A DNA stretch of 52,206 nt from Pseudomonadota bacterium (GTDB taxonomy: Bacteria > Desulfobacterota > Binatia > UBA9968), in NCBI GenBank assembly GCA_021324155.1, contig JAJPJQ010000015.1, forward strand, positions 1 to 52,206, given 5' to 3'. Of the stretch, positions 1 through 52,206 are shown one piece after another. Made by a program: the position numbers and the translations under genes. A model generated the notes under the pieces. The model was not told the origin of the DNA and did not search any database. It saw only the letters and a list, made by a program, of their open reading frames with translations. The stretch's first letter is position 1. Every line of letters begins with the position of its first letter.

Positions 1-870
1 GCCGGCGCCGGCACCGTCGAGGTCCATCGCGGCGTCTCGCCGGGGCAGAACGTCATCCAGGTCGGCGACGACATCCAGAAAGGCGCGCCGGTTTTTTCGC
101 GCGGTCGCCGGCTGCGCGCGCACGATCTCGGCGCGCTCACCGGCATCGGCGTGTCGAAGATCAATGTATATAGAAAGCCGCGCGTCGCGCTGATCTCGAC
201 CGGCGACGAGATCGTCGAGGCCGACCGCGAGCCGCTGCCGGGTCAGGTGCGCAACATTAATCAGCATTCGCTCGCGGGTCTGATCGACGAGTGCGGCGCC
301 GAGTTGAAAGACTTCGGCGTCGTGCGCGACGACCGCGACGCGCTGAAAGACGCGCTCGGGCGCGCTCTCGATTGGGCCGACGTCGTGATGCTTTCCGGCG
401 GCAGCTCGATGGGCGCGAAGGATATCGCGCTCGATGTGATTCTCTCGTTTCCCGGCGCCGAGATGATCTTCCACGGCATCTCCGTCAGTCCCGGAAAGCC
501 CACGATCTATGCGCGCGCCGCCGGCAAGCCGGTGCTCGGCCTGCCCGGCTATCCGGTCTCGGCGCTCGTCATCTTCGAGCTGTTCGCCGCGCCCTTGATC
601 CGCGCGCTCGGCGGCGAGTACGCTGCGGCGGCTGGACAATTCAAGAAAACCACGCGGGCGCTGTTGAAGACCAACGTCGCGTCGCAGGCCGGGCGCGAAG
701 ATTACATCCGGGTCTGCCTCGAAGAAGCGGGCGGGAAAATTTACGCGCGGCCGCTGCCGAGCAAGTCGGGTGCGATTTTTACCTTGGTCAAAGCCGACGG
801 CATGATCCGCGTCGATCTGAATCAGGAAGGCATCGAGCAGGGCGAAGAAGTCGAGGTCATACTGTTTTAA
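1..870 (+). CDS. moeA: Molybdopterin molybdenumtransferase MoeA, 5' partial
   Basis: The reading frame is open from the first base of the window, so the gene begins upstream; 289 residues are visible, against about 400 for the family, so roughly the first 110 are missing. MoeA inserts molybdate into adenylylated molybdopterin in the cytoplasm. Visible hallmarks are STGDEIV, the MoCF-type loop LSGGSSMGAKD (family pattern GGxSxGxxD), SPGKP and GLPGYPVSA, followed by the C-terminal beta-barrel domain IV (about the last 75 residues). An internal GTG at 151 could be mistaken for a start, but the frame upstream of it already encodes MoeA sequence. A second moeA-type gene follows about 70 bp downstream on the same strand, probably co-transcribed. 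Confidence 0.95.
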   Translation, partial: AGAGTVEVHRGVSPGQNVIQVGDDIQKGAPVFSRGRRLRAHDLGALTGIGVSKINVYRKPRVALISTGDEIVEADREPLPGQVRNINQHSLAGLIDECGAELKDFGVVRDDRDALKDALGRALDWADVVMLSGGSSMGAKDIALDVILSFPGAEMIFHGISVSPGKPTIYARAAGKPVLGLPGYPVSALVIFELFAAPLIRALGGEYAAAAGQFKKTTRALLKTNVASQAGREDYIRVCLEEAGGKIYARPLPSKSGAIFTLVKADGMIRVDLNQEGIEQGEEVEVILF

Positions 871-922
871 TTTTGATTTAAATTTGAGTTTTGAATTCAA
901 TTCAAAATTCAACTTCAAAATT
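869..922. repeat. AT-rich nested inverted repeat between the two moeA genes
   Basis: An AT-rich island in otherwise GC-rich DNA. Outer arms AATTTTGA (869-876) and TCAAAATT (915-922) enclose inner arms TTTTGAAT (889-896) and ATTCAAAA (900-907). It begins at the moeA stop codon and covers a TTG at 884 from which the next frame is technically open. The composition is unlike coding DNA here, which supports the downstream ATG at 938 as the real start of the next gene. It may be an intergenic repeat or a processing hairpin; there is no U-tract. Confidence 0.6.
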
Positions 923-937
923 GATCAGTCATCGGAC

Positions 938-2866
938 ATGGCGCGAAAGAGATACCTCAAGAAAACTCCGCTGAAAGATGCGCGCGAGCTGTTTCTCTCG
1001 CGCGTCGATCCTGCCGCGCTCGGTAGCGAGGAGATTCCCATCGACGACGCGCTCGACCGCATCACGGCGGAGCCCGTCTTCGCGAAGATCTCGGCCCCGC
1101 ATTATCACGCTTCGGCGATGGACGGCATCTGCGTGCGCGCCGAAGACACCTTCGGTGCGACCGAGTTCGCGCCGAAAAAGCTCCGGCCGGTTTCCGGGGA
1201 GAAGTTCGCGGGCGCGTTCCAGTACGTCGATACCGGCAACGCGATCCCGTTGTGGGCTAACGCGGTCGTCATGATCGAGAAGGTTCATCAGCTCGAAGAC
1301 GGCGGCGTCGAGATTTTCGATTCGGTCGCGCCGTGGAATCACGTGCGCCTCGTGGGGGAGGATGTGGTCGCGACGGAATTGTTATTGCCGCGCGCGCACC
1401 GCCTGCGGCCCTACGATCTCGGCGCGCTGTTCGCGGCCGGACACACGAAAGTCAAAGTGAAGGAGAAGCCGCGCGTCGCGATTCTTCCCACCGGCAACGA
1501 GTTGATCGAGCCCGGCGACGAGCCTATGCCGGGCGCGGTGATCGAGTTCAACTCCAGTGTGCTGGGCGGCTTCGTGCGCGAGTGGGGCGGCGCGTCGGTG
1601 AGAACGGCGCGCGTCGGCGACGATCCCGCGAAGCTCGGCGCGGCGCTGCGCGAAGCGCTCAAGCATAATCACGTCGCGGCGATCATCGCCGGCTCGTCCG
1701 CCGGCGAGCACGACTTCACGGCCGAGGTCATCGCGAACGAAGGCGAGTTGCTGGCCCACGGCATCGATGTAATGCCGGGTAAGCCCGCCGTGCTGGGCAT
1801 TGTCGACGGCAAGCCGGTCATCGGCATTCCCGGCTATCCCGTCTCGGCGATCGTCATCGCGCGCGAGATATTGCGGCCGGTCGTGGAAAAGCTTCTCGGC
1901 GCCAGCTGCGGAGCGCCGCCGACGGTCAACGCAGTCGTGCCGAAAAAAATTCCCTCGCATCTCGGCCTCGAAGAGTTCGTCCGCGTCCATCTCGGCCGCG
2001 TAGAAGATAAATTGATCGCGGCGCCGCTCGGGCGCGGGGCGGGCGTCATCACGACGATGGTTCACGCCGACGGCCTCATGCGCATTCCCAGCATGGTCGA
2101 AGGCGTGAACGCGGGAGAGGAGATGGAGATCGAATTGCTCCGCCCGCTCACGGATATCGAGAACACGGTTCTCGCGATCGGCAGCCACGATCTCGCAATA
2201 GGCATTCTCGAAGACCGTCTGAAGCTCGCGCATCCCCAATGCAAGATCGCCGCGACCAACGTCGGCAGTCTCGGCGGGCTCTTCGCGCTCCAGCGCCGCG
2301 AGACGCACATTGCGGGCTGCCACCTGCTGGACCCCGACACCGGCGCCTACAACATTCCCGATATCAAGCGCATGATCCCCGATACGCCGGTCGTGCTCGT
2401 TCATCTCGCGCGCCGCGAGCAGGGGTTGATCGTCGAGCGCGACAATCCGAAAAACGTTTTCGGTCTCGACGCGCTGGCGCGGCCGGACGTGATGTTCGTC
2501 AATCGCCAGCCAGGCTCCGGCACGCGGGTGCTGCTCGACTACGAATTGAAGCGTTTGCAAATGGATCCCGCCGGCATCCGCGGCTACGAGCGCGAGGAGT
2601 TCACGCACATGGCGGTCGGCGTCGCGGTCGCGAGCGGCCTCGCCGACACGGGCCTCGGCGTGCGCTCGGCCGCGAACGCGCTCGGCCTCGATTTCATCCC
2701 AGTCGGTGAAGAACAGTATGATCTGGTTTTTCTCCGCTCGTTTTTCGATTCGGAAAAAGGCCGGCGGCTGCTGGAGACGATTCGCTCCGGCGGCTTTAAG
2801 CACGCGGTGAGCGATCTCGGCGGCTACGATACGGCGAAAGCTGGGAAGATCTTGTACCGACAATAG
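938..2866 (+). CDS. MoeA-type molybdopterin protein fused to a C-terminal PBP-like domain
   Basis: A 642-residue protein. Residues 1-~400 are a MoeA module: MDGICVRAED, PTGNELIEPGD, the loop AGSSAGEHDF, MPGKPA, GIPGYPVSA. Residues ~410-642 resemble the periplasmic-binding-protein-like domain (PBP_like, PF12727 type) with GSHDLAIGIL near its start and NRQPGSGTRVLLD in the middle. There is no signal peptide, so it should act in the cytoplasm. In this known architecture the PBP-like part is thought to bind an oxyanion or a cofactor intermediate, but that role is inference. The frame is open from a TTG at 884, but the 18 extra codons lie in an AT-rich palindrome, so the ATG at 938 is preferred. 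Neither start has a clear ribosome binding site. Two MoeA paralogues in tandem suggest specialised metal insertion, for example Mo versus W. Confidence 0.9.
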   Translation: MARKRYLKKTPLKDARELFLSRVDPAALGSEEIPIDDALDRITAEPVFAKISAPHYHASAMDGICVRAEDTFGATEFAPKKLRPVSGEKFAGAFQYVDTGNAIPLWANAVVMIEKVHQLEDGGVEIFDSVAPWNHVRLVGEDVVATELLLPRAHRLRPYDLGALFAAGHTKVKVKEKPRVAILPTGNELIEPGDEPMPGAVIEFNSSVLGGFVREWGGASVRTARVGDDPAKLGAALREALKHNHVAAIIAGSSAGEHDFTAEVIANEGELLAHGIDVMPGKPAVLGIVDGKPVIGIPGYPVSAIVIAREILRPVVEKLLGASCGAPPTVNAVVPKKIPSHLGLEEFVRVHLGRVEDKLIAAPLGRGAGVITTMVHADGLMRIPSMVEGVNAGEEMEIELLRPLTDIENTVLAIGSHDLAIGILEDRLKLAHPQCKIAATNVGSLGGLFALQRRETHIAGCHLLDPDTGAYNIPDIKRMIPDTPVVLVHLARREQGLIVERDNPKNVFGLDALARPDVMFVNRQPGSGTRVLLDYELKRLQMDPAGIRGYEREEFTHMAVGVAVASGLADTGLGVRSAANALGLDFIPVGEEQYDLVFLRSFFDSEKGRRLLETIRSGGFKHAVSDLGGYDTAKAGKILYRQ

Positions 2867-2877
2867 AATTTAGGACC

Positions 2878-2962
2878 AGAATCCAGGAGCAACAATAAAA
2901 CCGTTCCGAATTTTGTTGTTCTCTTATTGCTTCTGACTTCTGGCTTCCAACTCCTGGATTCT
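2878..2962. repeat. Long inverted repeat with 12-bp arms
   Basis: Perfect arms AGAATCCAGGAG (2878-2889) and CTCCTGGATTCT (2951-2962) flank about 61 bp that contains further partial complementarity (CAATAA/TTATTG). It lies in the gap between the MoeA fusion gene and the TAXI-like gene, and is AT-rich relative to its surroundings. It resembles a dispersed intergenic repeat; it could also fold at the 3' end of the moeA transcript, but no U-tract is evident. Confidence 0.55.
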
Positions 2963-3002
2963 TCAATCAAAATCGCCGCAGCAACGGGAAGGAGCAACTC
3001 AC

Positions 3003-4031
3003 ATGGCCGAGATGAAGACGCGCTACAGCGCCGAGATTCAGCGCGCCAAGGGATTGTTGGAGCTCGCTGCCGCCGTGTATGATACTTCGCTTTCGTACAA
3101 GACGACGCGTGCGGCCGAGCAGGCGCTCCAGACCGACTCGCGCGTCGGCTATTCGCTGACGCTCGCGCTTACGACGACGCCCGCGCAGAGCGAGAACGGT
3201 GTGAGTCTCTCGTTCGCGGCCGATGGCTTCCGCGAGATCCAGGCGGTTGTGGATAAAAAAATCTCGCTCGCATGGATCAACCCGCAGGCGGCGGCGATGA
3301 TCGCCTTCAAGGGCAAAGGGCCGTTCAGGCGGCCGGCGCCGATCCGCGCGATCGCGGTCTTTCCCTCCTACGACGTCGTCGCTTTCGCTGTGCGTCCGTC
3401 GCTCGGCATATCGTCGCTCGCCGAGATCAAGCAGAAAAAAATTCCGCTGCGCCTCTCGACGGGGCAGACGGCGAAGCGCGCGCTCACGCACCACCCGACG
3501 ATGTTCACCGTCACGTCGGTGATGAAAGCCGCCGGCTTCACGCTCGCCGACATCAAAAAATGGGGCGGCAAGATCCAGTCCGTCACGCGCCCGAGCCACC
3601 CCGATCGGCGCGCGGCGATCGAGAACGGCGCGATCGACGCGGTGTTCGACGAAGGCATCAAGAGCTGGGGCAAGACGGCGGTCGACCACGGCTTTCGCTT
3701 TCTCCCGATCGGCGGGCCGATGCTCGACCGGCTGGCGGCGATCGGCTACCGCCGGTCGGCCGTGCCGCGCTCGCGCTTCCCGGCTCTGGAAGCCGACGTG
3801 CCGACGGTCGACTTCAGCGGCTGGCCGATGGTCGTACACAAGGACATGCCCGACGACGTCGCGTACGCTTTGTGCGAGGCGATCGAGGCGCGCAAGGATT
3901 TGATGCCGACCGACAACTACAAGCCGCTCGACATCGCGCAGCTCTGCGCCGGCGACGACGAGGCGCCCCAGGGCGTGCCGCTCCATCCCGGCGCGGAGAG
4001 ATTCTATCGCGAGCGCGGCTATCTCAAATAA
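3003..4031 (+). CDS. TAXI-family-like substrate-binding protein without signal peptide
   Basis: A 342-residue protein with the fold signature of TAXI/NMT1-type TRAP solute-binding proteins: an internal VFPSYDVVAFAV strand, KIPLRLST (the IPLRI-type signature), GAIDAVFDEGIKSW, GWPMVVHKDMPDDVAYALCEAI, and the C-terminal VPLHPGAERFYRERGYL that is characteristic of TAXI proteins. The N terminus (MAEMKTRYSAEIQRAKGLL) is charged and has no Sec or Tat signal, so periplasmic location is not supported by sequence. The start has an AAGGAG ribosome binding site about 9 bp upstream. No TRAP membrane subunits lie nearby. A close paralogue with the same signal-less N terminus is at 20466-21488. The ligand is unknown; a cytoplasmic ligand-sensing role is possible but unproven. 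Confidence 0.75.
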   Translation: MAEMKTRYSAEIQRAKGLLELAAAVYDTSLSYKTTRAAEQALQTDSRVGYSLTLALTTTPAQSENGVSLSFAADGFREIQAVVDKKISLAWINPQAAAMIAFKGKGPFRRPAPIRAIAVFPSYDVVAFAVRPSLGISSLAEIKQKKIPLRLSTGQTAKRALTHHPTMFTVTSVMKAAGFTLADIKKWGGKIQSVTRPSHPDRRAAIENGAIDAVFDEGIKSWGKTAVDHGFRFLPIGGPMLDRLAAIGYRRSAVPRSRFPALEADVPTVDFSGWPMVVHKDMPDDVAYALCEAIEARKDLMPTDNYKPLDIAQLCAGDDEAPQGVPLHPGAERFYRERGYLK

Positions 4032-4113
4032 CATTTCATTTGACACCGCGTCCGGCCGGTGGGATGGTTCGAGCGCACCGCTGAAATTCAACTCCATTTC
4101 GAAGGAGGCTGAA

Positions 4114-5118
4114 ATGAGGCGCAATTCCTTCCTCGCTTTCTCTGCCGGCATCATATTCGCCGCGCTTCTGCTAAGCGCGCGCGCCGCCGCGCCTGCGGAT
4201 CATTTAAAGATCAAGCTCGCCAACGGCTCGAGCCCGCCGATTCTCGATTCGATCACGCCCTACGTCGCCGTCGAGGCCGGCATCTTCAAGAAGCTCGGTA
4301 TCGACGTCGAGATGGCGGAGTTCCGCGGCGACAACGTGCTCACGACCGCGATGCTCGCCGGCGACATCCAGGTGTGCTCGAACATCGGCGCGACCTCGGC
4401 GATGGTGAGCGCGTCGAAAGGCGCGAAGCTGCGCCTCTGGATGGTGCCGCAGCCGGTCACGCCGTATCATCTAATCGCGCGCAAGGACGCCGCGCCGTCG
4501 ATCAAGTCATTGGCGGGGAAGACCTTCGCCGTCTCCGGCATCGGCGCGGTCTCGTATCACATCCCGCGCATGATCATGGAGCGCAACGGCGTCGATCCGG
4601 AGAAGGTGAAATACGTCGTCGCGGGGTCGAACGCCGACCGCTTCCGCGCCGTGATCGCCGGCAAGGCCGATGCGACGGTCATCAGCACCATCGAAGCTGC
4701 GAAGCTCGCGCAATATCCCGAGCTCGTGAATCTTGCCACCGCGGCGAAGATCGTGCCGGAGATTCCGTTCACCTTCGCGATGGCGCGCGAGGACTTCATT
4801 CAGAAAGAGCCCGACGCGATGTACAAGCTCGCGCGCGGGATGATCGAGGCGAACCGCTGGATTGCGGCGAACAAATCCGGCACCGTCGCGATCGCCGCGA
4901 AGATCATCCCCGACGAGACGCCCGATATTATCGCGAAAGCCTACGACCAGGCCGACCCGCGCCTCTGGGGCGCGAACGGCGATATGTCCGAGGCGAACTA
5001 CAAGTTCACCAGCGACTTCCTCGTCAAGGTCGGCAACATGACCGACCCGCTGCCCTACGACAAATTCTTCGACCGCCGCTTTATCGACCGCGCGCTCAAG
5101 GAACTCGGCAGGAAATAA
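4114..5118 (+). CDS. ABC transporter substrate-binding protein (SsuA/NMT1 type)
   Basis: A 334-residue secreted protein. Residues 1-27 form a Sec signal peptide (basic MRRNS, hydrophobic core, cleavage near ARAAAPA). The mature part has the type-2 periplasmic binding fold seen in nitrate/sulfonate/thiamine-precursor binders: LDSITPYVAVEAGIFKKLGIDVE near the N terminus, then TTAMLAGDIQVCSNIG, SLAGKTFAVSG and RAVIAGKADATVIS. The strong ribosome binding site GAAGGAGG lies 7 bp before the ATG. No permease or ATPase gene is adjacent, so it is an orphan binding protein, one of several in this window. The ligand cannot be told from sequence. Confidence 0.9.
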   Translation: MRRNSFLAFSAGIIFAALLLSARAAAPADHLKIKLANGSSPPILDSITPYVAVEAGIFKKLGIDVEMAEFRGDNVLTTAMLAGDIQVCSNIGATSAMVSASKGAKLRLWMVPQPVTPYHLIARKDAAPSIKSLAGKTFAVSGIGAVSYHIPRMIMERNGVDPEKVKYVVAGSNADRFRAVIAGKADATVISTIEAAKLAQYPELVNLATAAKIVPEIPFTFAMAREDFIQKEPDAMYKLARGMIEANRWIAANKSGTVAIAAKIIPDETPDIIAKAYDQADPRLWGANGDMSEANYKFTSDFLVKVGNMTDPLPYDKFFDRRFIDRALKELGRK

Positions 5119-5187
5119 GGGCCGCTCCCCGCCGTCCAGCCGGTCGTTTGCGGCGCTTTATTCGCAGCCGGATTAATTAATTAGCCA

Positions 5188-5233
5188 TTGACATCCAATT
5201 GCTATTTGTGATATTCGCATTGCAAATAGCAAT
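5188..5233 (+). promoter_or_regulatory. Promoter with 11-bp perfect palindrome abutting the XRE start codon
   Basis: TTGACA at 5188-5193, 16 bp spacer, GATATT at 5210-5215 as a candidate -10. Perfect inverted arms ATTGCTATTTG (5198-5208) and CAAATAGCAAT (5223-5233) straddle the -10 and end exactly at the ATG at 5234. No conventional Shine-Dalgarno precedes that ATG. Transcription would start about 12 nt before the codon. The geometry is that of an autoregulatory operator: a dimeric regulator bound here would block RNA polymerase. The likely ligand is the XRE protein encoded immediately downstream (inference). Confidence 0.7.
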
Positions 5234-5725
5234 ATGAGTCTCGGCGACAAATTAAAATATCTGCGGGAAGTCGAAGGCGCGCTGCGCGGCTTGGGGCGCG
5301 CGATGACGCAACAGGAGGTCGTGCGGGCGATCAAAAAGATGCAGGGGAAGACGATCAGCCAGTCCTATCTTTCGCAGATCGAGAGCGGCGCGCGCCCGCA
5401 CATGACCAACGCGACGCGCATGCTGCTCGCGCGCTTCTTCAATGTCCATCCGGGTTATCTCGTCGACGATCCGGAGGGGTACTCGACCGAATTGCTTTCG
5501 GATGTGAGCGCGCTGGAGGACAAGCTCGACCTCTGGCTAATCAATGGCGCCGAGCGTTTTCGCCGCGACCCCGAGCTGCACGACGCGCTCGTGCGCACCG
5601 CGCGCCACGCCGACTCGCGACGCTGCCTGGTCCTCCTCGGCGCGATCTTGGAAAACGACGGGCTTGCCGAGCGCCTGCTCCAAGTGCTCAAGCCCGCGGA
5701 AAGGAGCCGCCATGACCTGGTCTGA
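5234..5725 (+). CDS. XRE-family helix-turn-helix regulator of the NfeD-flotillin-PspA cluster
   Basis: A 163-residue protein. Residues ~1-75 form an XRE/lambda-Cro-type HTH: GDKLKYLRE, MTQQEVVRAI, the recognition-helix region SQSYLSQIESGARPH, and ARFFNVHPGYLVDDPEG. Residues ~80-163 are a helical C-terminal region of unknown role, probably dimerisation. It is the first gene of the cluster and its 3' end overlaps the NfeD gene by 14 bp, implying translational coupling. The palindrome touching its start codon suggests it controls its own operon. The signal it senses is not visible; there is no obvious ligand-binding domain. Confidence 0.88.
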   Translation: MSLGDKLKYLREVEGALRGLGRAMTQQEVVRAIKKMQGKTISQSYLSQIESGARPHMTNATRMLLARFFNVHPGYLVDDPEGYSTELLSDVSALEDKLDLWLINGAERFRRDPELHDALVRTARHADSRRCLVLLGAILENDGLAERLLQVLKPAERSRHDLV

Positions 5726-6287
5726 TTTTTATCTCATCTGCTTCGCGTTGGGATTCATCTTGAGCCTGCTGTCGTTCTTCGGCACCTTCGATATCGATAT
5801 TCCGCACTTCGATTTCGACTTCGGCCATCACGGCGGCGAGGCCGGCCACGGCGCGAGCGGCCACCACGTCGCCCATATCAATATCGGAACCATCGCTGCC
5901 TTTCTCGCCTGGTTCGGCGGCGCCGGCTATCTGCTGACGCGCTTCTCGGGCTTTTGGTTCGTCGTCGCTTTCGGCGCGGCGGTCGCCTCCGGTCTCGCCG
6001 GCGCCACGGTCGTATTCTACTTTCTCGCAAAGGTGTTGATCCGGCCCGACGAGAACATGGATCCGGCCGACTACAACATGATCGGCGTCCTCGGCACGAT
6101 GTCGAGCGCGATCCGTCCCGACGGCATCGGCGAGATCATTTTCTCGCAGAACGGCTTTCGCCGTGCCTCGCCCGCGCGCAGTGAGGACGGCGCAGAAATT
6201 GCCAAGGGAACCGAGGTCGTCGTCACCCGCTACGAGCGCGGCATTGCGTATGTGCGGCCGTGGGAGGAATTGAGCGGTGGGAAGTAA
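5712..6287 (+). CDS. NfeD-like membrane protein
   Basis: A 191-residue protein. The start is the ATG at 5712, with AAGGAG inside the end of the upstream gene. Residues 6-26 form a first membrane segment, then comes an Asp/His/Gly-rich stretch (DIPHFDFDFGHHGG) and two further hydrophobic segments (about residues 60-105). The C-terminal ~75 residues form the small OB-fold typical of NfeD (GVLGTMSSAIRPDGIGEI ... GTEVVVTRYERGIAYVRPW). NfeD proteins act with flotillins in membrane microdomains, as in Bacillus yuaF-yuaG and E. coli yqiJ-yqiK. The flotillin gene follows after about 107 bp. Confidence 0.9.
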   Translation: MTWSDFYLICFALGFILSLLSFFGTFDIDIPHFDFDFGHHGGEAGHGASGHHVAHINIGTIAAFLAWFGGAGYLLTRFSGFWFVVAFGAAVASGLAGATVVFYFLAKVLIRPDENMDPADYNMIGVLGTMSSAIRPDGIGEIIFSQNGFRRASPARSEDGAEIAKGTEVVVTRYERGIAYVRPWEELSGGK

Positions 6288-6394
6288 GGCTCGAACGGAA
6301 ATGGAGACCCTCACCCTGAAGGCGGGGGTGGTTCGCGAGCAAATTAAACGAAGTTTATAGGTCCAATGGCTGATCGCAAACAAGGAGGTCTTCC

Positions 6395-7810
6395 ATGAGC
6401 ACGGAATATATCTTCATGGTCGCGGGATTGATGGCGCTCACGATCATTTTACTTCTCGCCATGCTGGCGCGGCTTTACCGCAAGGCGGGGCCGCACGAGG
6501 CTCTCGTTGTCTTCGGCTTTCGCGGCACCCGCATCATCAAAGGGCGTGGGACGGTGATTTTCCCGATGATCGAGAACAGCCGGCTGCTCTCGCTCGAACT
6601 CATGTCGTTCGACGTCGCGCCGCAGCAGGACCTCTATACACGCCAGGGCGTCGCGGTTACCGTCGAAGCGGTGGCGCAGATCAAGGTGAAGTCCGACCCG
6701 GAATCCATCCGGACCGCGGCCGAGCAGTTCCTGACCAAGACGCCCGGCGAGCGCGAGGGGCTCATCCGCCTCGTGATGGAAGGCCATCTCCGCGGCATCA
6801 TCGGCCAGCTCACGGTCGAGGAGATCGTCAAGCAGCCCGAGATGGTCGGCGAGCGCATGCGCTCCACCTGCGCCGACGATATGAACAAAATGGGGCTCGA
6901 GGTCATCTCGTTCACGATTAAAGAGGTGAAGGACAAGAACGACTACATCACCAACATGGGCCGACCCGATGTCGCGCGCATCAAGCGCGACGCCGACGTC
7001 GCCGCCGCCGAGGCCGAGCGCGACACCGCGATCAAGCGGGCCGAGGCGATGCGCGCCGCCGCCGTCGCCAAGGCGCAGGCGGACAAGGAGCGCGTGCTCG
7101 CCGAGACCGTCTCGATGGCGGCGCAGGCGGAAGCGCAGCGCGATTTGCAGATCAAGCAGGCCAACTATCTCGAAGCCGTTCAGAAACAGAAAGCCTCGGC
7201 CGACAAGGCGTACGAGATCCAGGCCAATGTCATGCAGCAGCAGGTCATGGCCGAGCAGGTGAAAATCGAGCAGGTGCAGAAAACCGGGCAGATCGCCGTG
7301 CAGGAGGCCGAGATCCAGCGGCGCGAGCGCGAGCTGATCGCGACCGTGCTCAAGCAGGCCGAGATCGAGCGCAAGCGCATCGAGATGCTCGCCGAAGCGC
7401 AGAAGCAGAAATCGATCGCCGAGGCCGACGGCCAGGCTTCCGCGACGCGGGCGACAGGCGAAGCGGAGGCGGATATCATTTTCAAAAAGGGCGAGGCCGA
7501 GGCGAAGGCGATGAACGTCAAGGCCGAAGCATACAAAGAATACAACCAGGCCGCGGTCGTCGACAAGCTCATCACCGGCATGCCGGATATAGTGAAGGCG
7601 CTCGCCGCGCCGCTCGCCAACGTGGACAAGATCACCGTCGTCTCGACCGGCAACGGCGGCAGCGCCGGCCTCAACAAGATCACCGGCGACATGACCGCGA
7701 TGGCGGCGCAGATCCCGGCCCTGTTCGAGACGCTCTCGGGCATGCAGATGTCGGAGCTGCTCTCGAAGGTGAAGATGATCGGCGACAAGACGCCGAAGCC
7801 GGAGAAATAA
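6395..7810 (+). CDS. Flotillin (SPFH/band 7 domain protein)
   Basis: A 471-residue protein with an N-terminal membrane segment (residues ~5-27), an SPFH domain (about 30-200; GRGTVIFPMIENSRLLSLEL, LYTRQGVAVTVEAVAQIKV), and a long Ala/Glu/Lys/Gln-rich coiled coil (about 200-390) with the AEAE/KKGEAEAKA repeats of flotillins. The C terminus ends in KMIGDKTPKPEK. The ribosome binding site AAGGAGG is well placed. Flotillins scaffold functional membrane microdomains and affect fluidity. Linkage to NfeD upstream and PspA downstream is the classic arrangement and supports a membrane-integrity role. Confidence 0.95.
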   Translation: MSTEYIFMVAGLMALTIILLLAMLARLYRKAGPHEALVVFGFRGTRIIKGRGTVIFPMIENSRLLSLELMSFDVAPQQDLYTRQGVAVTVEAVAQIKVKSDPESIRTAAEQFLTKTPGEREGLIRLVMEGHLRGIIGQLTVEEIVKQPEMVGERMRSTCADDMNKMGLEVISFTIKEVKDKNDYITNMGRPDVARIKRDADVAAAEAERDTAIKRAEAMRAAAVAKAQADKERVLAETVSMAAQAEAQRDLQIKQANYLEAVQKQKASADKAYEIQANVMQQQVMAEQVKIEQVQKTGQIAVQEAEIQRRERELIATVLKQAEIERKRIEMLAEAQKQKSIAEADGQASATRATGEAEADIIFKKGEAEAKAMNVKAEAYKEYNQAAVVDKLITGMPDIVKALAAPLANVDKITVVSTGNGGSAGLNKITGDMTAMAAQIPALFETLSGMQMSELLSKVKMIGDKTPKPEK

Positions 7811-7816
7811 ATGGGT

Positions 7817-7843
7817 GTAGGGCGGTTCGCGAACCGCCCCTAC
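7817..7843. repeat. REP-like palindrome between flotillin and pspA genes
   Basis: The sequence GTAGGGCGGTTCGCGAACCG and its continuation form a near-perfect palindrome: GTAGGGCGGTTC pairs with GAACCGCCCCTAC with one unpaired C. It directly follows the flotillin stop codon. It looks like a dispersed extragenic palindrome of the GTAGGGGCGGTTCGCGAACC type found in many genomes, and as RNA it would form a hairpin that could separate expression of the flotillin and PspA genes. There is no U-tract. Confidence 0.65.
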
Positions 7844-7884
7844 GACGGAAATAAAACGTCAGGAGAATGTCGCAAGGAGGATTT

Positions 7885-8544
7885 ATGGCATTACTGGAAA
7901 GAGTTTCGACGCTCATACGCGCGAATCTGAACGATCTCATCGACAAGGCCGAGGACCCGGAGAAGATGCTGAAGCAGGTGATCCTCGACATGCAGAACCA
8001 GCTCATGCAGGTGAAAACGCAGGTCGCGATCGCGATCGCCGACCAGCACGTGCTGGAGAAAAAGCAGCGCGAGAACTCCGACAAGGAGCAGGAGTGGATG
8101 CGCAAGGCCGAGCTCGCGGTGGACAAAAAGCAGGACGACCTCGCGCGCGCCGCGCTCGAGCGCGCGATGAGCTACAAGCAGATGGCCGAGAGCTTCGTCT
8201 CACTCGTCGGCGACCAGAAGACCGAGGTCGAGAATTTGAAATCCGCGCTGCACAAGCTCGACCAGAAACTGGCCGAGGCGGAGTCCAAGTGCGACGTGCT
8301 CATCGCCGAGCACCGACGCGCCCGCGCGCTCGGCAAGGCGAGCGACGCCAAGATGGCCATAGATGATAACACCAAGCTCGCCGCCTTCGAGCGCATGAAG
8401 TCGAAGGTCGGCCACGCCGCCGCCGTCAGCCAGGCGAAGGCCGAGATGGCCGCCGACAGCGTCGAGGATAGATTCGCCGCGCTGGAAAAAGAAGAAGAGA
8501 TCGACCGGCTCCTGAAGGATTTGAAGGAGAAAAGGGCGGGGTGA
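7885..8544 (+). CDS. PspA/IM30 family membrane-stress protein
   Basis: A 219-residue, almost entirely helical coiled-coil protein. The ATG at 7885 is chosen because AAGGAGG lies 5 bp upstream; an ATG at 7867 is in frame but would place that ribosome binding site inside the gene. The N terminus MALLERVSTLIRANLNDLID is the amphipathic membrane-binding helix 0, followed by the family pattern AEDPEKMLKQVILDM. Oligomers of PspA bind stressed inner membrane and limit proton leakage. The C-terminal KEEEIDRLLKDLKEKRAG is typical. It belongs to the XRE-NfeD-flotillin cluster. Confidence 0.93.
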   Translation: MALLERVSTLIRANLNDLIDKAEDPEKMLKQVILDMQNQLMQVKTQVAIAIADQHVLEKKQRENSDKEQEWMRKAELAVDKKQDDLARAALERAMSYKQMAESFVSLVGDQKTEVENLKSALHKLDQKLAEAESKCDVLIAEHRRARALGKASDAKMAIDDNTKLAAFERMKSKVGHAAAVSQAKAEMAADSVEDRFAALEKEEEIDRLLKDLKEKRAG

Positions 8545-8554
8545 GGTTCCAGCA

Positions 8555-8701
8555 ATGACAGGCAAAAAGGACGATGGCTATTTCTTCAAAAGCGCAAAAC
8601 TCAACAAACGCCAAGCCAACTTAGTTGGCATGGCTGTTATTTTTAGTTTTGTGGGTGCTCTGGCAGCGGCTTTAATGCCTGTGACCAAAGTTGTGGCATA
8701 A
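8555..8701 (+). CDS. Small single-pass membrane protein (48 aa), first half of a split two-helix protein
   Basis: ATG at 8555, 48 residues: a polar, basic N terminus (MTGKKDDGYFFKSAKLNKRQ) followed by a membrane helix, roughly NLVGMAVIFSFVGALAAALM. It begins 10 bp after the pspA stop. Base composition is richer in A+T than its neighbours. The stop codon TAA at 8699-8701 is followed immediately, in the same frame, by an ATG and a second short hydrophobic stretch, so this may be the first half of a two-helix protein interrupted by a stop. Function unknown; small membrane partners of PspA and flotillin are common, which is suggestive only. Confidence 0.5.
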   Translation: MTGKKDDGYFFKSAKLNKRQANLVGMAVIFSFVGALAAALMPVTKVVA

Positions 8702-8761
8702 ATGATTGTTCCCGGTTTTGTGATTGCCGGATACTTCTTTGGAGAAAGGCTCATGAAATAA
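8702..8761 (+). CDS. Second half of split membrane peptide (19 aa)
   Basis: ATG at 8702 directly follows the TAA of the preceding small gene in the same frame. It encodes MIVPGFVIAGYFFGERLMK then TAA. The peptide is hydrophobic with a basic end, as expected of a second membrane helix in a hairpin protein. Possible explanations are a nonsense mutation, a sequencing error, stop readthrough, or reinitiation at the adjacent ATG. Too short to support alone. Confidence 0.3.
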   Translation: MIVPGFVIAGYFFGERLMK

Positions 8762-8783
8762 TGATTCTAGTAACGGAGCGCTC

Positions 8784-9299
8784 ATGAAAAAAATCGTATT
8801 AGCCGCTTTGATAACTTGCTGCATTCTGACCGCCGCGCCATTCGCGCGCGCGCAGGATGCACCGCCGAGCGAAGAGTCGATCCGGGAATTGATGAAGCTG
8901 ACTCAGGTGGGCACGATGGTCGATAGTCTCACGCAGAGCCTCGACGACTCGACGAGGGAGGCCGTGCGCCACGCCATGGCCGGGCAGGGCCTCAGCGACA
9001 AGCAGGAGAAGATGATCACTCAGATGATGAGCGAGATGGTCGCGATCATGAAAGAGGAGATTAATCCGGAGGCGCTGGAGCCGACCTACATCGAAATTTA
9101 CCAGAAGACGCTGACGCAACAGGAAGTCGACGGAATGCTCGCCTTCTATAAAACTGACGCCGGCAAGGCGCTCGTAACGAAAATGCCTATCATCATGCGG
9201 CAAGCCTCCGAGATCATGATGCAGCGCATGCAGAAGATCTTCCCCAAGTTGCAGCAGGCGCAGGAAGAAATGATGCGGAGATTGAAGGAAGGGCAATAG
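8784..9299 (+). CDS. DUF2059 domain-containing secreted protein
   Basis: A 171-residue protein with a Sec signal peptide (MKKIVLAALITCCILTAAPF, cleavage near FARAQ). The remainder is helical and matches the DUF2059 pattern: ESIRELMKLTQVGTMVDSLT near the start, then EALEPTYIEIYQKTLTQQEVDGMLAFYKTDAGKALVTKMP, the signature segment of the family, and a Met/Gln-rich amphipathic tail. The family has no firmly assigned activity. It is last in the same-direction run that starts with the XRE regulator; whether it belongs to that operon is uncertain, since 22 bp separate it from the split membrane peptide. Confidence 0.88.
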   Translation: MKKIVLAALITCCILTAAPFARAQDAPPSEESIRELMKLTQVGTMVDSLTQSLDDSTREAVRHAMAGQGLSDKQEKMITQMMSEMVAIMKEEINPEALEPTYIEIYQKTLTQQEVDGMLAFYKTDAGKALVTKMPIIMRQASEIMMQRMQKIFPKLQQAQEEMMRRLKEGQ

Positions 9300-9325
9300 A
9301 AGAGGCTCGTATTGCGGGAGGAATC

Positions 9326-10201
9326 ATGCGCATCGCCATAGGATTGCCGAGCCGGGTCGCCTCCGCTTCGGGGGACGTGATGCTCGAATGGATCGCGCGC
9401 GCCGAGCGCGGGCCGTTCTCCAGCGTCGTCGTCACGGATCGGGTCGTGTCGCAGGCGCTGGAGCCGATGACGGTGCTCGCGCTCGCGGCGGGAGCGACCA
9501 AGCGCATCCGCTTGATGACGAGCATCGTGCTCGCGCCGACGCGCGAGACGACGCTCTTCGCGCGCGAGGCGGCGACCCTGGATGTGCTCTCGGGCGGCCG
9601 CCTCACGCTCGGCATCGGCATCGGCGTGCGCAAGAACGATTATCAGGCGACGGGCTTCGACTTTCACCGCCGCGGCCGGCGCGTGGAGGAGCAGCTGCCG
9701 CTGCTCCGACGCCTGTGGTCCGGCGCGCATCTGTCGAGCGAAGTCGGCGCAATCGGGCCGCGCTCAACGCGGCCGAACGGCCCCGAGCTGTTGATCGGCG
9801 GCTACGTGCCGGCGATCGCGCGGCGCATCGCCAAATGGGGCGACGGATACATGGCGCCCGGCGGCGGCGAGCCCGAAGCGCTCGTGGTGATGTGGCAACG
9901 CATCGAGAGCGCCTGGAAAGAAGAAGGGCGCGCGGGAAGGCCGCGCTGGGTCGGCGCGAGCTATTACGCGCTCGGCCCGAGCGGCGCGGATTACGCCAAG
10001 CGCTACATCGCCGCCAACTACGGCTACAACCCCGAGCTCGCGGCGCGCCGCCTCGCGACGCTCCCCGCCTCCCGCGAAGCGGTGGAAGCTTCGATCAAGC
10101 GCCAGGCCGACATGGGCGTCGATGAATTCATCCTGCGGCCGTGCGCCGACGACTTGGACCAGATGGATCGGCTGGCGGAGATTGCGGTGCGGGCCGCGTG
10201 A
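9326..10201 (+). CDS. LLM-class (luciferase-like) flavin-dependent oxidoreductase
   Basis: A 291-residue protein of the bacterial-luciferase TIM-barrel superfamily, which uses FMN or F420. Visible family segments: MRIAIGLPSRV, MTVLALAAGATKRIRLMTSIVLAPTRE, AREAATLDVLSGGRLTLGIGIG (the barrel region near the flavin), DFHRRGRRVEEQLPLLRRLW, and the C-terminal ADMGVDEFILRPCADDLDQM. The ribosome binding site GGGAGG precedes the ATG. There is no neighbour that defines the substrate. Whether the cofactor is FMN or F420 cannot be decided from sequence alone here. Confidence 0.88.
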   Translation: MRIAIGLPSRVASASGDVMLEWIARAERGPFSSVVVTDRVVSQALEPMTVLALAAGATKRIRLMTSIVLAPTRETTLFAREAATLDVLSGGRLTLGIGIGVRKNDYQATGFDFHRRGRRVEEQLPLLRRLWSGAHLSSEVGAIGPRSTRPNGPELLIGGYVPAIARRIAKWGDGYMAPGGGEPEALVVMWQRIESAWKEEGRAGRPRWVGASYYALGPSGADYAKRYIAANYGYNPELAARRLATLPASREAVEASIKRQADMGVDEFILRPCADDLDQMDRLAEIAVRAA

Positions 10202-10216
10202 GCCGCCGGTAACGGC

Positions 10217-10783
10217 ATGCAGAAGACATTCACTTACTCTGACGGTTGGCCATGGCTATTGATGCTAATCGTGCCGATGTACTTCGTATTGTTCATGCTC
10301 GCCAGGGGATATTACGTGGAGGCCGTGCGCACCGAAGAGCTTTTGGCGAAACTCGTATCCCTTGCCCTCGGCGGGTCCATTACTCTCTGCGGCGTCTGGG
10401 TCTTCATCGAGAGCGCCACGAATGCTCTGGGTTTAAGAAGGATCGTCGTGACTGACGATCTGCTTTCAGTGCAAAACCTGCTACATACCCGAAGCATCCT
10501 TTGGGGCGACATCGTTGAATTCGGCACGTACACTTGTCCGGGGTTCTACTGGAGATACTCTTATCCAAGGCGATTTTATGTAAAGCTCTACGATCGACAG
10601 GACAACCGCATCGAAGTTTGCACCGAAGACTTGGACAATGTGCGCGACTTTCTCGATATCGTTTTTCAAAAAGCGATCAACGCTAGATTCGTCATCGTCA
10701 ACAATGTTGCGTGGGTTCCGTTTACGAAAGAGATCGAAGTCATGCCGTGGGCGCCGCACGATAAAAGTTTCTTGCGGGACTGA
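10217..10783 (+). CDS. Membrane protein with two N-terminal helices and a PH-like domain
   Basis: A 188-residue protein not assigned to a named family. Residues ~12-32 (WPWLLMLIVPMYFVLFMLA) and ~48-68 (LALGGSITLCGVWVFI) are membrane segments. Residues ~75-160 have the alternating beta pattern of bacterial PH-like domains: IVVTDDLLSVQNLL, ILWGDIVEFGTY, RFYVKLYDRQDNRIEVCTED, then a helix. G+C is clearly lower than in neighbouring genes, hinting at transfer or relaxed selection. No good ribosome binding site is seen before the ATG. Confidence 0.65.
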   Translation: MQKTFTYSDGWPWLLMLIVPMYFVLFMLARGYYVEAVRTEELLAKLVSLALGGSITLCGVWVFIESATNALGLRRIVVTDDLLSVQNLLHTRSILWGDIVEFGTYTCPGFYWRYSYPRRFYVKLYDRQDNRIEVCTEDLDNVRDFLDIVFQKAINARFVIVNNVAWVPFTKEIEVMPWAPHDKSFLRD

Positions 10784-10912
10784 CTCGGGATTGACACTCT
10801 CATTTTGTAGAGATGCCGATCATCGCGATGATGCATCTCGTGAATCCAATGGCGATCTAATCTCAAATATATTCTTTTTGTAATTCTCGATCTACGGGCG
10901 TAAAATCAGCGG

Positions 10913-11370
10913 TTGTATGGATATTGCGTTGTGCGCCCTTATTGGCTTTTTGCCTTACTTCTGCCGGCCGCAACTTGGATAATTGTGGCGGGGATTTTTT
11001 TCTTATATTTTCGAGATTGCGCTACGGTGTTATTCGCGATCAGGCATCAAGGTTGCCACGGATCGTCCGCGTTACGGCGAAAGTCTTTATGTGTTTTGGA
11101 ATGGCTAGCAGTATGCCGTCAAGTTTACTTTACGGTGCGATCGGAGCCAAACTCGCCGGTCCGTTTGGCAGCATGCTCGACTCCCTTCTTCGACTGCCGT
11201 GGCGGATTTTTCGAGGGATCGCTGGGCTCAGCGCCACGATAATCTCGACGATGGGCGTAATGGCCCTGGCGCTGACGATTTGGTGTCTCATCGGTCTTCT
11301 GATCGGCCTCGGTCTCCATGCATGCTATCAGTCCCTTCAAAGCATCAGACCCCGCGCGCAGACGCGCTGA
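10913..11370 (+). pseudogene. Possible frameshifted small membrane protein gene
   Basis: Two overlapping frames each hold half of a plausible membrane protein. From the TTG at 10913 one frame gives a basic start and a clean membrane helix (YWLFALLLPAATWIIVAG and following residues) but then degenerates into Cys/Arg-rich sequence. The frame open to 11370 has an implausible beginning but, from about 11050, reads AKVFMCFGMASSMPSSLLYG, a Gly-rich loop and a convincing membrane segment (VMALALTIWCLIGLLIGLGL). A single indel near 11030-11060 would join them into about 150 residues. Alternatively the second frame is an independent protein starting at the ATG at 11089. Low G+C, like the gene before it. 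No family recognised. Confidence 0.35.
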
Positions 11371-11379
11371 CCGCTCGCC

Positions 11380-12240
11380 ATGCCGCCCAAGCCAACCGAC
11401 GAAGGCGATCGCAAGCTACTCGAAAACGTCGAGAAGTACGGCTGGCACGTCGTGCTCATCACCGGGGATAAAAATACTCCGGGATGGGCGTTCTCCGTCG
11501 GTCTGTATCACACCTTTAAGCATCCCGAGATCGTGATCTTCGGTCTCCCCAAAGACCGGATGCACGCATTCATCAATTGCATCGGCAACGATGTCCGCGG
11601 CGGAAAAGTGTATCGCTCCGGCGTCGGGGACACGGAACTGCTGCCCGGTTATACGACGATGTTCGAGGCTGTCGAAAAAATCTGGTACGGGCCCGTTCTC
11701 GGCTGGGCGACGTGGTTCTACGATGGTGACGATTTCCCGGCGCTCCAATGTATCTGGCCGGACAAAAATAACAGATTTCCCTGGGATGAGGATTTCGAGC
11801 CGCTGCTGGCAGCGGACCAGCCGTTTTTGTTCCACAAGGATGAAAAATCGGCGCGGATGGAAAAATTCCTAGAATCTCTCAAGACCGGCGAGCATCACGA
11901 CCACGATTTGCGCCCGGAATTGGAGACGGGATCGCATCATAAATTTAAGCCCGGCGAATGGCCATTCTCGGACCGCGTGAATTTCGAGGTGTTTACGACA
12001 AGACGCGTCCTGGAAGAAAATCATCCGATCCTGCTCGTTACACACGACGAAACCGGGGATTGGCAATTTCTCTGCGGCACGACGAACAAAGCTGAAGACG
12101 CACGAGCGGTTTGCCTCGGCTGCATGTTCGAGCGTGATCGAACGATCGGACAGCTCGCCGACCTGCCGCGGGGGTGGGGCGCGTGGCGCGCGAGCCGTAC
12201 GGCTAAATGGCAACCGCACAAGAACACCGAAGAGGATTGA
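11380..12240 (+). CDS. DUF4262 domain-containing protein
   Basis: A 286-residue cytoplasmic protein. The N-terminal ~150 residues match DUF4262: NVEKYGWHVVLITGDKNTPG, AFSVGLYHTFKHPEIVIFGL, ELLPGYTTMFEAVEKIWYGPVLGWATWFYDGDDFPALQCIWPD. The C-terminal ~90 residues (VFTTRRVLEENHPILLVTHD, GDWQFLCGTTN, LGCMFERDRTIGQLADLPRGWGAWR) form a second small domain resembling the DUF2185-type immunity-protein region often attached to DUF4262. The biochemical role is unknown. No toxin-like gene is adjacent, so an immunity function is only an idea. Confidence 0.82.
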   Translation: MPPKPTDEGDRKLLENVEKYGWHVVLITGDKNTPGWAFSVGLYHTFKHPEIVIFGLPKDRMHAFINCIGNDVRGGKVYRSGVGDTELLPGYTTMFEAVEKIWYGPVLGWATWFYDGDDFPALQCIWPDKNNRFPWDEDFEPLLAADQPFLFHKDEKSARMEKFLESLKTGEHHDHDLRPELETGSHHKFKPGEWPFSDRVNFEVFTTRRVLEENHPILLVTHDETGDWQFLCGTTNKAEDARAVCLGCMFERDRTIGQLADLPRGWGAWRASRTAKWQPHKNTEED

Positions 12241-12265
12241 ATTTTTTTAGTGATCCCGCTGACGT

Positions 12266-12283
12266 GGTAATCAAAGGATTACC
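12266..12283 (+). promoter_or_regulatory. Hairpin directly preceding a start codon (RBS-occluding or operator)
   Basis: Perfect 7-bp arms GGTAATC (12266-12272) and GATTACC (12277-12283) with the four-base loop AAAG. The right arm ends one base before the ATG at 12284, and the only ribosome-binding-like sequence (AAAGGA) spans the loop and the right arm. As RNA the hairpin would partly sequester it; as DNA it is an 18-bp palindrome suited to a dimeric regulator. Confidence 0.45.
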
Positions 12284-12685
12284 ATGACCTTTCTTATCAA
12301 CATCGACATCGACGACCTGGAAAGGGCGACGCGATTTTATACCAGCGCCTTCGGCTTGAAGATCGGCCGCCGCTTCGCGTTCGCAATCGAGCTACTCGGC
12401 GGTCCGGCGCCGATTTATCTGTTGCAGAAACCGGCCCGAACGCCGGCCGCCGAAACGACTCAACAGCTCCGCACATACGCGCGGCACTGGACGCCCTTGC
12501 ATCTCGATTTCGTCACCGACGACATCGACGGGGCGGTTGCGCAGGCGGTGTCCGCCGGCGCGCGCCTCGAAAAGCCGGTCGCTACGCAGAAGTGGGGCAA
12601 GCTCGCTCTCCTGGCCGATCCCTTCGGACACGGCTTCTGCTTCGTCCAGTTTCTCGGCCGCGGCTACGACGAGATCGCGGAATAA
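12284..12685 (+). CDS. VOC family protein (glyoxalase/bleomycin-resistance fold)
   Basis: A 133-residue protein with the paired beta-alpha-beta-beta-beta modules of the vicinal-oxygen-chelate superfamily: INIDIDDLERATRFYTSAFG at the N terminus, HLDFVTDDIDGAVAQAVSAG in the middle and LALLADPFGHGFCFVQF at the end. His and Glu/Gln positions compatible with metal binding are present. The substrate is not predictable. A second VOC gene lies about 95 bp downstream, but the two differ too much in sequence to be a recent duplication. Confidence 0.9.
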   Translation: MTFLINIDIDDLERATRFYTSAFGLKIGRRFAFAIELLGGPAPIYLLQKPARTPAAETTQQLRTYARHWTPLHLDFVTDDIDGAVAQAVSAGARLEKPVATQKWGKLALLADPFGHGFCFVQFLGRGYDEIAE

Positions 12686-12781
12686 TAAGTCATGGTCGCA
12701 CTCCTCGAAAACGCCGGTGACTTTCGCTAGGATGGGAACCTGCGCAACGGCGTTCCGAGCTAAGTACGGAGGTTCAATCCC

Positions 12782-13156
12782 ATGCCCAAAGTCAGCGTGC
12801 GCTATATCGTGAATGACGTGGACGCGGCGATTCCGTTTTATCGCGACCTGCTCGGCTTCAAGGTCGACATCCACCCGGCGCCCGGCTTCGCGGCGCTGTC
12901 GCGCGGCGATTTGACTCTGCTCCTCAACCGGCCGGGCGCGGGGGGCGCGGGGCAGGCGATGCCGGCGGGGCAGGCGCCGGCGCCCGGCGGCTGGAACCGA
13001 ATTCAGCTCGGCGTCGAAGATCTGGAAGCGACGGTCCACGAGCTGAAGGGCCGCGGGGCGAAGTTCCGCAACGAGATCGTCACAGGCAACGGCGGCAAGC
13101 AGATTCTCGTCGAGGATCCGTCGGGGAACCCGATCGAATTATTCCAGCCTTTCTGA
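12782..13156 (+). CDS. VOC family protein
   Basis: A 124-residue glyoxalase-fold protein: VRYIVNDVDAAIPFYRDLLG, FAALSRGDLTLLLNRPG, a Gly/Ala/Pro-rich insert (GAGGAGQAMPAGQAPAPGG), then RIQLGVEDLEATVHELKGRG and ILVEDPSGNPIELFQP. The last segment carries the usual C-terminal Glu metal ligand (IELFQ). The ribosome binding site CGGAGG is 9 bp before the ATG. Substrate unknown. Confidence 0.92.
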   Translation: MPKVSVRYIVNDVDAAIPFYRDLLGFKVDIHPAPGFAALSRGDLTLLLNRPGAGGAGQAMPAGQAPAPGGWNRIQLGVEDLEATVHELKGRGAKFRNEIVTGNGGKQILVEDPSGNPIELFQPF

Positions 13157-13409
13157 TCTAACAGCGCATTCCTCTCTCCCTCCTTAGTATTCGATTCCAC
13201 TGTGATCGACTGCCCGAGCCTCAAGACAAGCGCGAGGCTAAGAATCATGGGATTAAAGCCAAACGGGCTTAAATTGACGAAAGAGCAGTCCGTCAACTTT
13301 CGCCAATAGGGGTCATAAATCATCACCTAAAATGTGACCTCGGATAAATTGACACTGTGGGTGTCGTTTAATAGCGTCACGGCTCACTTACTCTATGATA
13401 GGGGGGCGG

Positions 13410-13853
13410 ATGAAATACGCAAAAATTCTCGTTGTAGCGGTTGTGCTTTGGCTCGCGGGCGCGGCGTCGGCGTCGGCACAATCGGCGCAATTATGGTCGG
13501 CGACTTTGACCGGCAACGGTGCGTGTAACGGACAGTCTGGCACTATTAGACAAGCCGTCTTCGTAGCTATCTTTCCGGGCGACGGCGTCGTCATCGCTCT
13601 CGATAGTCAGTTTAACCAAATTATCGGGGCGCTGCCTTTCGTCGATGCTGTGCAGACAAGCGCGACGGTCGGCGCTTTCAGCGCGGTCGAACTCGAAGGA
13701 GACCCCGTCAACTTTGTCAGCGTCGCGACCGGCACCATGAAAATCGGCAGAACCGGAAACGTGGCGGGCTTTAGCGCGCTTTTGCAAGGCGTCGAGGTCG
13801 GATGCTTCATCGGTGGCACGCTCAAGTCCGGCAAGCTGCTCGCCACGATGTGA
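13410..13853 (+). CDS. Secreted hypothetical protein, 147 aa
   Basis: The start is the ATG at 13410 (MKYAKILVVAVV...), following the G-rich stretch GGGGGGCGG. Residues 1-24 are a clear Sec signal peptide with cleavage near ASASAQS. The mature protein is Gly/Ala/Val-rich with alternating beta-strand character (LWSATLTGNGACNG, VFVAIFPGDGVVIAL, GTMKIGRTGNVAGFSALL) and two cysteines, C43-like and C136-like, that could form a disulfide. No family recognised. It is preceded by about 250 bp of AT-richer intergenic DNA (13157-13409) with several short inverted repeats and TTGACA-like hexamers but no convincing gene. Confidence 0.7.
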   Translation: MKYAKILVVAVVLWLAGAASASAQSAQLWSATLTGNGACNGQSGTIRQAVFVAIFPGDGVVIALDSQFNQIIGALPFVDAVQTSATVGAFSAVELEGDPVNFVSVATGTMKIGRTGNVAGFSALLQGVEVGCFIGGTLKSGKLLATM

Positions 13854-13936
13854 CAACGATGCCTTAATTATTTCCCCTCCGTTATTGATGTTCCACTTCC
13901 GGCTATGATAAGCGGTGACGGGAAGCGGAGGGTATC

Positions 13937-14998
13937 ATGGGAAATCGCGCACGTGAGAATATCTTAGGAGTTATCGCGGCTTTTCTGGTCGCGTTCAGCC
14001 CATTCGCGGCCGAGGCCGCGTCGCAGGAGTTCTACAAAGGCAAGACGATCAAGGTCGTGATCGGCACGACGCCGGGCGCGCTCTACGATCAGTGGGCGCG
14101 GCTGCTCGCGGCGCACATGCCGAAGCACATTCCGGGCAAACCCGATATGATCCCGCAGAACATGCCGGGCGCGGGCCACAAGGTCGCGGCGAATTACGTC
14201 TATAAAATCGGCAAGCCCGACGGGCTCACGATCGCCGGGTCGATCGTGCCGTCGCTTTACTTCGACCAGCTGCTCGGCAAAGACGAGGTGCAGTACGACT
14301 GGGCGAAGTTCACCTGGATCGGGTCGCCGGTGAAGGGCGAAAGCCAAATGTACATGCGCGCCGACACGCCCTACAAGACGATCGACGACGTGCGCAAGGC
14401 GGGCGAACCGCCGCGCTGCGGCACGCAATCGACATCGGAATCAGCCTATTACCTGCCGCGGCTTTTCACCGAGACGCTCGGGACCAAGTTCAAGCTCGTC
14501 TCGGGCTATCCGGGCGGCCCGGAGATCGACTTGGCAGTCGAGCGCGGCGAGATCCACTGCCGCGCGTTCACGGTCGAGGCGTTCTTCGCGCGCGAGCCCT
14601 ATCTCACCTGGTACAAGAATAAGTTCGTGCGCAACATCATCCAGACGGGGCGGCACAAGGATTCGCGCCTGCCCGACACGCCGACCATCTACGAGCTGAT
14701 GGACCGCTACAAGACGCCCGAGGCCGGAAGGCGCCTGGCCGCCGTGATGCTCGCCTCCGAGGAGCTCGGGCGGCCGATGCTCGCGAGCCCGGGTATCCCG
14801 CCGGAGCGCGTGAGGATTTTGCGCGAAGCATTCGAGAAGACGATGAAGGACCCGGAGTTTCTCGCCGAGGTGGCGAAAAGAAAATACGAGCTCAGCCCGA
14901 CGCGTGGCGAGGAACTCGAGAAAATCGCCCGCGATGCGATGACGCAGCCGAAGGACGTCGTCGAGCGCATGAAGAAAGTACTGGAGGAGGAAAAGTAA
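13937..14998 (+). CDS. TctC/Bug-type tripartite tricarboxylate transporter binding protein
   Basis: A 353-residue secreted protein. The Sec signal peptide spans residues ~1-30 (ending FAAEAAS), followed by the Bug-family opening EFYKGKTIKVVIGTTPGALYD, the QNMPGAGHKVAANYVYK segment near the first binding loop, then DWAKFTWIGSP, VSGYPGGPEIDLAVERGEIH and the C-terminal GIPPERVRILREAFEKTMKD. The family binds carboxylates for TctAB permeases or acts as an orphan sensor. No tctA or tctB gene is nearby. GGAGGG precedes the ATG. Confidence 0.92.
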   Translation: MGNRARENILGVIAAFLVAFSPFAAEAASQEFYKGKTIKVVIGTTPGALYDQWARLLAAHMPKHIPGKPDMIPQNMPGAGHKVAANYVYKIGKPDGLTIAGSIVPSLYFDQLLGKDEVQYDWAKFTWIGSPVKGESQMYMRADTPYKTIDDVRKAGEPPRCGTQSTSESAYYLPRLFTETLGTKFKLVSGYPGGPEIDLAVERGEIHCRAFTVEAFFAREPYLTWYKNKFVRNIIQTGRHKDSRLPDTPTIYELMDRYKTPEAGRRLAAVMLASEELGRPMLASPGIPPERVRILREAFEKTMKDPEFLAEVAKRKYELSPTRGEELEKIARDAMTQPKDVVERMKKVLEEEK

Positions 14999-15040
14999 AG
15001 AGGTCGCGTCTGCGATAATAATTGCATTCGCGGGCCGCCG

Positions 15041-15073
15041 AGCCCGGCCGGTTGTCTCGGCCGGCTTTTGTTT
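15041..15073 (+). terminator. Terminator-like hairpin after the TctC-type gene
   Basis: Perfect 7-bp arms CCGGCCG (15044-15050) and CGGCCGG (15058-15064) with loop GTTGTCT, followed by CTTTTGTTT. It lies 43 bp after the stop codon of the binding-protein gene. The short, interrupted T-run makes termination moderate rather than certain. Confidence 0.65.
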
Positions 15074-15130
15074 ACAGTGGCCCGAATACCGCGACAACCG
15101 TGAAAAAACAGGAGAAAGATTTGGTTATAA

Positions 15131-15304
15131 ATGATGAAAGATTTCTTGTCCGTCCTATTCTCAACTTCAACCGTATCGGAGTTTAAAAATCTCGACGTGA
15201 TCCAGCGCGCACAAATTATCCTCAGTTGCGCCGCGGTTCTGTGCGTGACCTATGTCATCTTGCAATCGCTCGGCATTTTCCCTCATACGTGGTGGCCGAA
15301 CTGA
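15131..15304 (+). CDS. Small single-pass membrane protein, 57 aa
   Basis: ATG at 15131. The peptide begins MMKDFLSVLFSTSTVSEFKN, continues with the amphipathic LDVIQRAQIILSC and a membrane segment AAVLCVTYVILQSLGIF, and ends PHTWWPN. The GGAGAAAG upstream is about 15 bp from the ATG, which is rather far. Composition and codon use look coding. No family recognised. It stands alone between a terminator hairpin and a dispersed repeat. Confidence 0.5.
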   Translation: MMKDFLSVLFSTSTVSEFKNLDVIQRAQIILSCAAVLCVTYVILQSLGIFPHTWWPN

Positions 15305-15360
15305 ATCAAGAATGAATTAGCGAATTATTGCGACTTAAGTTTCGCGCTGTGACGTATTCG

Positions 15361-15466
15361 CCTGGATTCCCGCGCTCGCGGGAATGTCAGAAGGGCGCCT
15401 CGCTGTCGTAAATGAGTCACCCCGCGCAAGCATGTCCTGAGCCGAATCGAAGAGCGGGGGTCCAGG
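15361..15466. repeat. Dispersed palindromic repeat element (REP/MITE-like)
   Basis: Outer inverted ends CCTGGA (15361-15366) and TCCAGG (15461-15466) enclose two stem-loops. The first is ATTCCCGCG-CT-CGCGGGAAT (15366-15385, perfect 9-bp arms). The second has arms CCCCGC (15420-15425) and GCGGGG (15454-15459). Elements of this type (TGGATTCCCGC...GCGGGGGTCCA) recur between genes in many environmental proteobacterial and related genomes. No transposase is associated. Confidence 0.75.
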
Positions 15467-15483
15467 TATTGTCCACGCTGTAA

Positions 15484-16341
15484 ATGCCAGTGATCTGGAA
15501 TTCGATTTTCCTCGCAACGTCTGCGGCGGCGCTTTACGGCAGTGCCGATTTTTTCGGCGGACTCGCGACACGGCGCGCATCCGTCCTTCCGGTAATGATC
15601 TTCTCGCAGCTCGCCGGCCTCGCGGCGCTGCTGCTCGTCCTGCCGCTGCTGCCGAAGGCAACGGCGACGGTCGCGGATTTCTCTTGGGGGACGCTCGGCG
15701 GCTGTGCGCTCGCGATTGGGCTCGCGCTGCTCTATCACGGCCTCGCGACCGGGAAGATGAGCGTCGTCGCGCCGGTCACGGCGGTGCTGGCGGTCGTCGT
15801 GCCGGCGCTGGCGGGCTTCGCGGCAGGCGACAGGCTGTCGTGGCGCGGATGGAGCGGCATCGCGCTCGCGCTCGCCGCCATCGTGCTGATCGGCCAGGAG
15901 GGCGCTCCCGCGGACGCGCCGGAGCGTCGCCGCTCGCGCGGCCTCGGCGCCGCGTTTTTGGCAGGGGCGCTGCTCGGCGCGTTTCTCACGGTGCTTAAAC
16001 AGACCGAGCCGGCCTCCGGCCTCTTGCCGCTGATTCCGGCGCGCTTGAGCGCGGTCGCCGTCCTCTCTCTCGTGTCGCTGTTTCGCCGTCCCGGGTTCCG
16101 CGCCGTGCGCAGCGCGGCGTGGCTGATCGTCGCAGCCGGCGCGCTCGACGTCTCGGCGAATGTCTTGTACCTGCTCGCCGCGCGGCTCGGCACGCTGACG
16201 GTCGCCGCGACGCTCGCCTCGCTCTATCCCGCGAGCACGATCGTGCTTGCGCGCTTATTTCTCGGCGAGCGGCTGCAGTACATTCAGATAGCCGGTCTCG
16301 CGTGCGCGGCGACCGGCGTCGCGTTCATCGGCGCAGGCTGA
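15484..16341 (+). CDS. DMT-superfamily (EamA) transporter
   Basis: A 285-residue inner-membrane protein with about ten hydrophobic helices arranged as two EamA repeats. First half: SAAALYGSADFFGGLATRRA, GLALLYHGLATGKMSVVAPV, VVVPALAGFAAGDRLS. Second half: AGALDVSANVLYLLAARLG, TLTVAATLASLYPASTIVLA, FLGERLQYIQIAGLACAATG, the last being the typical EamA ending. It is probably a metabolite exporter; the substrate is unknown. No clear ribosome binding site precedes the ATG, and the promoter must lie within or next to the dispersed repeat just upstream. Confidence 0.9.
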   Translation: MPVIWNSIFLATSAAALYGSADFFGGLATRRASVLPVMIFSQLAGLAALLLVLPLLPKATATVADFSWGTLGGCALAIGLALLYHGLATGKMSVVAPVTAVLAVVVPALAGFAAGDRLSWRGWSGIALALAAIVLIGQEGAPADAPERRRSRGLGAAFLAGALLGAFLTVLKQTEPASGLLPLIPARLSAVAVLSLVSLFRRPGFRAVRSAAWLIVAAGALDVSANVLYLLAARLGTLTVAATLASLYPASTIVLARLFLGERLQYIQIAGLACAATGVAFIGAG

Positions 16342-16368
16342 AGATTTGTAATCAAAACTGCCCGCGCC

Positions 16369-16920
16369 TCACCCCTCCATCACCGCCTCGGCGTCAAGCG
16401 TGATCTGAACCGTGTTGCCGACGACGACGCCGCCGCGGTCGAGCGTCGCGTTCCAGCTGACGCCGAAGTCGCGCCGGTTGATCGAGCCCGTCGCGCTGAA
16501 TCCGGCGCGCATCTTCGGCCCTTTGTCGACGCCGTCTTCCCACCACGGCGTTTGCCACTGGCCGAGATAATGCACGTTGAGAGCGACGGGGCGCGTGACG
16601 CCGCGGATCGTTAACACTCCGGTGACGATCGCGTCAGTGGCGCCGGTCATCTCGACGCGCTCGCTCTTGAAGGTGATCTTCGGATATTTCTCCACGTCGA
16701 GAAAATCGGCGCTCTTCAGATGCGCGTCGCGCTCGGGCTCGCCGGTCCATAGGGCGGCTGCGTCGATGACCGCCTCCACAGATGAGGCGGCAGGATTGGC
16801 GGCATCGAAGAGGAGCGTGCCGCGGACGTTTTTGAAATGGCCGCGGACTTCCGTCACCATCATGTGGCGCGCGCAGAACTCGGCGGCGGTGTGTCCGGGC
16901 TCGAAAAACCATTTCGCCAT
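16369..16920 (-). CDS. YceI family protein
   Basis: A 183-residue lipocalin-like protein. The start at 16920 (MAKWFFEPGHTAAEFCARHM) is chosen because GGGAGG lies 5 bp upstream; an in-frame ATG 21 bp earlier lacks one. Family signatures: the opening ...FEPGHTAAEFCARHMMVTEVRGHF, DAHLKSADFLDVEKYPKITFKS, and the ending GFSATGSINRRDFGVSWN. YceI proteins bind polyisoprenoid or amphiphilic ligands in a beta-barrel. Most are periplasmic, but this one has no signal peptide, so it is predicted cytoplasmic. It is convergent with the DMT transporter gene. Confidence 0.92.
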   Translation of the reverse strand: MAKWFFEPGHTAAEFCARHMMVTEVRGHFKNVRGTLLFDAANPAASSVEAVIDAAALWTGEPERDAHLKSADFLDVEKYPKITFKSERVEMTGATDAIVTGVLTIRGVTRPVALNVHYLGQWQTPWWEDGVDKGPKMRAGFSATGSINRRDFGVSWNATLDRGGVVVGNTVQITLDAEAVMEG

Positions 16921-17021
16921 GGCGACCTCCCGATTGAGCATACAGGTGGATCGGCGAGCGCGCTACGGCGCGCAGCGCTTTCCAAATAGCCAACCATCGC
17001 CGGCTATGTTAAATTAGCACT

Positions 17022-17573
17022 GTGCCGCTCCGACATTTCGCAGCAATCGCCGCGCTCGCGCTCTTGCTTGTTTCCGCGCCGCCCGCCGCCGGCGAGCAGG
17101 AGACCGGCACTTTTTACCTCAAGGATAACGCGATCTCGCTCACCGCGCCTAAAGGCTGGGTGCTGGACGAGGAGTCCGGGCGGCCGCGCTTCCAGGGCGT
17201 CTTCTACCCCTCCGGCTCCTCTTGGGCGGCTTCCGAAGCGGTGATGTACGTGAACACGCTCGCGCGCTCGGTCGAGCCCAATGTGGACGCGTTCATCGCC
17301 GACGATATCGCGCGCGAGCGCCAGGATTCGCCGAACCTCCAGGTGCGCGCGGGCGAGCCGATCCGGCTCTCGGACGGTAAGACGGCGCGCGTCAATCTTC
17401 TCACCGGTGACAAGTGGGGCAACTTCGAGTCGGTCGCCTATATCGATACGTCGTCCGACTACGTCGCGATCGTGCTCACCTCCAAGAACGAGGCGGCTTA
17501 CAAGAGCGCGCAGGCGGCCTTCGTCGAACTCGTCAAAAGCTACCGTCTGCTCGGTCCCGGCGCGGGGCTGTAG
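17022..17573 (+). CDS. Secreted hypothetical protein, 183 aa
   Basis: GTG start at 17022. Residues 1-24 form a Sec signal peptide ending APPAAGEQE. The mature part reads TGTFYLKDNAISLTAPKGWV (a PsbP/DUF1795-like start with an APKGW element), then FYPSGSSWAASEAVMYVNTL, VRAGEPIRLSDGKTARVNLL and a helical C terminus. It may belong to the loose group of PsbP-fold-like secreted proteins; that is uncertain. The lipoprotein gene starts one base after its stop, so the two are probably co-translated and may function together at the cell envelope. Confidence 0.7.
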   Translation: MPLRHFAAIAALALLLVSAPPAAGEQETGTFYLKDNAISLTAPKGWVLDEESGRPRFQGVFYPSGSSWAASEAVMYVNTLARSVEPNVDAFIADDIARERQDSPNLQVRAGEPIRLSDGKTARVNLLTGDKWGNFESVAYIDTSSDYVAIVLTSKNEAAYKSAQAAFVELVKSYRLLGPGAGL

Positions 17574-17574
17574 C

Positions 17575-18123
17575 ATGAAGAGCTCCGCGCGGCGCCGCTT
17601 AGCGTTGAGTTTTTTTGTCACTCTCGCTATCGCCGGCTGCGCCGCGGAGAATCCCCCTGCACCGCCGGGCGCCGCGGCGCCGAAAATATTCGGCCCCGAC
17701 GGGAAAGAGGCCAGCGTCGTGATCAATTGGAATCCGTCGGCGGTGTCGCAGAACGAAGGCGCGCTCTGGCTCGGCTATCTGCTCGCGCGCATCCAGTACC
17801 GCGGGCAAAACAACACGATTGCGCCGTATTACGGCACACAGCCGGCCGGCTTCGAGGAAGAAGTTTCGGCGCGCGATACGGCGGGCCAGATCTACGTCGA
17901 CCTGCGGCAGAAAGAGCGCAATCTGAACGTCGCATATTTCAACGACCTCGAGCGCGTGCGCGCCGCGGGATTCATCCGCGAATACGTCTGGGTATACTTG
18001 AACCGCGGCGCGTGGAGCGATCCCGGCGGCCTGCGTTTGACCGAATTCGACCAATGGCGCCGCGCGAACCTCGCCGGCCACCGCGCTGTTACCTACGGCT
18101 CGATCAGCCTCGAGCGTCAGTGA
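17575..18123 (+). CDS. Lipoprotein, 182 aa, function unknown
   Basis: ATG at 17575, one base after the previous stop codon. The N terminus MKSSARRRLALSFFV... ends in the lipobox IAGC, so Cys ~21 is predicted to be lipidated. A Pro/Ala-rich linker follows (AENPPAPPGAAAP). The rest contains WNPSAVSQNEGALWLGYLLA, DTAGQIYVDLRQKERN and a C-terminal TEFDQWRRANLAGHRAV. No named family was recognised. It forms a tight set with the secreted protein upstream and the hemerythrin-like gene 10 bp downstream. Confidence 0.75.
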   Translation: MKSSARRRLALSFFVTLAIAGCAAENPPAPPGAAAPKIFGPDGKEASVVINWNPSAVSQNEGALWLGYLLARIQYRGQNNTIAPYYGTQPAGFEEEVSARDTAGQIYVDLRQKERNLNVAYFNDLERVRAAGFIREYVWVYLNRGAWSDPGGLRLTEFDQWRRANLAGHRAVTYGSISLERQ

Positions 18124-18133
18124 GGCAGCCGCG

Positions 18134-18628
18134 ATGGCTGGAGAAATCCATCAACATCTCGCCGGCGATCACCGCCGCCTCGAGGCGCTGCTCGCGCGCG
18201 CCGTGATCGACCCGGAGAATATCGACCCGGCTGCTTATGCCGGCTTCCGAGCCGGCTTGTTGAGGCACATCGGCATGGAGGAAAAGGTGCTTCTTCCCGC
18301 GGCGCAAAAGCTCTCCGGCGCGCCGCTCCCTCTTGCTGCGAAGCTGCGCCTCGATCACGGTGCGCTCGCGGCGCTGCTCGTGCCGCCGCCGACCGAGACG
18401 ATCGTGACGGCGATTCGCATAATTCTCGAGAAACACGACCCCATCGAAGAGGATGAAGGCGGGATCTATGACCAGGCCGAGGGCGCCGCGGGCGGCGAAG
18501 CCGGCGCGGTTTTATCGCGATTGAAAAATTTCCCCGACGTAAAAGTCCTGCCGCACGTCGACAACGATTTGGTCATGAACGCCGCGCGCCGCGCGCTCGC
18601 GCGAGCCGGACACGACGTGAAGGTATAA
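18134..18628 (+). CDS. Hemerythrin HHE domain protein
   Basis: A 164-residue four-helix protein: EIHQHLAGDHRRLEALL (His-rich first helix), LRHIGMEEKVLLPAAQKL (H...E..LLP, the usual second-helix pattern), LRLDHGALAALL, and EKHDPIEEDEGGIYDQ (H...E). These supply the His and Glu/Asp ligands expected for a non-haem di-iron site. The last ~35 residues (VKVLPHVDNDLVMNAARRAL) add another helix. Such proteins bind O2 or NO, or sense iron. It is the third gene of the compact run starting at 17022 and converges with the Vgb-like gene. Confidence 0.88.
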   Translation: MAGEIHQHLAGDHRRLEALLARAVIDPENIDPAAYAGFRAGLLRHIGMEEKVLLPAAQKLSGAPLPLAAKLRLDHGALAALLVPPPTETIVTAIRIILEKHDPIEEDEGGIYDQAEGAAGGEAGAVLSRLKNFPDVKVLPHVDNDLVMNAARRALARAGHDVKV

Positions 18629-18652
18629 TCCGGCCGCGCGCGATGCGCGACG

Positions 18653-20314
18653 CTACTCCGTAATTTCGACCTTGATCAGTGCGGCGCCGTGGTTGTTGCC
18701 GACCCAGAAAGTCGGCGGCGAGGTCGTGTTGTCCACGGTGACGCGGCGGATATTGGTCGTGCGCGGCAGCAGATACTCTACGAACTCGTCGGTCTTGGGA
18801 TTCAGGCGCGCGACGCGGTCGTTCGACATGCCGCCGGTCCAGGCGAAGCCATCCTTGTCGGAGATCGCGTCGTAGGGATTCGACCACGGCGACGGCACCG
18901 CCCACTCGCGCGTGCGCTCGATTTTAGTGTCGAACACGCCGATCATGTTGCCGCGATATTCCGCGAACCAAAGCCGATCCTGCGGGTCCATATGGCCGCG
19001 ACGCGGCGCCGAGTTGGGCGTCGGCGTCGGGAACGGGGTCACGTTGAGAGTCTTGGCGTCGATGCGGATGATATACTGCCCACCGAAGTTCGTACCGTAG
19101 AAATTATTCTTCGAGTCGGAGATCACGCCGTACGAGCCGAGACGGTCGGCCGGCGGCCCGTCCTTCGGCAGCCCGCGCGCATAATCGACGGTGTACCATT
19201 CGTTCGTCTTGGGATCGAGGCGGTACTCGTTATCGCCGCCGATCCATACTTTGCCGTCGAGATTGAGATGCTTGGGATCGACCATCGCGAGGCGCGCCTC
19301 GTTGTTCTCCATGAAGCCCGGCGCGGTCCAGGTCTGGAACTTGCCGCTTTTGCGGTCGAGCTTGACGACTGCCCCTTGGTACATCATGCCGAGCCAGACA
19401 TTGGCGTCGGGATCGAAGCGCAGATCGAGCCCGCCCGCCGGCGCGCCGGGCTTGGTCACGGGAATCGCATACTCGACCGCCTTGCCGGTCTTCGGGTCGA
19501 GCATGCCGACGAACTGCGACCCGAAGTCCGAGTACCAGACCATGCCCTGGGAATCGAGCATGGCGTCGTGCGGCATCGCTTCCGGCCGCGGCAGATCGTA
19601 TTCGGTGACGATCGCTTTCGTCGCTTTGCCCTTCGGCCGCGGCAAAGTCTTCAGCGCGTAGCTCCATTTATCCGATTTGCTCAAATTCACCGTGCTGACG
19701 TATTCGGCGAATTTTTTCATCTGCGCGAGCTGGTTCGGCGACGGATCGCGCACGCCTGGGCGCACCTGCGGCCGCAGCGGCGTGCTGCCCTGCGCATAGG
19801 CGCGCATGCGCTTCAGCACATCCATCATTTGATCCGCGTTGTATTTCGAGCGCGCGATGCGCTCGACGGTATGGCACGAGACGCAGCTCAAAAAGCCCTG
19901 CTTCTGCTCGTCGGTGCCCGGCATACTCATGAGCCATTCGGCATTCGTGAGCTGCGCCTCGAGATCGGCCGTTTTCTTCAGCTTGAGGTCGATATCCGTA
20001 ATCTTGCCCGCGGCGACCTCGGCCGTCTTGGTGCCGTCGATCTCGTAGCCGACGGCGCGGATCGCGAGATTGTAGCGTCCAGGTGAAAGTTTAGATTCGG
20101 GAAACGCATAGCGCCCCTGTGCGTCGGTGACGACGGTGACGGTAATCGTCCCGCCATCGCGTTTGGCGGAAACAAGCACGCCTTCCATGCGCGCCTCGTC
20201 GGCCGAGCCGACTTGGCCGCTGATCGCGGCGCGAGGCGCAGCGGCGGCGTGCCCCACGTGCGGCGCGGCGATCAGCGATGCGAATGCGATGAGGAATAGG
20301 ATTTTACGGCGCAT
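18653..20314 (-). CDS. Secreted Vgb-like beta-propeller with carboxypeptidase-regulatory domain and CxxCH motif
   Basis: A 553-residue protein; start at 20314 with GGGAGG 5 bp upstream. Residues 1-26 are a signal peptide (ending HAAAA). Residues ~30-112 are a CarboxypepD_reg/CnaB-like beta-sandwich (GVLVSAKRDGG, TDAQGRYAFPESKLSPGRYN). A CVSCH motif at 144-148 could bind haem c covalently, in a helical segment like those of quinohaemoprotein-type dehydrogenases. Residues ~250-553 are a Vgb/SMP-30-like propeller with repeated LWFAEYRGN, VWYSDFGSQ and VWLGMMYQG-type blades. The family is often called virginiamycin B lyase, but that activity should not be assumed. Divergent from the second TAXI-like gene. 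Confidence 0.85.
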   Translation of the reverse strand: MRRKILFLIAFASLIAAPHVGHAAAAPRAAISGQVGSADEARMEGVLVSAKRDGGTITVTVVTDAQGRYAFPESKLSPGRYNLAIRAVGYEIDGTKTAEVAAGKITDIDLKLKKTADLEAQLTNAEWLMSMPGTDEQKQGFLSCVSCHTVERIARSKYNADQMMDVLKRMRAYAQGSTPLRPQVRPGVRDPSPNQLAQMKKFAEYVSTVNLSKSDKWSYALKTLPRPKGKATKAIVTEYDLPRPEAMPHDAMLDSQGMVWYSDFGSQFVGMLDPKTGKAVEYAIPVTKPGAPAGGLDLRFDPDANVWLGMMYQGAVVKLDRKSGKFQTWTAPGFMENNEARLAMVDPKHLNLDGKVWIGGDNEYRLDPKTNEWYTVDYARGLPKDGPPADRLGSYGVISDSKNNFYGTNFGGQYIIRIDAKTLNVTPFPTPTPNSAPRRGHMDPQDRLWFAEYRGNMIGVFDTKIERTREWAVPSPWSNPYDAISDKDGFAWTGGMSNDRVARLNPKTDEFVEYLLPRTTNIRRVTVDNTTSPPTFWVGNNHGAALIKVEITE

Positions 20315-20465
20315 AAAACCTCCCGTCGTGCGGCTGGATCCTATTAACACCCGGTGCCCAAAACCGTCAAGGCGGTTTCCCCCGCGGCATGCGTGGTTTT
20401 TGCGCGCGCGGCGCGATACAATTCGCGTCTCGTCCTTAAGTGAACGATACGAAAGAAAGGAATCG

Positions 20466-21488
20466 ATGAAAACGAATCGCAGATACAACGCGAAGATCCA
20501 GCGCGCGAAGGGGCTGCTCGAGATCGCCGCGGCAATGTACGACACCTCGCTGTCGTTCGAGACGCGTCGCGCCGCCGAGCGCGCGCTCCAGACCGAATCG
20601 CGCGTCGGCTATGTCCTCGGCCTTGCCCTCAGCGCCGCGCCGGCGCAGCGGGCGAAGGGCGTCTCGCTCTCGTTCGCGGCCGACAGCTTGCGCGAGCTCC
20701 GCTGGGTTGCGGAAAAAAAGATTTCGCTCGCGTGGGTGAATCCTTCGGTCGCGGCGACGCTCGCCTACAAGGGCACGGGGCCGTTTCGTCGGCCGCTGCC
20801 GCTCCGCGCGATCGCCGTTTTTCCCTCCTATGACGTCGTCGGCTTCGCCGTGCACGAATCGCTCGGCATCTCGTCGCTCACCGAAATCAAAGAGAAAAAA
20901 ATTCCGCTGCGCCTCGCGACGCGCGAGACCGGGGCGCAGGCGATCGCCGAAAGCCCGACGATGTTCACGGTCGTCGCCGTCATGAAGGCCGCAGGCTTTA
21001 CGATCGGCGATCTCAAGCGCTGGGGCGGCAGGATCCATTCCGTCGAGCGGCCGAGCGATCCCCGGCGGCGCGCGGCGATCGAGAGCGGCGCGGTCGATGC
21101 GGTCTTCGACGAAGGCATCAAGAGTTGGGGGCAGACGGCGCTCGATCACGGTTTCCGCTACGTTCCCATCGAAGGCGCGGTGCTCAAGCGCCTCGCCGCG
21201 ATGGGCTACCGCCCGTCATTTCTCCCTAAATCGGAGTTCCGCGGCATGAAGTCCGACGTACAGACCGTCGATTTCAGCGGCTGGCCGATGGTCGTGCACA
21301 GGGACATGCCGAACGACGTCGCCCACGCGATCTGCGAGGCGATCGAGCTCAAGCGCCGCATCCTGCCGACCGACAACTTCAAGCCGCTCTCACTCGCGCA
21401 GCTCTGCGCCGACGACTCCGAGGCGCCGCGCGGAATTCCGCTTCATCCCGGCGCGCGCCGCTTCTACCGTGAACGCGGCTGCCTGTAA
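20466..21488 (+). CDS. TAXI-family-like substrate-binding protein without signal peptide, paralogue 2
   Basis: A 340-residue protein; ATG at 20466 with AAGAAAGG upstream. It is highly similar throughout to the protein at 3003-4031: both start with a short basic segment then I/A-K/E-IQRAKGLLE, share GVSLSFAAD, KISLAW, GPFRRP, SYDVVGFAV, KKIPLRLAT, GWPMVVHRDMPNDVAHAICE and PLHPGARRFYRERG. It too has no signal peptide. The conserved TAXI ending supports a binding-protein fold; the ligand is unknown. It lies divergent from the Vgb-like gene and 76 bp ahead of the D-aminoacylase-family gene, but no TRAP permease is present. Confidence 0.78.
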   Translation: MKTNRRYNAKIQRAKGLLEIAAAMYDTSLSFETRRAAERALQTESRVGYVLGLALSAAPAQRAKGVSLSFAADSLRELRWVAEKKISLAWVNPSVAATLAYKGTGPFRRPLPLRAIAVFPSYDVVGFAVHESLGISSLTEIKEKKIPLRLATRETGAQAIAESPTMFTVVAVMKAAGFTIGDLKRWGGRIHSVERPSDPRRRAAIESGAVDAVFDEGIKSWGQTALDHGFRYVPIEGAVLKRLAAMGYRPSFLPKSEFRGMKSDVQTVDFSGWPMVVHRDMPNDVAHAICEAIELKRRILPTDNFKPLSLAQLCADDSEAPRGIPLHPGARRFYRERGCL

Positions 21489-21564
21489 GGCTTGCAACCG
21501 GCGTTGGCGGTGATATTAGCCTGCTCAGGCTTTACCCGAGCAAATATCCCGGGAGGTGTATGGC

Positions 21565-23235
21565 ATGGCGTACGATCTGGTCGTAAGAAACGGAACGGTG
21601 ATCGACGGAACGGGGCACGCGGGCTACGAGGCCGACGTCGCGATCGAGGGCGACAAGATCGCGGCGATCGGAAAAAATCTCGGCGCCGGGAAACAGGAGA
21701 TCGACGCGCGCGGCCAGGCAGTCGCGCCGGGCTTCATCGATCCGCACACGCACATGGACCTTTTCCTCGTGCTCTACCCGCACGGCAACCCGGTGGTGAA
21801 CTTCGGCGTGACGACGATCGTAATCGGTGACTGCGGCGCGTCCTGCGCGCCGGTGCCCGACGGCGCCGAGCCGCGCAAAGTGCTCGTGTCTTATCTCCGC
21901 CGCGTGCTCGACAACTACGTCGACGACAAGGACTGGAAGTGGAAAACGTTTCCCGACTACCTCGGCTATCTCAAAGGACGCGTCGGCATCAACGTCGCCG
22001 CTCTTGTGCCGCATTCGCCGGTGCGGCTTTCCGTGATGGGCGAGGCTGCCTACCAGCGCGAGGCGACGGCCGAGGAACTGGAGGCGATGAAGCGGATGGT
22101 GCGCCAGGCGCTCGAAGCCGGCGCGGTCGGCTTCTCATCCAGCCCGCGCGGCGGCCCCGCCGTGCACGCCGGCACGCCCAGCACGTTTGCGACCGAAGAG
22201 GAGCTCGTCGGTCTCGCCAACGTCGCGGCCGAGTACGGCGGCTGTTTTCAGTTCAACGGCTTTCAGAATCTGCTGAAGCCCTCCAGCGGCTTCCCGAGTC
22301 TGATCGAGAAGATCAGGTCCAACATGATCGGCAACGAGTTCCGCGTCCGGCCGGGCGAAAAGGACGACGCGATGAGATCGATCGCCTTCATGGAAGAGGC
22401 GAAAAAGCGCGGCAAGGACATCAACGGTGTGGTGATCCCATATATGCATATCCGGCGCTTCGGCGCCGCCGACTGCTTCATCTTTCATGGCCTGCCGGCG
22501 TGGGAGGCGATTAAGGGGTCGAGCGAACTGCGCCAGAAGCTGCGCGACCCGGCGATTCGCGCGCAGCTCGAGCGCGAGCGCATCGAAGGCGCGGGCAAGC
22601 CGGAATTTCCCGAATGGCTCGGCTGGGACCGGGTCGTTTTCGAGCATGTGCAAAAGGAAAATCTAAAGCCGCTGGAAGGCAAAAACGTCGACGAGATCGC
22701 ACGGGCCACCGGCAAAGCTCCGATGGACGCTTTTTGCGATACGCTGCTCGCGGACGATCTCGCGTCGCGGCTAATTTTCTACGGCTGGGCCAACGCGCAC
22801 CTGGACCGCCTCGCCGAGATGATTAAGAGCCCGCAGGGACTCATCGGCACCGATGCCGGCGCGCACCTCGACCGCTTTTTCTGGCACGGCTCACCGGCGC
22901 GCATTCTCGGCCACTGGTGTCGCGAGAAAAAATTATTGGGATTGGAAGAGGCGGTTCATAAAATCACGGCGCTGCCGGCGGAAAAACTCAGGCTCAACCG
23001 TGGCCGGTTGAAGGCCGGACTTCCCGCCGACATCACGGTCTTCGACCCCGACAAGATCGACGACCTGGCCAGCGGACGGCTCCCGGACAAAGTCGATGCG
23101 AACGAGGTTCGCCGCCATCCGCCCGGTATCGCGGCGGTCGTGGTGAACGGACAAGTCGTGGTCGAGCGAGGCGCCTGCCTGGATGTTTTCCCCGGCAAAG
23201 TCACGCGCCAGGAACTCTGCGCCCCGGCGCTGTAG
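21565..23235 (+). CDS. N-acyl-D-amino-acid deacylase family amidohydrolase (D-aminoacylase-like)
   Basis: A 556-residue protein. The ATG at 21565 is used because GGGAGG lies 8 bp upstream. Amidohydrolase-3 architecture: N-terminal composite beta-sandwich (MAYDLVVRNGTVIDGTGHAG), the metal-binding HxH in GFIDPHTHMD, the conserved Cys-containing VIGDCGASCAPV that supplies a zinc ligand in D-aminoacylases, a long TIM barrel, the late GTDAGAHLDRF with the catalytic Asp, and the C-terminal RLKAGLPADITVFDPDKIDD. It hydrolyses N-acyl amides of D-amino acids or related compounds. The bidirectional terminator just downstream ends the transcript. Confidence 0.92.
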   Translation: MAYDLVVRNGTVIDGTGHAGYEADVAIEGDKIAAIGKNLGAGKQEIDARGQAVAPGFIDPHTHMDLFLVLYPHGNPVVNFGVTTIVIGDCGASCAPVPDGAEPRKVLVSYLRRVLDNYVDDKDWKWKTFPDYLGYLKGRVGINVAALVPHSPVRLSVMGEAAYQREATAEELEAMKRMVRQALEAGAVGFSSSPRGGPAVHAGTPSTFATEEELVGLANVAAEYGGCFQFNGFQNLLKPSSGFPSLIEKIRSNMIGNEFRVRPGEKDDAMRSIAFMEEAKKRGKDINGVVIPYMHIRRFGAADCFIFHGLPAWEAIKGSSELRQKLRDPAIRAQLERERIEGAGKPEFPEWLGWDRVVFEHVQKENLKPLEGKNVDEIARATGKAPMDAFCDTLLADDLASRLIFYGWANAHLDRLAEMIKSPQGLIGTDAGAHLDRFFWHGSPARILGHWCREKKLLGLEEAVHKITALPAEKLRLNRGRLKAGLPADITVFDPDKIDDLASGRLPDKVDANEVRRHPPGIAAVVVNGQVVVERGACLDVFPGKVTRQELCAPAL

Positions 23236-23252
23236 CTGGTTTTTAGCAACGA

Positions 23253-23296
23253 GATGAAAAAGGCCCGGCGCTCATGAGCGCCGGGCCTTTTTCATC
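23253..23296. terminator. Perfect 44-bp palindromic bidirectional terminator
   Basis: GATGAAAAAGGCCCGGCGCT paired perfectly with AGCGCCGGGCCTTTTTCATC around CATG. The GC-rich stem is flanked by A5 on the left and T5 on the right, so it works in both directions. It separates the convergent D-aminoacylase-like gene (+) and the first small zinc-motif gene (-), whose stop codon lies exactly at its edge. Confidence 0.92.
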
Positions 23297-23503
23297 TTAC
23301 TGCACCGGATGCGTCGAATCGCGCGGGGCGAGCATGTTGGAGAGCAGCGCGCGCGCCTTGAGATCGACGCATTTGGGACAGAGCCGCAGCGCCGGCGGCA
23401 GCTTCTTGATTTGGATAAAGTCGGCGGTCGGCCAGTCCGGGCACTCTTTTTCGAAGTGCCATTCTTCAGGACGGTTGTTCGCGCAGCGAAATTGCGTTTT
23501 CAT
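23297..23503 (-). CDS. Small WHF-C-WP/CxxC putative zinc protein, member 1 (68 aa)
   Basis: ATG at 23503 with GGAGGG 4 bp upstream; 68 residues. Key positions: W15-H16-F17, C21, W24-P25, D28, C42, C45 (LCPKC). The potential ligand set H16/C21/C42/C45 has spacing H-x4-C-x20-C-x2-C, as expected for one structural zinc site. An additional C7 lies before it. The region after C45 is short and Leu/Ala-rich. It is the first of four related proteins in about 2.2 kb; the same spacing recurs exactly in the 59-residue member at 25325-25504. No named family recognised; role unknown, and small ribbon proteins of this kind often bind nucleic acid or protein. Confidence 0.75.
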   Translation of the reverse strand: MKTQFRCANNRPEEWHFEKECPDWPTADFIQIKKLPPALRLCPKCVDLKARALLSNMLAPRDSTHPVQ

Positions 23504-23705
23504 GCGTCCCTCCGTTGTCCTCAGGATAACAGCGGTGCGTATGTTAGGAACGGGGCGAACACCGTAAATCGGATACAATAATACCGGAATGCTGAGACAG
23601 CGTCCCCGGAACAACGCGCAAAGTCCTGTGAAAAATCGCAGAGGGCAGCAGCGCCGCGCGAAGCGACCGCCGGAAAATGCTCACTTCACGGCGCCTGCTG
23701 TCAGT

Positions 23706-24077
23706 TCAGTGCGTCTTCATGCGCAGCTGCTTTGCGCTACATTCGCCGCAGAGCTCGCCGCGCTGCGGACGCATCTCAATCTGCAAAAAATCACTGGTCG
23801 GCCAGCGCGAGCAGGTCTCGCAGAAATGCCACATGAAGTCGCCTTGGATCTTGCGGTAGACTGAATCGATCTGCTCTTCCCGCAGATCGTCGATGTGGTG
23901 CAGACGGTTGAGCGGCAATTGGCTCCGCTCGGGATCCTGAAGATTGGTGAAACAGTGCGGGCAGGGCGTCATCATCGGGACGATGAATACGCGCTCCAGT
24001 CCCAAGTGCCGCAAGGTAAATTTTTCCCTGCAAATATAGCAGCGGAGCGTAACTGTCCACTTCGTCCGGCTGGCCAT
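23706..24077 (-). CDS. WHF-C-WP/CxxC putative zinc protein with N-terminal zinc ribbon, member 2 (123 aa)
   Basis: The start at 24077 (MASRTKW) is chosen because WTVTLRCYIC then aligns with the paralogue at 24271; an ATG at 24116 is also possible, and neither has a strong ribosome binding site. Residues 13-42 form a zinc-ribbon-like CYIC...CPHC (C13, C16, C39, C42). Residues 83-113 carry the shared motif: W83-H84-F85, C89, W92-P93, D96, C110-x2-C113 (H-x4-C-x20-C-x2-C). The linker (48-80) is charged and helical. Two metal sites per chain are predicted. Function unknown; no catalytic motif seen. Confidence 0.7.
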   Translation of the reverse strand: MASRTKWTVTLRCYICREKFTLRHLGLERVFIVPMMTPCPHCFTNLQDPERSQLPLNRLHHIDDLREEQIDSVYRKIQGDFMWHFCETCSRWPTSDFLQIEMRPQRGELCGECSAKQLRMKTH

Positions 24078-24270
24078 ACGGGCAATATTCTGTCCTCGCC
24101 CGTGCTTAACTTCCATCGGGGGATCGCCCGAGCGAGACGGTTAAACATACCCCTCGCGCCGGGAAAGTCAAAGGCCAACTTCCGTTATGAGGCTTGAATT
24201 CGCGACGGCCGGCGCGTAAGTGTTGAAAAACCTGTCCAGAGTGTTAGTTCGAGTGCGTTCACTCGCGCTC

Positions 24271-24627
24271 ATGATTTTCGACACAACGATGTGGACGGCG
24301 GTGCTCCGCTGTCAGAGTTGCAAGTCCGAGTTTTCGGTCCACGGCGTGCCTTCGGCCGACGTCTCGTTTTTGCCGCAGAAACACGCCTGTCCAGCCTGCG
24401 GTTTCGTTCCCGCCGGCGTGCCGCCTGGTCTCTTCGGCGCCGGCCATCTCATCGTGCGGCTCGAAAAGCGGCCGTATTACCGCCGACGCTCCGACGGCGA
24501 CACTTGGCATTTTAATTTCAACTGTTCGGAGTGGCCGGCCGTCGATCTGGTCGAGCGGCGGGACGCGCCGCCCGCCGACGCAGAGCTCTGCAACGAATGC
24601 CGCGTGAGGTCCGGCTTGGATTGTTAG
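24271..24627 (+). CDS. WHF-C-WP/CxxC putative zinc protein with N-terminal zinc ribbon, member 3 (118 aa)
   Basis: The frame is open from a GTG at 24220; the ATG at 24271 (MIFDTTMWTAVLRC) is preferred because homology with member 2 begins there. No convincing ribosome binding site is seen, and the ATG at 24289 is an alternative. N-terminal ribbon: C14, C17, C40, C43 (CQSC...CPAC). C-terminal motif: W79-H80-F81, C85, W88-P89, D92, C107-x2-C110, with a 21-residue spacer rather than 20. It is divergent from member 2, about 190 bp away, making a head-to-head paralogue pair. Not assigned to any family I know. Confidence 0.7.
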   Translation: MIFDTTMWTAVLRCQSCKSEFSVHGVPSADVSFLPQKHACPACGFVPAGVPPGLFGAGHLIVRLEKRPYYRRRSDGDTWHFNFNCSEWPAVDLVERRDAPPADAELCNECRVRSGLDC

Positions 24628-24681
24628 GATAGCGCGAGGATAGAGTTTCTGATGACTTTCGCCGTTAGCGGCGGATCGCCT

Positions 24682-25104
24682 TTAGCCTGCGTGCGCGCGT
24701 TTGCGCCGCCTGAGCGCCTCGGCGCGCCGCGCCGGGAGGTGCGGACGGATCGGCCTTTTGCCGGCGCGTGCGGCGCCGACCGCCTTGAGCGCGGCGCGGC
24801 AAAGCTCGGCGGGCGGGGCCCATTCGGCGGGGACGCCCTTCACGTGGGACGACTTTTGCAGCTCCTTGGAAAATTTGCCGGCGCGGCCGAGAGCTTCCAG
24901 GCGCGCGGCGATCGCCGCAGCCTCGCGCGGCTCTGTGGAATAAGGCGGCACGCGCGCGTCTCGGAACCGACCGAGCTTATCGGGTTTCCTGCCGCGGTAG
25001 CCGGCTCCGCCGCTCTCGCGCCGGACATCCTTCCAACCCATCACAGCCTCGGCGACGAGCGCGTCGAGCTCCGGTCCCGGCTTCGGGTCTTCCACAGCGG
25101 CCAT
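24682..25104 (-). CDS. Phage ABA-sandwich-like domain protein, 140 aa
   Basis: Start at 25104 (MAAVEDPKPGPELDALVAEA). The segment ELDALVAEAVMGWKDV followed by a spacer, then VPPYSTEPREAAAIAARLE, matches the pattern of the small phage ABA-sandwich domain (AEKVMGW...PxYSTDxxAAxxV). The remaining C-terminal half is Ala/Arg/Lys-rich with PPAELCRAALKAV and ends in a strongly basic tail (RRAEALRRRKRAHAG) that could contact nucleic acid. The family is common in prophages and of unknown function. It is convergent with member 3 and sits between members 3 and 4 of the small zinc-motif set. There are no other phage genes nearby. Confidence 0.6.
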   Translation of the reverse strand: MAAVEDPKPGPELDALVAEAVMGWKDVRRESGGAGYRGRKPDKLGRFRDARVPPYSTEPREAAAIAARLEALGRAGKFSKELQKSSHVKGVPAEWAPPAELCRAALKAVGAARAGKRPIRPHLPARRAEALRRRKRAHAG

Positions 25105-25324
25105 GGATGGATCATAGCCGATTCGCACGCGCGGCGCGAGGGCGTCTCGTCAGCTGTTCGTGACGCAGGACGAGAAGTTCTTTTCCTGACAGGTCGATGA
25201 TGCGGTGAAGTCGGCCGTCGTCCGCTAGGCGCGGCTGCGCGCGCCGTAGTAGATGCAGCGCATAACCGGTGCGGCTTGCGCAAGGTCGTCGAGCGGTACA
25301 AATCCGAGTAATCGAATTATCTCC

Positions 25325-25504
25325 CTACATCCGCTCGCCTTTCACAGGCTTCTCCGGCTGCAGTTCCAAGCACTCTGCGCAGAGGTCCTCCGCATCGGGC
25401 GTCTCCGACTGCTCTAAATAATTGACCTCCGGCCAGTCCGGGCATTCGGGATGGAAGTGCCACTCGTCGAGCCGGTCGATGCTGCGTCGATACTTAACCG
25501 GCAT
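25325..25504 (-). CDS. Small WHF-C-WP/CxxC putative zinc protein, member 4 (59 aa)
   Basis: A short gene easily missed: ATG at 25504 with AGGAG 7 bp upstream, 59 residues. It reads MPVKYRRSIDRLDEWHFHPE, then C21-P-D-W24-P25, N28-Y, and C42-A-E-C45 in an acidic stretch, ending KPVKGERM. The positions W15, H16, F17, C21, W24, P25, C42 and C45 are identical in number to those of member 1, so the H-x4-C-x20-C-x2-C pattern is exactly kept. It precedes nothing obvious; the histidine-kinase gene lies downstream on the same strand 130 bp away. Between it and the ABA-sandwich gene (25105-25324) there is no supported gene. Confidence 0.75.
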   Translation of the reverse strand: MPVKYRRSIDRLDEWHFHPECPDWPEVNYLEQSETPDAEDLCAECLELQPEKPVKGERM

Positions 25505-25633
25505 TATTGCTCCTGCTGCGTGTGTTCTTCTATTTTTCAGGCTAGGACTTTAAAGAAAATCCTCAATACGGATTTTTCTGGCCTTCGGTAAATTTTGCGG
25601 AAAATTGCTTTGAGTAACGCCGGCCGATGCGCG

Positions 25634-27349
25634 TCAGCGCGTGGCCATGATCGCGTCGATCTTCGCGACTAATTCTTCCGGCCGGTAAGGTTTTTTGAGG
25701 ATGTCGGCCGTGGGCGTATTCTCGATCTCAGCTTTGATTGCCCCCTCGATGTAGCCGCTGGCGAACACGACCTTGAGCTTCGGGTCGGCGCATTGCATCG
25801 CGCGAAAGCTCTCCCACCCGGATAGCTTCGGCAAACCGAGATCGAGCACGGCCATGTCGATACCGCTTCGGCTGCGGTGGAGTTCGAGCGCCTCGGCGCC
25901 GTCGCGCGCGGTCAGCACTTCATAGCCGGCCGAACGAAGAAAGCGTTCCATCAGACGCAGTTGGTTCTCCTCGTCGTCGGCGAGGAGAATCGTCGCGCGT
26001 CGTCGCGGCGCGACGACGGCAGTCTGTTTATCGCTGTCGGCGTGTTCCTCTACAGCTTCAGCGCCCCGCTCGGGGAGGTAGATCCGGAAGATCGTGCCTT
26101 TGCCGCGCTCGCTCTCGACGTCGATGAATCCGGCGTGGTCTTTGACGATGCCGTATACGACTGCCAGTCCCAGCCCCGATCCTTCACCCGCTGGCTTCGT
26201 CGTGAAGAAAGGTTCGAAGACGCGCTCCAGGGTGCCGTCTTCGATGCCGCGGCCGTTGTCGGCGACCGAGATCCACAGGTAATTGTCATAGACCGCGTCG
26301 GAGAAGCGCGCCCTAAGCGCGCCGCCGGCAATTCTTCCCGACGCGAGCTCGATTGTACCGTCGCCGTTCATCGCGTCGCGGGCGTTCACGCAAAGATTCA
26401 AAATCGCCTGGTTAAGACGGTTGGCGTCGACGCCTATGCGCGGCAGCGCGGGATCGAGGCGAAGGACGATGTCGATCGTTTTCGGAAAGCTTCCGTGAAG
26501 CAGGGAGGCATGATTTTCGAGCAGTTTGTTCACATCCGCGGGCTGGAAGCTGAGGGGCGCCTTGCGCCCGACCGCGAGCAGCTGCTGGACAACGTGCGCG
26601 CCGCGCTCCACAGTATCCTTTATCACTTTCACCGCGTCGGCGACGCGCCCCGCGTCGCGCTCAGCGGAAATCACCGCCGCGTATCCCAGAATGATATTCA
26701 AAATATTGTTGAAGTCGTGCGCGATGCCTCCGGCGAGCGTTCCAATGCTCTCCATCTTCTGCGCCTGACGCAGCTGCGCTTCGAGAACCTTCTGCTGCTC
26801 GACCTCGCGTAAGAGCGCCGCTCTCGCGTGCTCGAGATCGGCGGTACGCGCGCGCACGCGCTCCTCGAGATCCTGGTTGAGCTGGGCGATGGCTGTGGTC
26901 GCCTGCTGGAGCGCGGCTTCAATTTCTTTACGCCGCGTGATGTCGCGCGCTATCTTCGACGCGCCGATGACGCGTCCCGTCGCGTCCATGATCGGCGAGA
27001 TGGTTAGCGACACGTCGAGGCGGCGGCCGTCCTTGGCTACGCGGACCGTCTCGAAGTGGTCGACGCGCTCGCCGCGTCGTAGGCTTGCGAGAATTGCCGT
27101 CTCTTCCTCGATCAGCTCGGGAGGGATGATGCGCGTGATCGACTGCCCGATCATCTCAGCGGCCGTGTAGCCGAAAAGACGCTCGGCGCCGGCGTTCCAG
27201 CTCCGAACGATGCTTTCAAGATTCTTGCTGACGATCGCGTCGTCCGAAGAATCGACGATGGCGGCCAGCCACGCGCGTGTCTCTTCCGGCGTGAGCGCCG
27301 TAATGGCGGATAGTATCGAAGGCGGAGTTTCTTTGAGCGGATCTCTCAT
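25634..27349 (-). CDS. PAS-containing hybrid histidine kinase with C-terminal receiver
   Basis: A 571-residue cytoplasmic sensor kinase from the ATG at 27349 (a TTG 12 bp earlier is in frame). PAS domain, residues ~24-140 (DSSDDAIVSKNLESIVRSWN, GASKIARDITRRK); coiled-coil linker ~141-195; HisKA with phospho-acceptor H211 in GTLAGGIAHDFNNIL; HATPase with N-box LNLCVNARDAM, DNGRGI and GSGLGLAVVYGIV; receiver ~445-571 with ILLADDEENQ, phospho-acceptor D~503 in VLDLGLP and the conserved KKPY lysine. There are no membrane segments. No separate response regulator is adjacent; the divergent MEDS-domain gene is the natural partner. The PAS ligand is unknown. Confidence 0.93.
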   Translation of the reverse strand: MRDPLKETPPSILSAITALTPEETRAWLAAIVDSSDDAIVSKNLESIVRSWNAGAERLFGYTAAEMIGQSITRIIPPELIEEETAILASLRRGERVDHFETVRVAKDGRRLDVSLTISPIMDATGRVIGASKIARDITRRKEIEAALQQATTAIAQLNQDLEERVRARTADLEHARAALLREVEQQKVLEAQLRQAQKMESIGTLAGGIAHDFNNILNIILGYAAVISAERDAGRVADAVKVIKDTVERGAHVVQQLLAVGRKAPLSFQPADVNKLLENHASLLHGSFPKTIDIVLRLDPALPRIGVDANRLNQAILNLCVNARDAMNGDGTIELASGRIAGGALRARFSDAVYDNYLWISVADNGRGIEDGTLERVFEPFFTTKPAGEGSGLGLAVVYGIVKDHAGFIDVESERGKGTIFRIYLPERGAEAVEEHADSDKQTAVVAPRRRATILLADDEENQLRLMERFLRSAGYEVLTARDGAEALELHRSRSGIDMAVLDLGLPKLSGWESFRAMQCADPKLKVVFASGYIEGAIKAEIENTPTADILKKPYRPEELVAKIDAIMATR

Positions 27350-27543
27350 AGGTAGAAACAAAAACCTTCCCCTAATCTTCGACTTAATTCAACAGGAGGC
27401 TTTCCCGACCAAAATTAAGGCAAATACCTGGTTGCAGCGCAGCGAATCAGGGAAACTAGGTATTGACACGATGGCCGCCGTAGAAATAAAGAGCATTTAA
27501 AAAGCTGGATATATTATTGATTTTCTAACGATTTTTACTGATT

Positions 27544-28179
27544 ATGAGTTCGTCTTTCCGTCATTTTGTGCAGTTCCACAAAACCTCTGAGAAGCTGGCG
27601 GCAGCGATAGCCGGGTTCACCTCCGCCGGTCTGGCCGCCGGCGAAGCCAATATCATCGTCGCGCGCGGTCGCCACGGCGAATTAGTTCTCCAGGCCCTCG
27701 CCGAACTTGGTATCGACGCCGGGCGTTTCCAGGCTGCAGGCCAATTAAGACTGCTGGATGCCGAAGCGACGCTCGCTGCAATGATGGGCGCCAGTGGACC
27801 CGACCGGGAGCGGTGTCATGCGGCATTCGGCGGTGTGATCGATGAAGTAAGGGCCGCAGGGTACGAGCATATCCGCGTCTACGGCGAGATGGTCGACATT
27901 CTTTGGCGGCGCGGCAATCCCGCCGCTGCCATCCGACTCGAGGAATACTGGAACGATCTCTGCCGTATTTACGATTTTTCACTTTTTTGCGCTTACTTGC
28001 TCGACGGGTTCCTGGAAAGCTCATATGTAGGACCGGTCGACGAGATTGGCCGCACTCACACCGATATCATTCCGACCTCCGAAGACGAACGGCTGCGGGA
28101 AGCGATCGATGCCGCGACGCGCACGTTGTTGGGCACGCCGGTTTCAAAACTCGTGAGTGTCTCTGAAGGCACTCGGTGA
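27544..28179 (+). CDS. MEDS-domain sensory protein
   Basis: A 211-residue protein matching the MEDS domain (methanogen/methylotroph DcmR sensory domain): HFVQFHKTSEKLAAAIAGFT, GLAAGEANIIVARGRHGELV, the LDAEATLAAMM segment, EHIRVYGEMVDILWRRGNP, AAIRLEEYWNDLCRIYDFSL and CAYLLDGF. This RecA-like sensory fold often accompanies histidine kinases and HTH regulators. Here it stands alone, divergent from the hybrid kinase over 194 bp that include a TTGACA at 27463-27468 but no good -10 at standard spacing. No clear ribosome binding site is seen before the ATG. Confidence 0.88.
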   Translation: MSSSFRHFVQFHKTSEKLAAAIAGFTSAGLAAGEANIIVARGRHGELVLQALAELGIDAGRFQAAGQLRLLDAEATLAAMMGASGPDRERCHAAFGGVIDEVRAAGYEHIRVYGEMVDILWRRGNPAAAIRLEEYWNDLCRIYDFSLFCAYLLDGFLESSYVGPVDEIGRTHTDIIPTSEDERLREAIDAATRTLLGTPVSKLVSVSEGTR

Positions 28180-28559
28180 GGGCCGTCTGCCCACTGGCCG
28201 GCGTGCCATTCTCTGGCTCAAGCGCGTCATGCCCCTCAAAGTCGGTGAGATTCTTAAACTCGCGCGCCAATACGGGGTCTAAAGGTATCGTTCAATTCGC
28301 GGAACGCAGCAATGAACGAGACTGTCTTCGGGAGGAAAGAGCTGGAAGCGCCTGGCAGGAAGCTTCACATCCACCACGCGCCGCCCCGTTAAGCCGCCTG
28401 CCAGGCCGCGCAATGGTGCATCATTTAGTCCCCGCTGTCAAACTCCTTCGATAGTTATTCGAAGCAGAATCGCATGACCTGCGTCGCTTCATCCTTTTAG
28501 GGTATCTTCTCGGATTGCCAGACGGTCGTCATCGGCGAGAATGGAGCGAGGAGGTGACT
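28180..28559. other. 380-bp intergenic region with inverted repeats, no supported gene
   Basis: No convincing coding frame. There is an inverted repeat with perfect 10-bp arms GCCTGGCAGG (28350-28359) and CCTGCCAGGC (28397-28406), and a smaller palindrome CTTCGA-N7-TCGAAG (28446-28464). The strong ribosome binding site of the following lipoprotein gene (GAGGAGGTGACT) is at its right edge. The region may hold a 5' leader or a degenerate gene. Confidence 0.5.
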
Positions 28560-28877
28560 ATGAAGAAGAACATTTTCGTTATCCCGCTGATAACGGGCGC
28601 GTTGGCGTTCGCGGGCTGCGGCGCGCATAACAACGGCGGCGACCGTGGCGGCGCGGCGACCGGCAGGGTCGACTCGGGCTCCAGCAGCACGCCGGGCGAT
28701 CACAACGCGGTGGGCACCGATACGAGTGACTCGACGCGGTCGCGCGGCGGCTCGACCTCGGGCTCTTCCGGATCACGCTCCGGCTCGGGCAGCTCCTCCG
28801 GCTCGACTTCCGGCGGATCGATGTCTGGATCGAGCGGCGGCTCGAGTTCCGGCAGCACATCCGGCTCGGGCATGTAA
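28560..28877 (+). CDS. Ser/Gly-rich low-complexity lipoprotein, 105 aa
   Basis: ATG at 28560 preceded by GAGGAGGT. The signal peptide MKKNIFVIPLITGALAFAGC ends in the lipobox FAGC, so Cys20 should be lipidated. Everything after it is disordered: a Gly/Asn/Asp-rich part, then about 45 residues built almost solely of Ser, Gly and Thr (GSSGSRSGSGSSSGSTSGGS and similar). The Ser and Gly codons are varied (TCG, TCC, TCT, AGC; GGC, GGA), so this is selection for amino-acid composition and not only slippage of one DNA unit. Function unknown; possibly a surface or periplasmic spacer. Confidence 0.8.
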   Translation: MKKNIFVIPLITGALAFAGCGAHNNGGDRGGAATGRVDSGSSSTPGDHNAVGTDTSDSTRSRGGSTSGSSGSRSGSGSSSGSTSGGSMSGSSGGSSSGSTSGSGM

Positions 28878-28904
28878 AATCCCCGCCGTAACTTGCGAAG
28901 AAGC

Positions 28905-28951
28905 GGGCGGACGTCCGGATCGATTCACGGACCTCCGCCCGTGTCTTTTTT
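28905..28951 (+). terminator. Rho-independent terminator after the Ser/Gly lipoprotein
   Basis: Stem GGGCGGACGTCCG with CGGACCTCCGCCC (13-bp arms, one mismatch) and a 10-base loop, followed by GTGTCTTTTTT. It lies 28 bp after the lipoprotein stop codon. Confidence 0.85.
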
Positions 28952-29050
28952 ACGCGCGCCGCGCAACCGCCACTTTCGATTGCGAATTTTCAATAGACAA
29001 CTAAGCCGGGATCATGATAAATCCTCGATACCTTTCATCGAGAGTTCTAC

Positions 29051-29965
29051 ATGACAAGAGGCGAACGCACGGAGGCGATGTTGACGTTGCGCGGTCTCGC
29101 GGCGTTTGTCGAGGTAGCGCACCGCTGCGACGCCGGCAGGGCGCGTCTCGAAGCGCCTGCGATGCGGCAGATAGAGCGCCTCGAGCGGGTGACCGGCGTC
29201 AGACTCTGCGAGATATCCACGGCAGGCGCGCGGCTGACCAGCCGGGGGCGGATCTGTCTTCGCCACGCGGAAAAAATACTTTCAGAAGTCCGGCATTTCG
29301 AACGTGCGTTCGGCATCGGCGCGCCGCGGCGTCCGCCGCGGCGGCTGAGGATCGGGGCCACCTACAGCCCATCGGCGCGCCTGCTCGAATGGCTCCTCGC
29401 CTCGTTTAAAAAAAGGCAGCCGCGCGCCGCCGGAGTGCTGACCACGACAGTCCGCCAGAAAATCGAGCCGATGCTCTTGAGCGGCGAGCTCGACATCGCG
29501 GTCGTCAGCGGACATGTCTCGTCGCCGCGACTCGTCTCGGAACCGTGGCGTCGGGAGAACCTCGTCTTCTTCGCGGCGCCGGACCACCCGCTGGCGAAGA
29601 AGAATAAAGTGACGCCGGCCGATCTCGCCCACGCGCGCCTGGTTGTACGCGGTGCGAGCGACGGCGGCGCGTCCAGCTTTCACGTGCTCGAACAAATCAA
29701 ACGTCGCGGCGTTGAACCGCGCGTCATATTGCGATGCAATTCGCCCGAAGCAGTGAAGCGCGCGGTGCGGAGAAGGGGCGCGATCGGTCTTGCCTATCTG
29801 AATGTGATCATGCCGGATGTGCGCCGGGGCGATTTCAAATGCCTGGACGTGCGCGGACTCGATCTCCACGCCGACAATTACATCGTTTATCTGCGCGAGC
29901 GGCCGCTCAGCGAGCCGGCGCTGGCATTCAGAAAGCTACTGCTGCGCTACCGCAAGGCCGTGTGA
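29051..29965 (+). CDS. LysR-type regulator-like protein with contracted N-terminal HTH
   Basis: A 304-residue protein (ATG at 29051; ATG at 29078, giving MLTLRGLAAFVEVA, is an alternative with GGAGG close by). Residues ~100-300 are a LysR effector-binding domain (LRIGATYSPSARLLEWLLAS, GELDIAVVSGHV, LVFFAAPDHPLAKKNKVTPA, RCNSPEAVKRAVRRRGAIGL). The N-terminal winged HTH is recognisable (FVEVAH...QIERLERVTGVRLCEIS, GARLTSRGRICLRHAEKIL), but the stretch between VA and QI is about 16 residues instead of the usual 21. The recognition-helix region is thus shortened, so DNA binding may be altered or lost. A small palindrome CTCGAT-N7-ATCGAG lies at 29024-29042, just upstream. Confidence 0.8.
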   Translation: MTRGERTEAMLTLRGLAAFVEVAHRCDAGRARLEAPAMRQIERLERVTGVRLCEISTAGARLTSRGRICLRHAEKILSEVRHFERAFGIGAPRRPPRRLRIGATYSPSARLLEWLLASFKKRQPRAAGVLTTTVRQKIEPMLLSGELDIAVVSGHVSSPRLVSEPWRRENLVFFAAPDHPLAKKNKVTPADLAHARLVVRGASDGGASSFHVLEQIKRRGVEPRVILRCNSPEAVKRAVRRRGAIGLAYLNVIMPDVRRGDFKCLDVRGLDLHADNYIVYLRERPLSEPALAFRKLLLRYRKAV

Positions 29966-30067
29966 CGGCAGAGCACCATTGCGCCGCCGGCGCAAAATCC
30001 CCCGGCCCGCCAGCCGTCTTTTCGTTATCGGTTGTCTAAAATCCCCGTCTTGATTACACTGACTCCG

Positions 30068-30247
30068 ATGAATATCTCCGCGACGCCGCTCCCGTGTCCC
30101 TTTTGCGGCAAAGAACCCGGCAATTTATTGATGGTCAAAATCTATTGTGCGACCGACGATTGCGCGATTTTCGACATTCCCGTCGATATCGGAAAATGGA
30201 ACCGCCGTGAAGCTGCGGCGGGAAATAAAGAAGGCAACAGTAGTTGA
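30068..30247 (+). CDS. Lar-like (restriction alleviation) small zinc-finger protein, 59 aa
   Basis: ATG at 30068; the frame also extends to a TTG at 30032. The sequence ATPLPCPFCGKEP, then C28 and C33 (YCATDDC), and the closing KWNRRE match the Lar family pattern LxPCPFCG...C....C.......WNxR, with four cysteines for one zinc. Lar proteins are usually phage-encoded and modulate restriction; many chromosomal relatives have unknown roles. No restriction system is visible. It ends 11 bp before the Rieske oxygenase gene, so the two may be co-transcribed by chance or design. Confidence 0.7.
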   Translation: MNISATPLPCPFCGKEPGNLLMVKIYCATDDCAIFDIPVDIGKWNRREAAAGNKEGNSS

Positions 30248-30258
30248 GGGCATCAGTC

Positions 30259-31419
30259 ATGCTGACGCGGGAAGAAAATAACAATTTGACGCGAGTCGGC
30301 CGCGGCACGCCGGCCGGCGAGATGCTGCGCCGCTATTGGCAGCCGGTCGCCGCCGCCGGCGAATTGTCGGCCGATAAGCCGATAAAAGCCGTCCATCTCC
30401 TTGGCGAGAAGCTCGTCGTCTATCGTGACACCAAGGGCGATTACGGCCTCGTCGGCGAGCGCTGCCCGCACCGTAGCGCTTCGCTCGCCTACGGCCGCGT
30501 GGACGCCGAAGGCATTCGCTGTCCCTATCACGGCTGGAAATTCGACGCGGCGGGACGCTGCCTGCAGCAGCCGGCCGAGCCGCCCGACGGCGGCTTCAAA
30601 GACAAGATCAAGCACACGGCATATCCGGTGCAGAAGCTGGGGGGACTCCTCTTCGGCTATCTCGGGCCGCAGCCCGCGCCCGTACTGCCGCGCTGGGACG
30701 TGCTCGCATGGGAAAACGGCAGACGCTGGATCGAGGTACAGGAGCCGCTTCGGTGCAACTGGCTGCAGCCGATGGAAAACTCCGTCGATCCGTCGCATCT
30801 CTATTGGCTGCACGGCGAGACCGCGCACCTGCTGCCGAACGTCGCGCATTATGAAGAGGATCACGAGTTCATCCCGTTCGACTCCGGCATCTACAAGCGC
30901 CGGATCACGCCGGGAAAAAATCCCGGCGAGCCGCCGGCGATCGATCAGCACCCGCTGCTGTTTCCGAATACGCTGAGGCACGTTTTTCGCGCCAAGGACA
31001 AGATGCTGCGCCACAATCTCCAGATGCGCGTGCCGATCGACGATGCCCATACGCAGGTCTTCGTCATTTTCTTCGAGCCCAACGACAAGGACCGCACGCC
31101 GGCCGACGCCGACGTGCCATGGTCCTATTTCCCGATCCGCGACGAGCAGGGGCGGTACCGCCTCGAACACGTCCTCGTGCAGGACGCGATGGCATGGGAA
31201 ACGCAGGGCGCGATCACCGACCGAAGCGAGGAGCGTCTCGGCGCAGGCGATGAGGGCATCATTCTTTTCCGTAAAGTCTTGCGCGAGCAGATCGAGGCTG
31301 TGCGCCAGGGACGCGATCCGCTCGGCGTCTTCCGCCACGCCGATAACAATCGCGTCATGGAATTCGATGTCATCAACGAGCGCATCGGCGTCTTTCCGCG
31401 CGCGCAGAAAGTCGCGTAA
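30259..31419 (+). CDS. Rieske non-haem iron aromatic-ring-hydroxylating oxygenase, alpha-type subunit
   Basis: A 386-residue protein; ATG at 30259 (an in-frame TTG at 30244 is less likely). The Rieske [2Fe-2S] motif is complete: C69-P-H71 ... C88-P-Y-H91 (CPHR...CPYHGW). The catalytic mononuclear iron motif is N174-S-V-D177-P-S-H180-x4-H185. It resembles phthalate, phenoxybenzoate and vanillate O-demethylase-type single-component oxygenase subunits. No reductase gene is adjacent, so electrons must come from elsewhere. The next gene encodes a secreted binding protein only 17 bp away, suggesting import or sensing of the aromatic substrate (inference). Confidence 0.92.
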   Translation: MLTREENNNLTRVGRGTPAGEMLRRYWQPVAAAGELSADKPIKAVHLLGEKLVVYRDTKGDYGLVGERCPHRSASLAYGRVDAEGIRCPYHGWKFDAAGRCLQQPAEPPDGGFKDKIKHTAYPVQKLGGLLFGYLGPQPAPVLPRWDVLAWENGRRWIEVQEPLRCNWLQPMENSVDPSHLYWLHGETAHLLPNVAHYEEDHEFIPFDSGIYKRRITPGKNPGEPPAIDQHPLLFPNTLRHVFRAKDKMLRHNLQMRVPIDDAHTQVFVIFFEPNDKDRTPADADVPWSYFPIRDEQGRYRLEHVLVQDAMAWETQGAITDRSEERLGAGDEGIILFRKVLREQIEAVRQGRDPLGVFRHADNNRVMEFDVINERIGVFPRAQKVA

Positions 31420-31436
31420 GCTTTCCCATCACTCTC

Positions 31437-32549
31437 ATGAAGCCGTATCTCGGCGGGCTTCTTTGCGCCGTTGTTATTCTGCTCGCTGCGGTCGGCGCGC
31501 ATGCCGCCGATACTTCCGAATGGGATAGAATCGTCGCGGGGGCGAAAAAGGAAGCCCGCGTAAATCTCTACGTCGGCCGCTACGGCACCGAGCCGCTGTT
31601 GACCGAGTTCCGGCGCGAATATCCCGAGATCCAGATCACGAGCGTCAACGGTCAGGGAAGCCAGCTCGGGGCGCGCATCATGACCGAAGCGCGCGCCGGT
31701 AAAGTCATCGCCGACGTTTTCAGCGGCGGCGCGACCACCAACTATAATATTCTTTACAGAGGCAAGGCGCTCGATTCGATCAAGGCGGCGCTCGTCCTAC
31801 CCGAAGTCCTCGATGTCTCGAAATGGTACGGCGGCGCCCACTTCTACGCCGACCCCGAAGGCACGAGCGTTTTCGTCTACATCGCGAACCCGAGCAGTTC
31901 GGGACTTTACTACAACACGACGCTCGTCAATCCCAAGGAGTTCAAGTCGTACTGGGACGTCGTTAAGCCGCGGTGGAAGGGGAAAATTGTCTCGCAGGAC
32001 CCTTCCGGCAACGGGATCGGCCCGCCGCTGGTCTTCTTCTATAAGAACCCCGAGATCGGTCCGGAATTTATCAAGCGGTTATTCGGCGCCATGGACATGA
32101 CCTTCGGGCGCGACCGGCGGCAGATCAGCGACTGGCTCGCGAGCGGGAAATTTTCCATTTGCCTCGGCTGCCGCGAGGCGATCAAAGCGAAGGAGCAAGG
32201 ACTTCCCGTTGACGAGTTCGGCACCGAGGATTGGAAAGAGGGCGTCTACATCACGAGCGGCGGCGGATCGCTGAGCCTCATCAAAGGCGCGCCGCATCCG
32301 AACGCCGCGCGGGTCTTCATCAACTGGTTTCTCTCCCGCAAGGGACAAACCGCGCTGCAAAAATATCCCGATCTCTACGGCGAGGCCGCGCCCAACTCGC
32401 GCCGCATCGACATCCCTAAAGACGGCCTGCCGCCGGAGAGCCGCATCGTCAAGGGGCGGAAATACCTCGACATCTCCGACATCGAGCTGCAGGACGCCGC
32501 GCCGGTCTTGAAATTCATCAAGGAAATCCAGGCAGGGACTGGGAAGTAG
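31437..32549 (+). CDS. Extracellular solute-binding protein (AfuA/PotD-like, ABC type)
   Basis: A 370-residue secreted protein with signal peptide MKPYLGGLLCAVVILLAAVG...AHAAD. The mature part opens EWDRIVAGAKKEARVNLYVG, followed by AKKEA, FRREYPEIQITSVNGQGSQLG, KVIADVFSGGATTN, YYNTTLVNPKEFKSYWDVVKPRWKGKIVSQDP and HPNAARVFINWFLSRKGQ, all typical of family-1 binding proteins related to ferric-ion and polyamine binders. The start lies 17 bp after the Rieske oxygenase gene. Its 3' end overlaps a convergent minus-strand gene by 32 bp. No permease or ATPase gene is nearby. Confidence 0.9.
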   Translation: MKPYLGGLLCAVVILLAAVGAHAADTSEWDRIVAGAKKEARVNLYVGRYGTEPLLTEFRREYPEIQITSVNGQGSQLGARIMTEARAGKVIADVFSGGATTNYNILYRGKALDSIKAALVLPEVLDVSKWYGGAHFYADPEGTSVFVYIANPSSSGLYYNTTLVNPKEFKSYWDVVKPRWKGKIVSQDPSGNGIGPPLVFFYKNPEIGPEFIKRLFGAMDMTFGRDRRQISDWLASGKFSICLGCREAIKAKEQGLPVDEFGTEDWKEGVYITSGGGSLSLIKGAPHPNAARVFINWFLSRKGQTALQKYPDLYGEAAPNSRRIDIPKDGLPPESRIVKGRKYLDISDIELQDAAPVLKFIKEIQAGTGK

Positions 32550-33126
32550 TCTGACGACCCGAGCGCACCAGCGCCGCTGCCTCGCGAATCTGCTCTTTGG
32601 CGAGAGGCTGAAACATCGCGAGTTGGTATAGAACGGATCGCTGATCGTCATCGTAACGGACCGTAAACCGAAACACCCTCATTTCGACTCTATCATCGTA
32701 AACCCACGGCAGCGCTTCTTTCGTGATGACGATCGGTTCCGCCAAGCCGCGCCAAACCTCATCCTGTAAAACCGGTTCAAGGTCACCGACCATGGTTTTG
32801 ACCGGATCGAACGTAACGTCATCGACGGTTACTGCCGCCACATTATGAGTGGACTTATTCTGCAAGCTGAAATTCCAAAGGAACTCGGGCTCTCTGCTGT
32901 TTGTCGGATTTGGGCGGATACCGATGCCCGCCCATTCGATTTTCATCCGTAAATCTTCCGCCCGAACCGGGCCGCCACGGCTGATATTCGCCGTGATCTT
33001 CTGACCGCCGGCGATGCCGATCTCGATCGTTTCTGTCGGCTGGGAAAAGCCAGCGAGCGGCAGAGCGAATAAACTCGCACAGAAGACGATCGCGAAGATT
33101 ATTGCCGTTAAAGCAGGTGTTCTCAT
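32518..33126 (-). CDS. Secreted hypothetical protein, 202 aa
   Basis: Start at 33126 (MRTPALTAIIFAIVFCASLF), a Sec signal peptide ending near AGFSQPT. The mature protein has beta-rich segments (TIEIGIAGGQKITANISRGG, NFSLQNKSTHNVAAVTVDDV, VIKEALPWVYDD-like stretch, FRFTVRYDDDQRSVLYQLAM), suggesting an immunoglobulin-like or galactose-binding-like sandwich. No family recognised. It overlaps the 3' end of the preceding binding-protein gene and is divergent from the molybdenum-hydroxylase operon. Confidence 0.75.
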   Translation of the reverse strand: MRTPALTAIIFAIVFCASLFALPLAGFSQPTETIEIGIAGGQKITANISRGGPVRAEDLRMKIEWAGIGIRPNPTNSREPEFLWNFSLQNKSTHNVAAVTVDDVTFDPVKTMVGDLEPVLQDEVWRGLAEPIVITKEALPWVYDDRVEMRVFRFTVRYDDDQRSVLYQLAMFQPLAKEQIREAAALVRSGRQTTSQSLPGFP

Positions 33127-33263
33127 ACGTTCCGGCAATATGGAGCCATGCGTGTAGGTTGTCAATTTCCCGCGCTCCAAACCACTAAAAATCTATTGAC
33201 GAGTGTCGATATTAGGGCTTTAATCGCCCGTATCCCCTGCACCTTCGAAGGAGGCGAGTCGCC

Positions 33264-33878
33264 ATGGACGACAAAAAAGGCAAGGGCGTTTCGCGCCGCG
33301 ATTTCTTGAAGCGCGTCGGTGCCGGTTCGGTCGGCGCGGCGGTGATCTCGAAAGGCCTGCTCGACGCGCCCGGCGCGGACGCGTATCCGACCGAGGCGGT
33401 CGAGCCTGCTAAGGGCCGGTCGATCGTCTCGCTCAAGGTCAACGGCAAGGCGTATCGCATCGAGGTCCAGCATCGCCAGACGCTCGCCGAAGTCCTGCGC
33501 GACGAGCTCGGCCTCACCGGCACGCGTATCGGCTGCGACCGCGGCGAGTGCGGCGCCTGCACGGTCATCATCGACGGGCGCAATATGTACTCGTGCAGCC
33601 AGCTAGCCGTGTGGATGAGCGGCAAGGAAATCCTCACCGTTGAGGGACTTGCAAAAGGCGACAAGCTCGATCCGATCCAGCAAGCGTTCATCGACCACGA
33701 CGGGCCGCAGTGCGGCTTCTGCACCTCGGGGCAAATCATGTCGGGGAAGGCGCTGCTCCTGCGCAACCCGAGCCCGAGCGAAGCCCAGGCGCGGCGCGCG
33801 CTGTCCGGCAATCTCTGCCGCTGCGGCAACTACAACCGCGAGGTCGAAGCGGTGCTGGCCGCGGCCAAGGCGCGCTAA
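33264..33878 (+). CDS. Tat-exported [2Fe-2S] subunit of a molybdenum hydroxylase (PaoA-like)
   Basis: A 204-residue protein. A twin-arginine signal is evident at residues 9-14 (SRRDFL) with a hydrophobic stretch and a cleavage region near GADA. The plant-type cluster ligands are C91, C96, C99, C111 (CDRGECGACT...C); the second cluster uses C150, C153, C185, C187 (CGFC...CRC). This is the small subunit of xanthine-oxidase-family enzymes. The Tat leader matches the periplasmic aldehyde oxidoreductase PaoABC and differs from cytoplasmic xanthine dehydrogenase. GAAGGAGG precedes the ATG. It opens a three-subunit operon; gaps are 10-19 bp. Confidence 0.92.
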   Translation: MDDKKGKGVSRRDFLKRVGAGSVGAAVISKGLLDAPGADAYPTEAVEPAKGRSIVSLKVNGKAYRIEVQHRQTLAEVLRDELGLTGTRIGCDRGECGACTVIIDGRNMYSCSQLAVWMSGKEILTVEGLAKGDKLDPIQQAFIDHDGPQCGFCTSGQIMSGKALLLRNPSPSEAQARRALSGNLCRCGNYNREVEAVLAAAKAR

Positions 33879-33888
33879 GGAGACGATC

Positions 33889-36102
33889 ATGGCACAAAAA
33901 GAATTCTCCGTTGTCGGCAAGGCGACGCCGCGCATCGACGGCTTCGAGCGCGTGACCGGCAAGGCCGAGTACACCGGCGACGTGCAGCTTCCCGGGATGC
34001 TCTACGCCCGCGTGCTCAGGAGCCCGCACCCGCACGCGAAGATATTGAGCATCGATACGTCGAAGGCCGAGAAGTTGCCCGGCGTGAAGGCGATCGTCCA
34101 CAGCTTCAATACGCAGGTAACCTGGGCGAGCGGAGGCCTCACGCAGAAAAGAATGATTTTCAACAACCCGGTGCGCTACGTGGGCGACGCGGTCGCGGCG
34201 GTCGCCGCGACGGACCGCTACATTGCCGAGGACGCGCTGGAATTGATCGAAGTCAAATACGAAAAGCTGCCCTACGTGCTCGACGCCGCGGCGGCGCTCA
34301 AGTCCGACGCGCCGAAGATCTACCCGAAGGGCAACCTTTCCGTCGGCGACGGGCGCGTGACCGCGCCGATCCGCGAGCAGTGGGGCGACGTTGAGAAAGG
34401 CTTCAAGGAGGCCGACAAAGTTTTCGAGGACACGTACATCAGCAAGCACGTCAACAACGCGCAGATGGAGCGGCGCGTGAGCGTTGCGAAATGGGACGGC
34501 GCCAAGCTCACGGTCTACGCCTCGACACAGGGCATCTCGAACGCACGCGGCGATATCGCCAAGGCGCTCGACCTGCCGCTCAGCCGCGTGCGCGTCGTGT
34601 GCAAATATATGGGCGCCGGCTTCGGCAACAAGAATCAGGCGCAGGACTACGACATGATGACGGCGGTGCTGGCGAAGACCGCGGGCCAGCCGGTCAAGCT
34701 TGAGTTCACGCGCGAGGACGACTTCATCGGCATGCACGGCCGCTGGGCGTCCGAGCAGCATTACAAAGTCGGCGTCAAAAAAGACGGCACCATCACCGCG
34801 GTTGAGCTCAACGCGATCACCAACATGGGCGCTTACCGGAAGCAGAGCGGCGATTTGACCGGCTGCGACTTCTACAACATCCCCAACTACAAGAAGGTCG
34901 TGAGCCCGACGCACACCAACACCGTCGTCGCGGCGAACTACCGCGCGCCGGCTTATCCGCAGTCGGTCTTCGGCTTCGCCTCGATGCTCGACCAGATCGC
35001 TTTCGATCTCGGCGTCAACCCGTACGACATGTTCTTGAAAAACCGCGTGCGCGTATCGAAAGGAAAGAGCCAGTTCACCTCGAACGAGATGGAGGCCTGC
35101 ATCGTCGAAGGCGCGAAGAAGATCGGCTGGCAGGAGAAATGGCATCCGGCCGGCGCGTCGAAAGGCGCGAAGCTCCACGGCATCGGCATGGCGCTCGGCG
35201 GTTACCCGTTTCGTCTGGGACTCGGCGCGGCGACGATCCGCTTGAACCCCGACGCGACGGCGCACGTCATCGTCGGCGTGGTCGATATCGGCACGGGCGC
35301 GAAGAGCACGATGGCGATCATCGCTGCTGAGGCGCTTGGCATCCCGCTCGATCAGATCCAGCTCGCGAGCGGTGACACCGACGTGACGCCCTACTCGATC
35401 GGCGAGTCGAGCAGCCGCACGACGTCTTTCACCGGCACGGCGGTCATCGCCGCGGCCGAGGACGTTCGCAAGCAAATCTTCGCCGTGGCCGCGCGCGAAC
35501 TCGAGGCGAAGCCGGAGGAGCTCGATCTCAAAAACGGCATCGTTTTCTTGAAATCCAATCCCGGCCAGAAGATGCCGCTGGTGAAGGCGATTCGCAAAGT
35601 GGAGTCGGAAATCATCGGCCGCGCGACGACGAATCCGACATGGCCCGAGGGTTTCGACGGCAAGTGCTTCGCGGCGCACTTCTGCGAGGTCGAGGTCGAC
35701 CGCTTCACGGGGCAGGTGCGGCTTACGCGCTATGTGGCCGCACACGACAGCGGAACGATCATCAACCGCCTCACCGCGACTAGCCAGGTGAAGGGCGGCG
35801 TGGTCCAGGGCATCGGCATGGCGTTCACAGAGGAATTGCTGATCGACCGTCCGACGGCGACGCCGATCAATCCCAATTACCGTGACGCGAAGGTCCCGAC
35901 GCACCTCGAAGTGCCGGAGATCGAGGTCCTGTTCGTAGACGCTTCCGATCCATACGGTCCGTTCGGCGGCAAACCGGTCGGCGAGCCGCCGATCACGGCG
36001 TCGGTCGGCACGATCGCCAATGCGATCTTCAACGCGACCGGGAAAAGGTTCAAGGAGCTGCCGATCACGCCCGACAAGATTCTGCGCGCGATCCAGGTCT
36101 GA
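33889..36102 (+). CDS. Molybdopterin-binding catalytic subunit of the hydroxylase (PaoC/CoxL-like)
   Basis: A 737-residue protein, ATG at 33889 with AAGGAG upstream. Family landmarks: VVGKATPRIDGFERVTGKAE at the N terminus, PHPHAKI, the substrate-access loop MGAGFGNKNQ, VDIGTGAKSTMAIIAAEALG (cofactor contact), GESSSRTTSFTG, and the C-terminal FGGKPVGEPPITASVG, in which E699 is the expected catalytic base. It catalyses hydroxylation of aldehydes or N-heterocycles at a Mo centre; the exact substrate is not predictable. There is no signal peptide, so it would be co-exported by the Tat leader of the small subunit. Order small-large-medium differs from E. coli paoABC. Confidence 0.94.
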   Translation: MAQKEFSVVGKATPRIDGFERVTGKAEYTGDVQLPGMLYARVLRSPHPHAKILSIDTSKAEKLPGVKAIVHSFNTQVTWASGGLTQKRMIFNNPVRYVGDAVAAVAATDRYIAEDALELIEVKYEKLPYVLDAAAALKSDAPKIYPKGNLSVGDGRVTAPIREQWGDVEKGFKEADKVFEDTYISKHVNNAQMERRVSVAKWDGAKLTVYASTQGISNARGDIAKALDLPLSRVRVVCKYMGAGFGNKNQAQDYDMMTAVLAKTAGQPVKLEFTREDDFIGMHGRWASEQHYKVGVKKDGTITAVELNAITNMGAYRKQSGDLTGCDFYNIPNYKKVVSPTHTNTVVAANYRAPAYPQSVFGFASMLDQIAFDLGVNPYDMFLKNRVRVSKGKSQFTSNEMEACIVEGAKKIGWQEKWHPAGASKGAKLHGIGMALGGYPFRLGLGAATIRLNPDATAHVIVGVVDIGTGAKSTMAIIAAEALGIPLDQIQLASGDTDVTPYSIGESSSRTTSFTGTAVIAAAEDVRKQIFAVAARELEAKPEELDLKNGIVFLKSNPGQKMPLVKAIRKVESEIIGRATTNPTWPEGFDGKCFAAHFCEVEVDRFTGQVRLTRYVAAHDSGTIINRLTATSQVKGGVVQGIGMAFTEELLIDRPTATPINPNYRDAKVPTHLEVPEIEVLFVDASDPYGPFGGKPVGEPPITASVGTIANAIFNATGKRFKELPITPDKILRAIQV

Positions 36103-36121
36103 CCAGCCGGAGGGACGAGCG

Positions 36122-37105
36122 ATGAAAACGTTCGAAAATGTCGATGTTAAAAGCGTGAAAGAGGCGGTCGGCCTGCTGCAAAAATTCGCCGGCGAGAAGA
36201 AGAATGCGGCCGTCGTCGGCGGCGGCAGCGAGTACCTCCAGCTCATGAAGGTACGCGTGGCGACGCCGGATTACATCGTTAATTTAAAAACGATCCCCGG
36301 CTTGAATTACATCAAGGAAGACGCTGGCGGTTTCCGCATCGGCGCGCTCACGACACTCGCCGAGCTCGAAGAGCACAAAGGCGTACAGGAAAAATTGTTA
36401 TTTCTCTCGCAGGCCGCGGGCGAAGCGGCGTCGCCGCAGATTCGCAACGCCGGCACGGTCGCGGGCAATCTCTGCCAGCGGCCGTTCTGCTGGTACTTCC
36501 GCTCGGCGAGCCATGTGTGCCTGCGCAAGGGCGGCGAAATTTGCTACTCCGTCGCGGGCGATAACCGTTATCACGCCATTATCGGCGGCGGCCCGAGCTA
36601 CATCGTCCATCCGTCCGATCTCGCCCCGGCGCTCGTCGCGCTCGATGCAAAGATTAAGATCGCCGGACCGGCCGGCGAAAAGACGATCCCGCTGGAGAAG
36701 TTTTTCGTTACGCCGCAGGTGAACGCGCGGCGCGAGAATATTCTCGGCCCCGCGGACATCGTGACGGAGATCCAAGTGCCGGCGCCGAAGACGGGCAGCA
36801 AGGGATTCTACTACAAAGCCCGCGAGCGCCAGGCGTGGGATCACGCGATCGTGAGCGTCGCGACAGTCGTCCAGAGCGGGAGCGGCGCCGTGCGCGACGC
36901 GCGCGTCGTGCTCGGCGGCGTGGCGCCGATACCGTGGCGCGTGCCGAAGGCGGAGGAGTTTTTGCGCGGCAAGGCGATCGACGACGCCGCCGCGCAAAAG
37001 GCCGCCGAGATCGCCCTCGACGGCGCGCGGCCGATGAAAGACAACGTCTACAAGATCGACCTAGCAAAGAATCTCGTCCGACAGGCGCTCGTCGCCTCCG
37101 TTTAG
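36122..37105 (+). CDS. FAD-binding (and probably 4Fe-4S) subunit M of the hydroxylase (PaoB-like)
   Basis: A 327-residue protein; start ATG 36122 with GGAGGG upstream. FAD-binding PCMH-type segments: AAVVGGGSEYLQLMKVRVAT, FRIGALTTLAELE, IRNAGTVAGNLCQRP. Four cysteines at C118, C123, C133 and C141 (LCQRPFCWYFR...CLRKGG...C) occur where PaoB-type subunits bind an additional [4Fe-4S] cluster, which ordinary CoxM subunits lack. The rest (HPSDLAPALVALDAKIKI, CO dehydrogenase flavoprotein C-terminal domain) is standard. Electrons would pass from Mo through the 2Fe-2S clusters to FAD. The next gene starts 5 bp after its stop. Confidence 0.92.
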   Translation: MKTFENVDVKSVKEAVGLLQKFAGEKKNAAVVGGGSEYLQLMKVRVATPDYIVNLKTIPGLNYIKEDAGGFRIGALTTLAELEEHKGVQEKLLFLSQAAGEAASPQIRNAGTVAGNLCQRPFCWYFRSASHVCLRKGGEICYSVAGDNRYHAIIGGGPSYIVHPSDLAPALVALDAKIKIAGPAGEKTIPLEKFFVTPQVNARRENILGPADIVTEIQVPAPKTGSKGFYYKARERQAWDHAIVSVATVVQSGSGAVRDARVVLGGVAPIPWRVPKAEEFLRGKAIDDAAAQKAAEIALDGARPMKDNVYKIDLAKNLVRQALVASV

Positions 37106-37110
37106 ATCGC

Positions 37111-37920
37111 ATGCGAGTCGCAACGTTCGGCGGTTTAGCGCTCGCGTTTCTGTTCATTTTCGTTTTTTTCGCCGCGGCCCAGGAAGTCATCCCGCTGCAA
37201 ACACGCCCGGGCGTGACCGAGACCTATTTCCTCGCGAGCGCGCCGAAAAATCCGCAGGCGATCGCGATTCTTTTTCCCGGGAGCGGCGGCTGGATCAAAA
37301 TCCGCACGGAGAGGGGCCAGCCGAGATTCGGGCAGGATAATTTTCTCGTGCGCGTGCGCTCCGACTTCGTCAAGCGCGGCGTCGTCGCCGCGATCGTGGA
37401 TGCGCCGTCCGACCAGCAAAGCGGCGACGGCATGGACGACGTTTTCCGGCTGGGGCCGAACCATTTTGCTGACATCACGGCCGTCGTCGCCGATCTCACA
37501 AAGCGCTTTCCGGACAAGCCGGTGTTTCTCATCGGCACGAGCCGCGGCACGATCTCGGCCGCCGCGCTCGGCGCGCGCTTCGGCGATCAGATCGCCGGGG
37601 TGATTCTAACGTCGACGCTGTTCAGCAAAGCGGGATCGTCGCCGTCGAAGCAGGGGCTTAGCAAATTCGACTTCGCGACGATCAAAGTTCCTTTGCTATT
37701 CGTGCATCACGTGTCCGATCAATGCCAATACACGCAGTACGCCGACGCGCAGCGCCAGGCCGGCAAATACCCGCTGATAACCGTGATGGGCGGGGATACA
37801 CCGAAGAGCGGGCCGTGCGATCCGTACGCGCAGCACGGCTTCTACGGCAAAGAGTCGGAGACGGTCGAAGAAATGGTCAACTGGATGCTGAAGAAGCCCT
37901 ATAAAGACATCATCAAGTAG
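37111..37920 (+). CDS. Secreted alpha/beta hydrolase (dienelactone-hydrolase-like)
   Basis: A 269-residue protein. Signal peptide or anchor MRVATFGGLALAFLFIFVFF...AAAQE. Fold features: FPGSGGWIKIR (oxyanion region), nucleophile elbow GTSRGT, then the acid in HHVSDQC and the catalytic His in AQHGFYG near the C terminus. It follows the molybdenum-hydroxylase subunit M gene after 5 bp, so it probably shares the transcript and may hydrolyse an ester substrate or product of that enzyme in the periplasm (inference). The family is too broad to name a substrate. Confidence 0.85.
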   Translation: MRVATFGGLALAFLFIFVFFAAAQEVIPLQTRPGVTETYFLASAPKNPQAIAILFPGSGGWIKIRTERGQPRFGQDNFLVRVRSDFVKRGVVAAIVDAPSDQQSGDGMDDVFRLGPNHFADITAVVADLTKRFPDKPVFLIGTSRGTISAAALGARFGDQIAGVILTSTLFSKAGSSPSKQGLSKFDFATIKVPLLFVHHVSDQCQYTQYADAQRQAGKYPLITVMGGDTPKSGPCDPYAQHGFYGKESETVEEMVNWMLKKPYKDIIK

Positions 37921-37931
37921 GAGTGAACGCC

Positions 37932-38303
37932 ATGGCGAGAATCAAACACGTCGCGATCCGCACGGCCGATCCCGAGAAGACGGCCACTTTTTATGAGGAC
38001 ACGTTCGGTCTAAAGCGCGCGGGGCTGGGCAAGAACGGCATATACTTGACCGATGGCCACATCAATCTTGCGATCCTCAAAGGCGGTGACAAACTCGGCA
38101 TCGAGCACCTGGGATTCCAGGTCGACGACGTCGACGCGACGCTCGCGCGCGTCTCGGCGCACGGCGGCAAGCCGCTCGGCGAGCGCGTCAACGTGACGCC
38201 GACGGACGCAAAAAATCCGCAATCGTATTTCGAGATAAAATGCCTCGGCCCCGACGATCAGATCATCGACGTATCGGGGTCGGGATGGGCGGGGACGGAC
38301 TGA
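37932..38303 (+). CDS. VOC family protein
   Basis: A 123-residue glyoxalase-fold protein from the ATG at 37932 (an in-frame GTG 9 bp earlier is less likely). It reads MARIKHVAIRTADPEKTATF, YEDTFGLKRAG, HLGFQVDDVDATLARVSAHG and SYFEIKCLGPDDQIIDVSGSG. Metal-ligand candidates are His7 and Glu ~105. It is the last gene of the run started by the Tat 2Fe-2S subunit and ends only one base from the convergent jag stop codon. Confidence 0.9.
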   Translation: MARIKHVAIRTADPEKTATFYEDTFGLKRAGLGKNGIYLTDGHINLAILKGGDKLGIEHLGFQVDDVDATLARVSAHGGKPLGERVNVTPTDAKNPQSYFEIKCLGPDDQIIDVSGSGWAGTD

Positions 38304-38304
38304 G

Positions 38305-39066
38305 CTAGCCCTTTCGCTCGCGGCTCTCCTGCTTTGCGGACTTCGGTTTCTCTTCTTCTTTTCGCTTGCGGTCGCCTTCTGGAATAATCAGCATGCGCCG
38401 GTAGATGCCGGTCCCCAGGCTCTTCGTGGTGAGCCAGGGATCGTCGGCGAGTGCAGCGTGCACGATGCGCCGCTCCGTGGGGCCGAGCGGATCGACATTC
38501 ATCGCTTTGCGCTGCCGCTTCGCTTTTTCTCCGAGCCTCAGCGCCATATCCTCCAGCGACTTGCGCCGCTGCTCGCGGTAGCCCTCGGCATCGATCTCGA
38601 AGTGAACGCCGCGCCGCGTCTCGCCGATCATGCGCGTCAATAAATAATGCAGCGCCTCGAGCGTCTGGCCCTTATTGCCGGTGAGGATGCCGCCGGTTTC
38701 GCCCTGGATCTCGAAGACGATCTCTTCCGGCGCATCGCCGCGCTTGGCAACGATGCGCGCGTCGACGTCCATGTGGCGCAGGATCTCGCTCAGCGCTTCG
38801 CACCCTTTTTCCTCCGCGGCCGCGACGTCGGCGGGATCGACGTTGCGCTGCGGCGAGCGCGCGCTGCGCTGCTCGCCTGCCTCGTTGTCGTCGGCCCGCT
38901 TGAGCGACGCGCGCACGCGCGCTTTTTTCGCGCCGATGCCTAGCACGCCGCGCCGCGGCTCGACTAGGACGTCGATCACGGCGTCATCGCGGCCGACGCC
39001 GAGGATTTTCAGTGCATTGTTAATTGCGGCTTGGAGAGTGTCGCCTTCGGCCTCGACAGTATCCAT
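38305..39066 (-). CDS. jag: Jag/KhpB RNA-binding protein
   Basis: A 253-residue protein, start at 39066 (MDTVEAEGDTLQAAINNALK). Jag-N domain at residues ~1-55 (...GVGRDDAVIDVLVEPRRGVLGIGAKKARV), a linker, a KH domain (~80-150; IVFEIQGETGGILTGNKGQTLEALHYLLTRM), and a C-terminal R3H domain (NVDPLGPTERRIVHAALADD). The basic tail is Lys/Glu-rich. It binds RNA and is usually encoded after yidC, as here, with an 11-bp gap. The upstream part of the long open frame (to 39339) overlaps yidC and is not coding. mnmE, which commonly follows jag, is absent. Confidence 0.93.
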   Translation of the reverse strand: MDTVEAEGDTLQAAINNALKILGVGRDDAVIDVLVEPRRGVLGIGAKKARVRASLKRADDNEAGEQRSARSPQRNVDPADVAAAEEKGCEALSEILRHMDVDARIVAKRGDAPEEIVFEIQGETGGILTGNKGQTLEALHYLLTRMIGETRRGVHFEIDAEGYREQRRKSLEDMALRLGEKAKRQRKAMNVDPLGPTERRIVHAALADDPWLTTKSLGTGIYRRMLIIPEGDRKRKEEEKPKSAKQESRERKG

Positions 39067-39077
39067 CGGACGTTCTT

Positions 39078-40697
39078 TCAATGATGCATGCGGTTGGTGA
39101 CGTACTGCTGCCCGATGCTGAGCAGGTTGTTGACGAGCCAGTAAATCGTCAAACCCGACGGAAAGTTGATGAACATGAACGTAAAGACGACCGGCATGAT
39201 CATCATCATGCGCCGCTGATTCGGATCGCCGGCACTCGGCGTCATCCACTGCTGCAAAAACATGCTCGCGCCCATCAGTAGCGTAAGAATCGGAATGCCG
39301 AAATGCCAGCCTGCAAAGTCGATCGGCAGCGATTCCCAATCGGGGCGGGACAGGTCCTTGATCCAGAGAAACGGCGCGTGGCGCAGCTCGATCGGCGTCC
39401 GGAGCGCGTTATAGAGGCCGATAAAAACCGGGAACTGAACCAGCATCGGTAGGCAACCGCCGAAGGGGTTAACCCCGTTGCGGCGGTAAAGCTCCATGAT
39501 CTCCTTGTTCAAGCCTTCCTTGTCGTCCTTGTATTTTTCCTTCAGCCGCTCCATCTGCGGCTGCAGTCGCTGCATCTGCTTCATCGACACCATGCTCTTG
39601 TGGGTAAGCGGCGCAAGCACCACTTTGATGATGACCGTCAAGAGGATGATGTCCAACCCGTAGCTGCCGGTGAAGCGGTTGAAAAAGTGCAGCGCGTAGA
39701 GAAGCGGGATCGAGATGAACGCGAACCAGCCGAAATTGATCGAGTGTTCAAGGCCGCGCCCGACGCTCTTCAGGACCTCGAGTTCCTTCGGCCCGATAAA
39801 CAGCGTCTTGCCCTTGGCCGTCGCTGGCTGCGCGATCGCCGCCAGAACCGCCGGTCCCGTCTCGCGCACGGTGACCGTTTGCTCCACCCCGTCATCCGGC
39901 AGCACGGCGAATAGGAAATAGGTGAAACCGAAGCCTGCCCAACCGACCTTGCCCGTCAAGGATTTGCTTTTGAGCGCTTCCCCGTGCTCGTGCACGAATT
40001 TGCCGTTGATGTCGGCCAAGAAGCCTTCGAACGGAGTGTCGCTATTCGGACTCGCGGGGCGGCCGTCGGCGGTGAGAACGATCGCCGGTGCTGCGCCGCC
40101 GGATGCACTGAGGTTCAGGCCGATCGTGTACCCCTGGCCTGTGAACGTGAATTCTTTCGTTACCGCCGGTCCGCCGGGAATCTGGCCCTGAAACGACAGC
40201 CGGGCCTGCTCCGCGCCTGAGAGACGCTGGTCGCCGCCGGAAGCCGAGTACCTCACGCTTTCGTCGCTGAGCGCCGCGCCGCCATCGGGCGACGGGACTT
40301 CGACGCCGAGGGGGTACGGCACTCCCGGGACCGCTGCGATCATATCCTGCGGCGGACTGTCTCTGTCGATGGTGGCGCGGTAGTGCTTGAGCTGGAAGCT
40401 TCTCAAGCGCGCACCTTGTGTCGTAAAGACCGCGATGTAATCGTCGGTCTCGATCTTGATCTCGCGCGGCGCCTCGGCCTTGCCGGGAGCCTGCGGCTTC
40501 GCTTGCTGAAGCTTCGCCTGCTCCTGCGGTGCGGGCGCTTGCTCGCGCACTGCCGGCGGCGGCGTCTCCGGCGGCTTTTCCTGCCGCTTCTCGTCTATCT
40601 GCGGCGGCGGAGCGGGATAAAAATGCGAAACAAGGAGCTGATAGCCGATGAGAATCAGCAGCGACAGGGCGACCGCTATAAGCGCGCGTTTTTCCAT
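39078..40697 (-). CDS. yidC: Membrane protein insertase YidC
   Basis: A 539-residue protein, start at 40697 (MEKRALIAVALSLLILIGYQ, the N-terminal membrane helix). A Pro/Ala/Gln-rich linker (residues ~35-75) leads to the large periplasmic P1 beta-supersandwich of Gram-negative YidC (FTTQGARLRSFQLKHYRATI onward). The conserved insertase core follows: HSINFGWFAFISIPLLYALHF, GLDIILLTVIIKVVLAPLTH, MKQMQRLQPQMERLKEKYKD, the NPFGGCLPMLVQFPVFIGLY region and PSGLTIYWLVNNLLSIGQQY. It inserts and folds inner-membrane proteins. The length and P1 domain confirm a diderm host. Confidence 0.96.
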   Translation of the reverse strand: MEKRALIAVALSLLILIGYQLLVSHFYPAPPPQIDEKRQEKPPETPPPAVREQAPAPQEQAKLQQAKPQAPGKAEAPREIKIETDDYIAVFTTQGARLRSFQLKHYRATIDRDSPPQDMIAAVPGVPYPLGVEVPSPDGGAALSDESVRYSASGGDQRLSGAEQARLSFQGQIPGGPAVTKEFTFTGQGYTIGLNLSASGGAAPAIVLTADGRPASPNSDTPFEGFLADINGKFVHEHGEALKSKSLTGKVGWAGFGFTYFLFAVLPDDGVEQTVTVRETGPAVLAAIAQPATAKGKTLFIGPKELEVLKSVGRGLEHSINFGWFAFISIPLLYALHFFNRFTGSYGLDIILLTVIIKVVLAPLTHKSMVSMKQMQRLQPQMERLKEKYKDDKEGLNKEIMELYRRNGVNPFGGCLPMLVQFPVFIGLYNALRTPIELRHAPFLWIKDLSRPDWESLPIDFAGWHFGIPILTLLMGASMFLQQWMTPSAGDPNQRRMMMIMPVVFTFMFINFPSGLTIYWLVNNLLSIGQQYVTNRMHH

Positions 40698-40702
40698 GAA
40701 GG

Positions 40703-40918
40703 TTACTTTGGGATGGGATCGTAACCACCCGGGTATCCCGGGTGGCAGTGGAGCACGCGAAGGACGGCGATGCGGAGACCGCGAAGAACACCGAAACGGC
40801 CGACCGCCTCTTCGGCGTACGCCGAGCAGCTCGGATAGAAACGGCACGCGCCGGGGAGCAGGGGAGAGACGGTCGTGCGGTAGACGCCGAGCGCGAGGAG
40901 AATCAATTTTTTAGCCAA
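40703..40918 (-). CDS. yidD: Membrane protein insertion efficiency factor YidD
   Basis: A 71-residue protein: MAKKLILLALGVYRTTVSPL, LPGACRFYPSCSAYAEEAVG, RILHCHPGYPGG-like ending (VLHCHPGYPGGYDPIPK). The CRFxPSCSxYA motif and the C-terminal HP-GYPGGxDP are diagnostic. It lies between rnpA and yidC as in most bacteria, with 5 and 9 bp gaps. It is attached to the inner face of the membrane and helps YidC. Confidence 0.97.
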   Translation of the reverse strand: MAKKLILLALGVYRTTVSPLLPGACRFYPSCSAYAEEAVGRFGVLRGLRIAVLRVLHCHPGYPGGYDPIPK

Positions 40919-40927
40919 TTCGTGCCT

Positions 40928-41290
40928 CTACGCTTGCCCGGCGCCACGGATCAGTACCCGTCCGAGCTCGTTGGCGACAGCGGCTAGCGAAAGCCGATCG
41001 GCGCCCTGTTTGGCGATGACCACGATGTCACTCGACTGAATCATTCGCTTCTTCTGCCGACGGAAAAATTCGCGTACAAGTCGTTTGATGCGGTTCCGCG
41101 CCGGGGCGTGTCCGATCCGGGTGGTGACCGTGATGCCGAGCCGGCTTTGACCCACGCTATTCCTTTTGCTGAGAACGATAAAATGGGAGGTGTGGACTCT
41201 TTTCCCCTCCCGCGTGAGGGTCAGAAACTCGGAGCGCTTGGTGAGGCGGGCTCGTTTAGGAAAACCTTCTCCCCCCGAGGCGGGCTCCAT
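40928..41290 (-). CDS. rnpA: Ribonuclease P protein component
   Basis: A 120-residue basic protein: RARLTKRSEFLTLTREGKRV near the start, the diagnostic ARNRIKRLVREFFRRQK (RNR motif) that binds P RNA, then IQSSDIVVIAKQGADRLSLA. It assists the catalytic RNA in tRNA 5' maturation. The predicted ATG at 41290 is 3 bp after the rpmH stop; an internal start nearer KRARLTK is conceivable because N termini vary. Second gene of the rpmH operon. Confidence 0.95.
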   Translation of the reverse strand: MEPASGGEGFPKRARLTKRSEFLTLTREGKRVHTSHFIVLSKRNSVGQSRLGITVTTRIGHAPARNRIKRLVREFFRRQKKRMIQSSDIVVIAKQGADRLSLAAVANELGRVLIRGAGQA

Positions 41291-41293
41291 TCC

Positions 41294-41455
41294 CTACGTG
41301 CGCGGCCGTTTCGGCGGAACGTTCACGGTGAGACGCTTTCGGCCTTTCGCCCGCCTGCGCTTGAGCACATTGCGCCCGCCGGGCGTCGCCATCCGCGCCA
41401 GAAAACCGTGCGTCCGCTTGCGTCGGATATTACTGGGTTGATAAGTTCGCTTCAT
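41294..41455 (-). CDS. rpmH: 50S ribosomal protein L34
   Basis: A 53-residue, highly basic protein: [20 protein letters not shown], then [20 protein letters not shown], then RLTVN and an unusual extension VPPKRPRT (most L34 proteins stop near ...GRKRLSA or KRLTV). The start is at 41455. It opens the operon rpmH-rnpA-yidD-yidC-jag. The AT-rich 164 bp upstream (41456-41619) separates it from gpsA and should contain its promoter. Confidence 0.97.
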
Positions 41456-41619
41456 ACGTTACGTCCTCCGGCCTCTCCTCAGCCGAATTCAGTGTTGAAT
41501 CATATAGGGGCCGATTTGTCAATTTGACTGGTTGGAATCTAGAATATAGAAGCCAGGATTCAGATAAGACCAACACCTCCGTCATTCTAAATTCTATCTT
41601 CCGAGTTCTACTTCTATTT

Positions 41620-42627
41620 TTAGGCCAGCTCCGCCTTCAGCGAACGCTGCATCAACTCTTTTACCGCCTCGAGGGGATTCTTCCCTTCGTGGAGCACGCG
41701 GTGCATCTGTTCGACGATCGGCATCTCGACGCCGAGCTTCTGCGCGAGAAGGTAAACGGAACGCGTGTTAGTGATTCCCTCGGCTATCGTGCGCGTGCCG
41801 CGCGTGATGTCGTCCAATTTTTTGCCGCGCGCGATCTCGAGTCCGACGCTGCGGTTGCGGCTCAAATCGCCGGTCGCGGTGAGAACGAGATCGCCGAGGC
41901 CCGGTAGGCCCGACAACGTGAGCGGGTCGGCGCCCATCTTGACCGCGAGACGGGTCATTTCCGCCAAGCCGCGCGTGATGAGCGCGGCGCGCGCGTTGAG
42001 ACCGAGGCCGAGGCCGTCGCTGATGCCGGCGGCGATCGCGATGACGTTTTTGACGACGCCGCCCATCTCGACGCCGACGGTATCGCGCGAGGTGTAGACG
42101 CGAAAATTGGGTCCGCCGAGCAGATCTTGAACCACCCGCCCGACGCGATCGTCGAAGACGCCGACGGTTACCGCCGCCGGCTGTCCGCGCGCGACTTCGA
42201 GCGCGAAAGTCGGACCGGATAAGAAGGCATGCCGGTCTTTTTGCGCTGCGCCGAACAGGTCTTTAAGCACTTCGCCCATGGGCGCGAGCTTTGCTTCATC
42301 AATGCCCTTCGTCGCGGACACCAGAATGGATTTACCGTCGACAGCGGGCGCCGCCGCGCCGACGACGGCGCGAAAATAGTGCGAAGGAACGGCCAGAAAG
42401 AGGGCATTTTTTTTCTGCACGGCTTCGTCGAGCAAACGGGTGGCCTTGATCGCTGCCGGCAGCTTGATTCCCGGGAGGTAAGTGGGATTTTCTTTGTCCT
42501 GCTGGATGTAGCGGAAAGTTTGCTCGCCGTGGCACCAGAGGGTGACGTCGTGCGCTTTCTCGGCGAGCAGCTTGGCGAGCGCGGTACCCCAGCCGCCTGC
42601 GCCGATCACTCCGATTACAGAGCCCAT
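41620..42627 (-). CDS. gpsA: NAD(P)-dependent glycerol-3-phosphate dehydrogenase
   Basis: A 335-residue cytoplasmic enzyme making sn-glycerol 3-phosphate for phospholipids. N-terminal Rossmann motif GVIGAGGWGTALAKLLAEK; VSATKGIDEAKLAPMGEVL; SGPTFALEVARGQPAAVTVG; VEMGGVVKNVIAIAAGISDGLGLGLNARAALITRG (catalytic Lys region); GLPGLGDLVLTATGDLSRNR; VEQMHRVLHEGKNPLEAV at the end. Full length for the family. It lies between gyrA and rpmH on the same strand, with an 80-bp gap from gyrA. Confidence 0.96.
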   Translation of the reverse strand: MGSVIGVIGAGGWGTALAKLLAEKAHDVTLWCHGEQTFRYIQQDKENPTYLPGIKLPAAIKATRLLDEAVQKKNALFLAVPSHYFRAVVGAAAPAVDGKSILVSATKGIDEAKLAPMGEVLKDLFGAAQKDRHAFLSGPTFALEVARGQPAAVTVGVFDDRVGRVVQDLLGGPNFRVYTSRDTVGVEMGGVVKNVIAIAAGISDGLGLGLNARAALITRGLAEMTRLAVKMGADPLTLSGLPGLGDLVLTATGDLSRNRSVGLEIARGKKLDDITRGTRTIAEGITNTRSVYLLAQKLGVEMPIVEQMHRVLHEGKNPLEAVKELMQRSLKAELA

Positions 42628-42706
42628 TGGCTTCGGTCTCTTACGCGCGTGGCCGGCGGATTCTGCTTGGTTCCTTCTTCATCGAAGGGCCGGCTTTCAG
42701 CAACAG

Positions 42707-45196
42707 CTACCCCTCGGGCACGGCTGGCGGAGGTGCAGGAGGCTCCGGCGCGCTCTCGTCCTCTTCCTCTTTTTCGGCCAGGCGGGCAAGCGACACGAGC
42801 CGCTCGCCTTCTTCGAGGTCGATCAGGCGCACGCCCTGCGTGTTCCGTCCGATAATGCGGATGTCTTTGACGCGCAAGCGGATGATCTTGCCGATGTTGG
42901 TGACGAGCATGAGCTGGTCGTCCTCGGTAACCATCTGCACGCCGACAACCCGGCCGGTCTTGTCGGTCGTCTTCATCGTGATGATGCCTTTGCCGCCGCG
43001 CGACTGGAGCCGGTATTCGTTCATCGGCGTGCGCTTGCCGTAGCCTTTCTCCGAGGCGGTCAAGATATCCGCGCCGAGGCTCGAGATCTCCATGTTGACG
43101 ACGCTGTCGTCTTGTTCCAGACTCATGCCGACGACGCCGTAGGTGTCGCGCCCCGTCGCGCGCACGTGCGATTCCTTGAAGCGGATCGACTGACCTTCGG
43201 ATGTCGTTAAAATAATCTCCTGGTTGCCGTCGGTGAGGCGCACGCTGATGACCTCGTCGTTGGCCTCAATCGCGATCGCGCGGATGCCGCTCGCGCGCGG
43301 ATTGGCGTAGGCCATGAGCTCGGTCTTCTTGATCAGCCCCCGCTTGGTGGCGAAGACGACATACCGACCTTCCTGGAATTCCTTGACCGGCAGAAACGCC
43401 GATACTCGCTCGCCCTGCTCCAGATTGAGCAGGTTGACGATCGGACGGCCGCGCGCGGCGCGCCCCGCCTGCGGCAGCTCGTGGACCTTGATCCAATAGA
43501 CCTTGCCGACGGTCGTGAAAAATAAAATATACGAGTGCGTCGAGGCGACGAAGAGGTACTCCACGAAGTCTTCCTCGCGCGTGGTCGTGCCGATCTTGCC
43601 TTTGCCGCCGCGGCGCTGCGCGCGGTAGAGCGCGGCCGGGTTGCGCTTGATGTATCCCTCGTGCGAGATCGTGACCACCATGTCCTCTTCGACGATCAGG
43701 TCCTCAATGGAGATTTCCTCCGTGCGGTCGATGATCTCGGTGCGGCGCGCGTCGCCGTAGTTCTTTTTGATCTCTTGGAGCTCCTCGACGATGATGCGGT
43801 AGATCTCCTTCTCGTCGGCGAGAATCGTGCGCAGCTTGGCGATGAGTTCCAGGGTTTGCTTGTGTTCTTCGAGAATCTTGTCGCGCTCGAGTCCGGTCAG
43901 CCGCTGGAGGCGCATGTCGAGGATCGCCTGCGCCTGAACTTCGCTGAGAGCGAAGTTCTGCATCAGGCCTTCTTTGGCGGCCTTCGGCTCGCGCGCCGCG
44001 CGGATGAGCGCGATCACGGCGTCGAGATGGTCGAGGGCGATCTTCAGGCCTTCCAGGATGTGCAGACGTTCTTCGGCCTTGCGCAGGTCGTAGGCGGTGC
44101 GGCGGGTGACGACCTCTTTCCGGTGGTCGAGGAAAGCCTTGAGCGCTTGCTTGAGAGTCAGGACCCGGGGACGTCCCTCGACGATCGCCAGCATGTTGAC
44201 GCCGAAGGACTCCTGCAGCGCTGTGTGCTTGTAGAGCTGATTGATGATGACCTCGGCGACGGCGTCGCGCTTGAGCTCGATCACGATGCGCATGCCCTCG
44301 CGGTCCGACTCGTCGCGCAGATCGCTGATGCCCTCGATCCGCTTCTCGTTCACCAGCTCGGCGATCTGCTCGATCAGCCGCGTCTTATTGACCATGAAGG
44401 GGATCTCGCTGACGATGATCTGCTCTCTCCCGGTCCGCTTGACGGTCTCCGTGAAGACCTTCCCGCGCATCTGAACGATGCCGCGTCCCTCTTCGTACGC
44501 CTGGACGATGCCTGCCTTGCCGTGGATGAATCCGCCGGTCGGGAAGTCGGGCCCCGGGATGTATTCCATCAGCTCTTTAATGGTGATCTCCGGACGCGCG
44601 ACCATCTCGATAAGCCCGTCGATGACCTCGCCGAGATTGTGCGGCGGAATATTGGTCGCCATGCCGACGGCGATGCCGGACGCGCCGTTGACGAGCAGAT
44701 TCGGGATGCGCGACGGGAGAACCGTCGGCTCTCTCAGCGAATCGTCGTAGTTGGGCACGAAGTCGACGGTCTCTTTCTCGAGGTCGGCGAGCATCTCGTC
44801 GGCGAGCCGCGACATGCGAATCTCCGTGTAGCGCATCGCCGCGGGCGGGTCGCCGTCGATCGAGCCGAAATTTCCCTGGCCGTCGACCAGCGGATAGCGC
44901 ATCGAGAAGTCCTGCGCCAGACGCACGATCGTGTCGTAGACGGCCATCTCACCGTGCGGGTGGTATTTACCGATCACGTCGCCGGCGACGCGCGCCGACT
45001 TCTTGTACGCGGTATTCCACGTGTTGCCCATGTCGTACATCGCGTAGAGGACGCGGCGGTGCACGGGCTTGAGTCCGTCGCGCACATCGGGCAGGGCCCG
45101 CCCGATGATGACGCTCATCGCGTAGTCCATGTAGGACTGACGCATCTCGTCTTCGATGTAGACAGGAATCTTTTGGGGTTTACCGTTTGCGTCCAT
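42707..45196 (-). CDS. gyrA: DNA gyrase subunit A
   Basis: An 829-residue protein. The winged-helix and tower part has [42 protein letters not shown] (catalytic Tyr in RYTE) and [13 protein letters not shown]; the C-terminal domain is a six-bladed pinwheel with the GyrA box QRRGGKG (in [13 protein letters not shown]). The GyrA box distinguishes it from ParC. It cuts and rejoins DNA in the A2B2 gyrase complex to introduce negative supercoils. The tail is Glu/Pro-rich ([20 protein letters not shown]). It follows gyrB on the same strand after 88 bp holding a repeat. Confidence 0.98.
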
Positions 45197-45214
45197 GATT
45201 CAAAACGAGGGGGA

Positions 45215-45282
45215 AGCTGTCAGCGGTTAGCATTCAGCTTCGAATCGGAAACTTTCTGGCTGACAGCTGAACGCTGACAGCT
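45215..45282. repeat. AGCTGTCAGCG inverted/tandem repeat between gyrB and gyrA
   Basis: Perfect 11-bp inverted arms AGCTGTCAGCG (45215-45225) and CGCTGACAGCT (45272-45282), plus additional GCTGACAGCT (45259-45268) and CATTCAGCTT-like copies between them. On the plus strand the right arm is followed by TTTTT; in the gyrase mRNA (minus strand) it forms a hairpin just after the gyrB stop. GCTGTCAGC-type direct and inverted repeats are dispersed in many environmental genomes. It could modulate the gyrB-to-gyrA transcript ratio (inference). Confidence 0.65.
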
Positions 45283-45284
45283 TT

Positions 45285-48052
<2,768 letters not shown>

Positions 48053-48895
48053 ATGGCTGACGAAGCAGGCGAAGAGCTATTATTAGACGTAAGAGTCGCG
48101 GAGGCTTCGTGGCTCTACAAGTTTTATCTCAACCAAGAGCGGAAAATCCTCGGCACGCTCTCCGTCGCGATCTTCCTGATCGCCTGGGAGCTCGTGGGCG
48201 GCGTCTATCAGGTCGTCAATCCCATGTTCATGAGCGCGCCATCCTATATCTGGAAGGCGGCGATCCAGCTTTTCGGCTCGGGCGAGATCTGGAACGACCT
48301 TTATGTCAGTGGCGTCGAGTTCGCCTGGGGCTACGTTTTGTCGGTCATCGTCGCGATTCCTTTCGGGATCGCGGTCGGCTGGTATAAAAAGATGGCTTAT
48401 CTGTTCGACCCGTTCGTAAACGCCATGAACGCGACGCCGCGCGTCGCGCTACTGCCCCTAGTTATCATCTGGCTAGGCATCGGCATGCTTTCCAAGGTGG
48501 GAATCATCTTCCTGGGCGCGGTCTTCCCGCTCTTGATCAACACCCGCGACGGCGTCAAGACCACCCCCGCGAACCTGCTGAACGCGGCGCGGAGCTTCGG
48601 CGCTTCCGAATGGCAGATCTTCCGCAACGTCGTCCTGCCCTCAACGGTTCCGTTCATACTCACGGGCCTCCGCCTCGCGGTCGGCCGCGCGCTGATCGGC
48701 GTCATGGTCGGCGAGCTTTATGCCGCTACGGCAGGCATCGGCTTCATGATCACGGTCGCAGGCGCGACCTTCCAGACCGATAAGGTCTTCGTCGGCGTGC
48801 TGATCTTTGCGATCGCCGGTATGGCCGCGACCGAAGCGATCGACCGCTTCGAGCACCGCTTCGACAAGTGGCGCCCGAAAGTGGGCGCGGCGTAA
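48053..48895 (+). CDS. ABC transporter permease (SsuC/TauC-type)
   Basis: A 280-residue inner-membrane protein from the ATG at 48053 with GGAGG 9 bp upstream. About six membrane helices. The BPD-type EAA loop is visible: NTRDGVKTTPANLLNAARSFGASEWQIFRNVVLPSTVPFI (pattern EAA...G......I.LP with LNAARSFGAS). Start of the permease domain: YVSGVEFAWGYVLSVIVAIP. It belongs to the nitrate/sulfonate/taurine import type. It stands alone: a terminator follows, and no ATPase or binding protein gene is adjacent, so it must pair with components encoded elsewhere. Confidence 0.93.
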   Translation: MADEAGEELLLDVRVAEASWLYKFYLNQERKILGTLSVAIFLIAWELVGGVYQVVNPMFMSAPSYIWKAAIQLFGSGEIWNDLYVSGVEFAWGYVLSVIVAIPFGIAVGWYKKMAYLFDPFVNAMNATPRVALLPLVIIWLGIGMLSKVGIIFLGAVFPLLINTRDGVKTTPANLLNAARSFGASEWQIFRNVVLPSTVPFILTGLRLAVGRALIGVMVGELYAATAGIGFMITVAGATFQTDKVFVGVLIFAIAGMAATEAIDRFEHRFDKWRPKVGAA

Positions 48896-48928
48896 GATCG
48901 ATTCGCTACAGGTAGAATAAAAGAAATA

Positions 48929-48960
48929 AAAAGGGGCGGTCCAACGACCGCCCTTTTTTA
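48929..48960 (+). terminator. Rho-independent terminator after the ABC permease
   Basis: Perfect 8-bp GC-rich arms GGGCGGTC (48934-48941) and GACCGCCC (48946-48953), loop CAAC, followed by TTTTTT; AAAAAGG precedes it, so it also works in reverse for the small lipoprotein gene on the other strand. Confidence 0.9.
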
Positions 48961-48976
48961 TTGTTGCGAGATCGGA

Positions 48977-49135
48977 CTAGCTTCCCGGCCGGTACGTGAA
49001 GGTCGGAAAAGCGTTCTTTCGGGAGTCCGCCTGCTGCTCGCGAGTGGTTGTCTCAGCGACATCGTGGCGCGCGAACTCACTGGCACAGCCGGCCAGTAAG
49101 ATCAAGACGAGAATCCACGTCAGCTTGTAGATCAT
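48977..49135 (-). CDS. Small lipoprotein, 52 aa
   Basis: Start at 49135 with GGAAGAGA immediately upstream. The sequence MIYKLTWILVLILLAGCASE contains the lipobox LAGC, so Cys17 should be lipidated, leaving a 36-residue polar mature chain (FARHDVAETTTREQQADSRK and a short Pro/Tyr end). It is divergent from the UPF0182 gene with 113 bp between them. Entericidin-like or other small envelope lipoproteins are possible; no family is assigned. Confidence 0.7.
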   Translation of the reverse strand: MIYKLTWILVLILLAGCASEFARHDVAETTTREQQADSRKNAFPTFTYRPGS

Positions 49136-49248
49136 TCTCTTCCAATAACAGCCGCTGCCGTCGTCGGCAACCAGCGCCGATCCTGCCCGGAATTGAAACT
49201 TGCGCCCGCGCATTGCTTTCAACAATCCGCTTCTATAGCATCGTCGCG

Positions 49249-51939
49249 ATGAAACGCATGGTCAGATTGTTGGGTTTTGCCGCGTTTGTTCTGATACTCT
49301 CGGTCGGCCAGAGCATCGCGTTTTACACCGATTGGCTGTGGTTTCAGGAAGTCGGTTATACGGCCGTCTTCACGACCATCCTCGGCGCCAAGCTCCTGCT
49401 CGCGCTTCTCTCCGGCGGAGTCTTTTTTCTCGTTCTCTATCTCAACCTGAACTTCGCGGCGCGGCCGCAGCGAGGCATACGCTTTTTCGATTATGAAAAC
49501 GTCCTCGAACTTCCCAGCCCCGAGCTGATCGATCCCCTTGTCCGCCGGCTGCTGCTGCCGGCTTGCATTGTGCTCGCGCTGATTCTCGGCCCGCAGGGCG
49601 CCGGCGAGTGGCGGGACGCGCTGTTTTTTTTTAAGGCGGTTCCCTTCGGCCTCAACGATCCGGTTTTCGGGAATGATATCGGCGCTTATGTCTTTCGTCT
49701 GCCGTTTTTGATCGCGCTTTATCACTGGCTGATCGTGCTCGCGGCGATGACGCTGATCGCCACGGCTGTCATATACGTGGTGTACCGCGGCGTGCAGTAT
49801 GGCCCGCGCGGCCTTTCTTTCAGTGCGCGTGCAAAATCGCACCTGCTCGCGCTGGCGGCCGTTTTCCTGCTGGCGAAAGCCGCCGGCTATTATCTGGATG
49901 GCTTCCAGCTGCTCTATTCGCCGACCGGCGCCGCCTACGGCGCCGGCTACACGGCGCTTCACGCAACGCTTCCCGTCCTGCGGCTGCTCGCGATATTATC
50001 GGCAATCGGCGCAGCGGTCCTGCTGTTCCAGATCTGGCGGCCGGGAATTCGCTATCTCGCGCTTACAGCCGCCGCGCTCGTCCTCGTCCACATCGTCGGC
50101 CTCGGACTCTATCCGGCGTTCCTGCAGCGCTTCCGCGTCGGTCCCAACGAGATCGTCGCCGAGCGCCCGTTCATCGAGCGCACCATCCAGTTTACCCGCC
50201 GCGCGTATGGACTCGAAAATCTCGAACTGAAGGAATTTGCCGCCGAAGAGCGCTTGTCGACAGCCGATTTGAAGCGCAACGACGCGACGATCAAAAACAT
50301 CCGTTTGTGGGAGCACCGGCCGCTGCTCGCGACCTACGGGCAGCTCCAGGAAATCCGCACGTACTACAAGTTCGTCGACGTCGATAACGACCGCTATCCG
50401 ATCGGCGGGGCGCCGCGCCAGGTGATGCTCTCGGTCCGGGAACTGTCGCACCAGCATCTCAACAACGCCGGCTGGATCAACGAGCACCTGACCTACACAC
50501 ACGGTTACGGCGCTGTCTTCGGCCCGGTCAACCAGGTGACTCCGGAGGGCCTGCCGGAGTTCTTCATCAAGGATATTCCTCCGGTCGCGTCGGTCGACGC
50601 GCTGAAAATCACCCGCCCCGAGGTCTACTACGGCGAGCTCGCCAACGATTACGTCTTCGTGAAAACGCGCGCGCGAGAGCTCGATTATCCCGCCGGAGAC
50701 CGCAACGTTTACACCGATTACCAGGGCCGCGGCGGCGTTCCCGTCGGGTCGCTGTGGCGCAAGCTCGTTTTCTCGGCCCGCTTCGCGACGCTGAGGATCG
50801 CTCTGTCGAACGACGTCAGCGGCGAGAGCCGCATCCTCTACTACCGCCAGGTGCGCGATCGCGTCGCTAAAATCGCGCCGTTCATCGAATTCGACCGCGA
50901 CGTTTATCCGGTCATCGTGGGCGGGCGCATCTTTTGGATCATCGATGGCTACACCACCTCGGATTATTACCCTTACGCCGAACCGGTGCGCGGACTCGGG
51001 AATTACATCCGCAACTCCGTCAAAGCCGTCGTCGACGCCTACGACGGCACCGTCGGTTTTTATATCAGCAGCCCCGACGATCCGATCATCCGCGCGTACG
51101 CGCAGATCTTTCCGAATATGTTCAAGCCGCTGGACGCGATGCCGGAAGACCTGCGCGCGCACATTCGCTATCCGCAGGACCTTTTCACCGTCCAAGCGCG
51201 CATGTACGCGACCTATCACATGCAGGACCCGCAGGTTTTCTACAACAAGGAAGACGTGCTCGCGATCCCGCACCGGACGATAGGGGGCCGCGAGATCGAA
51301 ATCGAGCCCTACTACACGATTATGCGGCTTCCGGGAGAAGCGCGCGAAGAATTTATTCTGCTGCTGCCGTTCACCCCCAACAAGCGCGACAACATGCGCG
51401 CGTGGCTCGCGGCGCGGAGCGACCCGCCGAACTACGGCAAGCTCATCGCCCTTAACTTTCCCAAGGCAAAGCTGATCTACGGCCCCAAGCAGATCGACGC
51501 GCGCATCGATCAGGACCCCGTTATCTCGCAGCAGCTGAGCCTCTGGAACCAGCGCGGCTCGCAGGTTATCCGCGGCAGCATGCTCGCGATCCCGATCGAA
51601 GCATCGCTCTTATACGTCCAGCCGCTCTACCTCGCGGCGGAGAAGGGCTCGCTCCCCGAGCTCAAGCGGGTGATCGTCGCCTTCGGCAATCAGATCGCGA
51701 TGGAAGAGACGCTCGAGCAGTCGCTCGATCGCATCTTCGGCGGGCGCATTGCCGCCGTCCAGACGAAGGCCGCGGCGGCGCCTTCGGAGACGGCTGGAGC
51801 GGCGAAGAGCCTCGCGCGCGATGCGCTCAATCACTTCAGCCGCTCGCAGGAGTATCTCAAGCAGGGCAACTGGGCCGCCTTCGGCGAAGAATTAAAAACC
51901 GTGGAGCGGCTGCTCAAGGAAATGGAGAGCAAAAAATAA
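49249..51939 (+). CDS. UPF0182 family membrane protein
   Basis: An 896-residue protein; the ATG at 49249 (MKRMVRLLGFAAFVLILSVG) is chosen because the frame upstream lacks family sequence. About seven membrane helices occur in the first ~330 residues (including DWLWFQEVGYTAVFTTILGA, a UPF0182 signature, and LIALYHWLIVLAAMTLIATA). The large extracytoplasmic C-terminal region has TIKNIRLWEHRPLLATYGQL, ELSHQHLNNAGWINEHLTYT, HGYGAVFGPVNQVTPEGLPE, IFWIIDGYTTSDYYPYA and MYATYHMQDPQVFYNKED. This is the full family layout. The family is conserved but its biochemical role is unsettled. Confidence 0.95.
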   Translation: MKRMVRLLGFAAFVLILSVGQSIAFYTDWLWFQEVGYTAVFTTILGAKLLLALLSGGVFFLVLYLNLNFAARPQRGIRFFDYENVLELPSPELIDPLVRRLLLPACIVLALILGPQGAGEWRDALFFFKAVPFGLNDPVFGNDIGAYVFRLPFLIALYHWLIVLAAMTLIATAVIYVVYRGVQYGPRGLSFSARAKSHLLALAAVFLLAKAAGYYLDGFQLLYSPTGAAYGAGYTALHATLPVLRLLAILSAIGAAVLLFQIWRPGIRYLALTAAALVLVHIVGLGLYPAFLQRFRVGPNEIVAERPFIERTIQFTRRAYGLENLELKEFAAEERLSTADLKRNDATIKNIRLWEHRPLLATYGQLQEIRTYYKFVDVDNDRYPIGGAPRQVMLSVRELSHQHLNNAGWINEHLTYTHGYGAVFGPVNQVTPEGLPEFFIKDIPPVASVDALKITRPEVYYGELANDYVFVKTRARELDYPAGDRNVYTDYQGRGGVPVGSLWRKLVFSARFATLRIALSNDVSGESRILYYRQVRDRVAKIAPFIEFDRDVYPVIVGGRIFWIIDGYTTSDYYPYAEPVRGLGNYIRNSVKAVVDAYDGTVGFYISSPDDPIIRAYAQIFPNMFKPLDAMPEDLRAHIRYPQDLFTVQARMYATYHMQDPQVFYNKEDVLAIPHRTIGGREIEIEPYYTIMRLPGEAREEFILLLPFTPNKRDNMRAWLAARSDPPNYGKLIALNFPKAKLIYGPKQIDARIDQDPVISQQLSLWNQRGSQVIRGSMLAIPIEASLLYVQPLYLAAEKGSLPELKRVIVAFGNQIAMEETLEQSLDRIFGGRIAAVQTKAAAAPSETAGAAKSLARDALNHFSRSQEYLKQGNWAAFGEELKTVERLLKEMESKK

Positions 51940-51955
51940 CCGCGAGAAGCCTGCG

Positions 51956-51984
51956 TTGACAAGGCGCCGCTTCGGGGCTAGCTT
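51956..51984 (+). promoter_or_regulatory. Candidate sigma70 promoter of the last binding-protein gene
   Basis: TTGACA (51956-51961), 17-bp spacer, TAGCTT (51979-51984). Transcription would begin near 51991, about 15 nt before the ATG at 52006. It starts 16 bp after the UPF0182 stop codon. Confidence 0.6.
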
Positions 51985-52005
51985 CTCTCGCGGAGCCCTC
52001 GGAGG

Positions 52006-52206
52006 ATGCTGAGAGAATATCATCGGCGCAAAGCCTGGATCGTCCTCGCCGCGCTGATGATTTTCTTGCCCGGCGCGGCGCAAGCGCAGCAGAAAATTCG
52101 CGTCGCGACGCTCTACATCGGCTCCAGCATGCTGCCGCTCTGGATTGCCAAAGAGGAAGGCGAGTTCGCGCGCCGCGGCCTGGACGTCGAGCTCATCTGG
52201 CTCCAA
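52006..52206 (+). CDS. ABC transporter substrate-binding protein, 3' partial
   Basis: 67 residues are visible before the window ends. The N terminus MLREYHRRKAWIVLAALMIF and on to GAAQAQQ is a Sec signal peptide. The mature part begins KIRVATLYIGSSMLPLWIAK, EEGEFARRGLDVELIWLQ, the first strand-helix of SsuA/NMT1-type binding proteins. GGAGG lies right against the ATG, closer than ideal. It is another orphan binding protein as far as can be seen. Confidence 0.85.
   Translation, partial: MLREYHRRKAWIVLAALMIFLPGAAQAQQKIRVATLYIGSSMLPLWIAKEEGEFARRGLDVELIWLQ

Follow-up and report, generated by a model that had tools for sequence, protein, structure and literature searches.

Four small genes lie within 2.2 kb of one another in a DNA stretch of 52,206 nucleotides (hereafter the window), and their products share a characteristic set of tryptophan, histidine and cysteine residues. 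What kind of protein do these genes encode, why are there several of them, and what might they do? Four modules are used in the description: WHF, a zinc-finger-like domain of about 50 residues; RIB, a second zinc ribbon (CxxC...CPxC); REC, the receiver domain of response regulators; and KVCG, a second small zinc-type protein without a family name, which is often the neighbour of WHF in viral loci. The answer that we tentatively prefer, a possible one that falls somewhat short of probable, is that WHF is a mobile, zinc-stabilised adaptor which was domesticated and amplified in this genome, and whose role would lie in regulation or signalling, through the binding of protein or nucleic acid.

The four genes and their domain family

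The initial annotation had attributed one motif to all four reading frames, and an alignment confirmed it. Residues M1, W, H, F, C, W, P, P, L, C and C are invariant in the four sequences; the spacing is C-x20-C in P0001, P0002 and P0004, and C-x21-C in P0003 (Table 1). The reported coincidence of W15, H16, F17, C21, W24, P25, C42 and C45 in the two short members was exact, and CxxC...CPxC does precede WHF in the two longer ones. P0004 follows a hybrid histidine kinase gene on the same strand. The inverted repeat beside P0001 is likely a bidirectional terminator common to P0001 and the amidohydrolase gene, and it is absent from the list of the terminator scan.

Table 1. Features of the array and its flanks, in window coordinates (HMM-17, the 17-sequence profile without members from the source genome or its family).
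Feature	Position	Strand	Remarks
Inverted repeat, perfect, 23+23 nt	23252..23297	.	Between convergent amidohydrolase gene and P0001
P0001, WHF-only, 68 aa	23297..23503	-	WHF-x3-C-x2-WP...L-C-x2-C; E 8.7e-7 (HMM-17), 7.2e-19 (model including P0001)
P0002, RIB+WHF two-module, 123 aa	23706..24077	-	E 4.2e-19 (HMM-17)
WHF module of P0002	23712..23864	-	E 1.1e-20; by another model 23715-23861, E 1.4e-22 (both models include P0002's WHF)
RIB module of P0002, N-terminal, CxxC...CPxC	23880..24077	-	RIB profile
P0003, RIB+WHF two-module, 118 aa	24271..24627	+	E 1.4e-15 (HMM-17)
148-aa ORF between P0003 and P0004	24682..25128	-	No Pfam match at E 0.001
P0004, WHF-only, 59 aa	25325..25504	-	E 1.6e-11 (HMM-17)
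PAS-HisKA-HATPase-REC hybrid histidine kinase	25634..27361	-	P0004 lies 129 nt downstream, same strand

The motif is not a product of chance. An HMM was built from 17 sequences of phage-like contigs, plasmids and two distant MAGs, and was run against the window in six frames (945 stop-to-stop frames of at least 30 residues) and against a reversed control (1117 frames). All four reading frames were recovered (E 4.2e-19 to 8.7e-7); the next-best window frame had E 1, and the best frame of the reversed window E 0.34. WHF is thus a real family, and no named counterpart of it was found. Neither Pfam (the four window proteins and sets of 13 and 8 WHF domains) nor NCBIfam (the four proteins and 41 domains) gave a match to WHF above cut-offs; among the NCBIfam zinc-finger models, none of the 41 domains matched at E up to 1, and the subthreshold NCBIfam matches of the window proteins fell in the RIB part. 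Nothing convincing was detected for 20 WHF rows in PHROGs (best E 0.0021) or in PADLOC (where one model hit 3 of the 20 rows, E 0.0023 at best). The remark that no named family was known for it has held for every Pfam, NCBIfam, PHROGs and PADLOC model scanned. Sequence searches of the PDB gave no match for one WHF set (A3); for another (A6), a match of 14 residues to a mating-factor chain (E 0.027) was taken as chance. No paper containing the exact WHF motif strings was found.

The Cys/His set is conserved in WHF, as expected of zinc-binding small proteins. Because the 41 rows of set A6 had been picked by a pattern demanding WH and Cys, their invariance is partly by construction, and the count was redone on HMM matches without the pattern. 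In loci fetched from the source genome, from relatives of it and from three distant genomes (55 rows, in which two places occur twice), the His was kept at 50 of 50 distinct places covering the position and each of the three Cys at 51 of 51, by a profile that itself came from rows picked by the WH/Cys pattern. One viral-contig member (L066) is without one of the core Cys. His-Cys-Cys-Cys is thus a near-universal core of WHF, and these four residues, which had been proposed as ligands from the window alone, likely hold zinc.

Beyond this core, 40 of 57 non-redundant domains carry WHxC-x2-C plus an extra Cys near the C-terminus. The two extra Cys are mostly retained or lost jointly: both are present in 40 domains, only one or only the other in 2 each, and neither in 13 (Fisher 4e-9, on 57 rows that are not independent). 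The count left out three distinct real members with neither extra Cys (two in L014, one in L042) and two with both (L084, L066). In the window, three of the four members are without the first extra Cys (WHxC) and three without the second.

Plasmids, viral contigs and the KVCG partner

WHF occurs patchily, in bacteria and archaea and on plasmids and phage-like contigs, so that its spread crosses the domains of life. In the phylum of the source genome it was detected in 11 of 246 other genomes; besides the seed genomes, it was present in 2 of 397 genomes of the phylum of locus L044 and in none of 144 of that of L043. Three plasmid records contain WHF, and the PLSDB gene table, which is incomplete, has no gene under the match. 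The link to phages comes from IMG/VR contigs; the initial annotation, which put forward nucleic-acid binding, stress or conflict as possible roles, had not named carriage on phage-like contigs. A terminase gene was found near WHF in all four contigs checked, and a portal gene in two of them. WHF runs opposite to these terminase and portal genes, and one of the four contigs (L064) is without KVCG.

In 12 of the 23 viral loci found with KVCG, an intact WHF stands tail-to-tail with it, separated by -4 to +7 nt; two more hold only the C-terminal end of WHF. Counted from the other side, KVCG adjoins WHF in 12 of the 18 viral loci that the WHF search gave, once beside a partial WHF. After removal of near-identical contigs, 8 distinct intact pairs were left, 4 of which overlap by 4 nt. 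No KVCG was present at 6 of the 18 WHF loci, and no WHF at 9 of the 23 KVCG loci (in two of the nine, L179 and L182, KVCG was not picked by pattern, and the ORF list shows no WHF). Some likeness of KVCG to the HEWD domain (PF20576) was observed: 4 of 10 members match, with a best E of 0.0026, below the curated cut-off (17.1 vs 27 bits for the first member).

Toxin-antitoxin pairs usually consist of two co-directional genes in one operon. Such a pair was considered and rejected, since WHF and KVCG lie tail-to-tail on opposite strands and WHF is also found without KVCG. A second possibility is that WHF and KVCG form a two-gene phage accessory of the moron type, which alters the host or blocks its defence or a rival phage; the chromosomal copies, including the array described here, would then be captured descendants still engaged in conflict. 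The close tail-to-tail pairs, the neighbouring terminase and portal genes, the patchy distribution and the sharp expansion in one genome all point this way. We nevertheless regard it as unlikely. PADLOC gave no convincing match for WHF, or for KVCG (best E 0.0024, 1 of 10 rows); a tblastn search with two WHF domains matched none of 50,697 phage records; and each gene often occurs without the other. In the source genome the single KVCG (on contig C36) has no WHF beside it, so the WHF copies there are without a partner.

Amplification in the source genome

A total of 16 WHF matches at E<=2.7e-9, two more truncated at contig ends, and 26 RIB matches were detected in the source genome. Together these copies occupy 36 genes, which are clustered: 22 pairs lie within 5 kb, against 1.35 expected; when the genes were placed at random 5000 times on a single line as long as the genome, at most 9 such pairs arose. 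Among 57 relatives searched, 0-4 WHF each were found, and 11 of the 57 have between 1 and 4 copies at E<=0.001. Of 24 genomes searched with a model made from the source genome's own RIB copies, the source genome alone shows amplification of RIB; in the 23 relatives no match was better than E 5.2e-5. Amplification and modularity of WHF and RIB in the source genome are thus evident. The idea of a local paralogue array stands for the four genes within 2.2 kb, and has to be widened, in that the set to which these belong extends over the whole genome, with relatives elsewhere; the description of the family as expanding small zinc-type proteins is upheld. The WHF domain tree, with too few columns and with good support for 10 of its 54 inner branches, left out P0001, P0004 and some others and gives no answer on a single origin of the copies.

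Could the genes simply be small mobile elements that duplicate selfishly or neutrally, with no function for the host? Contigs C33 and C34 both stop inside one and the same WHF 3' end, which marks an assembly break at a repeat; one copy (on C52) has an in-frame stop; and in viral contig L175 the end of one WHF copy is fused, by reading, to an apparent IS1595-type transposase start. Selection argues otherwise. The P0002 gene and its paralogue on contig C45 (58% identical) differ by dN 0.36 and dS 1.60 (NG86, 118 codons), and the resulting dN/dS of ~0.22, for the sole pair measured, indicates purifying selection. Furthermore, 15 of the 16 full WHF matches have no internal stop, and all keep the His/Cys positions covered. 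Amplification of this kind is quite improbable.

Predicted fold, regulatory links and comparison with known proteins

A canonical member was modelled with confidence by AF2 (pLDDT 93.3, pTM 0.71). For P0002 the mean pLDDT was 82, with ten-residue blocks of 89-97 from residue 71 to 120. The predicted WHF fold consists of a beta hairpin, an H-x4-C knuckle, a beta strand and a helix that begins with CxxC. Its sole fold resemblance, and a weak one, would be to the N-terminal zinc domain of E. coli Ada on DNA (1zgw), the best of 5 PDB matches at E<=10 (TM 0.48, rmsd 3.0, 49 columns; Foldseek E 4.4, probability 0.14) and, among 9 chains, the sole one to reach Z 2 (Z 2.8, rmsd 3.2, 50 residues). A fold search with P0002 yielded nothing convincing: the best of 229 Foldseek matches had E 0.4, and the highest Z was 4.4, mainly over residues 1-72.

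The agreeing order of elements prompted a closer look at kinship with Ada: by reading, the Ada N-terminal domain (PF02805) has a similar succession of strand, knuckle, strand and CxxC. WHF might then be a degenerate Ada-type domain with a role in sensing or repair of methylated phosphates in DNA. In the zinc site of Ada, the first Cys of C-x3-C is the nucleophile. Ada-type domains of the relatives carry C-x3-C...C-x2-C, whereas WHF carries H-x4-C (or C-x2-C)...C-x2-C and no C-x3-C. The four window proteins and the sets of 13 and 8 WHF domains gave no match to PF02805 at E up to 10. Profile-profile comparison (hhalign) with 24 Ada-type domains, out of 31 PF02805 matches of which 26 were extracted and two of these set aside for a wrong frame, gave a probability of 0.1-0.3%, no better than reversed controls (0.1-0.2%), and the Z score is within the range of common arrangements. 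The kinship was dropped as a family claim, and the Ada-type function is very unlikely. An equally slender prospect is a role in metal or cofactor handling, as a zinc or cobalt buffer or helper of cobalamin synthesis: WHF is Cys-rich and lies, in the four WHF-positive f49 genomes, 12 to 103 nt after, and codirectional with, a cobO-type adenosyltransferase gene (called by reading, with Pfam run on one of the four), but its ligands are few for a buffer. The cobO neighbourhood was seen in that family alone; elsewhere on chromosomes WHF has other neighbours (by reading, tig-clpP-clpX-lon in f80, REC genes and an ars-type locus).

The neighbours that bear on the adaptor reading are the response regulators, a link likewise absent from the initial annotation. 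Predicted WHF-REC fusions are present in relatives: one is complete (L135, REC E 1.4e-24) and one, by reading, is cut by a contig end (L138). In L141 and L142 a REC gene lies 18 nt downstream of WHF (Pfam run on that of L141 only). At least two fusions and at least two adjacent REC genes were thus found among 19 WHF places in 11 relatives. The REC-linked relative loci listed are all from one genus, whose 7 tree rows form one group (support 81/96); in 3 of the 7 rows there is no REC gene beside WHF. In the source genome, a RIB+WHF gene and a RIB gene (L114) are each followed by a REC gene, 15 and 6 nt on. REC proximity was observed for 3 of the 36 genes, two of the three on contig C13, and is marginal (rough P 0.046). 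The remaining WHF genes adjoin KVCG, cobO (in f49 genomes) or genes of unrelated kinds.

In the mobile adaptor reading, the WHF family would move horizontally, by plasmids and probably by phages. This bacterium would have captured WHF, joined it to RIB and multiplied both to at least 16 WHF and 26 RIB in 36 genes. WHF itself would most likely serve as an adaptor that binds protein or nucleic acid and has no catalytic activity, and would be used here in regulation, at least partly as a partner or attachment of REC proteins. A bolder and rather improbable version may also be put forward, in which WHF and KVCG make up an undescribed two-gene cassette carried by phages, whose interlocked small zinc proteins rewire the regulation of the host; one half would have been captured here, fused to the genome's own ribbon, coupled to phospho-relays and amplified into a network of its own, with about 36 small zinc-finger regulators.

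Small zinc proteins are poorly understood and annotation easily misses them, as the PLSDB table illustrates; the WHF-REC fusion and the WHF/KVCG pair are clear entry points to their function. The RIB module resembles the zinc ribbons TIGR04104, DZR and HypA in its CxxC...CPxC, with weak matches that are all below curated cut-offs. A close parallel in habit is offered by the one-domain zinc-finger micro-proteins of Haloferax volcanii. These are described as many per genome, with conditional phenotypes in 12 of 16 deletion mutants (PMC6562870), and they resemble WHF in being very small, with a single zinc-type domain. A further report describes C(P)XCG motifs in these micro-proteins (PMC10716476), whereas WHF carries WH-x4-C-x2-WP and LCxEC.

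WHF and RIB genes of the window and its genome

All four small ORFs proposed in the initial annotation were present as described, and the motif claimed for them was borne out, with W, H, F, C, W, P, P, L, C, and C common to all four. We refer to the C-terminal domain as WHF and, in the two longer window proteins, to the N-terminal ribbon as RIB. An HMM was built from 17 WHF domains, none of them from this genome (GCA_021324155.1) or its family; 12 of the domains came from IMG/VR contigs, three from Thermus and Halosolutus plasmids, and one each from a MAG of the Aenigmatarchaeota and of the Gammaproteobacteria. Run against all six frames of the window, this outside model recovered the four ORFs at E 4.2e-19, 1.4e-15, 1.6e-11, and 8.7e-7; the next window frame scored E 1 and the reversed window 0.34 at best, so the motif is not a chance resemblance. 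None of the curated models in the four family-model libraries scanned (Pfam, NCBIfam, PHROGs, PADLOC) covers WHF, in line with the initial annotation, which knew of no named family for it. The exact WHF motif strings were found in none of the papers searched; unnamed clusters may exist in other databases.

The domain is amplified in this genome. We found 16 WHF matches (E <= 2.7e-9) and 26 RIB matches (E <= 0.001); contigs C33 and C34 each end in a further, partial WHF. Together these make up 36 genes (8 RIB+WHF, 10 WHF, 18 RIB). These genes are clustered, with 22 pairs within 5 kb versus 1.35 expected under random placement (maximum 9 in 5000). One of the 16 WHF matches, a RIB+WHF copy, contains an in-frame TAG and is possibly a pseudogene. 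The last bases of C33 and C34 (loci L124, L127) hold an identical WHF 3' end with an adjoining RIB gene, indicating that the assembly broke at a repeated copy; the real WHF copy number may therefore exceed our count.

Coordinates of individual features (L, fetched loci; C52, contig of this genome)
Feature	Location	Strand	Remark
148-aa ORF between P0003 and P0004 (118- and 59-aa window proteins)	window 24682-25128	-	No Pfam match
RIB+WHF copy with in-frame TAG	C52:13058-13366		
KVCG gene	L057:5153-5467		Tail-to-tail with WHF
KVCG gene	L060:5153-5491		Tail-to-tail with WHF
KVCG gene	L067:4198-4509		Tail-to-tail with WHF
Some other KVCG genes			Tail-to-tail with WHF
WHF C-terminal end	L175:4222-4437		Fused in frame to the putative start of an IS1595-type transposase

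Anatomy and predicted fold of WHF

The canonical domain has about 50 residues, with the abbreviated consensus YRR..G.DTWHFC.NCSNWPT.DY.E...KPT.GELCNEC..K...G.C (alignment A10). A profile search free of any residue pattern, run on loci from three distant genomes as well as from this genome and its relatives, returned 55 matches (E <= 0.001) in 53 distinct places; W and H were conserved in 50/50 of the places that cover them and each of three Cys in 51/51. One viral-contig WHF (L066) is without one core Cys. Two extra Cys (WHxC and one near the C-terminus) were both present in 40 of 57 non-redundant domains, single in 2 + 2, and both absent in 13; this count omitted two domains of L014 and one of L042, all with neither, and L084 and L066, with both. 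The pair is mostly retained or lost jointly (Fisher 4e-9, related rows not being independent). WHF likely binds zinc, and on the simplest reading the site would consist of the His and three Cys, with the extra Cys as a separate optional pair.

AlphaFold2 modeled a canonical member confidently (pLDDT 93.3, pTM 0.71), with strands at 4-7, 12-14, and 27-30 and a helix at 41-49. Among five PDB matches, the N-terminal domain of Ada ranked first (TM 0.48, E 4.4; Z 2.8, rmsd 3.2, 50 aligned). Kinship with Ada was dropped, since profile comparison with 24 Ada-type domains of relatives did not rise above reversed controls.

Patchy spread and the KVCG partner

WHF occurred in 11 of the 57 other relatives searched, at 1-4 copies each. 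In 23 relatives RIB gave a best E of 5.2e-5 and six matches, all within ORFs of at least 280 codons; the RIB model contained copies from this genome only, so remote relatives may escape detection. Further WHF relatives were found in single Aenigmatarchaeota, Gammaproteobacteria, and Deltaproteobacteria MAGs, the last (L045) apparently being a contig of relative G019 (same protein), in 18 IMG/VR viral loci (search with one alignment), and in 3 of 72,556 plasmid records (two Thermus species, one haloarchaeon). Prevalence in sampled genomes was low overall: 12/247 in the phylum of this genome, itself counted, 3/398 in the phylum of locus L044, seed counted, and 1/145 in that of L043, the seed itself. 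Such patchiness is consistent with horizontal spread.

In many phage-like contigs WHF lies tail-to-tail with an opposite-strand gene, KVCG, with the motif QxCKVCGxxDKFDF...W..VVP...VVCLxCFDxF...LYFAG (alignment A11). KVCG is a second unnamed small zinc-type family that occurs also without WHF; nothing in Pfam exceeded the cut-off (best HEWD, E 0.0026). It was tail-to-tail in 12 of the 18 WHF-found viral loci, one beside a partial WHF. Of the 23 KVCG-found viral loci, 12 held an intact WHF, two only its C-terminal end, and nine none. Gaps in the 12 intact pairs were -4 to +7 nt; merging near-identical contigs left eight distinct pairs (-4 in four, 0 in two, 6, and 7). Relative G008 has a pair with a 4-nt overlap, and in G012 the WHF frame beside KVCG is seemingly broken halfway. 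Four contigs have a confirmed terminase gene near WHF; one of the four lacks KVCG, and two also have a portal gene. In L067 the distance between WHF and an IS1595 transposase gene is about 0.6 kb. The main rival explanation, that WHF and KVCG form a phage-host conflict cassette, we consider unlikely. KVCG was found in 4/58 relatives, this genome counted and one match weak, and in 1/247 genomes of the phylum, namely this one, whose single copy has no WHF alongside; chromosomal WHF thus stands mostly without KVCG.

Genomic neighbors and a possible adaptor role

WHF is modular: it stands alone, joined to RIB, or joined to a receiver domain (REC). In relatives, one WHF-REC fusion is complete (L135, REC E 1.4e-24) and another is cut by a contig end (L138), and at L141 and L142 a REC gene follows WHF by 18 nt. 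These REC-linked cases (G011, G017, G021) make up 4 of the 19 WHF places recorded across 11 relatives and come from a single genus. On contig C13 of this genome, a RIB+WHF gene and a RIB gene are each followed by a REC gene on the same strand, 15 and 6 nt on, respectively. In the window, the P0004 start is 129 nt behind a PAS-HisKA-HATPase-REC kinase. REC proximity in this genome is marginal (3/36 genes, P ~0.046 under a rough model). Other neighborhoods recur as well. In family f49, WHF lies behind a cobO-type adenosyltransferase gene in all four WHF-positive genomes, from three genera (L101-L104; assigned by reading, with Pfam on one of four), and in f80 it lies in the tig-clpP-clpX-lon region of the three genomes read.

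WHF is tiny and modular, and beyond its ligand core and Trp/Pro pattern it varies; it may thus be a compact, zinc-held surface for binding that has no catalytic residues. Most economically, such an adaptor would be carried around by mobile elements and would have been reused in this lineage as many small regulators; a binding and regulatory role is itself a tentative proposal, at somewhat below even chances. The Haloferax micro-proteins with a single zinc-finger domain (PMC6562870) are similar in kind, but WHF differs from them in its motif and its mobile carriage.
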